From assembly GCA_030836535.1 (NCBI GenBank), contig JAURPT010000121.1, positions 1 to 40,677 on the forward strand: a DNA stretch of 40,677 nt, in the 5' to 3' direction. The stretch is from Alphaproteobacteria bacterium. Lineage in GTDB: Bacteria > Pseudomonadota > Alphaproteobacteria > SMXS01. The position numbers and the translations under genes were made by a program. The notes under the pieces are model-generated. The model was not told the origin of the DNA and ran no database searches. It saw only the letters and a program-made list of their open reading frames with translations. Below, in pieces: positions 1-40,677 of this stretch; the first letter of the stretch is position 1, and every line of letters starts with the position of its first letter.

Positions 1-479
1 AGAAAGCCAATTGGCAGGAAAAGGGCTATCTGCATTATGAGAACCTGGATGATGAAGCGCTGACGGAAAGCCCGTTCCAGTTCATCTTCCCCAATGTGGC
101 CATCGGCCCGTCGGCTGACGGGCTCTTTTTCGCACGGTGGGAGCCGCACCGGGACGACCCGGAGAAATGCTATTTCGACTATTGGACCATGACCTACCCT
201 GTTGAAGGGATGGATGAATGGCGCGAACGCACGAGTGAAGAGGCCGTCAAGGTCGCAGAAGCCGAATTTGAATGGCGCGAATATGACGAAGGCCGTGGTG
301 TGCAAGACCTCTCAGGCGAAGTAGTCTATCAGGATTGGGCACTGATGCAGGGCCAGAAGGATGGCTGGCGGTCACGCGGCTATCAGGAGCCTTTATTGGC
401 AAAGCAGGAAACCCGCGTGCGTCGGTTCCACGAAGTGCTGAACGACTATATCGCCGGGAACCCGCCCGGTAGAGATTAG
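1..479 (+). CDS. Rieske aromatic ring-hydroxylating oxygenase alpha subunit, C-terminal fragment
   Basis: The reading frame is open from base 3, so the gene starts upstream of the window and only about 158 C-terminal residues are present. The visible part matches the end of the catalytic (non-haem iron) domain of ring-hydroxylating oxygenase alpha subunits. It has the FPNV..SADGL strand, then the R-W-x-P-H...DPEKCYFD segment, and a C-terminal region ending in a helix like QETRVRRFHEVLNDYI. The N-terminal Rieske [2Fe-2S] domain and the iron-binding His/His/Asp lie outside the window. Such subunits hydroxylate or demethylate aromatic or related substrates with an electron-transfer partner, which is not visible here. 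The substrate cannot be told. Family call is fairly secure; specific function is not. Confidence 0.75.
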   Translation, partial: KANWQEKGYLHYENLDDEALTESPFQFIFPNVAIGPSADGLFFARWEPHRDDPEKCYFDYWTMTYPVEGMDEWRERTSEEAVKVAEAEFEWREYDEGRGVQDLSGEVVYQDWALMQGQKDGWRSRGYQEPLLAKQETRVRRFHEVLNDYIAGNPPGRD

Positions 480-495
480 GATGTATCCGTAGTGC

Positions 496-619
496 GTCAT
501 TCCCGCGAAAGCAGGAATCCACTCATCGGTTTGCGCGGTGTGGCTAATTGACGCGGTGCAGAACAGTCGTCTTGACCTTCCCTTGTTGGTCGATGGCCCC
601 CTGCCTTCGCAGGGGTGAC
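496..619. repeat. REP/BIME-like imperfect inverted pair
   Basis: Two arms face each other. The left arm is at 496-521, starting GTCATTCCCGCGAAAGC. The right arm is at 594-619, and its reverse complement starts GTCACCCCTGCGAAGGC. They align without gaps at about 19 of 26 positions, both beginning GTCA and both with the GCGAA-GCAGG core. The right arm also folds on itself (CCCCTGCCTTCGCAGGGG). This is the look of the short palindromic extragenic repeats common in proteobacterial genomes. It sits in the gap between two convergent genes. I see no second copy in this window, so the repeat status is inference. Confidence 0.5.
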
Positions 620-634
620 GGTACCAGTTTGAAG

Positions 635-1003
635 CTAGTCCTTCACGCCGGGCGTTTGGCTCGCCATCGTAAAGTCGTTGATGCCCAGTTCTTCGCGGAT
701 GGTGGCTGAACCCAGGGCGGTATCTTCATCCAGCGGAATACCGGTTGCATCTGCAATGCGGGTCATGCGCTCGAAATGACCAATGACGCCGCAGGTATCC
801 ACGAAAGCATCGCCGCCAATAGCCTCCAGCAAGGCCGCGCGGGCCTTTGCCAATTCATCATCTGAGCCCAGCAGGACAGCCTCGCCAAAAGCGGTGATTA
901 GGTCGCCATGGGGAATGGCGGCGTCCACCGCCTCTGTGCCGTCCATAATACCGGTCAGTTCAACGTCTTTTCCCTGTTGTTGCATGCTCACACTGAGCAT
1001 CAT
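635..1003 (-). CDS. Small CMD/AhpD-related protein (conserved hypothetical)
   Basis: This 122-residue protein begins 15 bases after the stop of the upstream CMD-like gene and is probably in the same transcript. Its C-terminal half carries the segment FERMTRIADATGIPLDED (about residues 77-94), which resembles the late helices of alkylhydroperoxidase/carboxymuconolactone decarboxylase-like proteins. No CxxC redox motif is present, so it is unlikely to act as a peroxidase alone. It may be a partner or a split-off C-terminal portion of the upstream protein. The start used is the first ATG of a double ATG; a later ATG six codons in is possible. No clear ribosome-binding site is seen. Function unknown. 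Confidence 0.6.
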   Translation of the reverse strand: MMLSVSMQQQGKDVELTGIMDGTEAVDAAIPHGDLITAFGEAVLLGSDDELAKARAALLEAIGGDAFVDTCGVIGHFERMTRIADATGIPLDEDTALGSATIREELGINDFTMASQTPGVKD

Positions 1004-1018
1004 CGCGTGGGAAGATGT

Positions 1019-1807
1019 TTAATAGAAACAGTCATTGATGGCGGATACCCGCCCGGCAAGCAGCTCCATCTGCTCGCGCCCCATGGTGCGGCCTTTGGTC
1101 ATGTCGAATGCGATATCCATCGGTATATATTGGGCGGCGGCCAATGTCAGCAGGTCGCGCACCGCATCGGGCACGGCGCTCAGCGCCTGCAGGCCACAGG
1201 CGGTGACATCGCCCCGTAAATCATCATTAGGCGGGGGCGGTTGTTCGCCTGGCAGCATGGCCACAAATGCCTCGCCGGTCGTCAGTCCGGCAGGTAGGGT
1301 GCGGCCCGGCTCGCCCGCAACAGGGGCGGGCAGGGCATGAAAGGGCGTGCCCAGCCCCCTGCAGGTCTGGTCCATGTACCGGACGGCAAAAGCAATGCCG
1401 ATGGCTTCAACCAGGTGTGCCTCTGTGATGGTGCCGCCAATGGCATCACCCAACCGGTCTGGCGTCATACGCGCGGAATCGTTGATCACGAAATGTACCG
1501 GGTCGACGATGTTTTCCGGCAACAGATCTTCCATGCCCTCGGCGCGTTGGTGGTTGCCGGTGACCATGGCCGGACTGATTGCTTCCTTGCGTTCTGCACA
1601 CAGGGGGCAGCCACGGGCAGTACGGGCCTCAGCTGCAATCGCCAGCCGTTCGGCGCCGGTCCACCATTGGCCGGCATGGGCTAGCCGCGTTAGCACCAGT
1701 ACGTGGGCGTCGGTAAGGTCTTGCCGCACAGGGGTAACGGCCATTGCCAGGTCACTGCCAACGGCCTGTAAAAGGCTTGGCGATGCAGTTTGAATGGCTG
1801 CTGGCAT
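1019..1807 (-). CDS. Alkylhydroperoxidase-like (CMD family) protein
   Basis: The protein is 262 residues from the ATG at 1807, chosen because a G-rich Shine-Dalgarno stretch lies directly upstream; the frame stays open further upstream without support. A CPLC motif follows an alanine/arginine-rich helix (RLAIAAEARTARGCPLCAER), as in AhpD-like proteins where a CxxC pair is redox-active. A second block (EAHLVEAIGIAFAVRYMDQ) resembles the CMD helical core. The segment LPAPVAGEPGRTLP matches a linker seen in large CMD-like proteins of proteobacteria and actinobacteria. Expected role is thiol-dependent peroxide or radical handling in the cytoplasm, but the substrate is unknown. It is followed closely by the small related gene, suggesting a two-subunit unit. 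Confidence 0.6.
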   Translation of the reverse strand: MPAAIQTASPSLLQAVGSDLAMAVTPVRQDLTDAHVLVLTRLAHAGQWWTGAERLAIAAEARTARGCPLCAERKEAISPAMVTGNHQRAEGMEDLLPENIVDPVHFVINDSARMTPDRLGDAIGGTITEAHLVEAIGIAFAVRYMDQTCRGLGTPFHALPAPVAGEPGRTLPAGLTTGEAFVAMLPGEQPPPPNDDLRGDVTACGLQALSAVPDAVRDLLTLAAAQYIPMDIAFDMTKGRTMGREQMELLAGRVSAINDCFY

Positions 1808-1877
1808 GAATTGCCCCCCCCTTGTTGCCCCGGAGCCTAAGGGATCAGGGCAGGGGGAACAAGGGATGTTGTTGAGC

Positions 1878-2049
1878 GACAAATTAAGGAATCGTTCGTG
1901 CCGAGTCATTTGCACCGATAGGTGCAAATTGTGTCGAGGTATGAACGTGGGACTGCAACGGACTCAGGCAGCCGTTCGCACCTCGATACAATTTGGACGC
2001 CCAAAGCGCCCAAATCACTCGGTACGAACGGATCGGTATCGGATTTGTC
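1878..2049. other. Nested inverted-repeat element folding as a four-way cruciform
   Basis: Four helices can be drawn with almost no unpaired bases at the junction. Helix 1 pairs 1893-1906 with 2017-2030 (14 pairs, one G-T). Helix 2 is a perfect 9-bp hairpin, ATTTGCACC-GATA-GGTGCAAAT, at 1908-1929. Helix 3 pairs 1930-1940 with 1980-1990 (11 pairs, one G-T) and continues as GAACG/CGTTC and CTGC/GCAG. Helix 4 pairs ATTTGG at 1991-1996 with CCAAAT at 2010-2015, plus CGC/GCG inside. An outermost GACAAAT/ATTTGTC pair (1878-1884 and 2043-2049) closes the unit at the cysNC stop codon. It lies between cysNC and the CMD-like gene. It may be a structured RNA or leader, or a small non-autonomous palindromic element. 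Coding potential inside is poor. Confidence 0.6.
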
Positions 2050-3974
2050 TAACTACCCAGCAGCCGCGCCACAATCACATCGGCGGCTTCTTCAGCGGAA
2101 AGTGCTACCGTATCAACGGTTATTTCGGCATTTTCCGGCGCTTCATAGGGGCTGTCGATGCCGGTGAAGTTCTTCAGCTCACCTGAACGGGCTTTCTTGT
2201 ACAGGCCTTTGACGTCGCGCTGTTCGGCAACCTCGAGCGGCGTGTCGACATGAATTTCGATGAATTCACCTTCAGGCATCATCTCACGCACCATGCGGCG
2301 TTCGGCAATGAAAGGCGAAATAAAGGCCGTCAATACGATCAGGCCAGCATCGGTCATCAGCTTGGCAACCTCGCCGATGCGGCGGATGTTTTCCACCCGG
2401 TCAACATCGGTAAAGCCGAGATCCTTATTCAGCCCGTGGCGCACATTGTCGCCATCCAGCAAAAATGTGTGCTTGCCCAGGGCATGCAGCTTCTGTTCCA
2501 CCAGATTGGCGATGGTCGACTTGCCAGAGCCAGACAGGCCGGTGAACCACAACAGCGCGGGCTGCTGGTTCTTTTGGGCCGCATGGGCGTCGCGGTCGAC
2601 ATCGACAGCCTGCCAATGGATATTGTGGGCGCGTCGCAAGGCAAAATGGATCAGCCCGGCGCCTACCGTCTGGTTGGTCATGCGGTCGATTAGGATAAAC
2701 CCGCCCAGATCCGGGTTATCGCCATAGGCGTCGAAGGGGATAGGCCGGTCGGTAGCAATATTGCACACGCCGATGGTGTTCAGCCCCAGCGTACGCGCTG
2801 GCAGTTGTTCGGTCGTGTTGACATTGACCTCATATTTTGGCTCGGTGATCGTCGCAGAAACGCGATTGGTCCCGACCTTCATGATGTAGGGGCGACCGGG
2901 CAACATTTCGTCTTCGGTCATCCAAACGATGGTGGCTTCAAACTGGTCGGCAACTTCTACCGGTTCATCTGCCAGGGTGATCACATCACCGCGCGAACAG
3001 TCGATTTCATCATTCAGCGTCAGGGTGACAGACTGGCCGGCAACGGCTTCATCCAGATTGCCGTCAAAGGTCACGACTTCCTTGACCGTGGATGTCTTGC
3101 CAGAGGGCAGTACACGCACAGCATCACCGGGGTGAATGCGGCCCGAGGCGACCTGACCGGAAAAACCGCGGAAGTCCAGATTCGGCCGGTTAACCCACTG
3201 AACCGGCATGCGGAATTTGGCTTCTTCCATACGCGCCGTGTTGATGGGGGCTTCTTCCAGAGCGTTGATTAGTGTTGTGCCCGTATACTCTGAAGAAGAG
3301 TACCAAGGCATGGTGTCTGACAGGGTGACGATATTGTCACCCTTCAGGCCCGAGATGGGGATGGGCATGAACTCTTCCATGCCGATCGATTTGGCGAAGT
3401 CGGTACAGTCGGCGACGATCTCGTCAAAGCGGTCCTGCGAATAATCCACCAGGTCCATTTTGTTGACGGCCAGGATCACATTACGGATGCCCAGCAGGTG
3501 TACCAGATAAGAATGACGACGCGTCTGGGTGAGGACGCCCTGGCGCGCATCGATCAGAATGACGGCCAGATCGGCGGTGGAAGCACCGGTCACCATATTG
3601 CGGGTATATTGTTCGTGTCCCGGTGTGTCGGCGACAATGAATTTGCGCTTTTCCGTGGCGAAGAAACGATAGGCAACATCGATGGTGATGCCCTGTTCGC
3701 GCTCTGCAGCCAGGCCATCAACCAGAAGGGCAAAGTCAATTTCCTGCCCCTGGGTGCCCATGCTCTTGGAATCGGCTTCCAAGCTGGCCAGCTGGTCTTC
3801 AAAGATCATCTTTGAATCGTAGAGCAGGCGGCCAATCAGCGTGCTTTTACCGTCGTCCACCGACCCGCATGTGATGAAGCGTAGCATGGACTTGTTGTGA
3901 TGCTGGTCGAGATAGGCGTCGATATCTTCAGCGATCAGGACGTCGGTCTTGTAAATGACATCTGCGTCGGACAT
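2049..3974 (-). CDS. cysN: Bifunctional sulfate adenylyltransferase large subunit / APS kinase (CysN-CysC fusion)
   Basis: The 641-residue protein has two parts. Residues about 25-445 are the CysN GTPase: P-loop GSVDDGKST near residue 38, then [12 protein letters not shown] and NKMDL, followed by EF-Tu-like barrel domains. Residues about 450-641 are the APS kinase CysC: P-loop GLSGSGKST, then [11 protein letters not shown]. With CysD it makes adenosine 5'-phosphosulfate (APS) from sulfate and ATP, driven by GTP hydrolysis. The kinase part then phosphorylates APS to PAPS, the donor for sulfotransferases and for reductive assimilation. The start codon overlaps the cysD stop (TAATG), so the two are translationally coupled. 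Fused CysNC proteins are common in alphaproteobacteria. No cysH, cysI or cysJ is seen in this window. Confidence 0.97.
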
Positions 3975-4873
3975 TAGAAATAGCCCTCCTGCTTCTTCTT
4001 CTCCATCGAGGCCGCCTGATCGTGGTCGATAGCGCGACCCTGCCGTTCTGACGTGGTGGTCAGCAGCATTTCCTGGATGATCTCGGGTAGAGTCTGGGCC
4101 TCCGATTCAACCGCACCGGTCAGCGGGTAGCAGCCCAGCGTGCGGAAGCGGATGGATTTCATTTCCGGTACTTCGCCTTCTTCAAGTGGGAAGCGGTCAT
4201 CATCGACCATCAGCAGCAAGCCGTCGCGTTCAACGGTCGGCCGGGGCTGCGATAAGTAAAGGGGTACGATCTCGATATTCTCGAGATGGATATATTGCCA
4301 GATGTCCAGTTCGGTCCAGTTTGACAGGGGGAACACGCGGATGCTTTCACCCTTGGACTTACGGGCGTTATAGAGCTTCCACAATTCCGGGCGCTGGTTC
4401 TTGGGATCCCAGCGGTGGTTGGCAGAGCGGAAGGAAAACACGCGTTCTTTTGCGCGGGATTTTTCTTCATCCCGGCGTGCGCCACCAAAGGCAGCATCAA
4501 AGCCGAATTTGTCGAGCGCCTGCTTCAGGCCTTCGGTCTTCCACATGTCCGTGTGTACCGAGCCGTGGTCAAACGGATTGATGCCCTGTTCCTTGGCTTC
4601 GGGGTTCTGGTGGACGATAAGGTCCATGCCCGCTTCCTTGGCAGCGCGGTCGCGCAATTCATACATGGCCTGGAATTTCCAGGTTGTGTCCACATGCATC
4701 AGTGGGAAGGGCGGGGGTGACGGGTAGAACGCCTTGCGGGCGATATGCAGCATGACGGCAGAATCCTTGCCGACAGAGTAAAGCATGACCGGCTTTTCAG
4801 CCTCGGCCACGACTTCGCGCATAATGTGGATACTTTCGGCCTCAAGCCGTTGGAGATGTGTCAGGTCGGTCAT
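3974..4873 (-). CDS. cysD: Sulfate adenylyltransferase small subunit CysD
   Basis: The 299-residue protein is the catalytic ATP pyrophosphatase-type subunit of ATP sulfurylase. The PP-loop [11 protein letters not shown] lies near residues 33-43. [20 protein letters not shown] and the C-terminal [13 protein letters not shown] block are characteristic of CysD. It adenylylates sulfate in complex with the CysN GTPase encoded immediately downstream with a one-base overlap. Length is normal for the family. The gene is first in the operon, and the 250 bases upstream are unusually A+T rich, where its promoter probably lies. Confidence 0.97.
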
Positions 4874-5124
4874 CGATCATTCCTGCCGCAGGGTTGCCGG
4901 CAGCCGCAAGCGGCCTCGAAAAGCGGGGAGACTATTACCCTGCCCAAACCCCTTTGTGAAGGGGGGTAGAGCACTTTTTACGAAAAAAAATGTAAAAAAT
5001 ATATGAACTACAAAATTATAGTGTATTTAGGGGTGAGAATTTGGAAATATCATCACTAATGAGACGGGCTATACAAAAGCGAGCAATCAGGGTGGTAATG
5101 CCTAGTGCCATCAATATGTGTTGC
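4874..5124. promoter_or_regulatory. A+T-rich leader/promoter region of cysD-cysNC
   Basis: These 251 bases between the permease stop and the cysD start hold no convincing gene. On the cysD side a small hairpin, CCCCTT-TGTG-AAGGGG, lies at 4949-4964. Beyond it, about 4974-5040 is markedly A+T rich with runs of A and T, unlike the flanking DNA. That pattern fits an upstream promoter region for the minus-strand cys operon. I cannot pick a confident -35/-10 pair. The hairpin could act in the leader mRNA, but this is inference. Confidence 0.35.
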
Positions 5125-6714
5125 CTAGGTTACGGCTTCTATCAGCCGCTTGGTGTCTTCCTTCGGCAGGCGCCAGCGTACGCCAAGCCAGAAGCACAGA
5201 AGCGACCACAGGCTGACCAACAATAGGTCGAGGCCCTGGGGTAGCATACCCAGCCCATTGCCGTAATTGCCCAGCCACGAAAGGACCGCCAAGCCCGCAG
5301 CAAATAGCCAAAACCAGCCAGATTGTCGCGCATGCAGCGGTTCACTCTGTGTGCGGGCCCGCAAGCGAATGGCCAGGAACATTACCAATCCGACCAATGT
5401 GAGCAGGAAGACCTTCCAATTCGTGTCCCAGCCAGACCAGTAATTGGCAAAACCAACGAAGATGAAGGCGATGGCCGCCAGCCCCCGGCCCAGCGGCGCC
5501 TTGTAGGGCCGGGTCATATCTTTTGCCTGATGCCGCAGCGCTGCCATAGAGACAGGCCCGAAGGAAAACGACAGAATCGATGCGCTGGAAATAAAGCCAA
5601 CCAGTTCTGCCCATCCGGGGAAGGGCAGGAACATGATCATCCCCACCACAAAATTAAAGCCCAGCGCCCAGACGGGTACATTGGATGCGTTCAGGCGGCT
5701 AAATATGGAGGGGAACTGGCCTGCCTCTGCCATGGCATAATTGATGCGCGCTGTTGTGCCGATATAGCTCAGTCCCGTGCCTGTAGGCGAGATAATGGCA
5801 TCTGCATAAAGCAGCATGGCCAGCCATTGCAGGCCCAGCAGCGCAGCAAAGCCGGCAAATGGTCCACCCATGACATTCTCCACAATATTGTGCCACCCAT
5901 TCGCCAGATGGCTGGCAGGGATCACGCCGATAAAGGCTAATTGCAGCAGAATGTAGATGACCAGGCAGGTGAATACGGCGCCAATGATGGCGAAGGGGAT
6001 GGTTTTTTGAGGGTTGCGGGCTTCCCCGGCCATGTCGACCACTACCCGGAAGCCCAGCAGGGAAAACAATACACCGCCGCCTGATACAGCCGCAAAAACG
6101 CCAGACAAACCATCTGGTGCAAAGCCGCCAAAGGACTGGAAATTGTCAAATTGAAACCCGGCGATCATCAGGGCGGCGGCGGCCAGCAACGGTACGGCCA
6201 GCTTCCAGACGGTAATGGTCGACGAGCTGCGCACCAGCCATTGGACGCCCAGCATGTTCAACAGTGTAAACACCAGCATCAACCCGGCGGCCACGCCAAT
6301 ACCAGCCGCGGTCAGCGCTTTGTTGCCACCCACATCATGCGAAAGCCAGGGCAGATAATTCGTTGCATATTCCAGTACCGCGCTTACTTCGATAGGGGCT
6401 ACGGTGACATAGGCTATCCAGCATAACCATCCTGCAGTAAAGCCACTCAGGGTCCCGTGGGAAAAGCGGGGAATGCTTGCCAGGGCGCCCGCTACCGGAA
6501 GCATGCCACCCAGCTCTGCATAGATAAGTGCCAGGACAATGACGATGACACCGCCGACCAGCCAAGATAGAACGGCTGCAGGCCCGGCCATTTGCGCGGC
6601 ATAAAGGGCCGCGAACAGCCAGCCGGAGCCAATGATGCTGGTAACACCAAGCAACAACATGGCAAAGGGGCCGATGCGGCGGTCTAGGCGGGGTGTAGGT
6701 GCAGGGGTGGTCAT
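5125..6714 (-). CDS. APC-superfamily amino acid permease
   Basis: The protein is 529 residues from the ATG at 6714; the frame stays open 89 codons further upstream but that extension is low-complexity and overlaps the divergent sulfotransferase gene. It begins RLDRRIGPFAMLLLGVTSIIG, the usual first helix of amino acid-polyamine-organocation transporters with the unwound GS/IGSGW motif. Twelve or more hydrophobic helices follow. The sequence resembles the aspartate/proton symporter-type branch (LGVTSIIGSGWLFA, YAELGGMLPVAGALA). It would sit in the inner membrane and import an amino acid or related compound with protons. It stands alone in its orientation, divergent from the sulfotransferase-amidohydrolase pair. 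Substrate is not determinable from sequence. Confidence 0.85.
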   Translation of the reverse strand: MTTPAPTPRLDRRIGPFAMLLLGVTSIIGSGWLFAALYAAQMAGPAAVLSWLVGGVIVIVLALIYAELGGMLPVAGALASIPRFSHGTLSGFTAGWLCWIAYVTVAPIEVSAVLEYATNYLPWLSHDVGGNKALTAAGIGVAAGLMLVFTLLNMLGVQWLVRSSSTITVWKLAVPLLAAAALMIAGFQFDNFQSFGGFAPDGLSGVFAAVSGGGVLFSLLGFRVVVDMAGEARNPQKTIPFAIIGAVFTCLVIYILLQLAFIGVIPASHLANGWHNIVENVMGGPFAGFAALLGLQWLAMLLYADAIISPTGTGLSYIGTTARINYAMAEAGQFPSIFSRLNASNVPVWALGFNFVVGMIMFLPFPGWAELVGFISSASILSFSFGPVSMAALRHQAKDMTRPYKAPLGRGLAAIAFIFVGFANYWSGWDTNWKVFLLTLVGLVMFLAIRLRARTQSEPLHARQSGWFWLFAAGLAVLSWLGNYGNGLGMLPQGLDLLLVSLWSLLCFWLGVRWRLPKEDTKRLIEAVT

Positions 6715-6942
6715 CGGCAGGTGCCCGTCATTAAGAGACAATACAAACGCAGAAGGGCCAAAACGACTACTGGTGACCGCAATACAGGATCGTGAGGCTA
6801 AACTGTATCCCCAGGCGCGTCCAGCGAGCTCGTACACCGAGTGCCAGGCTTGCGCTGTATGGGGCTTTGGGCAACACTTACGCTTTGTAGTTCCGGGCGT
6901 CCTCGGCGCTGCCACATAGTACATATTCCGGAAGCCGCCCGT

Positions 6943-7731
6943 ATGATCATCAGCCGCAAACACCGGTTTGCATTTATCCATATACCCAAATGCGCAGGCA
7001 GTTCCGTTCGAGAGCCATTACAGCCTTTGGATGACTGCCCGGAACCCTTTTACGGGGTGCATGACCATCCGGAGCTGGGCTCGATTGACCGAGGACATTT
7101 GCTGCTGTCAGTTCTGCGGCAGTATTTTCCAACAGAATTTGAGTTGCTCCAGGCATATCAATCTTTCGCTGTTTTGCGAAACCCGTCTGAACGGTTTCCA
7201 TCATCCATGAGCCAGCACCTGATGATGAATGGTGACAAGCCAATTGAGGACCTTGCTGCACCAGAGCTGTATCCCCGCATAGACGCGGTGGTGGCGGCTC
7301 TGGAAAGCAAGCCCGCGGACTTTCTGCCGCTGGAGCTTACGCATTTCCATCAGCAGCGGCGTTACGTTTACGTGGGTGGCGAGCAAGTCATCAAAAACCT
7401 CTACAGGACGGATGATATGGCGGCCTTGAGGCGCGATATTGCGACAATATTGCCAGTAACGGTGCCGGGCGCACGACGGAAGAACGGAGCCCTGTTTTAC
7501 AAAGACACGCTGGACGGCAAACTGGCCGGCATGGTTACGCCCACTGCCGCGCGGTATTTTCGCGACGTCATTCCAGCTCGTGTCGTCGCATGGGTCAAGC
7601 GCAGTATGTATGTGACCAGAGACCAGCGCTGGTCGGATGTTTTCAATTCCCCAGACGTTCAGAAGTTCGTGTTATCCTACTACAAGGAAGACTTTGACCT
7701 CTATGAGAGCCTGGCAGGAGCCCGACCATGA
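6943..7731 (+). CDS. Sulfotransferase family 2-type protein
   Basis: The protein is 262 residues from the ATG at 6943, chosen for the GGAAG ribosome-binding site at about 6930 and because the first residues lead straight into the conserved strand. The 5'-phosphosulfate-binding motif FIHIPKCAGSS is at residues 11-21. The 3'-phosphate-binding motif LRNPSERFPSS is at residues 78-88 (R79, R84, S87/S88). Such enzymes transfer sulfate from PAPS to a hydroxyl or amine on a carbohydrate, lipid or small molecule. The stop overlaps the start of the M20 amidohydrolase (ATGA), so the two are translationally coupled. PAPS can be supplied by the nearby cysD-cysNC operon. Acceptor unknown. Confidence 0.8.
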   Translation: MIISRKHRFAFIHIPKCAGSSVREPLQPLDDCPEPFYGVHDHPELGSIDRGHLLLSVLRQYFPTEFELLQAYQSFAVLRNPSERFPSSMSQHLMMNGDKPIEDLAAPELYPRIDAVVAALESKPADFLPLELTHFHQQRRYVYVGGEQVIKNLYRTDDMAALRRDIATILPVTVPGARRKNGALFYKDTLDGKLAGMVTPTAARYFRDVIPARVVAWVKRSMYVTRDQRWSDVFNSPDVQKFVLSYYKEDFDLYESLAGARP

Positions 7732-8903
7732 ACCTTATCTCTGAACTTGTTGCCTCTGCACCCGCCTATGGAGAGTTGCGGCGGCATATCCATGCCCACC
7801 CGGAGCTGGGGTTTGAAGAAGTACAGACCGCTGCCCTTGTCGCCGAGCGGCTCGAGGCCATGGGCATCGAAGTGCATACGGGTCTGGGCACCACCGGGGT
7901 GGTGGGCACCATTCGCTATGGCAATGGCACCAAGTCGATCGGCCTGCGGGCCGACATGGACGCATTGCCCATTCAGGAACAAACAGGCGTGGCTCATGCC
8001 TCTACGCGTGACGGGGTGTTTCACGGCTGCGGGCACGACGGCCACACGGCCATGTTGCTGGCGGCTGCAGAGTATCTCGTTGATATGCCCAAATCCGACC
8101 AGGGAAAAGGCTTTGACGGTACGGTGCATCTGATCTTCCAACCAGCTGAGGAAGGCCTCGGCGGTGGCGAGGCCATGGTGGAAGACGGCTTGTTCGAGCT
8201 GTTCCCATGTGACGCTGTCTTCGGTATGCACAACTGGCCTGGTCTGCCGGTAGGCCAGTTCGCCGTGCGCAGTGGGCCGTTCATGGCCGCTCAGGACATT
8301 TATGATGTTACCGTCCATGGCACCGGCGGTCACGCAGCCTATCCGCAGTTGGCGGCCAACCCGATCCCCGTGGTAGCGGATATTGCGGCTGCGTATTCCG
8401 AAATGGGCCGCACCGCGCGGGAACGCTCTGCTGTGATCGTGGTGACCGAAATGGAAGCAGGGGATGCCTATAATGTGATCCCCGACAAGGCGGTTATTCG
8501 CGGCGGGGTACGCAATTTCGACCGGCAGCATCAGGACGACATTGAAGCCGAATTGAAACAGGCCGCTCAGCAGATCGGCGAGCAGGCCGGTCTAGCGGTC
8601 GAGGTGGACTACCGCCGTAACTATCCGGTGTTGGTGAACAGCCAGAAGGAAACGGATATCGCTGTTGAGGTCGCCCGTTCGCTGGTGGGGGAAGACAATG
8701 TTGACGCCTATGCCAAGCTGGTGTCCGGCTCGGAAGATTTTGCCTTCATGCTGCAGGAAAAACCGGGCTGTTACATTCTGATCGGCGGTGGCGGGGAGCC
8801 GGGCACGCCCTTCTGCCACAATCCGCATTACGACTTTAACGACGACATTATTGCCCTGGGCGCCAGCTATTGGGTGGCGCTGACGCAGCGCTGTCTTGGT
8901 TAG
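7728..8903 (+). CDS. M20-family amidohydrolase (hippurate hydrolase-like)
   Basis: The 391-residue protein has the full set of M20D metallopeptidase/amidohydrolase motifs: HAHPELGFEE near residue 21, GLRADMDALPI, GCGHDGHTAM, the catalytic-glutamate block QPAEEGLGGG, HNWPGLPVG, and the final metal-site segment SGSEDFAFML. The inserted dimerisation domain lies in the middle. Family members hydrolyse N-acyl or N-aroyl amino acids and similar amides using two metal ions in the cytoplasm. Its start lies inside the stop of the sulfotransferase gene (4-base overlap), which suggests that both act on the same compound or pathway. That link is inference. The exact substrate is unknown. Confidence 0.92.
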   Translation: MNLISELVASAPAYGELRRHIHAHPELGFEEVQTAALVAERLEAMGIEVHTGLGTTGVVGTIRYGNGTKSIGLRADMDALPIQEQTGVAHASTRDGVFHGCGHDGHTAMLLAAAEYLVDMPKSDQGKGFDGTVHLIFQPAEEGLGGGEAMVEDGLFELFPCDAVFGMHNWPGLPVGQFAVRSGPFMAAQDIYDVTVHGTGGHAAYPQLAANPIPVVADIAAAYSEMGRTARERSAVIVVTEMEAGDAYNVIPDKAVIRGGVRNFDRQHQDDIEAELKQAAQQIGEQAGLAVEVDYRRNYPVLVNSQKETDIAVEVARSLVGEDNVDAYAKLVSGSEDFAFMLQEKPGCYILIGGGGEPGTPFCHNPHYDFNDDIIALGASYWVALTQRCLG

Positions 8904-8960
8904 GGTTCGTGTGAAATAGCCAACGTTGCCAGGTTTTATGCCTGGGGCGCTGAAGGATCA

Positions 8961-10316
8961 TCAATACCGTTTGGAGGCCCCTTTGCAGGTTGTCGGCGGC
9001 AATTGGTTATAGCCCCGGTCATAGTAAAAGGCGGGGGCGTTGTTTCCCAGGCCGATACCGCGCACAAGGAAGGCCTGCGCCAGGTCAGCGAAGCCTTTAC
9101 CCGATTTGGTCTTCTCTAAGTAGGAGGCCGTGAAGTAGTCTCGTACATTCAGCCGCAACATGGTGCAGGAATTGGCCGCCAGGGCCGTCGTCATCACCAT
9201 ATCGTTATAGAAGGCGGCATGGCGACGGTGGTTTTCTTTGGGCGGCGTTCCGCAATTCACGAGGCTGAAATTATTGAGCCAGTCGATGGCATTGGCACTT
9301 AGCCCGCTCATGCAGGAGCGGTCCTCCATCACGGCGTGGCACACATTGCCCTTGGCGGCCCGATAGTTGCCGCTGTGGAATTTGTCTCGGGATAGCGTGC
9401 CCGTGGCGGTATCCCAGCCAACGCCCCAGACGCCGCAGGTGCCGCCAGAACCCTCCGACCCATGGGCATTGACCATCTGACAGGCCATGGCCAGCCCGCC
9501 ACGAATGGCGGTGCGATGGGCGGCAATGGCGCGGTTAATGAGCTGCCATTGCCTGCGATTGCCAGTCAGGATTTTGGAGACCTTTTTGTCATGGGCATCG
9601 AACTGGCGCTGCACATATTGGTTATAGCGGATCTTCCAAAGGTTCATGTTATTACCGGTATATTTCGTGAGGTCCGGCTTAGGCGGCACCTTGGTGAATT
9701 TGGGGCTGACATAACGCACATTGCAGCCCGCTTTTTTGAGGGCATCGCCCGTTTTATGGGCGCTGGGTTCATGCCAGATGCCGCTTTGGGCCAGAAAGTC
9801 GATCACAAGCGCATCGCAGCCTTTGTCGATCTGCGGGCATTCTGTCAGACCGTCAATTTCTTCACCAAAGGGTGTTGGGCGACCTTTGGGCGCTGAGGCA
9901 GGCTCGGGTATTTCACCCCAATCCTTGTCAGAGAGTTCCTTGGAGGGTTGCAGTGCACAATGCGTGGCCAGCCAATAGACATAAGCATTGCCTGCCTGGG
10001 TAAAGAGCAGGGCAGGGGTGCTGCCATCTGCGGGCAGGTTCGCCAAGTTAATGACCCAGCCGGGCCAGTCCTCTGCGTTGACGGTTTCGCCATCAATCAC
10101 GGGTTCCAGTTCCACGCCTTCTGTTGGGCCATTGGCCAGCAGGCGCACGTCAATAGGCCCGGCGCAGACCGGTGCCTGGAAGAAGGCAACGAAGCTATTG
10201 GTCAACCCGCACGGAAAACGGTCCTGGTCATAGAGGATGCCGCTGGAGACCGGCCCGCCGGCGATGATGGACTGCATCAGGGGGGGCGTCATTCTCATTG
10301 ATCTCGCCATCAACAT
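8961..10316 (-). CDS. Downstream-frame half of a split dockerin protein; possible caspase-like (clan CD) domain
   Basis: This 451-codon frame has no convincing start of its own. Its first residues (APLMQSIIAGG after frame correction) complete the second dockerin-like EF-hand of the upstream frame. It continues for about 1.3 kb without a stop and is cysteine-rich. A segment CDALVIDFLAQ...DALKKAGCNV, a His motif MVNAHGSEGSGG and, about 50 residues later, a Cys motif DRSCMSGLSANAIDWLNN resemble the strand order and His/Cys dyad of caspase-like peptidases. That reading is inference from motif shape only. The simplest view is one secreted protein spanning 8961-11466 with a +1 shift at the C run 10280-10286. 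Alternatives are a pseudogene or a base-calling error. Confidence 0.6.
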   Translation of the reverse strand: MLMARSMRMTPPLMQSIIAGGPVSSGILYDQDRFPCGLTNSFVAFFQAPVCAGPIDVRLLANGPTEGVELEPVIDGETVNAEDWPGWVINLANLPADGSTPALLFTQAGNAYVYWLATHCALQPSKELSDKDWGEIPEPASAPKGRPTPFGEEIDGLTECPQIDKGCDALVIDFLAQSGIWHEPSAHKTGDALKKAGCNVRYVSPKFTKVPPKPDLTKYTGNNMNLWKIRYNQYVQRQFDAHDKKVSKILTGNRRQWQLINRAIAAHRTAIRGGLAMACQMVNAHGSEGSGGTCGVWGVGWDTATGTLSRDKFHSGNYRAAKGNVCHAVMEDRSCMSGLSANAIDWLNNFSLVNCGTPPKENHRRHAAFYNDMVMTTALAANSCTMLRLNVRDYFTASYLEKTKSGKGFADLAQAFLVRGIGLGNNAPAFYYDRGYNQLPPTTCKGASKRY

Positions 10317-11466
10317 TCACGTCGGCAGCTGCAGCACAGCCAACCTCGCGATAGGCCTCCATCGTGCCTGGACCGCTGGTGAGCTTGTTGAGCAAACCAG
10401 CATCAGCTGTGTCGATGGTGCCGTCCTCGTTGATATCGCCCAGCAGATAGGCGGGTGTCATGCCAATCGGCAGGTTGCCAATGTCCGGCCGCTGGTTGTG
10501 GGCGGCGCTGGTGGGTGTTTGTTCTGTGTAGTCTTCTTTCGATTGAGCACCGCGCAGGGCCACCAGAGATTGGATTTGCTGTTCGACAAGAAACGGGTCG
10601 GTTTGCGCCCGTGGCATCATCAGGGGCAGGACATACCGTGCCAGCACGATGCCAGCATTGTATTCTACAGTCTCACGCGCCCGGCGCACCTGGAGCTGGC
10701 GAAAGCGGCGTTCGGCGTGGCTCATACGGGGTTTGCTGTCTTCAACATGGGTGGGCTGGGTGCTGTGAGCAGGCGGCGTGGTGCTGTGGTCATGCCCCCC
10801 ATGACCTGACTGATCACGACCGTCATCTGGCTGGTCGATGACCACAATGGGTGGTGTGGAGTCGGTTTGAGGTTGACGATCTGTGGGGTCGTGCTCGGGT
10901 GTTATTTGAAGGGCTGGTGTATGGGTGGGCGTGGGCTCAGATTCCTGTGTCACGTCGATGGCGGGCGTGTTTGTCTCCAGCGCCTCTTCACTTGTGATGT
11001 CTTCTGGGTTTGTGGCGTCTTCTGGCTCAACAATGATAGCCGTAGTGCTACCCGGCACTTCACCTGGTATTTCAGCAGGCATTTCAAATGTGCCTTCGAT
11101 GGTCCCTTCGGTCGTGGTGGTCGTCACCGTTTCTGTGATGATGGTGGTGCTGTTCGGGCCTTCGATGGTCGTGACCGTCTGATCGACTGTTTCGGTGGGG
11201 GTGGTGGTTACCGTCAGGCCGTTTTCCAGTGTCTTGCTGGTCGTTTCACCGACCGTGGTGGCGCTGGATTCTGTGACATCAGTGACAGTGCCCCTTTGCT
11301 GAACCGGTGTTGTCGGTGCGGAAAAAGGGGCAAGTGACATGGACTCAGAAAATACGGAGGGAGGCAGGTCTGTTTCCTGCCCAAGGGCCGGGTTTACCGC
11401 CAGGAACGCGGCCAGCGCGACCGAACAAGTGGTAAAAGACGTCGTGGAACCATAACTCTTACGCAT
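10228..11466 (-). CDS. Secreted Thr/Pro-rich protein with dockerin-like EF-hand pair (upstream-frame half)
   Basis: The start used is the ATG at 11466, preceded by AGGAAGGGG. It is followed by a signal peptide ending near ALGQ. About 200 residues of Thr/Glu/Pro-rich low-complexity sequence follow, with repeated TVTTT and TETV runs and a His-rich HGGHDHS patch, typical of an extracellular linker. A basic helical segment comes next. Near the end there is a dockerin type I-like repeat, GDINEDGTIDTADAGLL, and a second one, ADVNVDGEINENDA, which is cut off where the frame diverges at the C run. Past that point 18 unrelated codons lead to the stop. Dockerin-like Ca2+ loops bind cohesins or stabilise secreted proteins. 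Divergent from the CsgG-like gene. Confidence 0.75.
   Translation of the reverse strand: MRKSYGSTTSFTTCSVALAAFLAVNPALGQETDLPPSVFSESMSLAPFSAPTTPVQQRGTVTDVTESSATTVGETTSKTLENGLTVTTTPTETVDQTVTTIEGPNSTTIITETVTTTTTEGTIEGTFEMPAEIPGEVPGSTTAIIVEPEDATNPEDITSEEALETNTPAIDVTQESEPTPTHTPALQITPEHDPTDRQPQTDSTPPIVVIDQPDDGRDQSGHGGHDHSTTPPAHSTQPTHVEDSKPRMSHAERRFRQLQVRRARETVEYNAGIVLARYVLPLMMPRAQTDPFLVEQQIQSLVALRGAQSKEDYTEQTPTSAAHNQRPDIGNLPIGMTPAYLLGDINEDGTIDTADAGLLNKLTSGPGTMEAYREVGCAAAADVNVDGEINENDAPPDAVHHRRRAGLQRHPL
10280..10286 (-). other. C7 run where the reading frame changes by +1
   Basis: The minus strand reads GAC GCC CCC CCT in the upstream frame. Skipping one C gives GCC CCC CTG ATG CAG, which extends the second EF-hand naturally (A-P-L-M-Q). 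Proline CCC-C sites are known to be prone to +1 slippage. A homopolymer length error in the assembly would look the same. Confidence 0.7.
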
Positions 11467-11612
11467 GATTGATACCCCTTCCTGCCTATGAAGGTAGCGT
11501 ATCATCAAGGCAAGGCTTCTCGCCAGTTTTCCCGGATATCGTCGGGTAACATTGCCGGTAGGGGCCGTGCTGGTCTAAAGTGACAGGGCTCAGTGAGGGG
11601 GGGTAGGTGCCA

Positions 11613-12644
11613 ATGCGAGAATACGGAATCTCACTTTCAGTCGGTGTTTTGGTTGCAGGTGTCATGGCGGTTGTTGCTGCCCAGCCCGTATTTGCACAAG
11701 ACAGCGTATTTACAGTCGATACAACCGCAGAGACGGGGTTTTTCACGCCGGATTTCGGTCTGCAGGACAACGTGCGCGAGCTTGAAGGCCCCAAGCGCAC
11801 GGTGGCTGTTGGCCGTGTCAATAGCACCGGGTCTTTCGCTGCCTTCTTTGGCGACTGGGATCAGGGCGGCGGTTTGGAAGCCATCATGATGGATGCGCTG
11901 GTGCAATCCGGCCAGTTTGAGGTGGTTGACCGTGCGGCCATAGATGCCGTGCTCGCCCAGCAGCAAATGACAGAATCCGGCATGACAGCAGGCGGCACCG
12001 GCCCGCGCGCGGGGCGGCTTAAGGCTGCACAATTACTGGTGATTGGTTCCATTACGCAAGTAGACCTCGACACCAAGGGTACGGACGTGAATATCGGCGT
12101 CGGCATCGGCCGTATGGGCCAGGCCGGGGTCGGGGCTGCCTTTCGTTCTGGTACGCTGGTGATGGATGTGCGGCTAGTGGACACAGAGACGTCGCAGATC
12201 ATCAATACGTTCAGCGCCCGGCAGAAGGTCAAGGATCGCTCGACGTCGGTGGATGTGACCTATGATGTCGTCAGCTTCGGGACCACGTCCTTCTGGAAAA
12301 CCCCGCTGGGCGATGCCATGCGCGAGCTGATCGGCAATCTGACGCAGCAGATTGTTGCGGCCAGCCAAGGCGTGCCCTGGTCGGCTAAGGTAATCGACTT
12401 CAGCGACGGGCGCCTGTTTATCAACTCGGGCGCCAGAAGCGGCCTGCAGGTGGGAGATGAGTTTGCCGTTAAACGGGTCGCCCGCGTGTTCACCGACCCC
12501 GATACAGGTGAAGTGCTTAGCACCCGGTACAAAGAGCTGGGTACAGTCAATATCATCGTTGTGGAAGACAGGATGGCTGAAGGGCTCTATGTTCCTGTCT
12601 CGACCATGGCGCCTGAACTGGGCGACATGGTAACGATGGACTGA
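11613..12644 (+). CDS. CsgG-family outer-membrane-associated protein
   Basis: The protein is 343 residues from the ATG at 11613; a GTG two codons earlier is also possible. A purine-rich AGGGGGGG stretch precedes it. A signal peptide ends near AQPVFAQ with no lipobox cysteine, unlike E. coli CsgG, which is a lipoprotein. The core matches CsgG: KRTVAVGRVNSTG, LVQSGQFEVVDRAAIDAVLAQQQ, AAQLLVIGSITQV and VMDVRLVDTETSQI. The C-terminal 90 residues add a domain with GVPWSAKVIDFSDGRLFINSGARSGLQVGDEFAV, seen in CsgG-like proteins outside curli operons. No other curli genes are present. A role in export or envelope assembly is plausible but unproven. It is divergent from the dockerin-like protein. Confidence 0.82.
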   Translation: MREYGISLSVGVLVAGVMAVVAAQPVFAQDSVFTVDTTAETGFFTPDFGLQDNVRELEGPKRTVAVGRVNSTGSFAAFFGDWDQGGGLEAIMMDALVQSGQFEVVDRAAIDAVLAQQQMTESGMTAGGTGPRAGRLKAAQLLVIGSITQVDLDTKGTDVNIGVGIGRMGQAGVGAAFRSGTLVMDVRLVDTETSQIINTFSARQKVKDRSTSVDVTYDVVSFGTTSFWKTPLGDAMRELIGNLTQQIVAASQGVPWSAKVIDFSDGRLFINSGARSGLQVGDEFAVKRVARVFTDPDTGEVLSTRYKELGTVNIIVVEDRMAEGLYVPVSTMAPELGDMVTMD

Positions 12645-12714
12645 CGGACGCAGATAACGGCCCCGTCGCCTATATAGTTTTGGGGACAGGAACATTCGGG
12701 CACAACTCGTCAAA

Positions 12715-13356
12715 TTGCTGAAGAAGCTACCGCTTGATGTGCGCTACGCGGTCATGGCCAAGACCCACCGCCGTCTTTGGGAGGCAGCTGGCGTTGTTTT
12801 TGTTCATATTCCCAAGGCAGCTGGTACCAGCATTGGCAATGCCATTTACGGGCGACATATCGGGCATTCTTCTGCCCGGCAGATAAATTTGATGTCCCCC
12901 GGTGCCCTGCAGCAATTGCCGAGTTTTGCTTTGTCGCGCAATCCATGGGACCGGGCTGTCTCTGCCTATCAATTTGTCATACAGGACGGTACTGAGCATA
13001 TCAAACCACAGCGACAAGCACTTTATGACACGCCGGCCTTCAGCAGTTTTGAGCGGTATGTTGAAGAGTGGCTAGCGGTGACAGATCTTGAAAAGGCGCG
13101 CCCTGCTTTCAGACCGCAGCAACTCTATGTCACTGACAAGCGCGGCTCGCTCCTCGTTAACCGGGTGTTACCCATGGAAGACATGCATGCCGTGCAGCAA
13201 TATCTGGAAGAGACCATGGCAGAGCCTGTGGAAATCAGACATCTGAACCGCAGTAAAAGAGGCGATTACCGCGACTACTACACATCGCCCCGCCTGCGAA
13301 ACATCGTGGGTGATGTTTACAGTCGCGATGTCACCCTGTTTAATTACGACTTCTAA
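12715..13356 (+). CDS. Second sulfotransferase family 2-type protein
   Basis: From the TTG at 12715 the protein is 213 residues. The PAPS-binding motif FVHIPKAAGTS is at residues 29-39. The 3'-phosphate motif ALSRNPWDRAVSAYQ follows near residue 70. The C-terminus has the family pattern LNRSKRGDYRDYYTS...VYSRDVTLFNYDF. The start is uncertain: TTG 12715 has no ribosome-binding site, while the frame is open upstream to an ATT at 12694 that follows ACAGGAAC, and an ATG at 12754 would still keep the motif. It would transfer sulfate from PAPS to an unknown acceptor. It lies 22 bases before the glutamine amidotransferase gene and probably shares its transcript. Confidence 0.78.
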   Translation: MLKKLPLDVRYAVMAKTHRRLWEAAGVVFVHIPKAAGTSIGNAIYGRHIGHSSARQINLMSPGALQQLPSFALSRNPWDRAVSAYQFVIQDGTEHIKPQRQALYDTPAFSSFERYVEEWLAVTDLEKARPAFRPQQLYVTDKRGSLLVNRVLPMEDMHAVQQYLEETMAEPVEIRHLNRSKRGDYRDYYTSPRLRNIVGDVYSRDVTLFNYDF

Positions 13357-13377
13357 CACTGATACGGACGCGCACCT

Positions 13378-14190
13378 ATGCCGCTTAAGCTATTGATTAT
13401 TGACGCCTATTCACCCGGTGCTCGTGCGCGGGTCAAGGAATCTGATGCGACCCATGCCGGTGAGTTGCTGGCGGCTTCCGTGCGCGTACACGATGCGGAA
13501 GCCAACATTGATATTGTTGATTTTGACGCTGACGGTGCAGCCCTGCCGCAACCGCTTGAAAATTATGGCGGGGTACTCTGGACCGGGTCGAACATGACGA
13601 TCCATCGGCTCAATCCGATGATCGAAGCGCAGATCGATCTTTGCCGTAATGTCTATGATACCGGGGTCCCGCAATTTGGTATTTGCTGGGGCTTACAGAT
13701 GGGCTGTGTGGCAGCGGGTGGCGAGGTGCAGGCCAACCCGAAGGGACCGGAGATTGCCTGGGCGCGCGGTGTGACGTTGACGGAGGAAGGCCGGGCGCAT
13801 CCGTTTACGTCGGTCAAGCCGGAAACATATGATGCCCTGTGTTGGCACAGCGATGCCGTGACGCAATTGCCGGAAGGAGCAACATTGCTGGCGACCAATG
13901 ACAAGGGTGTGCAGGCGGCAATCTTCCGTCGAGGTGAGGGGGAGTTTTGGGCAACGCAATATCACCTGGAATATCACGGCGATGAAGTTGCTGCTCTGCT
14001 GGACCAGTTTCGCGATTATCTGATTGAGAGTGAAATCTTCACAGCTGATGGCTTGGCCGCCATGCAGGGTGAAATGCGGTCCTTGGCCGCTGAAGGCAAA
14101 AAGGGCGCAGTCCCGGAAGAACTACGCCCTGTTGTTGATCCCCTTGTCCGCTCGGCGGAACTGGGTGCCTGGCTAGGCAGCATTCGCTGA
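13378..14190 (+). CDS. Class I glutamine amidotransferase (GMP synthase-like GATase domain)
   Basis: The 270-residue protein has the nucleophile elbow FGICWGLQMG with Cys103, and the His/Glu of the triad in QYHLEYH (His196, Glu198). It lacks a synthetase domain, so it belongs to the stand-alone GATases of the GuaA-like group, which often hydrolyse gamma-glutamyl compounds or supply ammonia to a partner. About 60 residues follow the catalytic core, longer than a bare GATase domain. It follows the second sulfotransferase by 22 bases. Its 3' end overlaps the convergent propeller gene by 18 bases. Partner and substrate are unknown. Confidence 0.85.
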   Translation: MPLKLLIIDAYSPGARARVKESDATHAGELLAASVRVHDAEANIDIVDFDADGAALPQPLENYGGVLWTGSNMTIHRLNPMIEAQIDLCRNVYDTGVPQFGICWGLQMGCVAAGGEVQANPKGPEIAWARGVTLTEEGRAHPFTSVKPETYDALCWHSDAVTQLPEGATLLATNDKGVQAAIFRRGEGEFWATQYHLEYHGDEVAALLDQFRDYLIESEIFTADGLAAMQGEMRSLAAEGKKGAVPEELRPVVDPLVRSAELGAWLGSIR

Positions 14191-15186
14191 ATTAGACGGC
14201 CAAGAAGGGTCTCTGGTCCAGCGCTTGTGCGACGGCCCATCCGGCCCGCGCGACTGGCCTGCGTGTTCGGGATAAACCGTGGCAGTGTAGATGTCGCCAT
14301 GCTTGTCCATGGCCATCTGGTGAATGTAGATAGCCAGATTAGCATGCCGTTCCAGCTCTTCACCGGTGTTTACATCCATCACCACCAGGTCATGCATGTC
14401 CGATGACGCATAGATCTTGTCGCCGTAGATCGCCAGGCTCAGCGGCACAATATGGGTCCACTCTTCCAGAAAGTTCCCATCCGCATCAAAAATCTGGATA
14501 CGGCTTTTACGATTGGGGTCCGGGTGATAGCGTTCTTCGGCGATCTGGCCAGGCACGGTCATATAGTCGTGCAGCGCGCCACCGGTGAAGTCGACCACAA
14601 ACAGGCGGCCATCGGGGGCCTGTGCCATGGCATGGGGCGAGTTGAACTGGCCTGGCTCATTACCCCAGCCGCCAATTTCTTTGATGTATTCGCCCTCTGG
14701 TGAATACCAGATCATGCGGGCGTTCCAGTAGCCATCGGTCACAACGATATTGCCATTGGCCTGTACAACAACTGCTGTGGGGCCATTCAAGTGGTCCGGG
14801 TCATTGCCCGGCTCGCCAAAGGTGCCGATTTCGATCAGCAGGTCACCTTCCTTGTTGTATTTGCGCACAACATGGCCGTCGCGGTCGACCACCCAGAAGT
14901 CACCATCAATGATGTAAAGCGTGTGAGCACCCAGGGCGAAGCCAGGTTCGTCAGATGGCCCCCATTTACCAAGATAGTTGCCTTCCCGGTCGAACATGGA
15001 AATGGAGCTTTTACCCATTTTCTCAGGCGCCATGGCCATGGGGTGGGCGGCCCAGTGTTCTTTGTCTCGTGTAAACAGATAGATGATGCCGTCATCATCT
15101 GTGGCGATGCCCGACCCCATTTCAAATTGCATGTCGGCCGGATATTTCGGCCAGTCATCGATGAGGCGATAGTCTTGGTCGCTCAT
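14173..15186 (-). CDS. NHL-type beta-propeller protein, cytoplasmic paralogue
   Basis: The 337-residue protein has no signal peptide and starts at an ATG behind GGAGGGGAAAG. Repeated blade motifs such as GIATDDDGIIYLFTRD, GDFWVVDRDGHVVRKY, GNIVVTDGYWNARMIWY, PDGRLFVVDFTGG and GDIYTATVYPEHAG fit a six-bladed NHL/peptidyl-hydroxyglycine amidating lyase-like propeller. It is clearly paralogous to the lipoprotein encoded at 18091-19182: long blocks such as FALGAHT.Y.. and HWAAHP.AM..KMGKS are shared. It lies 3' of the TonB-dependent receptor gene on the same strand. Role unknown: lyase, lactonase or binding protein. It may be a substrate-processing partner for the receptor cluster. Confidence 0.75.
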   Translation of the reverse strand: MSDQDYRLIDDWPKYPADMQFEMGSGIATDDDGIIYLFTRDKEHWAAHPMAMAPEKMGKSSISMFDREGNYLGKWGPSDEPGFALGAHTLYIIDGDFWVVDRDGHVVRKYNKEGDLLIEIGTFGEPGNDPDHLNGPTAVVVQANGNIVVTDGYWNARMIWYSPEGEYIKEIGGWGNEPGQFNSPHAMAQAPDGRLFVVDFTGGALHDYMTVPGQIAEERYHPDPNRKSRIQIFDADGNFLEEWTHIVPLSLAIYGDKIYASSDMHDLVVMDVNTGEELERHANLAIYIHQMAMDKHGDIYTATVYPEHAGQSRGPDGPSHKRWTRDPSWPSNSANAA

Positions 15187-15282
15187 GGTCTTTCCCCTCC
15201 AGAATGTCCCTGTGGGCGTATTCTGCGCGCCTGCCGGTTTTGCTGCAAGGGTGAAATGGATCGCTTTTCGGGGTGACCAAAG

Positions 15283-15313
15283 AAAAACGCCGGACCCTGT
15301 GTAGAGCCCGGCG
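15283..15313 (-). terminator. Rho-independent terminator of the TonB receptor gene
   Basis: On the minus strand a stem CGCCGG/CCGGCG (15308-15313 with 15288-15293) encloses a 14-base loop and is followed by TTTTTC. It lies 26 bases after the receptor stop, so the downstream propeller gene probably has its own promoter or depends on read-through. Confidence 0.7.
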
Positions 15314-15338
15314 CTAAATTCGCGGATGTAAGCTTCGC

Positions 15339-17738
15339 TTAGAAGTTTACAGAACCTTCGAAGAACACGTGGCGGCCACGGTTCAGGTTCCAGACTTCAT
15401 CATCGCCAGCAGCCGTCAGGAACGGACGCGAGCCAGAGGTATTGACGAAGCGCTTGTCGGCCAGGTTACGGGCGATAATTGCAATTTCCCAGCGACCATC
15501 GATGTCACCAACAGAAGCAGCGATATCGAACGTAGCGTAAGAACCCTGAATGTGATCATTCAGGCTGTCTTCATTGGTGAAGTAGCTGGAAGAGAACTGC
15601 ATGTTGCCGGTCAGGCCCAGTTCCAGGCCATTGGCAAACGGTGCACGGTAGTCAACGCCGATGTTACCAGCCCATTTCGGGGCGCGGGCAGCGAAACGAC
15701 CGTTCAGTTCGGTGACGTCACCATCGTTCTTGTTCGGATCAAATGGCTTGGTGTACTTGGTACGCGTATAAGCCAGAGCACCGAAGATGCTGACGCCGTC
15801 AAGCGGTGTTAGCCAGTTGAAGTCAATGTCGATACCTTTGGTGGTCAACTCAGATGCGTTGGAGGTGGCAAACTGAATGGCAACAGCATCAAAGTTCTGC
15901 ACCTGCAGGTCTTCATAGACGTAGTAGAAACCAGCGACGTTCAAGGTGACGGTGCGGTCGGAGAACTGCATCTTGGCACCAACTTCACCACCCTTGGCTG
16001 TTTCTGAATCATAGATCAGACCAGCAGCGGTTGCCGCAGCAACTTCGGGGTCCGGATCGGCAATACCCAGTAGGCCGGCAGACGGCAGAGCAGAGTTGTC
16101 GATACCACCAGACTTAAAGCCGGTCTTGAATGAACCATAGAGGTTGACGTCGTCATTGACCTGGTAGCTCAGGGTTACTTCTGGTGAGAAGTTGTCATCC
16201 TTGAAGATAATGTCCGGAGAGACGTAACCGCTTTCGATAAAGGCACCGCCAGCCAGGAAGGAATGGACGTAAGGAACAACGATGTTGTTCACCTTCTTCT
16301 CGTCTGTCCAGCGAACACCACCAGACAGTTCCAGATCATCGGTAATGTTCCAGATCAAGCTGGCCCAGATGGACAGGGCTTCATTGTCATAGAAGTGCTG
16401 CTTGAAGTAGTCGGAGGAGTTGCCCGTTACGGGGTCAGCTGAAACCAGGCCGATGTTTACGGCGTGCTGGTTCGTGGCAAACAGAATATCACGTGATTCA
16501 TAGAACACGCCAATCATACCGTTGATTGGACCGTCGTAATTGGTCGTCAGGCGAACTTCCTGCGTGAACTGTTCTGTCTCATAGTCAACAAGACCACCGC
16601 CAACGCCGCCGGGGCTGCCATCAGCGAGAATGCCGCCATAACCGTACTGGGCCAAGTCGTGTGCAGACTGGTCAAGGTAACCGGTGACAGAGGTGATGGT
16701 CAGTTCGTCAGTGACGTCCCATTCCAATTCAAGGCGACCGAAGAAGATGTCGGATTCACCAAAGGACTGGCCACCATTCAGGTCCTGGTCCTGTGCCTGT
16801 ACGGAAAGAGCAGGATGGGCGTCGGTGCGGTAGTAGTAGTTGCCGCGCGTGTCACAGTCGTAACCGGCGGGGATGATGAGACTGCCACTCAGCAAAGTGA
16901 TGTCGTCAGCAATGCCATTGTCGCCACAAGAGTACACGGCATTACCCAGAGCGGAGTCTTTGTTCTGACGGATGTAGTTCAGCTTCAGGTTGGCGCTGAA
17001 GTTGTCCGTTGGGTCGACTTCGAAGGTCGCGCGAAGATTGATGTTTTCTTCACCCTTCTTCGGGTCAGAGTTGGGGCCTTCTGCATAAATCAGGCGGCTG
17101 ATGTTGTTGTAGCGTGCAGCCAGGCGGAAACCGGCTTTGTCGCTCAGCGGACCGGAAACATAGGCTTCGGTCGTGATGCCGCGTTCTTCAAGCTCGTAGG
17201 AGAACTTGCCGCCGATTTCCAGTTCGTCGGTTGCGCCCTTGGACTTCAGGGAAATCACACCACCAGAGGCAGACTTACCAAAGAAGAGGGACTGCGGGCC
17301 TTTCAGCACTTCAATCTGCTGCATGTCGAAGAAGGCAGACTGAACGATACGCATGGTGGCGACCTGAACACCGTCAAAGTCGAAAGCAACAGCGGAGTCA
17401 AATGCTGCGGAGATGTTGGAAGAACCAATACCGCGCAGAGACAGCTGACCACCGGAGCCAGAACCACCAACCTGAACGTTCAGGGTCGGGATGCGGCTGA
17501 CGATGTCAGCAATTTTGTCGTAGTTGAAACGGTCAATTGCCTGGCCGCCAACAGCAGTTACGGTTACGGGAACCGTCTGCAGGCTTTCTGTCTGCTTACG
17601 AGCCGTCACGGTGACTACGTCGACGTTAGCCAGGTTGGTCTGAGCAATAGCTGGTGCAGAGGCTACGGCGCCAAGGGCGAACGTAGAAGCTGCAGCCAGC
17701 AAAGTTCCGGCAGAGAGCCGGCCCTTAAATGCATTCAT
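15339..17738 (-). CDS. TonB-dependent outer membrane receptor
   Basis: The protein is 799 residues from the ATG at 17738, chosen for the CGAGG ribosome-binding site and the signal peptide that follows (ending near APAIAQ). A plug domain covers roughly residues 40-160, with VDVVTVTARKQTESLQTVPV, LRGIGSSN and EVLKGPQSLFFGKSASGGVI. The remaining 22-strand barrel ends in the family signature, a terminal phenylalanine (EGSVNF). It resembles the sphingomonad/Caulobacter-type receptors that take up non-siderophore organic compounds. No TonB, ExbB or ExbD gene is near. Divergent from a lipoprotein propeller, with a palindromic operator-like site between them, which suggests shared regulation. Confidence 0.93.
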   Translation of the reverse strand: MNAFKGRLSAGTLLAAASTFALGAVASAPAIAQTNLANVDVVTVTARKQTESLQTVPVTVTAVGGQAIDRFNYDKIADIVSRIPTLNVQVGGSGSGGQLSLRGIGSSNISAAFDSAVAFDFDGVQVATMRIVQSAFFDMQQIEVLKGPQSLFFGKSASGGVISLKSKGATDELEIGGKFSYELEERGITTEAYVSGPLSDKAGFRLAARYNNISRLIYAEGPNSDPKKGEENINLRATFEVDPTDNFSANLKLNYIRQNKDSALGNAVYSCGDNGIADDITLLSGSLIIPAGYDCDTRGNYYYRTDAHPALSVQAQDQDLNGGQSFGESDIFFGRLELEWDVTDELTITSVTGYLDQSAHDLAQYGYGGILADGSPGGVGGGLVDYETEQFTQEVRLTTNYDGPINGMIGVFYESRDILFATNQHAVNIGLVSADPVTGNSSDYFKQHFYDNEALSIWASLIWNITDDLELSGGVRWTDEKKVNNIVVPYVHSFLAGGAFIESGYVSPDIIFKDDNFSPEVTLSYQVNDDVNLYGSFKTGFKSGGIDNSALPSAGLLGIADPDPEVAAATAAGLIYDSETAKGGEVGAKMQFSDRTVTLNVAGFYYVYEDLQVQNFDAVAIQFATSNASELTTKGIDIDFNWLTPLDGVSIFGALAYTRTKYTKPFDPNKNDGDVTELNGRFAARAPKWAGNIGVDYRAPFANGLELGLTGNMQFSSSYFTNEDSLNDHIQGSYATFDIAASVGDIDGRWEIAIIARNLADKRFVNTSGSRPFLTAAGDDEVWNLNRGRHVFFEGSVNF

Positions 17739-18090
17739 GTTAATACCTCGTTTAGGGGCCCGAAGATTGGGCTTTTTGGGGTTTTGATGCCACACCGAAG
17801 GCGCTGCACCGGGGGGTGCGTTGGTTTCTATGACATAGACCCCGCCGCTCGCGCGGGACCCTATTGGCTAGATCTGCGTGGGTCAACGGTACCTGGATGC
17901 AGATAAAGGATAAATTACCCTTTTTTTTACAGACTGTCACCTTCATGCCACACTGTTCAAGTGTACGAGTTGTGGTTGTTCATTTGAACAGTGGCGATAT
18001 GTGCTAAATTCACTGAAAAAAGGCGATTGGTAACGCCGATGAATGCCGCTAAGTTCGGTTCATAAACCAAATTGAAACGGGGTGGGAAAC
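17739..18090. promoter_or_regulatory. Divergent promoter region with TGTTCA palindromic operator
   Basis: No gene is seen in these 352 bases. A 13-bp inverted repeat CACTGTTCAAGTG (17951-17963) / CATTTGAACAGTG (17981-17993) has one G-T mismatch. Its right half contains a tighter perfect palindrome TGTTCA-TT-TGAACA at 17977-17990. The site lies about 210 bases from the receptor start and 100 bases from the lipoprotein start. A weak minus-strand promoter candidate, GTGACA with 17 bases to TAATTT (17940 to 17912), lies beside it. The form suggests a dimeric TetR-, LacI- or GntR-type regulator. No regulator gene lies next to it. Confidence 0.5.
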
Positions 18091-19182
18091 ATGAACAGGA
18101 TCAGAAACCGCATCAGAAAAGCGCTAGCTATTACGCTGTTGCCCATGGGCTTGCTCGTAGGGTGTGATGCTGCAACAGAGCTGACAAGTGGTTCTGATGA
18201 CGGCCTGCGGTTGGATGAAAGCTGGCCGAAATATCCCGACAATATGGTTTTTGAGATGGGCTCCGGCGTGGCGGTTGATGCTGATGGCATTGTCTACCTG
18301 TTTACTCGAGACATTGAACATTGGGCAGCGCATCCGCTGGCCATGAAAGAAAAGATGGGCAAAAGCACCGTTTCCATGTTCCGCAAGGATGGACAGTATT
18401 TGGGTAAGTGGGGGCCGTCTGATGATCTTGGCTTCGCGCTGGGCGCCCACACCATCTATATCGACCAGAACGGTAAGTTCTGGGTCACCGACCGCGATGG
18501 TCACATGGCCAAACAATTCGAGCCGGACGGCACGCCGCTGTTGAGCCTGGGCACTTTTGCCACACCGGGTGATGACGGCACGCACTTCAATGGGCCTACG
18601 TCGGTTGTGGTGCAAAACAATGGGAACATCGTCGTTGGGGACGGCTATTGGAATTCGCGCCTGGTGTTCTTTACGCCAGAAGGTGAATTTATCAAGGAAG
18701 TTGGGACCTGGGGTCGTGCACCGGGTGAATTCAACACGGTTCATGCCATGGCCCAGACAGCCGATGGTCGCCTGCTGGTCGCTGACCTGTGCGGCGGGAA
18801 CCTGCATTCCTATATGACTGTACCGGGTCAGATCGCCAATCATCGCAATACCCGCGAAGAAGATTGTGAAAGCCGCATCCAGGTATTGGATGAAAATGGC
18901 GACTATATCGAGACGTGGGATAGCGTCTCACCGCTGTCGCTCGCGGTCTATGGCGACAAGGTCTATGCCAGTGATGCCGCCAGTCATCTGGCTATTCTCG
19001 ATGACCAAACGGGCGAAGTGCTGGACCGATTTGAAGATATTGCCGTCTTCGTGCACCAGATGGCCTTGGCGCCTAATGGCGACATCTATGCTGCCTCGGT
19101 CTATCCGGAGAGGGCCGGCCATAAGCGGGGCACCGAAGGACCCTCCCACCGCCGTTGGACGCGGGAGCCCCTATCGCAATAA
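18091..19182 (+). CDS. NHL-type beta-propeller lipoprotein, paralogue of the 14.2-15.2 kb gene
   Basis: The protein is 363 residues from the ATG at 18091 (a GTG three codons earlier is less likely). The N-terminus is basic, then hydrophobic LAITLLPMGLLVGC, a lipobox with Cys near residue 25, so it should be a lipid-anchored envelope protein. The propeller blades match the minus-strand paralogue almost block by block: WPKYPDNMVFEMGSG, KWGPSDDLGFALGAHT, NIVVGDGYWNSRLVF and GPSHRRWTRE. The pair therefore looks like a duplication with different cellular locations. It shares a promoter region with the TonB receptor, which fits a role in handling the imported compound. Function beyond the fold is unknown. 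Confidence 0.8.
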   Translation: MNRIRNRIRKALAITLLPMGLLVGCDAATELTSGSDDGLRLDESWPKYPDNMVFEMGSGVAVDADGIVYLFTRDIEHWAAHPLAMKEKMGKSTVSMFRKDGQYLGKWGPSDDLGFALGAHTIYIDQNGKFWVTDRDGHMAKQFEPDGTPLLSLGTFATPGDDGTHFNGPTSVVVQNNGNIVVGDGYWNSRLVFFTPEGEFIKEVGTWGRAPGEFNTVHAMAQTADGRLLVADLCGGNLHSYMTVPGQIANHRNTREEDCESRIQVLDENGDYIETWDSVSPLSLAVYGDKVYASDAASHLAILDDQTGEVLDRFEDIAVFVHQMALAPNGDIYAASVYPERAGHKRGTEGPSHRRWTREPLSQ

Positions 19183-19209
19183 CCGTTAGGACATTGCTGT
19201 TTACAAAGA

Positions 19210-19238
19210 CAGACTCGCTGAATGGCGGGTCTGTTTTG
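19210..19238 (+). terminator. Rho-independent terminator after the lipoprotein gene
   Basis: ACAGAC-T-CGC pairs with GCG-G-GTCTGT across a 6-base loop, followed by TTT. It separates the lipoprotein gene from the next oxidoreductase gene. Confidence 0.6.
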
Positions 19239-19312
19239 CGTCTGGCGTGTGATGATGTAGTCTTTGTCCTGTTCTATGAGCTGGGGAGCACGGGTCACAG
19301 GGGGGAACACGC

Positions 19313-21271
19313 ATGAAACTTCTATCACCGATCGACATTGGACCGATGACGGTCAATAACCGGGTTATGTCCACAGCCCATGCAGCATTTCTGGACTTCT
19401 TCAACCCGATTTCGTATGGCGAACGCTATATGGCCTATCAGGAACGACGGGCGCAGGGCGGCACCGGGCTTATCATCTTCACGGCCATGCATGTGCATGA
19501 ATCAAGCCAGATTCCCAATCACTTCGTTTTTGATGCGGAAACCATGGCACCGAAGTTTCGGAAGATATCCGACAGGCTGCATGCCCATGGCACCAAATGC
19601 ATTTCGCAGCTGTTTCATTTCGGGGCGCAGCTGAAGTCGGACCCGCGGGATGACTATCACCCGCTTTGGAGCTTCTCGGGGACCACGACCATTGAAGGCG
19701 AAGTCTCCCATAAGATGACAGATTCCGAGATTGAAACGGTCATTGATGCCTTTGCCAGCACAGCCAAGGTCTGCGTGGAAAACGGCATGGATGGTGTGGA
19801 ACTGCACGGTACCCATGGATACCTGATTCAACAGTCTTTCAGCCCCTTTGCCAATTTCCGCGACGACAAATGGGGCGAGCATCTTTTCTTCGTCAAGGAA
19901 CTGGCCGCCCGCGTCCGTGCAGCCATTGGCCCGGACAAGGTCATGGGCTTCCGTATCTCGGCGGATGATTATTCAACCCTGGCCGATGGTTGTGTGGGCC
20001 ATGAAGGCTTGTGCAACGTGGCGGCCGAGATTATCGGGACCGGCCATTTTGACTATCTCAATCACTCCGAAGGCAAGGGCGGGATCGACTATGCCCGCGC
20101 CATTGGCTCGTTCCGCCATAAGTTCGGTGAATATCTGCCGCTGACCCGGAATTTGCGCGATGCTGTAGGCGGCCAGGTGCCGGTTATTGGCGTTGGTAAA
20201 ATCCCGACACCGGACCTGGCAGAACAGGCACTGCAGGACGGTGACTGCGACCTCGTTGGCATGACCCGCGCGCAGATTGCCGACCCGGACCTTGTGAACA
20301 AGGTCGCAGAAGGCCGCGCCAACCGCGTGCGCACGTGTACGGGGTCAAACCAGGGGTGTTTTGACCGGGCTTCCTCTCCGATTACATGTTTTCAGAACCC
20401 TGAAGTAGGCGAGGAAAACCGCTTTAAAGCGTTGGATGTGCCGCTTGCCGAGGTCAAGAAGGTGCTAGTGGTCGGCGGCGGGCCCGCTGGCATGAAGGCG
20501 GCTGAAATTGCCTCCAAGCGGGGCCATATGGTCACTTTGGCCGAGGCCGGCACCAAGCTGGGAGGGCGGTTGAATCTTGTTGAGACGGCAGGGGATTCAA
20601 CAAATCTGCTATCCGCTACTAGCTGGGTGGAAGAAGAACTGGCCGGCACAGATTGCAAGATCATGCTGCAGACCAAAGTGGATGAAGCGTTCATCCAGTC
20701 TTTCGCGCCAGACGCCATCATCCTGGCAACCGGGGCCTATACGGAAAATGTACTTGATGTGGCCACCGATGATTCCATCCAGATCCTGTCTACTGACGAT
20801 GCCGCAGCTGGTCTGTTTGAAGGCGAGAAGTTTGACCTGGAAGGTACGCGCGCCCTGATGCTGGACTATCGCGGTAATTATGAAACGGCTTTGGTGCTGG
20901 AATCACTGGGGCGGCGCGGTAGCAAGGTGACCATTGCCACCCCAGCGCCTGTCTTTGGGCGCAATCTGGGCACGTCGCATACGGATGATTTCAACCGGAC
21001 TGTAATGCCGGAACTCGGCGTACGGCTGTTGCCATCAACGGTGCTGACGCAGGTCAGCCAGGGACGGGCGCACCTGAAAAACAGAGTGTCCGGCGAAGAT
21101 GTTGAGGAGTTCTTCGACTTCATTGTTGCCGGCACATCGCCAAAGCCGCAGGACCAGCTTTTTGACCTCTGCAGCAAATTGGCACCGACCAAACTGGTGG
21201 GTGACGCCGTTGCGCCTCGCGATGCCATGATGGCGTTCCGTGAAGGGGACCGTGCGGGACGAACAGTCTAA
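19313..21271 (+). CDS. Old yellow enzyme-type NADH:flavin oxidoreductase with FAD/NAD domain
   Basis: The 652-residue protein has the layout of 2,4-dienoyl-CoA reductase and trimethylamine dehydrogenase: an N-terminal FMN barrel (residues about 1-335), a cluster-binding loop, then a dinucleotide-binding half starting VLVVGGGPAGMKAAE. In the barrel, ELHGTHGYLIQQSFSP and VPVIGVGKI are typical. The cluster loop reads TCTGSNQGC...TC: the second of the usual four cysteines is serine, and the spacing to the last cysteine is 9 rather than the 11 of FadH, so the [4Fe-4S] cluster may be altered or absent. It probably reduces or demethylates an organic substrate. It starts the series 19313-25205, all on the plus strand. 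Confidence 0.88.
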   Translation: MKLLSPIDIGPMTVNNRVMSTAHAAFLDFFNPISYGERYMAYQERRAQGGTGLIIFTAMHVHESSQIPNHFVFDAETMAPKFRKISDRLHAHGTKCISQLFHFGAQLKSDPRDDYHPLWSFSGTTTIEGEVSHKMTDSEIETVIDAFASTAKVCVENGMDGVELHGTHGYLIQQSFSPFANFRDDKWGEHLFFVKELAARVRAAIGPDKVMGFRISADDYSTLADGCVGHEGLCNVAAEIIGTGHFDYLNHSEGKGGIDYARAIGSFRHKFGEYLPLTRNLRDAVGGQVPVIGVGKIPTPDLAEQALQDGDCDLVGMTRAQIADPDLVNKVAEGRANRVRTCTGSNQGCFDRASSPITCFQNPEVGEENRFKALDVPLAEVKKVLVVGGGPAGMKAAEIASKRGHMVTLAEAGTKLGGRLNLVETAGDSTNLLSATSWVEEELAGTDCKIMLQTKVDEAFIQSFAPDAIILATGAYTENVLDVATDDSIQILSTDDAAAGLFEGEKFDLEGTRALMLDYRGNYETALVLESLGRRGSKVTIATPAPVFGRNLGTSHTDDFNRTVMPELGVRLLPSTVLTQVSQGRAHLKNRVSGEDVEEFFDFIVAGTSPKPQDQLFDLCSKLAPTKLVGDAVAPRDAMMAFREGDRAGRTV

Positions 21272-21298
21272 TTATCCAGCAACAGGGTGGAGTAAGTA

Positions 21299-22306
21299 AT
21301 GAAGAATACGCAATTGCGACTGGGGCGCAGGCCTCAGGGTGAAGCGACGATGGAGGACTTTGAGGTCACGTCCGAAGACATACCCGACCTTGGCCCCGGC
21401 GAAGTGCTGGTGCAGAACCATTACATCTCTATCGATCCTTCATCGCGTACCCATTGGAATGACGGTCAGTCGTACAGGGCAATGATGCAGATCGGTGAGA
21501 TTGTCGATGTCGGCACCGGTGGTGAAGTGATTGCCTCCAACAACCCGGACTTCGCCGTCGGTGACATGGTGACCGGCGGTTTGGGTATCCAGGAATATGG
21601 CATCAGCGACGGGACCAACCTGCAGAAGGCGGATCTAAGCCTGGCGCCGCTGACATCCTGGATGGGTGGTTTGGGTATCACAGGTCTCACGGCTTACTTT
21701 GGCCTGCTCGATGTTGGAAAACCGCAGCCGGGTGAAACAGTAGTGGTCACCGGTGCTGCCGGGGCTGTGGGTATGATTGTTGGCCAGATTGCCCGCATCA
21801 AAGGCGCGCGTGCAGTGGGAATTGCCGGGTCAGATGAGAAGTGCCGTTTTCTGACTGAAGAACTGGGTTTCGATGGGGCGGTGAATTACAAGGACGACCT
21901 TTATGGCGGTCTCCGAGAATGCACGCCAAAGCGGATTGATGTGATTTTCGACAATATTGGCGGGCCGATGCTCGATACCATTATGCGACGGTTGGCCTTG
22001 CGGTCGCGGATTGTTATCAGCGGCGCAACATCCCAATACAATACCGACGACATCTACGGTCCCAAGAACTATCTGGCGCTGGCCACCATGCGGGCACGCA
22101 TGGAAGGATTCATCATCTTCGATTATACCGACCAGTATCAGAAAGCGCGTGAAGATATGGCGGGCTGGATGAAAGAGGGTAAACTGAAGTTCAGGGAAAA
22201 CCTGATGGATGGCCGGGTGGAAGATTATCCGGCGGTGCTGCATTCACTCTATGAAGGGTCCAACACCGGCAAGATGCTGATGCGCCTGCCCGCTGCTCAA
22301 GCATAG
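21299..22306 (+). CDS. Zinc-free medium-chain NADP-dependent oxidoreductase (CurA/prostaglandin reductase-like)
   Basis: The 335-residue protein follows the flavin oxidoreductase by 27 bases with a GGTGGAG ribosome-binding site. ISIDPSSRTHWND near residue 41 is typical of the zinc-free leukotriene/2-alkenal reductase group. The nucleotide-binding block VVVTGAAGAVGMIVGQIA and the segment DVIFDNIGGPMLDTIM confirm it. Family members reduce the C=C bond of alpha,beta-unsaturated carbonyls using NADPH. Together with the neighbouring flavoenzyme this suggests a route working on an enone or enoate. The hairpin GCCCAC-TTGGT-GTGGGC at 22315-22331 follows the stop but lacks a T tract. Confidence 0.88.
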   Translation: MKNTQLRLGRRPQGEATMEDFEVTSEDIPDLGPGEVLVQNHYISIDPSSRTHWNDGQSYRAMMQIGEIVDVGTGGEVIASNNPDFAVGDMVTGGLGIQEYGISDGTNLQKADLSLAPLTSWMGGLGITGLTAYFGLLDVGKPQPGETVVVTGAAGAVGMIVGQIARIKGARAVGIAGSDEKCRFLTEELGFDGAVNYKDDLYGGLRECTPKRIDVIFDNIGGPMLDTIMRRLALRSRIVISGATSQYNTDDIYGPKNYLALATMRARMEGFIIFDYTDQYQKAREDMAGWMKEGKLKFRENLMDGRVEDYPAVLHSLYEGSNTGKMLMRLPAAQA

Positions 22307-22393
22307 CTGCCTGCGCCCACTTGGTGTGGGCATGAACCATTGTCAGCTTTGTGGTAGACTGTATGCCTGCTTGAACTTTGGGAGGGGGAAGGC

Positions 22394-23080
22394 ATGTCTG
22401 TACTTTATTCGTGGTTTGCCATTTTGGGCACGGGCGTACTGGCGGCATCTATGCTGATGGGCTTTCGGTATGACCCGTCAGCACCGGCTATTCACTACGC
22501 CTATAATGCCGGGCTGTTTGTTGGCTATATGGCCGTTCACTATCTGATGATGACGCCAGCATTCAAGAATCTGGTGGCCAAGTCGCCGCAGGGAAGCGCG
22601 GGCGAACGGCGTTTTTATATGTTTGTCGCGATCGTCACTTGGGTGGTGCTTTATGCCCTTCACTGGCCCCTGCCAGGCATTGGTTATGAACTGCCCATCT
22701 GGGTGACCTATTTTGGATATTGCGCCTTCCTGATGTCGTTTTTTGCCTTCAATGAAGGGGCGACATTCGACAATTTGAAAGCCTTTGCTGGTGCGCACGG
22801 GACGGAACAAACCCATGGCGCCGCCCTTGATGCGCCGCTGCAGACCAGAGGTTCCTATGCCAGTGTGCGCCACCCCATATATCGGGCCGCAGTGTGCTTG
22901 GGGCTCAGTTCGCTGCTCATCAATCCGCACGCAGCCCAATTGGTATGGGTGGCGATCATCGGCGTAACCTTCGTCAGCTTCATCCCGATTGAAGAGCGTC
23001 AGTTAATCGCGGGCAGGGGGGATGAATACCGGCAATATATGGAAGTGACCCGGTATCGCCTGTGCAAGGGCATCTGGTAG
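22394..23080 (+). CDS. Isoprenylcysteine methyltransferase/NnrU-like integral membrane protein
   Basis: The 228-residue protein has about six hydrophobic helices. Its C-terminal part matches the membrane methyltransferase fold: SVRHPIYRAAVCLGL, then EERQLIAGRGDEYRQYMEVTRYRL. These correspond to the RHPxY and EE...G..Y..Y..R elements that bind S-adenosylmethionine in ICMT-, PEMT- and MddA-type enzymes. NnrU-like proteins share this shape. It is likely an inner-membrane methyltransferase, possibly of a lipid, a thiol or an organic acid, but the acceptor cannot be predicted. A good ribosome-binding site (GGGAGGGGGAAGG) precedes the ATG. Confidence 0.7.
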   Translation: MSVLYSWFAILGTGVLAASMLMGFRYDPSAPAIHYAYNAGLFVGYMAVHYLMMTPAFKNLVAKSPQGSAGERRFYMFVAIVTWVVLYALHWPLPGIGYELPIWVTYFGYCAFLMSFFAFNEGATFDNLKAFAGAHGTEQTHGAALDAPLQTRGSYASVRHPIYRAAVCLGLSSLLINPHAAQLVWVAIIGVTFVSFIPIEERQLIAGRGDEYRQYMEVTRYRLCKGIW

Positions 23081-23170
23081 GCGCGGTTTCTGTAATTTCC
23101 CTCGACGCCCTGCGGGGCAGCGCTTAGGTTAAGGCAACGGTAGCCCTTCGGCTGCCAGGGGGGAAAGCTT

Positions 23171-24388
23171 TTGCGCTGGTATTATGGTTGGAACGTGATT
23201 GCGGTTGCGCTCGTGTTCCAGGCGGTCACGTTCGGGATGGCGTTGTTCTCAACGACCTATTTCATACCCATTTGGATGGATGAATTCAGCGTCGGTCGGG
23301 CCGACCTTATGTGGCCCGTGCTGGCGGCAACCCTGACCATCGGCGTTGGTGCGCCTTTTGCGGGCACGGCCATGGACCGGTTGCCTATCCGTTATATCGT
23401 GTCCGCTGGTGGCACCTTCTATGGGCTGGGTTTCCTTGCCTTGTCGCAGGCCGGGGCTGTCTGGCAGATCATCACCATTTATGCGCTGTTGGTTGGAGCA
23501 GGGCTCGTCATGGCAGGCTCTGTTGCAGGGCAAACATTGGCGGCCAAGTGGTTCCGGGGCAGGCGCGGGCTGGCCGTGGGGCTTGTGACGGTAGGCACCT
23601 CGTTGGGCGGGTCTGTGTTTCCACCGCTGGTGACCTTCCTGATCGAAGCCTGGGGTTGGCGCGAAGCCAGTGCCGCCATGGGTGGTATTGCGTTTTTGCT
23701 GATCGTCCCCGCCACGCTGCTGATCGTCCGCAATTCACCCGAGGAAATGGGGATCGAACCCGACCCCGAGGTCGAAAGCCCGGATGGTGCGCCAACACCG
23801 GCTGCTGAACGACCAACCCTCAAGACAGGTGATATCCTGATCGATAAGGCCTTCTGGATCACTGTCTTGGCGTTTCTGCCGGCGTCTTTTGTGTTCAGCG
23901 CCGTGCAGCAGAATCTTGGGCCCTTGGCAGATGATTTGGCCATTGACGGCCAACGGGCGGCGTCGCTGATGTCTACGCTTTCCTTCTCGGCCATTGTCGG
24001 GAAGCTGATTTTTGGGGCGGCTTCAGACCATGTCGACAATCGCTATTTGTTCTGGTGTGAGGCAGGTCTGATCGTTCTGTCGACCTATTTGCTCTACTTG
24101 GAACCCGGCTATACGGGTTTGCTGGTTGCCTGTGCCGTGTTAGGTGCAGCAGGGGGCGGTACACTGCCGCTGCTGGGGTCCATCATCGGCAAGCGTTTTG
24201 GGGCGCGGGATTTTGGCCGGGCCATGGGGTTGCTCATGCCGTTCCTGACGACCAGTTCATTCAGCTACGTCATCGCCGCCCATATGCGCGATGTTTCCGG
24301 CAATTATGATGGAGCGATACTGGGGGCCTTTTTTGTGATGATCCCCGCTATTATTGGCATGGCCTTTATGCCACGCCTGACGCGCTAA
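23171..24388 (+). CDS. MFS transporter
   Basis: The 405-residue protein starts at a TTG behind AGGGGGGAAAGC and has twelve predicted helices, six on each side of a hydrophilic loop (residues about 200-225). The first helix MRWYYGWNVIAVALVFQAVTFG and the loop AGQTLAAKWFRGRRGLAVGLVTVG are typical of the monocarboxylate/oxalate-formate antiporter-like MFS branch. It should import or export an organic acid across the inner membrane. Two small hairpins, around 23106-23122 and 23139-23156, precede its start. It sits inside the catabolic-looking cluster, so it may move the substrate or product of the neighbouring enzymes. Confidence 0.88.
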   Translation: MRWYYGWNVIAVALVFQAVTFGMALFSTTYFIPIWMDEFSVGRADLMWPVLAATLTIGVGAPFAGTAMDRLPIRYIVSAGGTFYGLGFLALSQAGAVWQIITIYALLVGAGLVMAGSVAGQTLAAKWFRGRRGLAVGLVTVGTSLGGSVFPPLVTFLIEAWGWREASAAMGGIAFLLIVPATLLIVRNSPEEMGIEPDPEVESPDGAPTPAAERPTLKTGDILIDKAFWITVLAFLPASFVFSAVQQNLGPLADDLAIDGQRAASLMSTLSFSAIVGKLIFGAASDHVDNRYLFWCEAGLIVLSTYLLYLEPGYTGLLVACAVLGAAGGGTLPLLGSIIGKRFGARDFGRAMGLLMPFLTTSSFSYVIAAHMRDVSGNYDGAILGAFFVMIPAIIGMAFMPRLTR

Positions 24389-24415
24389 GACATATAATGG
24401 CGCATACGCTATAAT
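24387..24415 (+). promoter_or_regulatory. Candidate promoter for the alpha/beta hydrolase gene
   Basis: AAGACA at 24387-24392 is followed after 17 bases by a perfect TATAAT at 24410-24415. A second TATAAT lies at 24393-24398. The start codon is at 24441. Confidence 0.4.
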
Positions 24416-24440
24416 GCTGCGAAAGAAACAGGGGGGAACT

Positions 24441-25205
24441 ATGGCAACATTAGACAGGGGCAATGGCGTTGCCCTGAATTATCAGGTAGATGGCCCGGAT
24501 GACGGCATACCCTTTCTGCTGACCCATGGTTTTGGGGCATCGAACGAGATGTGGCAGGGCCAGGCAGATGCACTGAGTGATCGTTTCAAAATCATACGCT
24601 GGGACATGCGGGGGCACGGCCAAACGCAGTGCCCTGACGACCCCGCACTGTTTACTCACGACAATACGCTCGCCGACATGACAGCCCTGCTGGACCATGA
24701 GGGAGCCAACAAGGCGATCATTGGCGGGCATTCCCTGGGTGGGTTTATGTCGATGCGCTTTCATGCAGCCATGCCAGAACGGGTGAGGGGGCTTTATCTG
24801 CAGGCTTGTGGTCCCGGTTACAGGAAGGCCGAAGCGCGCGACGCCTGGAACCAGCGTGCCTATGAACGGGCAGGCATTATTGAAGAGCAGGGTATCGATG
24901 GCCTGACCCAGGGCAGCGAGGCCGCCGCCAGCGTGCGGGGCACAGCGCAGGGTTTGGCCAATGCCGCACGGGGGATCCTGACGCAGGTCGATGCTACGGT
25001 GATGGAAGACCTGCCGAGCATTGCCGTGCCCACACTCATATTGGTGGGCGACCAGGATTTACCGTTTGTAGATGGCACAGCCTATATGGAAGCCAAAATC
25101 CCCGGAGCGCAACGCGTGGTGGTTGAAGGAGCAACCCACGGTGTGAATGTAGACGAACCGGCTATCGTTAATGATGCGCTGGCAGCATTTTTGAAGGTGT
25201 TCTGA
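24441..25205 (+). CDS. Alpha/beta hydrolase
   Basis: The 254-residue protein starts at the ATG at 24441 behind AGGGGGGAACT. The oxyanion/strand region LLTHGFGASNEMW, DMRGHGQT, the nucleophile elbow GGHSLGGF (Ser98), an acidic residue in LVGDQDLPF and the histidine of EGATHGVNVDEP make a complete Ser-Asp-His hydrolase. It resembles 3-oxoadipate enol-lactonase-like and carboxylesterase-like members. It ends the plus-strand series and would cleave an ester, lactone or C-C bond of the cluster's substrate. This last point is inference. Confidence 0.88.
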   Translation: MATLDRGNGVALNYQVDGPDDGIPFLLTHGFGASNEMWQGQADALSDRFKIIRWDMRGHGQTQCPDDPALFTHDNTLADMTALLDHEGANKAIIGGHSLGGFMSMRFHAAMPERVRGLYLQACGPGYRKAEARDAWNQRAYERAGIIEEQGIDGLTQGSEAAASVRGTAQGLANAARGILTQVDATVMEDLPSIAVPTLILVGDQDLPFVDGTAYMEAKIPGAQRVVVEGATHGVNVDEPAIVNDALAAFLKVF

Positions 25206-25213
25206 GTGACAGC

Positions 25214-25798
25214 CTATACACCCAGAATGCGACGAACATCGCCGGGGCCGTTGACCTGGTGCGCATTTAATCCAAAGGTATTGGCCACATCGACAATGCG
25301 CTGAACATCGTCGAAATAGGTGATGTTCTCCGGCGCTGTGCCGAGGTCATCTGCGACATGGGCAAAAATCTGCGGGTCCGGCTTGGCTAGGCCGATTTCG
25401 TGTGAGGCATAATGCCGCTGCAGGCGTTCCTTCAACCCATAGCGCGACATCAACCGCACCCTATGGCCATTGTTGGTGTTCGACAGACAGGCGAGGTTAT
25501 TGTGCTCGTAAAGGTCGTCCAGCAGTTCTATGGCCCCCTCCAGGGGCCCGGTCTCCAAGCTTTCCCATAGGGCCAGAAACTTTTCAGGTGAAATGTTCAG
25601 ATCGGCTTCGGCGACATAATCCGCGGCAAATTGTTCGTCGTTGATCTGGCCAATCTGGTGCAGTTCGACCGCATCAGAGAAGAAGAGGCTAGAGCGTGTG
25701 TCCTCGATGGACTTGCCCGTTAGCTTCGATAGCTCGGGCACGCCGACGAAATTCATCAACACGCCCCCCAGATCAAATACCAGCCATTTCTGTGACAT
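25214..25798 (-). CDS. HAD-superfamily hydrolase (YihX-like)
   Basis: The 194-residue protein shows motif I FDLGGVL (Asp9), motif II LSNTN, the lysine motif GLAKPDPQIF and motif IV ITYFDDV. The cap is the small helical type. The second position of motif I is glycine rather than Asp, a form common in the YihX/epoxide hydrolase N-terminal-like group. It is probably a phosphatase of a sugar or small-molecule phosphate. The gene is convergent with the alpha/beta hydrolase, only 8 bases apart, and has a GGGAG ribosome-binding site. Confidence 0.88.
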   Translation of the reverse strand: MSQKWLVFDLGGVLMNFVGVPELSKLTGKSIEDTRSSLFFSDAVELHQIGQINDEQFAADYVAEADLNISPEKFLALWESLETGPLEGAIELLDDLYEHNNLACLSNTNNGHRVRLMSRYGLKERLQRHYASHEIGLAKPDPQIFAHVADDLGTAPENITYFDDVQRIVDVANTFGLNAHQVNGPGDVRRILGV

Positions 25799-25870
25799 CG
25801 CCTGCTCCCTCGATGATTCCGGAGTGTAGCAGTTGCCCCCGGTTGCCTGAAGAAAATCACCGGCATTCTT

Positions 25871-25929
25871 TGACGCAGCGCGTCATGCGGGCTAGGGTGC
25901 GGATACCTGCCCCAGCGACTGGCTGGGGC
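25871..25929. other. Two hairpins in the slyD-like leader
   Basis: TGACGC-AGC-GCGTCA (25871-25885) and GCCCCAGC-GACTG-GCTGGGGC (25909-25929, followed by TTTCTC) lie between the divergent HAD and FKBP genes. The second could act as an attenuator or terminator, or as a leader hairpin. Function is not established. Confidence 0.4.
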
Positions 25930-25951
25930 TTTCTCATATCTGGAGCAAACA

Positions 25952-26380
25952 ATGACTGCTGCCAAAAGCGGCGACGCCGTAACCGTCCATTACAAGGGCA
26001 CATTGGACGACGGCACCCAATTCGACAGCTCGCATGGGCGCGACCCGCTGGCCTTCACTCTGGGCAGTGGCCAGGTCATCGTTGGCTTTGATGTTGCTGT
26101 TACCGGCATGGCCGTTGGCGAGAAGAAGACCGTCACCTTCCCGCCGGAAGAAGCCTATGGCCCGGTGCAGGAAGAAATGATCCAGGAAGTGGCGCGTGAA
26201 CGCATTCCGCCGGAAATCGAGCTGGAAATCGGCACCAAATTGCAGGCAGGCAGCCCGGGCCAGCCGCCCATGGTCGTTACGGTCATCGAAGTGAACGACG
26301 AAACCGTCAAGCTTGATGCCAACCACGAACTGGCCGGCAAAGCGCTGACGTTCGAGCTGGAGCTTGTCTCTATCGGCTAA
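25952..26380 (+). CDS. FKBP-type peptidyl-prolyl isomerase (SlyD-like)
   Basis: The 142-residue protein starts GDAVTVHYKGTLDDGTQFDSS, the first FKBP strands, and continues with PLAFTLGSGQVIVGFDVAV and GEKKTVTFPPEEAYGP. An inserted flap (about residues 68-120) and the closing NHELAGKALTFELELVSI match the SlyD group, but the His/Cys-rich metal-binding tail of E. coli SlyD is absent. It would catalyse prolyl isomerisation and act as a folding helper in the cytoplasm. A GGAG ribosome-binding site is 7 bases before the ATG. Confidence 0.93.
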   Translation: MTAAKSGDAVTVHYKGTLDDGTQFDSSHGRDPLAFTLGSGQVIVGFDVAVTGMAVGEKKTVTFPPEEAYGPVQEEMIQEVARERIPPEIELEIGTKLQAGSPGQPPMVVTVIEVNDETVKLDANHELAGKALTFELELVSIG

Positions 26381-26395
26381 TTGCTTTTGAGCAGG

Positions 26396-26419
26396 CGGTA
26401 TCGCTGTCTTGCGATACCG
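26396..26419 (+). terminator. Terminator-like hairpin after the FKBP gene
   Basis: CGGTATCGC pairs perfectly with GCGATACCG across a 6-base loop TGTCTT. The following GTTTGG gives only a short T run, so termination strength is uncertain. Confidence 0.45.
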
Positions 26420-26470
26420 GTTTGGCATGCTAGTCTGACCCCTGCATTGGGATTGCCAAAGGGGGAAAAC

Positions 26471-27220
26471 ATGGCAGGCAGGCTTGAAGGCAAAATTGCG
26501 CTGATCACGGGCGGGGCAAGCGGTATTGGCGCAGCGCATGTAACACGCTTCGCCGAAGAAGGCGCAAAGGTCATCTCTGGCGATATTCAGGACGACTTGG
26601 GTGCTACCGTGGTTGAAGAGGTTTGCGCCGCAGGTGGCGAGGCCATCTATACCCACCTTGACGTCACCGACGAGGCCATTTGGGCGGCAGCCATACAACT
26701 GGCGACTGATACTTTTGGTGGCCTGACAACCTTGGTGAACAATGCGGGCATCTATCACCCCGGTGGGGTGGAGGAAGAAACCCGCGAGGGCTGGGAACGC
26801 ATGATTGCCATTAACCAGACCGGTCCCTGGCTTGGCATGAAGGCGGCACTCCCGGCGCTGAAAGCCTGCGGCAATGGTGCAGTCGTGAATATTTCCTCCC
26901 TGTTTGGGATTATCGGTAGCCCGGGGTCATTGTCGTACCACGCCACAAAAGGCGCGGTGCGGTTGATCTCCAAATCGGCGGCGCTTGAATTTGTTGGTGA
27001 AGGCGTGCGGGTCAACTCAGTGCATCCCGGCCAGATTGAAACCCCCATCATTGGCGACCTGACGCCCGAGGCCGATGCCGCCATTAAGGCGGCCATCCCC
27101 ATGAACCGCATGGGCCGGCCCGAAGACATCGCCAATGGCTCACTTTATCTGTGTTCAGACGAAGCCGCCTATGTTACCGGTACGGAGCTCGTCATCGACG
27201 GTGGCTGGAGCGCTTACTAG
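26471..27220 (+). CDS. Short-chain dehydrogenase/reductase
   Basis: The 249-residue classical SDR starts at the ATG at 26471 behind AAAGGGGGAAAAC. It shows the cofactor loop TGGASGIG (residues 13-20), NNAG (residues 90-93), catalytic Ser143 (NISS), Tyr156 and Lys160 in YHATK, and the C-terminal LVIDGGWSAY. Asp38 of the SGDI segment after the second strand suggests NAD(H) preference. Such enzymes oxidise a hydroxyl or reduce a ketone of steroid-, terpene- or sugar-like substrates. The gene lies between the FKBP gene and purN, 26 bases before purN. Confidence 0.92.
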   Translation: MAGRLEGKIALITGGASGIGAAHVTRFAEEGAKVISGDIQDDLGATVVEEVCAAGGEAIYTHLDVTDEAIWAAAIQLATDTFGGLTTLVNNAGIYHPGGVEEETREGWERMIAINQTGPWLGMKAALPALKACGNGAVVNISSLFGIIGSPGSLSYHATKGAVRLISKSAALEFVGEGVRVNSVHPGQIETPIIGDLTPEADAAIKAAIPMNRMGRPEDIANGSLYLCSDEAAYVTGTELVIDGGWSAY

Positions 27221-27245
27221 GCTAACAACAGGCAATGCCAGCGCA

Positions 27246-27839
27246 ATGAAGATCGGTTTTCTGGCCTCTCACGGGGGCTCAAACATGCAGGCCATTATCG
27301 ACGCCTGCAAAGCCGGGTCGTTGCAGGCAGAACCGGTCGTTGTGATCAGCAATAATGGGGCCTCTCGTGCGTTGGAACGGGCGGCGGAAGAAGGCATTGC
27401 CGGCCTGCACCTCTCAGCCAAGGTGGTTGGTGATGAAGAGAAGCTGGATGATGCTATCCTGGACGCGCTGACCAGTCGCGGTGTCGATGTGGTCGTACTG
27501 GCAGGCTATATGCGCAAAATCGGCCCGCGCGTGCTGGAGCACTTCAAGGGGCGCATTCTCAATATACATCCGGCGCTGCTGCCAAAATTCGGCGGGCAGG
27601 GCATGTTTGGCATGAATGTCCACCGGGCTGTTGTTGAGGCGGGTGAGACAGAAAGCGGCGCGACCATTCATGTGGTTGATGCGGAATATGACACCGGCCC
27701 GGTGCTGGCTCAGGCCAGGGTTCCCTTGGAACCGGGAGATACAGCCGAAGACGTGGCCGCACGTGTCTTGAAAGTGGAGCATCAACTCTTTTCTGAGACG
27801 CTCCAGAAGATTGTAGACGGTGAGATCAGCCTGCCCTGA
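27246..27839 (+). CDS. purN: Phosphoribosylglycinamide formyltransferase PurN
   Basis: The 197-residue protein is full length for PurN. It has the phosphate loop GGSNMQA, the catalytic NIHPALLP with Asn106 and His108, and the aspartate block HVVDAEYDTGPVLAQ with Asp145. PurN transfers a formyl group from 10-formyltetrahydrofolate to GAR in purine biosynthesis. The usual GxGSN loop reads SHGGSN. The usual partner purM is not adjacent; instead an SDR lies 26 bases upstream. Start ATG at 27246 gives the natural N-terminus MKIGFLASHGG, although the ribosome-binding site is weak. Confidence 0.9.
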   Translation: MKIGFLASHGGSNMQAIIDACKAGSLQAEPVVVISNNGASRALERAAEEGIAGLHLSAKVVGDEEKLDDAILDALTSRGVDVVVLAGYMRKIGPRVLEHFKGRILNIHPALLPKFGGQGMFGMNVHRAVVEAGETESGATIHVVDAEYDTGPVLAQARVPLEPGDTAEDVAARVLKVEHQLFSETLQKIVDGEISLP

Positions 27840-27844
27840 TCGGC

Positions 27845-28930
27845 CTACCAGTCGTTCAGCGCCCCGCAAGCTTCTGCATTGTTGAACATGTAGGTGCTGC
27901 GTTCGACAGTAATCTGGTCGCGTTCTTCATTCTCTACAAAGGCTGTGATGGACTCGATGGATTGCACGTGACCCGGCAAGGGATCTTCGGCTGACGTTTG
28001 CCAGCGGCGAATGAGTTGCGGATTGCCTTGGCGACCTGCCATCATAAAACCCGGCATAATGATGGGCGGGGTGGAGATATCCGTCATGCGGTCTTCATAC
28101 TCGTCTGGTGCGCCGTAGATGTTGATAGACGGCATGACCCAGGACTGGGCGGCAATGCCTTCATCTGTGAACCCTTCTGGCAGGACGGATGTTGCGCGCA
28201 CAGCGCAGACGCCAATCTGGTTGGAGACACGTAATGTGAGCGTCACATTATCCGGCGAAAGCGGGTCTACCGGGCCGGTAAGAGTAACATCATAAATGCG
28301 GCTTTCACCCTCTGGTGCTTCTTTTTCTTCTGCCATCAGGTTCTCGGGCAATACGTCGACAAGCTCCTCTAGAGTCATACCGGCGCGTATGCCATAGGGT
28401 GCTGTTGCCCGATCAATTTCTTCGGGCAGGCGGTAGTCGAGCAGGAGCTGCCGGTCATCGAAGCCATCCCGCTTACAGGTAAGGCCGACGCGCAGGGGGC
28501 CGGTAGAAAATTCCGTTGTCTCGTCCTTGAAGAACATAGAGCGGCGTTCTAGCGCACTAATCGGTTTGCCCAATGACTCTTCCAGATCAGACTTAAACGA
28601 CAAACACAGGGCCTTGGCCTGGCGACTGTTCAGGCTTCCTTCGTTGTAGAGACGCACTTTGACCAGCCTGTTGCCCTGTAATTCAAATTCGGCCTTGAAA
28701 GCGAGGTCATGCAGGATAACACCATCCAGCCTGGCAGCCACCTGCGGGACAAAATCGGGGCCCAATCGCTCTTCCGTAATCACGGCGTCGGGGAAGCGTT
28801 CCAAAATGGTCTCCAGTGTGTCGCCATAGGCTGCACCGTTCCAAATTTCTCGCGGGGTCAGATTTTCTGTATTGGCTTGTTGGCTCGTGAGTGCCAAAAA
28901 CCCTGCTAAAGCAAAAAGATATTTCCTCAA
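27845..28930 (-). CDS. Exported protein of unknown function
   Basis: The 361-residue protein begins with a signal peptide-like stretch (MRKYLFALAGFLALTSQQ). The start is a TTG that overlaps the stop of the upstream VOC gene (TTGA) and is preceded by AAGGAG at good spacing. It has two repeats of a short pattern: AAYGDTLETILERFPDAV and YGIRAGMTLEELVDVLPENL. Both resemble small 'GMTxxEV' type lipoprotein/BamE-like repeats. Cysteines are few and no catalytic motif is recognised. It is cotranscribed with the VOC protein. Function unknown. Confidence 0.65.
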   Translation of the reverse strand: MRKYLFALAGFLALTSQQANTENLTPREIWNGAAYGDTLETILERFPDAVITEERLGPDFVPQVAARLDGVILHDLAFKAEFELQGNRLVKVRLYNEGSLNSRQAKALCLSFKSDLEESLGKPISALERRSMFFKDETTEFSTGPLRVGLTCKRDGFDDRQLLLDYRLPEEIDRATAPYGIRAGMTLEELVDVLPENLMAEEKEAPEGESRIYDVTLTGPVDPLSPDNVTLTLRVSNQIGVCAVRATSVLPEGFTDEGIAAQSWVMPSINIYGAPDEYEDRMTDISTPPIIMPGFMMAGRQGNPQLIRRWQTSAEDPLPGHVQSIESITAFVENEERDQITVERSTYMFNNAEACGALNDW

Positions 28931-29343
28931 TTTATGTCTCCTTCCCCGTGCCCAATCGGCTGGCCATGGCTGAATTCCACAATACGGCCATCGGGGTCAT
29001 GAATGCCGCAGAAATAGCCCACTGGTGGCGGTAGTTCGCGCACTGGACATGCGAGAATACCCTCAGCCACGGCTTTGCCCGCTATACCGTCCACCGCCGC
29101 CCGGCTGCCGGCATCGATCCCCAGATGGCTAAAATCGCCTTCTTTCTGGCGGGTAGGGGCGCCACCGCCGATCAGGACGATGATGAATTGATTTTCTTTG
29201 CCCGGCTCTGCCATCCAGACGACGCGGATACCATCATCGGTCCTGTCATGGGTGATGTTCATGCCGCACCAGTCGCGATAGAAGCCGACCGAGGCGGCAA
29301 TATCTTCGCAATGCAACGCAATATGCGTTAAAGACAGGGGCAT
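28927..29343 (-). CDS. VOC/glyoxalase-fold protein
   Basis: The protein is 138 residues from the ATG at 29343. An upstream in-frame ATG at 29373 would overlap the divergent queF start, and GAGGTGTT before 29343 serves as a ribosome-binding site. SLTHIALHCEDIAASVGFYRDWCGM is the first beta-alpha-beta unit with a metal-ligand His. GYFCGIHDPDGRIVEFSHG carries the Glu ligand of the second unit. The fold covers glyoxalase I, dioxygenases and resistance proteins; which applies here is unclear. It overlaps the following exported protein gene by 4 bases. Confidence 0.85.
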   Translation of the reverse strand: MPLSLTHIALHCEDIAASVGFYRDWCGMNITHDRTDDGIRVVWMAEPGKENQFIIVLIGGGAPTRQKEGDFSHLGIDAGSRAAVDGIAGKAVAEGILACPVRELPPPVGYFCGIHDPDGRIVEFSHGQPIGHGEGDIN

Positions 29344-29371
29344 GTAAGTAACACCTCGAGTTTGACCGGAC

Positions 29372-29836
29372 ATGGCAGAGCAATCCTACCACACCCTGGA
29401 CCAGTTGGGAAAAACCACCGATTTACCCGCATCGCCGGAAGAAGCGGTGCTGGAGACGGTACCCAACCCCCATGTGGGCACAGACTATCTGGTGCGGTTT
29501 GCCTGCCCGGAGTTTACCTCGCTCTGCCCGGTGACGGGCCAGCCGGATTTTGCTCATCTTGTCATCGACTATGCGCCCGAAGACCTGTTGGTAGAAAGCA
29601 AGGCGCTCAAGCTGTTTTTGGGTAGTTTCCGGAACCATGGCGCGTTTCACGAAGACTGCACGGTGCAAATCGCCAAACGGCTGGTCGAGGCCATGAACCC
29701 GAAATGGCTGCGCATTGGGGGCTATTGGTACCCAAGGGGCGGTATTCCGATTGATGTGTTCTATCAAACCGGTCCCGCACCTGAGGGTTTGTGGTTACCA
29801 GACCAGGGCGTCGCACCCTATCGGGGCAGGGGCTAG
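29372..29836 (+). CDS. queF: NADPH-dependent 7-cyano-7-deazaguanine reductase QueF
   Basis: The 154-residue protein is the short (unimodular) QueF. The nucleophile Cys52 in [11 protein letters not shown] and Asp59 form the active site. The NADPH/substrate signature [21 protein letters not shown] follows. It reduces preQ0 to preQ1 in queuosine biosynthesis. The ATG at 29372 lies 28 bases from the divergent VOC start, so promoters must overlap. queE and queC are about 4 kb away on the other strand. No queD (6-carboxy-tetrahydropterin synthase) is seen in the window. Confidence 0.97.
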
Positions 29837-29844
29837 GACCCTTG

Positions 29845-30855
29845 GTGGCACCACCTATCAGCCTGATGCTGCCGGGCCGGGCGGACAGCCCCCAATCCAT
29901 CGATCAATATATTCGCTATGCCCAGTTGGCTGAGGCAAGCGGGTTCTATATGGCGACATTGGGGCATCATTCCTTTGGGCCGGATATTGGCGATCCGTCT
30001 GCCCCCTTCGTGGTGCTGGCCGCCATTGCGCGGGAGACGTCAACCATCCGCTTGGGTACCGGGGTGTATTTGTCGCCTTTGCATCATCCGGCAACGGTGA
30101 TGGAGCAGGCAGCCACGCTGGACCAGGTCTCCAACGGTCGCGCCGTATTGGGTGTCGGACTTGGTTGGCGGCCCGAGGAATATAAAGGTTTTGGGCTGGA
30201 CTACAGCACGCGTGCTGCGCGGATGGAAGAAGGCCTGCAGCTGATGCGGACAGCATGGGAAACAGGCCGCTTTCCGCAGGGGTTAGAACACTTCCCGATG
30301 CCTGATTTGCCTGTCTTTCCTGCCTGTGTTCAGGACCCACATATGCCCATTCTGGTGGGTGGGTCTGCGCCAGCTGCGCTGGAACGGGCAGGTCGGCTAG
30401 GTGATGGGCTGTTTGCCCTGCCGCAGGAAAGCATGGCCGCCATGAAGGGACAGATCGATCTCTATCGGCAGGGCGGCCAAAACGCAGGGCGTAACCCCTA
30501 TGTTTGCCTGATGCGTCAGTGCTGGATCGGGGAAAGTGTCGATCAGGTCGCAGAAGCCTGGATGCCGCGTCTTAAGGCCTTCTACAGCACTTTTGCCAAT
30601 GCGCGTGATGCACAGGCGCAGGGGGATGATGTGCTGGTGGCTTTGCTGGACAGCCAGCCTGTTTCCTTTGAACAATTTGCCGAGCGTCGATTGATCGGCG
30701 GCACGCCAGACATGTGCCGACAATCCATTCAAGACTGGCAGCAAAATGTCGGGTTCGACGAATTGGTGCTGATTTTCAATGGCTCAGAAGACCCTGCCGA
30801 ACTCGAAAATGCTATTCAGCTGTTTGGCAAAACGGTGATCGCGCAGCTGACTTAG
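29845..30855 (+). CDS. Luciferase-like (LLM class) flavin-dependent oxidoreductase
   Basis: The start is uncertain: GTG at 29845 (8 bases after the queF stop) or TTG at 29842 fit best; both give about 336 residues. The barrel core has IRYAQLAEASGFYMATLGHH, STIRLGTGVYLSPLHHPATVMEQAATLDQVSNGRAVLGVGLGW and the phosphate-binding MPILVGGSAPAALERAGRLGDG. These fit the F420/FMN-dependent LLM superfamily. Such proteins act as monooxygenases or F420-dependent reductases. Substrate is unknown. Close spacing suggests it shares the queF transcript, though there is no obvious functional link. Confidence 0.88.
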   Translation: MAPPISLMLPGRADSPQSIDQYIRYAQLAEASGFYMATLGHHSFGPDIGDPSAPFVVLAAIARETSTIRLGTGVYLSPLHHPATVMEQAATLDQVSNGRAVLGVGLGWRPEEYKGFGLDYSTRAARMEEGLQLMRTAWETGRFPQGLEHFPMPDLPVFPACVQDPHMPILVGGSAPAALERAGRLGDGLFALPQESMAAMKGQIDLYRQGGQNAGRNPYVCLMRQCWIGESVDQVAEAWMPRLKAFYSTFANARDAQAQGDDVLVALLDSQPVSFEQFAERRLIGGTPDMCRQSIQDWQQNVGFDELVLIFNGSEDPAELENAIQLFGKTVIAQLT

Positions 30856-30858
30856 TGC

Positions 30859-31293
30859 CTATTGGCGGACAGCATCCAGGGATTGGGCAGCGGCCAGGGC
30901 ATTCATCAGGTCCATATTGGCGCGCTGACGGTTGCTGTCGCGCATACCCATTTCCCGGATCAGTAAATTGACATCACCCTTGCAGTTGCAATCTGCAGGC
31001 ACGGCCCAACCAAAATTATCACCCCGTGTTTGCCACTGGCCGTCGAGCTGCATGGTGATCAGACGGCGCAGGGCAGTGCGGTCTGCCCGTTGCAGGTTCG
31101 TCTGGCAAGAGCGCCAGGCCTCATTGTGCTGGAACATCTCGGCATCACTGGCGCCAGAACCCGGCAATTTTGGTTCACCGCACAAATCGACCGGCCACAT
31201 GAATTTGTCGATGGCGGCTTGGGGAGATGCATGGGCGGTATGTGTTGCCATGCCAATCATGCAGAGGGCAGCCAGAAGGATGAAATGTTTCAT
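30859..31293 (-). CDS. Small exported protein of unknown function
   Basis: The 144-residue protein has a clear signal peptide (MKHFILLAALCMIGMATHTAHA). The mature part holds four cysteines (LCGEP, RSCQTN, ADCNCKG), so two disulfides are possible in the periplasm. A good AGGA ribosome-binding site precedes the ATG. No family is recognised. It is convergent with the LLM oxidoreductase gene and divergent from the small membrane protein. Confidence 0.65.
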   Translation of the reverse strand: MKHFILLAALCMIGMATHTAHASPQAAIDKFMWPVDLCGEPKLPGSGASDAEMFQHNEAWRSCQTNLQRADRTALRRLITMQLDGQWQTRGDNFGWAVPADCNCKGDVNLLIREMGMRDSNRQRANMDLMNALAAAQSLDAVRQ

Positions 31294-31396
31294 GTTGTCC
31301 TGCTTTGGAAATGTGTCATTGGATTATGGTTATTGCCCATCCCCTTCGCAAGCCGCTATAGGTGTTGGCCAGAAGCGATGCAGACGAAAGATAGTC

Positions 31397-31753
31397 ATGG
31401 CAGACCAACAGATACCGAAAAACCCCGTCGATAAACTGCTACTTGGGGCATCCATCGGCTTCCAGATTGCCCTGCTTCTGGCGAGCTGGATGTTCGTCGG
31501 TGAGGCCAAGTCTGCTGCAGCAGATGAAGGTACTTTCTGGCAGGAAATGGCGATCACAACCGTGTTGATTGTCGTTTCAATTGGGCTTGCTGTCTGGGGT
31601 TTCAGGCAGAATGGCACGGACAAGCAGTCTGTCGCTATTCTGACAGCAGCCTATATCAGCAGTGCCATTGCCCTGAGTGCTGGCACGATTTTGCTGACCT
31701 ATATTTACGGAGCGATGGCGCTGTGGCGCGGGGTCGACCTCTTTCGCCAATAG
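31397..31753 (+). CDS. Small integral membrane protein of unknown function
   Basis: The 118-residue protein starts at an ATG at 31397 in a frame that is open far upstream, but only from here is the sequence gene-like. Three hydrophobic segments are visible: LLGASIGFQIALLLASWMF, MAITTVLIVVSIGLAVWGF and VAILTAAYISSAIALSAGTI. No motif is recognised. It lies between two minus-strand genes for exported proteins. Confidence 0.55.
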   Translation: MADQQIPKNPVDKLLLGASIGFQIALLLASWMFVGEAKSAAADEGTFWQEMAITTVLIVVSIGLAVWGFRQNGTDKQSVAILTAAYISSAIALSAGTILLTYIYGAMALWRGVDLFRQ

Positions 31754-31766
31754 CGTCAGTCGGTCC

Positions 31767-32852
31767 TTAAATCGGCTCTACATAGATGTAGATGTTGTGG
31801 CTAAACTCGATCTCATCGTCCGGGTCGATGCCGTGGCGCTTCAGGAAGTTATCTGCCCCTTTCGGCGCGTTAAAGAACTCAGTGTTGGACAGACCTCCTG
31901 CCGTGCCTTTACCGGCGCGCGGGCCAAGTTCAACGCGCGTAATTTTATAGCCTGCCTGGTTCAAGGCGCCCCAGCACCACAACTCAACCAAGTGTGGGCC
32001 CAGCACGGTTGTCTGTTCGTGATCTATGCCAAATGTCCCAAGGTGCAGGGCCTTGGAAGAATCCAGATCGTATCGATTCTGGCCGGCTGCTATTTGGTGG
32101 CGGTCCACCAACCAGTCGCCCTCACGGCCGCCACCAACATGGACACGCCCAGCATGATAAAGGTTAATCGAGCATTGTTCGCCATAGTCGTTGACCAATT
32201 TATCGACTGTATCGACTTCGGCGATGATGTCCTCACCCGGCAGATAGGTCTCTCCTTTGGGGAGCTGGATATTGCCACGCGGCATTGGCCCAAATGCCAG
32301 GAAGTGACCAATATGGGCTGGGGGCTCGATATAGCTGTCGATCATATGGGTGATGTTCTCACCCACGGTGACAGCGTCTGCTGTCATGATGATTGGATAG
32401 GACCGCCCGAAGGGTGACACATATCGGGGTGGGGTAACCTCCACACCGATGGTACCAGAGACGCCTTCACCTACACGTGGCGGGGTATAGGCAAGCGAAG
32501 GCGCTTCGTCATAGCCAGGGAAGATTGACGGCTCCAGCAGGTTGGACTCCCGCTTGTAGTCGCCCACAGACCAGGCATTGCCGCTCAGGATATTGACATA
32601 TACCTCGATATAAGACGGCTCATAAATCTTCACGCCATCCTGCATGACATCATCGATGGCAATGTCGGACATAAAGAAATTGGCAAAAACCGACTCGCCG
32701 ACCTGATAGAGTTTTTGGGTGGACCAGTAGACGTCTGAATCCTTCATGCCATTACGGTCGCCAATTGTCGGGACTGTGCTATTGGCAAAGGCAGGTGCAG
32801 CCGTACTGGCGGCTGTCAGGATCGCACATGCAAGCAGTGCTGACCGAAGCAA
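31767..32852 (-). CDS. Exported protein of unknown function
   Basis: The 361-residue protein starts at a TTG with GGGAG upstream and has a signal peptide (LLACAILTAASTAAPAFA). The mature part is rich in beta-type sequence with many Gly, Tyr and Pro residues. Its C-terminal segment IDPDDEIEFSHNIYIYVEPI has the alternating pattern of edge strands. No family is recognised. It precedes, on the minus strand, no close neighbour downstream, since the small membrane gene converges on it 14 bases away. Confidence 0.6.
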   Translation of the reverse strand: MLRSALLACAILTAASTAAPAFANSTVPTIGDRNGMKDSDVYWSTQKLYQVGESVFANFFMSDIAIDDVMQDGVKIYEPSYIEVYVNILSGNAWSVGDYKRESNLLEPSIFPGYDEAPSLAYTPPRVGEGVSGTIGVEVTPPRYVSPFGRSYPIIMTADAVTVGENITHMIDSYIEPPAHIGHFLAFGPMPRGNIQLPKGETYLPGEDIIAEVDTVDKLVNDYGEQCSINLYHAGRVHVGGGREGDWLVDRHQIAAGQNRYDLDSSKALHLGTFGIDHEQTTVLGPHLVELWCWGALNQAGYKITRVELGPRAGKGTAGGLSNTEFFNAPKGADNFLKRHGIDPDDEIEFSHNIYIYVEPI

Positions 32853-32922
32853 GGCCGTCTCCCATACCCACTAGGAATGATTCAGTGTAACGGGAGTCGC
32901 CTGTCTTCGCCAACAGTGCAGA

Positions 32923-33552
32923 TCAGGGATCAAACATCGAGGGGTCAGGCAGCGGCATAAAGGACCGTTCTTTTTCCTTTTTCGCTTTTGCTTTTTCCCG
33001 TTGTCTTACCTCTTCCAGCCGTTGTTTGGTCTGTTCTTCCTCGGCTTCCTTGTCGCGCAGCATTTTTAGTTGAAAACGATCTTCGGGCCGACAGGCCAGG
33101 CCATACTGGTCCAGCGCCTTCTGCAGGCCTGCCAACTCAAAACGGGCTGTAAGCATGGGAAGTTTACCTGCGGCCTCAATATCGAAGGCTGCGGTGGTGC
33201 TGTCCGCCAGCAAAACAGGCAACGTCACATCATGGCTGATATATTGCGTGGCGCCCTTTTCGGGGCGGGCTATGGTCCAGATGGTGTCGTTGCGCACAGA
33301 GGCGGTGAGCGACCAGCGCACATTGGTATGGCCGGGGAGCATTTTTCGGTCGATACCAAATTCATGCGGCCAGCGTACATAGGTTAGGCGCACCATATTG
33401 TTGCAGACCACGACCAGTTCCGGCCGGGCAGGGCCTTCATACCCTGTTGCAGGGGTTGATACGGCATCCTTTTCCGGCAGGTGCGTCCAGGCTGCAAAGG
33501 CGCCTTGTGTGCCAAGTAGCAGGGATATCAGGAAGGTTGCAGTGCGGATCAT
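32923..33552 (-). CDS. Exported VasI/IalB-like protein with charged C-terminal tail
   Basis: The protein is 209 residues from the ATG at 33552 (a GTG directly upstream gives one more). It has a signal peptide (LISLLLGTQGAFA). The core ELVVVCNN...LTASVRNDTIWTIARPEKG...TARFELAGLQKALDQYGLAC resembles the small periplasmic proteins of the VasI/IalB-like type: a strand with Cys, an xxRxD strand, and a 'FxLxGLxxAL...C' end that could form a disulfide. The last 45 residues are a highly charged Lys/Glu/Arg helix ending in Pro-rich sequence, probably coiled coil. No type VI secretion genes are nearby, so a T6SS role is not supported. Confidence 0.55.
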   Translation of the reverse strand: MIRTATFLISLLLGTQGAFAAWTHLPEKDAVSTPATGYEGPARPELVVVCNNMVRLTYVRWPHEFGIDRKMLPGHTNVRWSLTASVRNDTIWTIARPEKGATQYISHDVTLPVLLADSTTAAFDIEAAGKLPMLTARFELAGLQKALDQYGLACRPEDRFQLKMLRDKEAEEEQTKQRLEEVRQREKAKAKKEKERSFMPLPDPSMFDP

Positions 33553-33597
33553 CACAGTTCGTCAGTTATCGGCGATCAGTAAGAGGTTAGGGTGTTC

Positions 33598-34236
33598 TTA
33601 AGGAATGCCAATAAATTTATGCGTTTGCAGGCTCAACCGCCACTTGGGATTTTCCTGGCAAAAGGCGGTTGCCTTGGCGGTATTCTCTGCCAGGTCGGGA
33701 CCATCCAGCGGCTGTAGCAGGAAATGGGCAAAGTCCAGGTGCTCGAATTTTTCCGGCTGGGCTTCGGGCTCATTCTGCGGGTAAACTAGCTTGAGTTCAT
33801 GTCCGCTCGTTTGCACCAGCGGCGCATTGGCTTTAGGGCTAACACATATCCAGTCCAGGCCTTCAACGGCTTCCAACGTGCCATTGGTTTCAACAGCAAT
33901 TTCAAAGCCTGCAGCATGCAGTCCGTCAACCAGGGCGCCATCCAGCTGCAGCATGGGTTCGCCGCCGGTGATGACCAAAAGGCCGGGGGAAACACCAATC
34001 GGCAACACGGCCTTAGCCGCCTCTACAAGGGTGGTGACGGTCTCGAATTTGCCACCTCCGTCACCGTTGGTTCCGATAAAGTCCGTATCGCAAAAGGTGC
34101 AGATGGCGTCTGCGCGGTCTTCTTCCCGTCCGGTCCACAAATTGCAGCCAGCGAAACGGCAAAATACGGCGGCGCGACCCGCATTCGCGCCTTCTCCCTG
34201 CAGGGTATAGAACAGCTCTTTGACGCTATAGGTCAT
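33598..34236 (-). CDS. queE: 7-carboxy-7-deazaguanine synthase QueE
   Basis: The 212-residue radical SAM enzyme converts 6-carboxytetrahydropterin to 7-carboxy-7-deazaguanine in the queuosine pathway. The cluster-binding motif reads C-x14-C-x2-C (GCNLWTG...ICTFCDTDF), the variant seen in Burkholderia-type QueE, instead of the usual CxxxCxxC. GGEPMLQ and the LKLVYPQNE block are also typical. The ATG at 34236 overlaps the queC stop (4 bases), so translation is coupled. The frame remains open upstream within queC but that is only overlap. Confidence 0.95.
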
Positions 34237-34946
34237 GGGGCACCTGCGTAGCGCGTTGGGTCCGGGATGCCAGCTTCGGCAAAGCCCTTTTTGCGAAGCA
34301 GGCAGGAATCGCAATGGCCGCAAGCGGCACCATTTTCGTCCGGATCATAGCACGAAATTGTGCCGCCATAATCAATACCCAGTTCGGTACCGCGGGTAAT
34401 GATCTGTGCTTTGGTCATATCGAGCAGCGGGGTGTGAATTGTCAGTGGCGCTTCGCCTTCCACACCTGCCTGGGTCGCCAGATTGGCCATGGTCTGGAAA
34501 GCAGAAATAAAGGCAGGACGACAATCGGGGTAGCCGGAATAATCCAGCGCATTGACGCCGATATAGATGTCCTGGGCCTCAAGCACCTCGGCCCAGGCCA
34601 GGGCGTAGGACAAAAAGATCGTGTTACGTGCCGGCACATAGGTGATGGGGATGCCCTCAACCATGTCGCCAACGTCGTCATGTTTGGGCACATCAATGTC
34701 GGCCGTCAGGGCAGAGCCACCAAATTGCCGAAGGTCGATATCGATAATGCGGTGCTCTGCAACCTTCAGGGATTGGGCCATGGCCTGCGCACAGTCTAAT
34801 TCCACCGAGTGTCGCTGACCGTAGCGGAAAGAAAGGGCATAGACGGCAAAGCCTGCTGCCTGGGCCTCTGCAACGCAGGTAGCAGAATCCAGCCCGCCAC
34901 TCAGCAGCACAATGGCCTTCTTGCTATGTTGGTTCTTTGTCGTCAT
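34233..34946 (-). CDS. queC: 7-cyano-7-deazaguanine synthase QueC
   Basis: The 237-residue protein has the ATP-binding PP-loop [12 protein letters not shown] at residues 13-24, [14 protein letters not shown] and the C-terminal zinc site [20 protein letters not shown]. It turns 7-carboxy-7-deazaguanine into preQ0 using ATP and ammonia. It is followed by queE with a 4-base overlap. The two supply the substrate for QueF, encoded 4 kb away. Confidence 0.97.
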
Positions 34947-35051
34947 AGGCTGGGTGTAGCAGGGCCTTCGGTTCGGGGCAACTCACGCTTGGGGGATTGC
35001 GCAAGTCCTTCAAAAAATTCACACTCTGCTACCCGATTTAGGAGAAGACCC

Positions 35052-36065
35052 ATGTCGATACCCCGTGAAATGACCGCCATGATTGCCGCTGATGCTGGCG
35101 GGCCAGAAGCCCTGCAGCCCATGGTCGTCAGCGTGCCGGAACCTGCCGCCGATGAAGTGCTGATCAGGGTAGAAGCCTCTGCGCTGAACTGGGCGGATGT
35201 TCTGGAGCGGCGAGGGGACTATCCCGGTTGGGCACCACGCCCCACCAATATTATTGGCCTTGAAGTTGCTGGTACCATCGTGGCGCTCGGCGATGAGGTG
35301 AGGGGGCTAGCATTGGGTGATGCCGTCTGTGCGTTGCTGACCGGTGGCGGCTATGCGCCCTATTGTGTGGCGCCTGCTCTGCAGGTGATGCCCATCCCCA
35401 AAGGCCTGTCGATGGAACAGGCAGCGGCTTTGCCCGAGGCTTATTGCACGGTCTGGACGAATATGATGGACCGGGGCGACTTGAAACCGGGCGAGACAAT
35501 TCTGATCCATGGCGGTTCTTCCGGCATTGGCACCACGGCGATTGATATGGCCAAGGCGTTTGGGGCGCGGGTCATCATTACTGCCGGGACGGATGAGAAG
35601 TGCCAGGCCTGTCGCGACATTGGCGCGGATGTGGCCATCAATTACCGCACTGAGGACTTCGTGGAGCGCGTGATGGACGCCACCCTGGGTGAGGGCGTAG
35701 AGATCGTGCTCGATATGGTGGGCGGCGACTATTTTGAACGCGATATGGATGTGCTGAAAGTTGAAGGCCGTTTGATCTCAATCGGGACCATGCAGAGCAT
35801 GGAAACAGCGTTCAGCCTCGCGCCGCTGCTGGTCAAGCGCTTGACCTTAACCGGGTCAACCCTGCGGCCCCGAACACCCGAGCAAAAGCGCGAGATCATG
35901 GACGCATTGCAACACGAAGTGTGGCCCAAACTGGAAGCCGGACAGATGAAACCCGTTGTCGATTCGACCTGGCCACTTGAGGAGGTTGCCAAGGCCCATA
36001 AGCGACTGGAAGCTAGCCAACAAATTGGCAAAATCGTGCTGACCGTGTCCCACGAAAGTGGGTGA
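35052..36065 (+). CDS. NAD(P)H quinone oxidoreductase (zeta-crystallin/PIG3-like)
   Basis: The protein is 337 residues from the ATG at 35052 behind AGGAGAAG. The N-terminal GroES-like domain has SALNWADVLERRGDYPG, IIGLEVAGTIVALG and GDAVCALLTGGGYAPYC. The nucleotide-binding domain has LIHGGSSGIGTTAIDMAKA and IVLDMVGGDYFERDM. These are hallmarks of zinc-free PIG3-type quinone oxidoreductases, which reduce quinones with NADPH. The region between this gene and queC (34947-35051) is a divergent promoter gap. Confidence 0.92.
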   Translation: MSIPREMTAMIAADAGGPEALQPMVVSVPEPAADEVLIRVEASALNWADVLERRGDYPGWAPRPTNIIGLEVAGTIVALGDEVRGLALGDAVCALLTGGGYAPYCVAPALQVMPIPKGLSMEQAAALPEAYCTVWTNMMDRGDLKPGETILIHGGSSGIGTTAIDMAKAFGARVIITAGTDEKCQACRDIGADVAINYRTEDFVERVMDATLGEGVEIVLDMVGGDYFERDMDVLKVEGRLISIGTMQSMETAFSLAPLLVKRLTLTGSTLRPRTPEQKREIMDALQHEVWPKLEAGQMKPVVDSTWPLEEVAKAHKRLEASQQIGKIVLTVSHESG

Positions 36066-36155
36066 ATGCTGACCGTAGGCCTTGCCCCACAGCGCCGGTA
36101 TTGATAGGTAGCAGCGCCCTGGCAATGATGCCGAGGCGTTGAAGACGGGCAAAAT

Positions 36156-37730
36156 ATGTCGACAGAGCATACATCACGGCGCACTTTCGCGATTATTTCG
36201 CATCCTGATGCGGGTAAAACCACGCTGACGGAAAAGCTGCTCTATGCCGGTGGCGCCATCCACCGCGCAGGTGCTGTGCGCGCGCGTGGCGAGGCGCGTC
36301 GTGCCCGCTCAGACTGGATGAAGATCGAGCAGGACAGGGGTATTTCAGTCACGTCCTCGGTCATGACGTTTGAATATCGGGACCTGACCTTCAACCTGCT
36401 GGATACGCCGGGCCATGAAGACTTCTCTGAAGACACCTATCGTACGCTGACAGCGGTTGATTCGGCGGTCATGGTCATTGACGCTGCTAAAGGTATTGAG
36501 GCGCAGACCCTCAAGCTTTTTGAAGTATGCCGCCTGCGCGACATCCCCATCATTACCCTGGTCAACAAGACCGACCGGGAAGGACGTGACCCGTTTGAGA
36601 CGCTGGATGAAATTCAGGAAGCGCTGGCGCTCGATGTTTGCCCCATGGTGTGGCCTATCGGCATGGGCGGGCTGTTTGAAGGTTGTTACGACATGGTCAA
36701 CAATCGTTTTCTGACAGCGCCGGAAAAAGGTGGCGCGTTTGAAGACGTCATCGACTGTGACGGGCCAGATGACGAAGCGCTTGATGCACGGGTCAACGAA
36801 GCCACGCTGGAACAGGCCCGTGAGGAAATGGAGCTGGCCCAGATCGGCTATACGGAATTTGATCTCGACTCCTATCGCGAGGGACATCTGACACCGGTTG
36901 TCTTCGGCAGTGCGTTGAAGGATTTTGGTGTTACGCAATTATTGGACCTGATTGCCGATTTTGCACCGCCACCGCGTCCAAGCCCCACCGATGAACGGGT
37001 TATTGAGCCGTCAGAAAAACCGGTCAGCGGTTTTGTGTTTAAGGTACAGGCCAATATGGATGCCAATCACCGCGACCGAATCGCGTTCATGCGGGTCTGC
37101 TCAGGTGAATTCAAGCGCGGCATGAAGTTGCGCCAGGTGCGCACTGGCAAGGACCTGATGTTGCATTCACCCATCTTCTTTTTGGCGCAGGACCGTGAAA
37201 TTGCTGATAACGCCAGCCCCGGCGACATTATAGGCATTCCCAACCACGGCACCGTGCGGGTAGGGGACACGTTTACGGAAGGCGAGAAGTTGCGTTTTAC
37301 CGGCCTGCCGGCCTTTGCACCGGAAATTCTGCGACGGGTGATGTTGAAAGATACATCCAAGGTCAAGCAATTGCGCCGGGCGCTGGAAGATTTGGCTGAA
37401 GAGGGTCTTGTACAGGTGTTCCGCCCGCAAAGCGGCGGGAACTGGATTGTTGGTGTTATCGGCGTGCTGCAGCTGGAAGTGCTCGTCTCCCGGGCCCGGC
37501 AGGAATACAAGATCGGTGTTCGGATTGAGGACCTGCCCTATTCGTCGGCGCGTTGGCTGCGGGCCGAGGACCCCAAGGTTCTCGATGCATTTGTGAAACA
37601 GAACAGCTTCAATATTGTTGAGGACAGCGAAGGCTTGCCGGTTTATCTGGCCAAGAGTGACTGGGATCTCGACTACACAGAACGGAACAATGAGGATATC
37701 AGCTTCCTCAAGACCCGCGAACTCCAGTAA
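36156..37730 (+). CDS. prfC: Peptide chain release factor 3
   Basis: The 524-residue translational GTPase has the G1 motif SHPDAGKTT near residue 16, the switch region RARSDWMKIEQDRGISVTSSVM that is specific to RF3, DTPGHEDFSEDTYR, and NKTDREGRDP. EF-G-like barrel and C-terminal domains follow. Length and order match RF3. It recycles RF1 and RF2 from the ribosome after termination in the cytoplasm. It is monocistronic and ends before a strong terminator hairpin. Confidence 0.97.
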   Translation: MSTEHTSRRTFAIISHPDAGKTTLTEKLLYAGGAIHRAGAVRARGEARRARSDWMKIEQDRGISVTSSVMTFEYRDLTFNLLDTPGHEDFSEDTYRTLTAVDSAVMVIDAAKGIEAQTLKLFEVCRLRDIPIITLVNKTDREGRDPFETLDEIQEALALDVCPMVWPIGMGGLFEGCYDMVNNRFLTAPEKGGAFEDVIDCDGPDDEALDARVNEATLEQAREEMELAQIGYTEFDLDSYREGHLTPVVFGSALKDFGVTQLLDLIADFAPPPRPSPTDERVIEPSEKPVSGFVFKVQANMDANHRDRIAFMRVCSGEFKRGMKLRQVRTGKDLMLHSPIFFLAQDREIADNASPGDIIGIPNHGTVRVGDTFTEGEKLRFTGLPAFAPEILRRVMLKDTSKVKQLRRALEDLAEEGLVQVFRPQSGGNWIVGVIGVLQLEVLVSRARQEYKIGVRIEDLPYSSARWLRAEDPKVLDAFVKQNSFNIVEDSEGLPVYLAKSDWDLDYTERNNEDISFLKTRELQ

Positions 37731-37773
37731 GTGTCCATAACTTCAGACCGGCAATGATGCCTGGTTCGTGAAC

Positions 37774-37815
37774 GAAAAAACGGCCCCGTTCCTGTAGTGG
37801 AACGAGGCCGTTTCT
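37774..37815 (+). terminator. Strong terminator hairpin after prfC
   Basis: AACGGCCCCGTTCC pairs with GGAACGAGGCCGTT with one bulge and a short loop (TGTAGT), flanked by a run of A on the left and TTTCTCTCTC on the right. It can serve prfC and possibly transcription from the other side. Confidence 0.75.
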
Positions 37816-37918
37816 CTCTCTGTATCGGAGATGTCACGACAATATGATTATGGCAAAGAAGAACGTGATCACCTAATGAAACAAATTGGGCGAAATTTGA
37901 AATAACGCGGGTAAGAAA

Positions 37919-37955
37919 AAAGGGTTAGCTGATATTTCAGCTAACCCTTTGTTTT
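37919..37955 (-). terminator. Terminator of tRNA-Asn
   Basis: A perfect 14-bp stem (37919-37932 with 37937-37950) and a 4-base loop lie just after the 3' end of tRNA-Asn on the minus strand, followed by TTTTTTCTT. It also has GTTTTT on the plus side. Confidence 0.8.
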
Positions 37956-37959
37956 TGAA

Positions 37960-38035
37960 TGGCTCCCCGGGCCGGACTCGAACCAGCGACAGGGTGATTA
38001 ACAGTCACCTGCTCTACCAACTGAGCTACCGGGGA
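37960..38035 (-). tRNA. tRNA-Asn (GTT anticodon)
   Basis: On the minus strand the 76-base gene begins TCCCCGGTAGCTCAGTTGG, pairs its 7-bp acceptor with CCGGGGA, has anticodon loop CTGTTAA, a GGTTCGAGTCC T-arm and an encoded CCA end. The anticodon is GTT, so asparagine. Confidence 0.95.
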
Positions 38036-38302
38036 TCAGTCGTTCGCCGAACTGAATGTCGGCGCGGGCAGTGTATTAGCAATAAGCATTCTCTTTGCCA
38101 ACCCTAGAATTCAGCCATTTTTAAAGGAATTTTTCACGGGCGAATCACGAATTCGTGATCAAGCGATGTTTTGCCGCAGAAATGCGCCGTTTTGGCCTGA
38201 AAAAGAGAAGAAAAATCACCATTTCAGCTGTCAGAAAATGCGACTGCGCAGCGGTAGCGTCCTACTGTACAGAGGCGTTGAAAGATATCGGGGGCAGGGA
38301 AT
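38036..38302. other. Inter-tRNA region with a perfect 16-bp palindrome
   Basis: No gene is seen. ATCACGAATTCGTGAT at 38144-38159 is perfectly symmetric. It lies about 110 bases upstream of tRNA-Asn on the minus strand and could be an operator for a dimeric regulator. The rest has A+T-rich stretches that may hold the tRNA-Asn promoter. Confidence 0.4.
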
Positions 38303-38376
38303 TGGAGGCGACGGCCGGAATCGAACCGGCGTACACGGATTTGCAATCCGCTGCGTCACCACTCCGCCACGTCGCC
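38303..38376 (-). tRNA. tRNA-Cys (GCA anticodon)
   Basis: On the minus strand the 74-base gene begins GGCGACGTGGCGGAGTGG, pairs the acceptor with CGTCGCC, has the anticodon stem-loop GGATTGCAAATCC (anticodon GCA), a GGTTCGATTCC T-arm, discriminator T and an encoded CCA end. Confidence 0.95.
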
Positions 38377-38539
38377 TTCCTGTGGTGTGCTTTGGGAGGC
38401 AGGTCAGCCTCGTCAAAAGCGAGCGACGGTATAGCAAAGCCATTCTGTGAAAACAATGCATCATTGCCGTCATTGGTCAGGAAAGTGATGGCCGCAATTT
38501 CGCGTGTCGGTCAATTGCTCGATTCGTATGAACGGGGCG

Positions 38540-38568
38540 TTGTAATTGCGCTCGGTGCCTTATATAAA
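38540..38568 (+). promoter_or_regulatory. Candidate promoter for pcm-tolC
   Basis: TTGTAA at 38540-38545 is followed after 17 bases by TATAAA at 38563-38568. The pcm start lies about 58 bases downstream. The remaining 250 bases between tRNA-Cys and pcm hold nothing else recognised. Confidence 0.4.
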
Positions 38569-38625
38569 CCGCATGTGCCAGCAATTGCTGGAGTACAAGA
38601 ATCACAACCGAACGCGGATATTCTG

Positions 38626-39279
38626 ATGAGCGATTACACCGCAGCGCGCAATCATATGGTCGATGGCCAGCTTCTTCCCAACCGTCTGGTTGACGACAGG
38701 GTAATTGATGGGATGCGCAGCACTCCTCGCGAGGAGTTTCTGCCAAAGTCACTGCGCAGTGTCGCCTATGTTGACGAAGACCTGGCGCTCGGTGGTGGTC
38801 GTTATCTTATGGAGCCGATGGTTTTTGCCCGCATGATCCAGGAAGCCAATATTGGTCCTGATGATGCTGTGCTCGATATAGGTTGCCTGCTGGGGTATTC
38901 CAGCGCCGTGCTGGCCAGCATGTGCAATGTTGTTATGTGCCTTGAAGAAGACGAAGCGATGGCAGAAGAAGCGACCCAGCTGCTGGTAGACTGCAGCGCC
39001 GATAATGCGGTCGTGGTAACAGGCAGTTTGCGCGAAGGGTATGCCGCACAGGGGCCGTATGATGTCATTGTGATTGAAGGCTGCGTAGAAGAAGTCCCGA
39101 ATTTCATCAAGGATCAGTTGGGCGAGGGCGGCCGTCTGGTCTGTGTTGAAATGGTTGATGGTGTAGGCGTTGCATCGCTCTATACCTCCTGGCATGGAGA
39201 CGTTGGTGTACGTCGGCTATTCAATGCCAATACGCCGGTGCTGCCGGGATTTGAAAAAGAGGCTGCATTCCAGTTCTAG
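38626..39279 (+). CDS. pcm: Protein-L-isoaspartate O-methyltransferase-like protein
   Basis: The protein is 217 residues from the ATG at 38626; the frame is open upstream but would run through tRNA-Cys, so it is not coding there. The N-terminal ARNHMVDGQLLPNRLVDDRVIDGMRSTPREEFLP is typical of the Pcm group found before tolC in alphaproteobacteria. The SAM-binding motif I is VLDIGCLLGYSSAVLA, where the usual GxGSGY is changed to GCLLGY. Classical Pcm repairs isoaspartyl residues; the altered motif makes activity uncertain. tolC follows after 118 bases, the usual neighbour. Confidence 0.82.
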   Translation: MSDYTAARNHMVDGQLLPNRLVDDRVIDGMRSTPREEFLPKSLRSVAYVDEDLALGGGRYLMEPMVFARMIQEANIGPDDAVLDIGCLLGYSSAVLASMCNVVMCLEEDEAMAEEATQLLVDCSADNAVVVTGSLREGYAAQGPYDVIVIEGCVEEVPNFIKDQLGEGGRLVCVEMVDGVGVASLYTSWHGDVGVRRLFNANTPVLPGFEKEAAFQF

Positions 39280-39397
39280 CAGCCGATGGGTTTGAATTCC
39301 GAACCCGGCAATGAAATAGTGTTTCGGCAGGCGGTAGTGGTCGTCTGTTGTGATGTTTGACGGCTCGCTGTTTTGGGCCAGGGGAAAGTGACTGATC

Positions 39398-40677
39398 ATG
39401 ACGCTGAATGTCCGCAATCTGACGATGGCAACTGCAGTAGCACTGGTGGCAGGTACCGGTTCTGCGCAGGCCGACACGCTGCAGGATGCCTTTATCGCCA
39501 CCTATAACAGCAGCCCGGTGCTGGAAGCAGAACGGGCAAACCTGCGCGCAACAGATGAAAATGTCGCCCAGGCCATTGCAGGGTGGCGGCCAACGATTAC
39601 AGCCAGTGGTAGTCTTGGGCGCAACGAAAGTGACAACTTTTTTGATCAAGGCGCGCCGGGTAAGAGCGTACAGAAGCCAAAACGTGGCGCGGTCACCCTA
39701 AATCAACCAGTCTTCAATAGTTTTCGGACTCTGAATCAGAAACGCGAGGCAGACGCTCAGGTCATGGCAGGCCGGGCGCGTTTGGCATCGATTGAACAGT
39801 CTGTTCTGTTGTCAGTGGTCCAGGTCTATATGGATGTGTTGCGGGATGAAGCGCTTCTGCGCCTGCGCCAGAACAATGTGCAGGTATTGAACCGCCAGTT
39901 GGAAGCGGCAAAGGACCGTTTTGAAGTGGGCGAGATTACCCGCACTGACGTCTCACAGTCTGAAGCACGATTGTCCCTGGCCGTTTCACGTCGCATCGGG
40001 TCCGAGGCAGACCTTTCGGGTAGTCGGGCGGCGTATCGCCGGATTGTAGGTGACATGCCCGGTACGCTGGAGCAGCCTGCTGAATTGCCGGCTCTGCCGG
40101 AATCGGAAGAGGTTGCCATGGAGATCGCCGTGGCTGAACACCCTGACCTGGTAGGCGCTCAATTTGCCGAAAAGGCTGCGCGTCATGCGGTGTCCACAGC
40201 GAAGGGTGGCTTTGGCCCATCGGTAGATTTTGTTGCGGAGCGTACAGAGTCTAAAAACACCTTTGTTAATGGGTTTTCCAGCGGTGCTGAGACATTGACA
40301 CTGCAGGCGACATTCCCGCTTTATCAGGGTGGTGCTGCTAGCTCGCGGGTGCGTCAGGCCAAATATGTCCATGCTGCCCGTCGCATTGAGGTGTCGCAGG
40401 CGGAACGTGAAGTCATGGAAGAAGTCCGCAATGCCTGGGAAGCTGTGCGCTCCAGTAGCGCGATTATCGATGCCAGCCAGGCGGCAGTAGACGCCAATAC
40501 CATTGCGCTTGAAGGGGTGCGCCAGGAAGCCGAGGTTGGCTCCCGTACCGTCCTTGACGTACTGGATGCTGAGCAAGAATTGCTCGATACTCAGGTGGAA
40601 CTTGTTCGCGCACAGACAAGCCATTTTGTGGCCCGTTTCCGGTTGCTGTCTTCCGTCGGTCGGGTGACGCCGGATAC
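39398..40677 (+). CDS. tolC: TolC-family outer membrane efflux protein, 3' end outside the window
   Basis: Translation from the ATG at 39398 runs off the window edge after about 426 residues. The signal peptide ends near GTGSAQA. Then TLQDAFIATYNSSPVLEAERANLRATDENVAQAIAGWRP is the first helix-strand unit of TolC. The repeat structure is visible: LEAAKDRFEVGEITRTDVSQSEARL in the first half and VRQEAEVGSRTVLDVLDAEQELL in the second. The protein forms the trimeric outer membrane and periplasmic channel used by type I secretion and RND efflux systems. Its inner membrane partners are not in this window. Confidence 0.95.
   Translation, partial: MTLNVRNLTMATAVALVAGTGSAQADTLQDAFIATYNSSPVLEAERANLRATDENVAQAIAGWRPTITASGSLGRNESDNFFDQGAPGKSVQKPKRGAVTLNQPVFNSFRTLNQKREADAQVMAGRARLASIEQSVLLSVVQVYMDVLRDEALLRLRQNNVQVLNRQLEAAKDRFEVGEITRTDVSQSEARLSLAVSRRIGSEADLSGSRAAYRRIVGDMPGTLEQPAELPALPESEEVAMEIAVAEHPDLVGAQFAEKAARHAVSTAKGGFGPSVDFVAERTESKNTFVNGFSSGAETLTLQATFPLYQGGAASSRVRQAKYVHAARRIEVSQAEREVMEEVRNAWEAVRSSSAIIDASQAAVDANTIALEGVRQEAEVGSRTVLDVLDAEQELLDTQVELVRAQTSHFVARFRLLSSVGRVTPD

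Follow-up and report, generated by a model that had tools for sequence, protein, structure and literature searches.

Frame change at a run of seven C in a dockerin gene of a draft alphaproteobacterial genome

A gene for a putative secreted dockerin protein changes reading frame at a run of seven C (C7) in the window, by which we mean the whole 40,677-nucleotide stretch of an alphaproteobacterial contig that was analyzed. Frame change and run coincide more closely than chance would produce. The change most probably reflects a run-length indel within one gene, introduced by a recent mutation or by an error of assembly. The first-pass annotation had offered three options for this site, and a recent disruption or an assembly error both fit, with similar breaks found in other genes of the same assembly; a regulated frameshift found no support.

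The dockerin gene and its C7 run

The reading frames and features considered here are the following, with the type of support in parentheses.

10228..11466, minus strand: upstream ORF, 412 aa from the ATG at 11466, with a signal peptide, a Thr/Pro-rich stalk, a helical stretch, and a type I dockerin (profile match; start and signal peptide by inspection)
10285..10443, minus strand: type I dockerin (PF00404) in the zero-frame reading, with the F-hand calcium loops DINEDGTIDTAD and DVNVDGEINEND (above the Pfam cut-off)
10280..10286, minus strand: run of seven C, the site of the reading-frame change (sequence and codon statistics)
8961..10279, minus strand: downstream part in the +1 frame, comprising the end of the second F-hand and then an orphan Cys-rich region of ~440 residues with 13 cysteines (codon statistics, translation)
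11607..12644, plus strand: divergent neighbor, a CsgG-like gene (50% identity to its orthologue in G002, a genome from another genus of the same family)

By inspection, the upstream ORF likely starts at the ATG at 11466, with AGGAAGGGG upstream of it. The second calcium loop had been described as ending at the C run, and DVNVDGEINEND indeed stops a single G before it. The homopolymer (C7, 10280-10286) is part of the coding sequence and sits where the frame switches. Past the run, the zero frame yields the tail DAVHHRRRAGLQRHPL and terminates at a TGA (10230-10228), 16 codons after the CCT. Skipping one C gives A-P-L-M-Q-S-I-I-A-G-G, as had been proposed, and we confirmed that this +1 frame stays open to the stop codon at 8963-8961.

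Codon usage places the change at the same position. A likelihood model trained on 15 genes of the window and blind to the run gave 10282 as the best switch position and 10264-10299 as the 100:1 interval, in agreement with the earlier claim that the dockerin protein is split at the seven C. The assembly contains 47 C/G runs of seven or more in 2.68 Mb, from which the chance of finding such a run inside the switch interval is ~7.5e-4.

The +1 frame also completes the second dockerin F-hand, in the middle of which the zero-frame product stops. The PF00404 match scored 28.2 bits in the zero frame and 30.9 bits read through (cut-off, 22.9), and the profile coverage grew from 49 to 53 of the 57 positions. 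Compared with the helix that follows the first loop, the helix after the second loop scored 8 in the +1 frame and -23 in the zero frame; this likeness is not unique, as the +1-frame helix was only among the best 6 of 440 11-mers.

One ancestral ORF or two overlapping genes

The two ORFs likely represent one ancestral, continuous ORF. The downstream part had no family match in profile searches, and it carries 13 cysteines and no signal peptide of its own; by count, these cysteines together with the one before the junction make an even total. Across the downstream region, its own frame holds only the terminal stop, and the other two frames hold 15 and 23. A downstream frame free of internal stops implies that the lesion is recent or unreal. 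Codon usage alone barely separates the possibilities: in the six-frame model, the advantage of one shifted ORF over a pair of overlapping genes was only 4.5 bits. The case for one ORF is carried by the dockerin and cysteine arguments.

That narrow preference leaves room for two overlapping genes, in which the downstream ORF would start inside the dockerin region via translational coupling. ATG codons are available at 10316-10292 (the mechanical downstream ORF extends back to 10316) and inside the LMQ near 10276, and a survey with GeneTack puts the share of gene overlaps to be expected among orphan singletons at one third (PMC3711429). However, inspection revealed no clear ribosome-binding site ahead of these ATGs, the product would be Cys-rich and yet lack a signal peptide, and completion of the dockerin helix by the +1 frame speaks against a separate gene. 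We consider this arrangement quite improbable.

No homologue of the downstream half emerged from the searched collections of genomes, phages, plasmids, and viral contigs; weak matches in G246 (E 0.0014) and G460 (E 5.7e-4) fell outside credible genes and were taken as chance. Because no homologue of the junction was found, an intact relative was not seen, which counts against an indel. The PDB sequence search returned only noise, and an AlphaFold model of the dockerin read through into the C-terminal region, computed without homologues, had a pLDDT of 33 and was unusable (the query for folding and searching was the read-through of 10443-8961). For the stalk, nothing was recovered from the genome and viral contigs searched.

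Breaks at other G:C runs and the cause of the frame change

The draft genome (G000) contains at least three further genes with recognizable domains whose frame is broken at a G:C run of 7-9.

L047:365-1910 (G000:C152): polysaccharide flippase (PF13440), cut at G7, with the profile in pieces 1-77 and 78-293
L051:909-2099 (G000:C164): nucleotidyltransferase (PF14907), cut at C9 with a second frame change at G6, with the profile in pieces 2-133, 134-176, and 168-249
L037 near 1500 (G000:C113): histidine kinase, recognized by its QLTGG/AHDFNN motif rather than by a Pfam match, cut at G9 within that motif

The scan for frame switches covered 20 stretches (~394 kb), the window, and the loci of C/G runs, and used a six-frame model, a strand-independent scan having proved too noisy. 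Thirteen other intragenic C/G runs of seven or more in G000 keep frame, so error is not universal in this assembly, a point that counts against the indel. In G005, a genome of the same family assembled into two contigs, all 14 such runs keep frame. Broken intragenic runs thus number 4 of 17 in G000 and 0 of 14 in G005 (about p 0.08), a contrast that is no more than suggestive. The six-frame model also gave some high-scoring switches away from runs, e.g., at L068 18427 and L071 4216. Visual inspection suggested gene boundaries for the apparent switches in L038 and near A/T runs, which were left out of the count. Separately, the ATG of a glycosyltransferase is immediately preceded by a run of nine (L019:1501-1509, G000:C71), the length of which could influence the ribosome-binding site there.

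A run-length indel, be it real or introduced in the consensus, accounts for all four broken genes together. We favor it because the codon switch falls on the run, the dockerin match lengthens on reading through, and the cysteine count becomes even, and because three further genes are broken at G:C runs and the intragenic runs of G005 all keep frame. A single gene would then encode the signal peptide, the Thr/Pro stalk, the type I dockerin, and the Cys-rich region of ~440 residues, with the length of C7 breaking its frame. Translation as sequenced would give 412 residues that end in an incomplete second F-hand followed by a short foreign tail; only rare slips would allow the region downstream of C7 to be read. 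The run may have changed length via slipped-strand replication, as a recent mutation or a minority state of the population; alternatively, the consensus of this 183-contig draft may be in error. The GeneTack survey attributes singleton frameshifts to sequencing errors, recent indels, or overlapping genes (PMC3711429). Like them, the present case shows a change of frame that no homologue shares; it differs in being located on a C7, in an assembly where G:C runs also interrupt three other genes.

The first-pass annotation had also pointed out that CCC-C proline sites favor +1 slippage, and this agrees with the literature: in an Escherichia coli reporter, CCC-C slipped at up to ~1% at codon 2 (PMC4519876). 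Such a slip-prone site is present at the frame change, within GCC CCC CCT (10287-10279), and both halves are open and coding, two points in favor of a programmed +1 ribosomal frameshift producing a short dockerin form and a long form. We nevertheless consider such programming very improbable. Slippage of ~1% is at the level of error, and in the cell it is suppressed through m1G37 in tRNA-Pro (PMC4519876). Unlike in programmed +1 frameshifting of the prfB type, there is no stop codon in the A site, the zero-frame TGA coming only 16 codons past the CCT; by eye, no upstream stimulator resembling a Shine-Dalgarno sequence was seen; and the RNA is less folded than its shuffles (z +1.37 and +1.82). 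The short form would, moreover, terminate in mid F-hand. Five other genes with an in-frame C7 on the coding strand keep frame, a comparison in which low-level slippage would not show. Unrelated genes are cut in a similar way, two of them, the flippase and the kinase, at G runs, for which a mechanism based on CCC-C proline codons is inapplicable. The GeneTack survey asks for a site conserved across homologues (PMC3711429); none of the collections searched held a homologue for this comparison. The regulated production of two forms thus finds no support, given the lack of visible stimulators, the unremarkable RNA, the C7 genes that stay in frame, and the breaks at G runs.

Phase variation is a special case of the run-length indel, in which the G:C runs would act as contingency loci, turning four genes (those of the dockerin protein, the flippase, the nucleotidyltransferase, and the kinase) on or off through changes in run length. 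Phase variation at poly-C and poly-G is known (PMC3711429), and three of the four genes broken at G:C runs are surface or secretion related. However, it requires mixed run lengths, of which the sequence bears no sign, and most such runs in the genome are in frame or between genes. Runs of seven are also short for contingency loci. We regard this form of switching as unlikely, and equally so the broader idea that short G:C runs serve as frame switches across a set of surface and sensing genes of this lineage, the dockerin gene included.

The protein and its locus

Read as one indel-bearing gene, the locus is predicted to encode a secreted, calcium-binding protein of the cell surface or the extracellular space. 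It shares with type I dockerin proteins (PF00404) the two F-hand calcium loops, secretion, and a score above the Pfam cut-off. It differs from them in that the C-terminal region is an orphan, no catalytic domain is recognizable, and the cohesin partner expected of a cellulosome-type dockerin was not found, the genome (~96% complete) yielding no match to PF00963. The dockerin was the only one found among 10 genomes of the order. As to affiliation, CysN shares 78.6% identity with Paracoccus proteins, which points to Alphaproteobacteria.

A related arrangement occurs in G002: opposite the CsgG-like orthologue lies a divergent gene whose product carries the same secreted stalk. That gene encodes a 2656-residue RHS/PT-HINT protein (L099:1111-9081, G002:C6). 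The Thr-rich stalks of the two proteins gave a Smith-Waterman score of 230, against a maximum of 163 for local shuffles, and on this comparison of sequences they are homologous. BLASTP did not show the homology of the stalk with that of G002, probably because of its biased composition. The loci thus have in common a signal peptide, a Thr-rich stalk, and a divergent CsgG-like neighbor, and differ in the body of the protein, with RHS repeats and a HINT domain in G002 and the dockerin and orphan region in the window. The downstream ORF had no similarity to the RHS protein of G002.

Elsewhere in the window, a G7 at 11597-11603 immediately precedes the annotated start of the CsgG-like gene and is probably part of its ribosome-binding site. 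Sulfotransferase-like ORFs (PF03567) lie at 6841-7731 and 12715-13356; the former matches only positions 2-96 of the 252-position profile.

These results caution that frame changes at C runs in draft genomes should not be taken for programmed frameshifting, and they offer a test, namely, to examine all runs of the same assembly together with an independent, better assembled relative. If mixed run lengths were true of these genes, they would provide a lead on phase variation in an uncharacterized lineage. The locus itself presents one secreted N-terminal stalk joined to two unrelated bodies in related genera.
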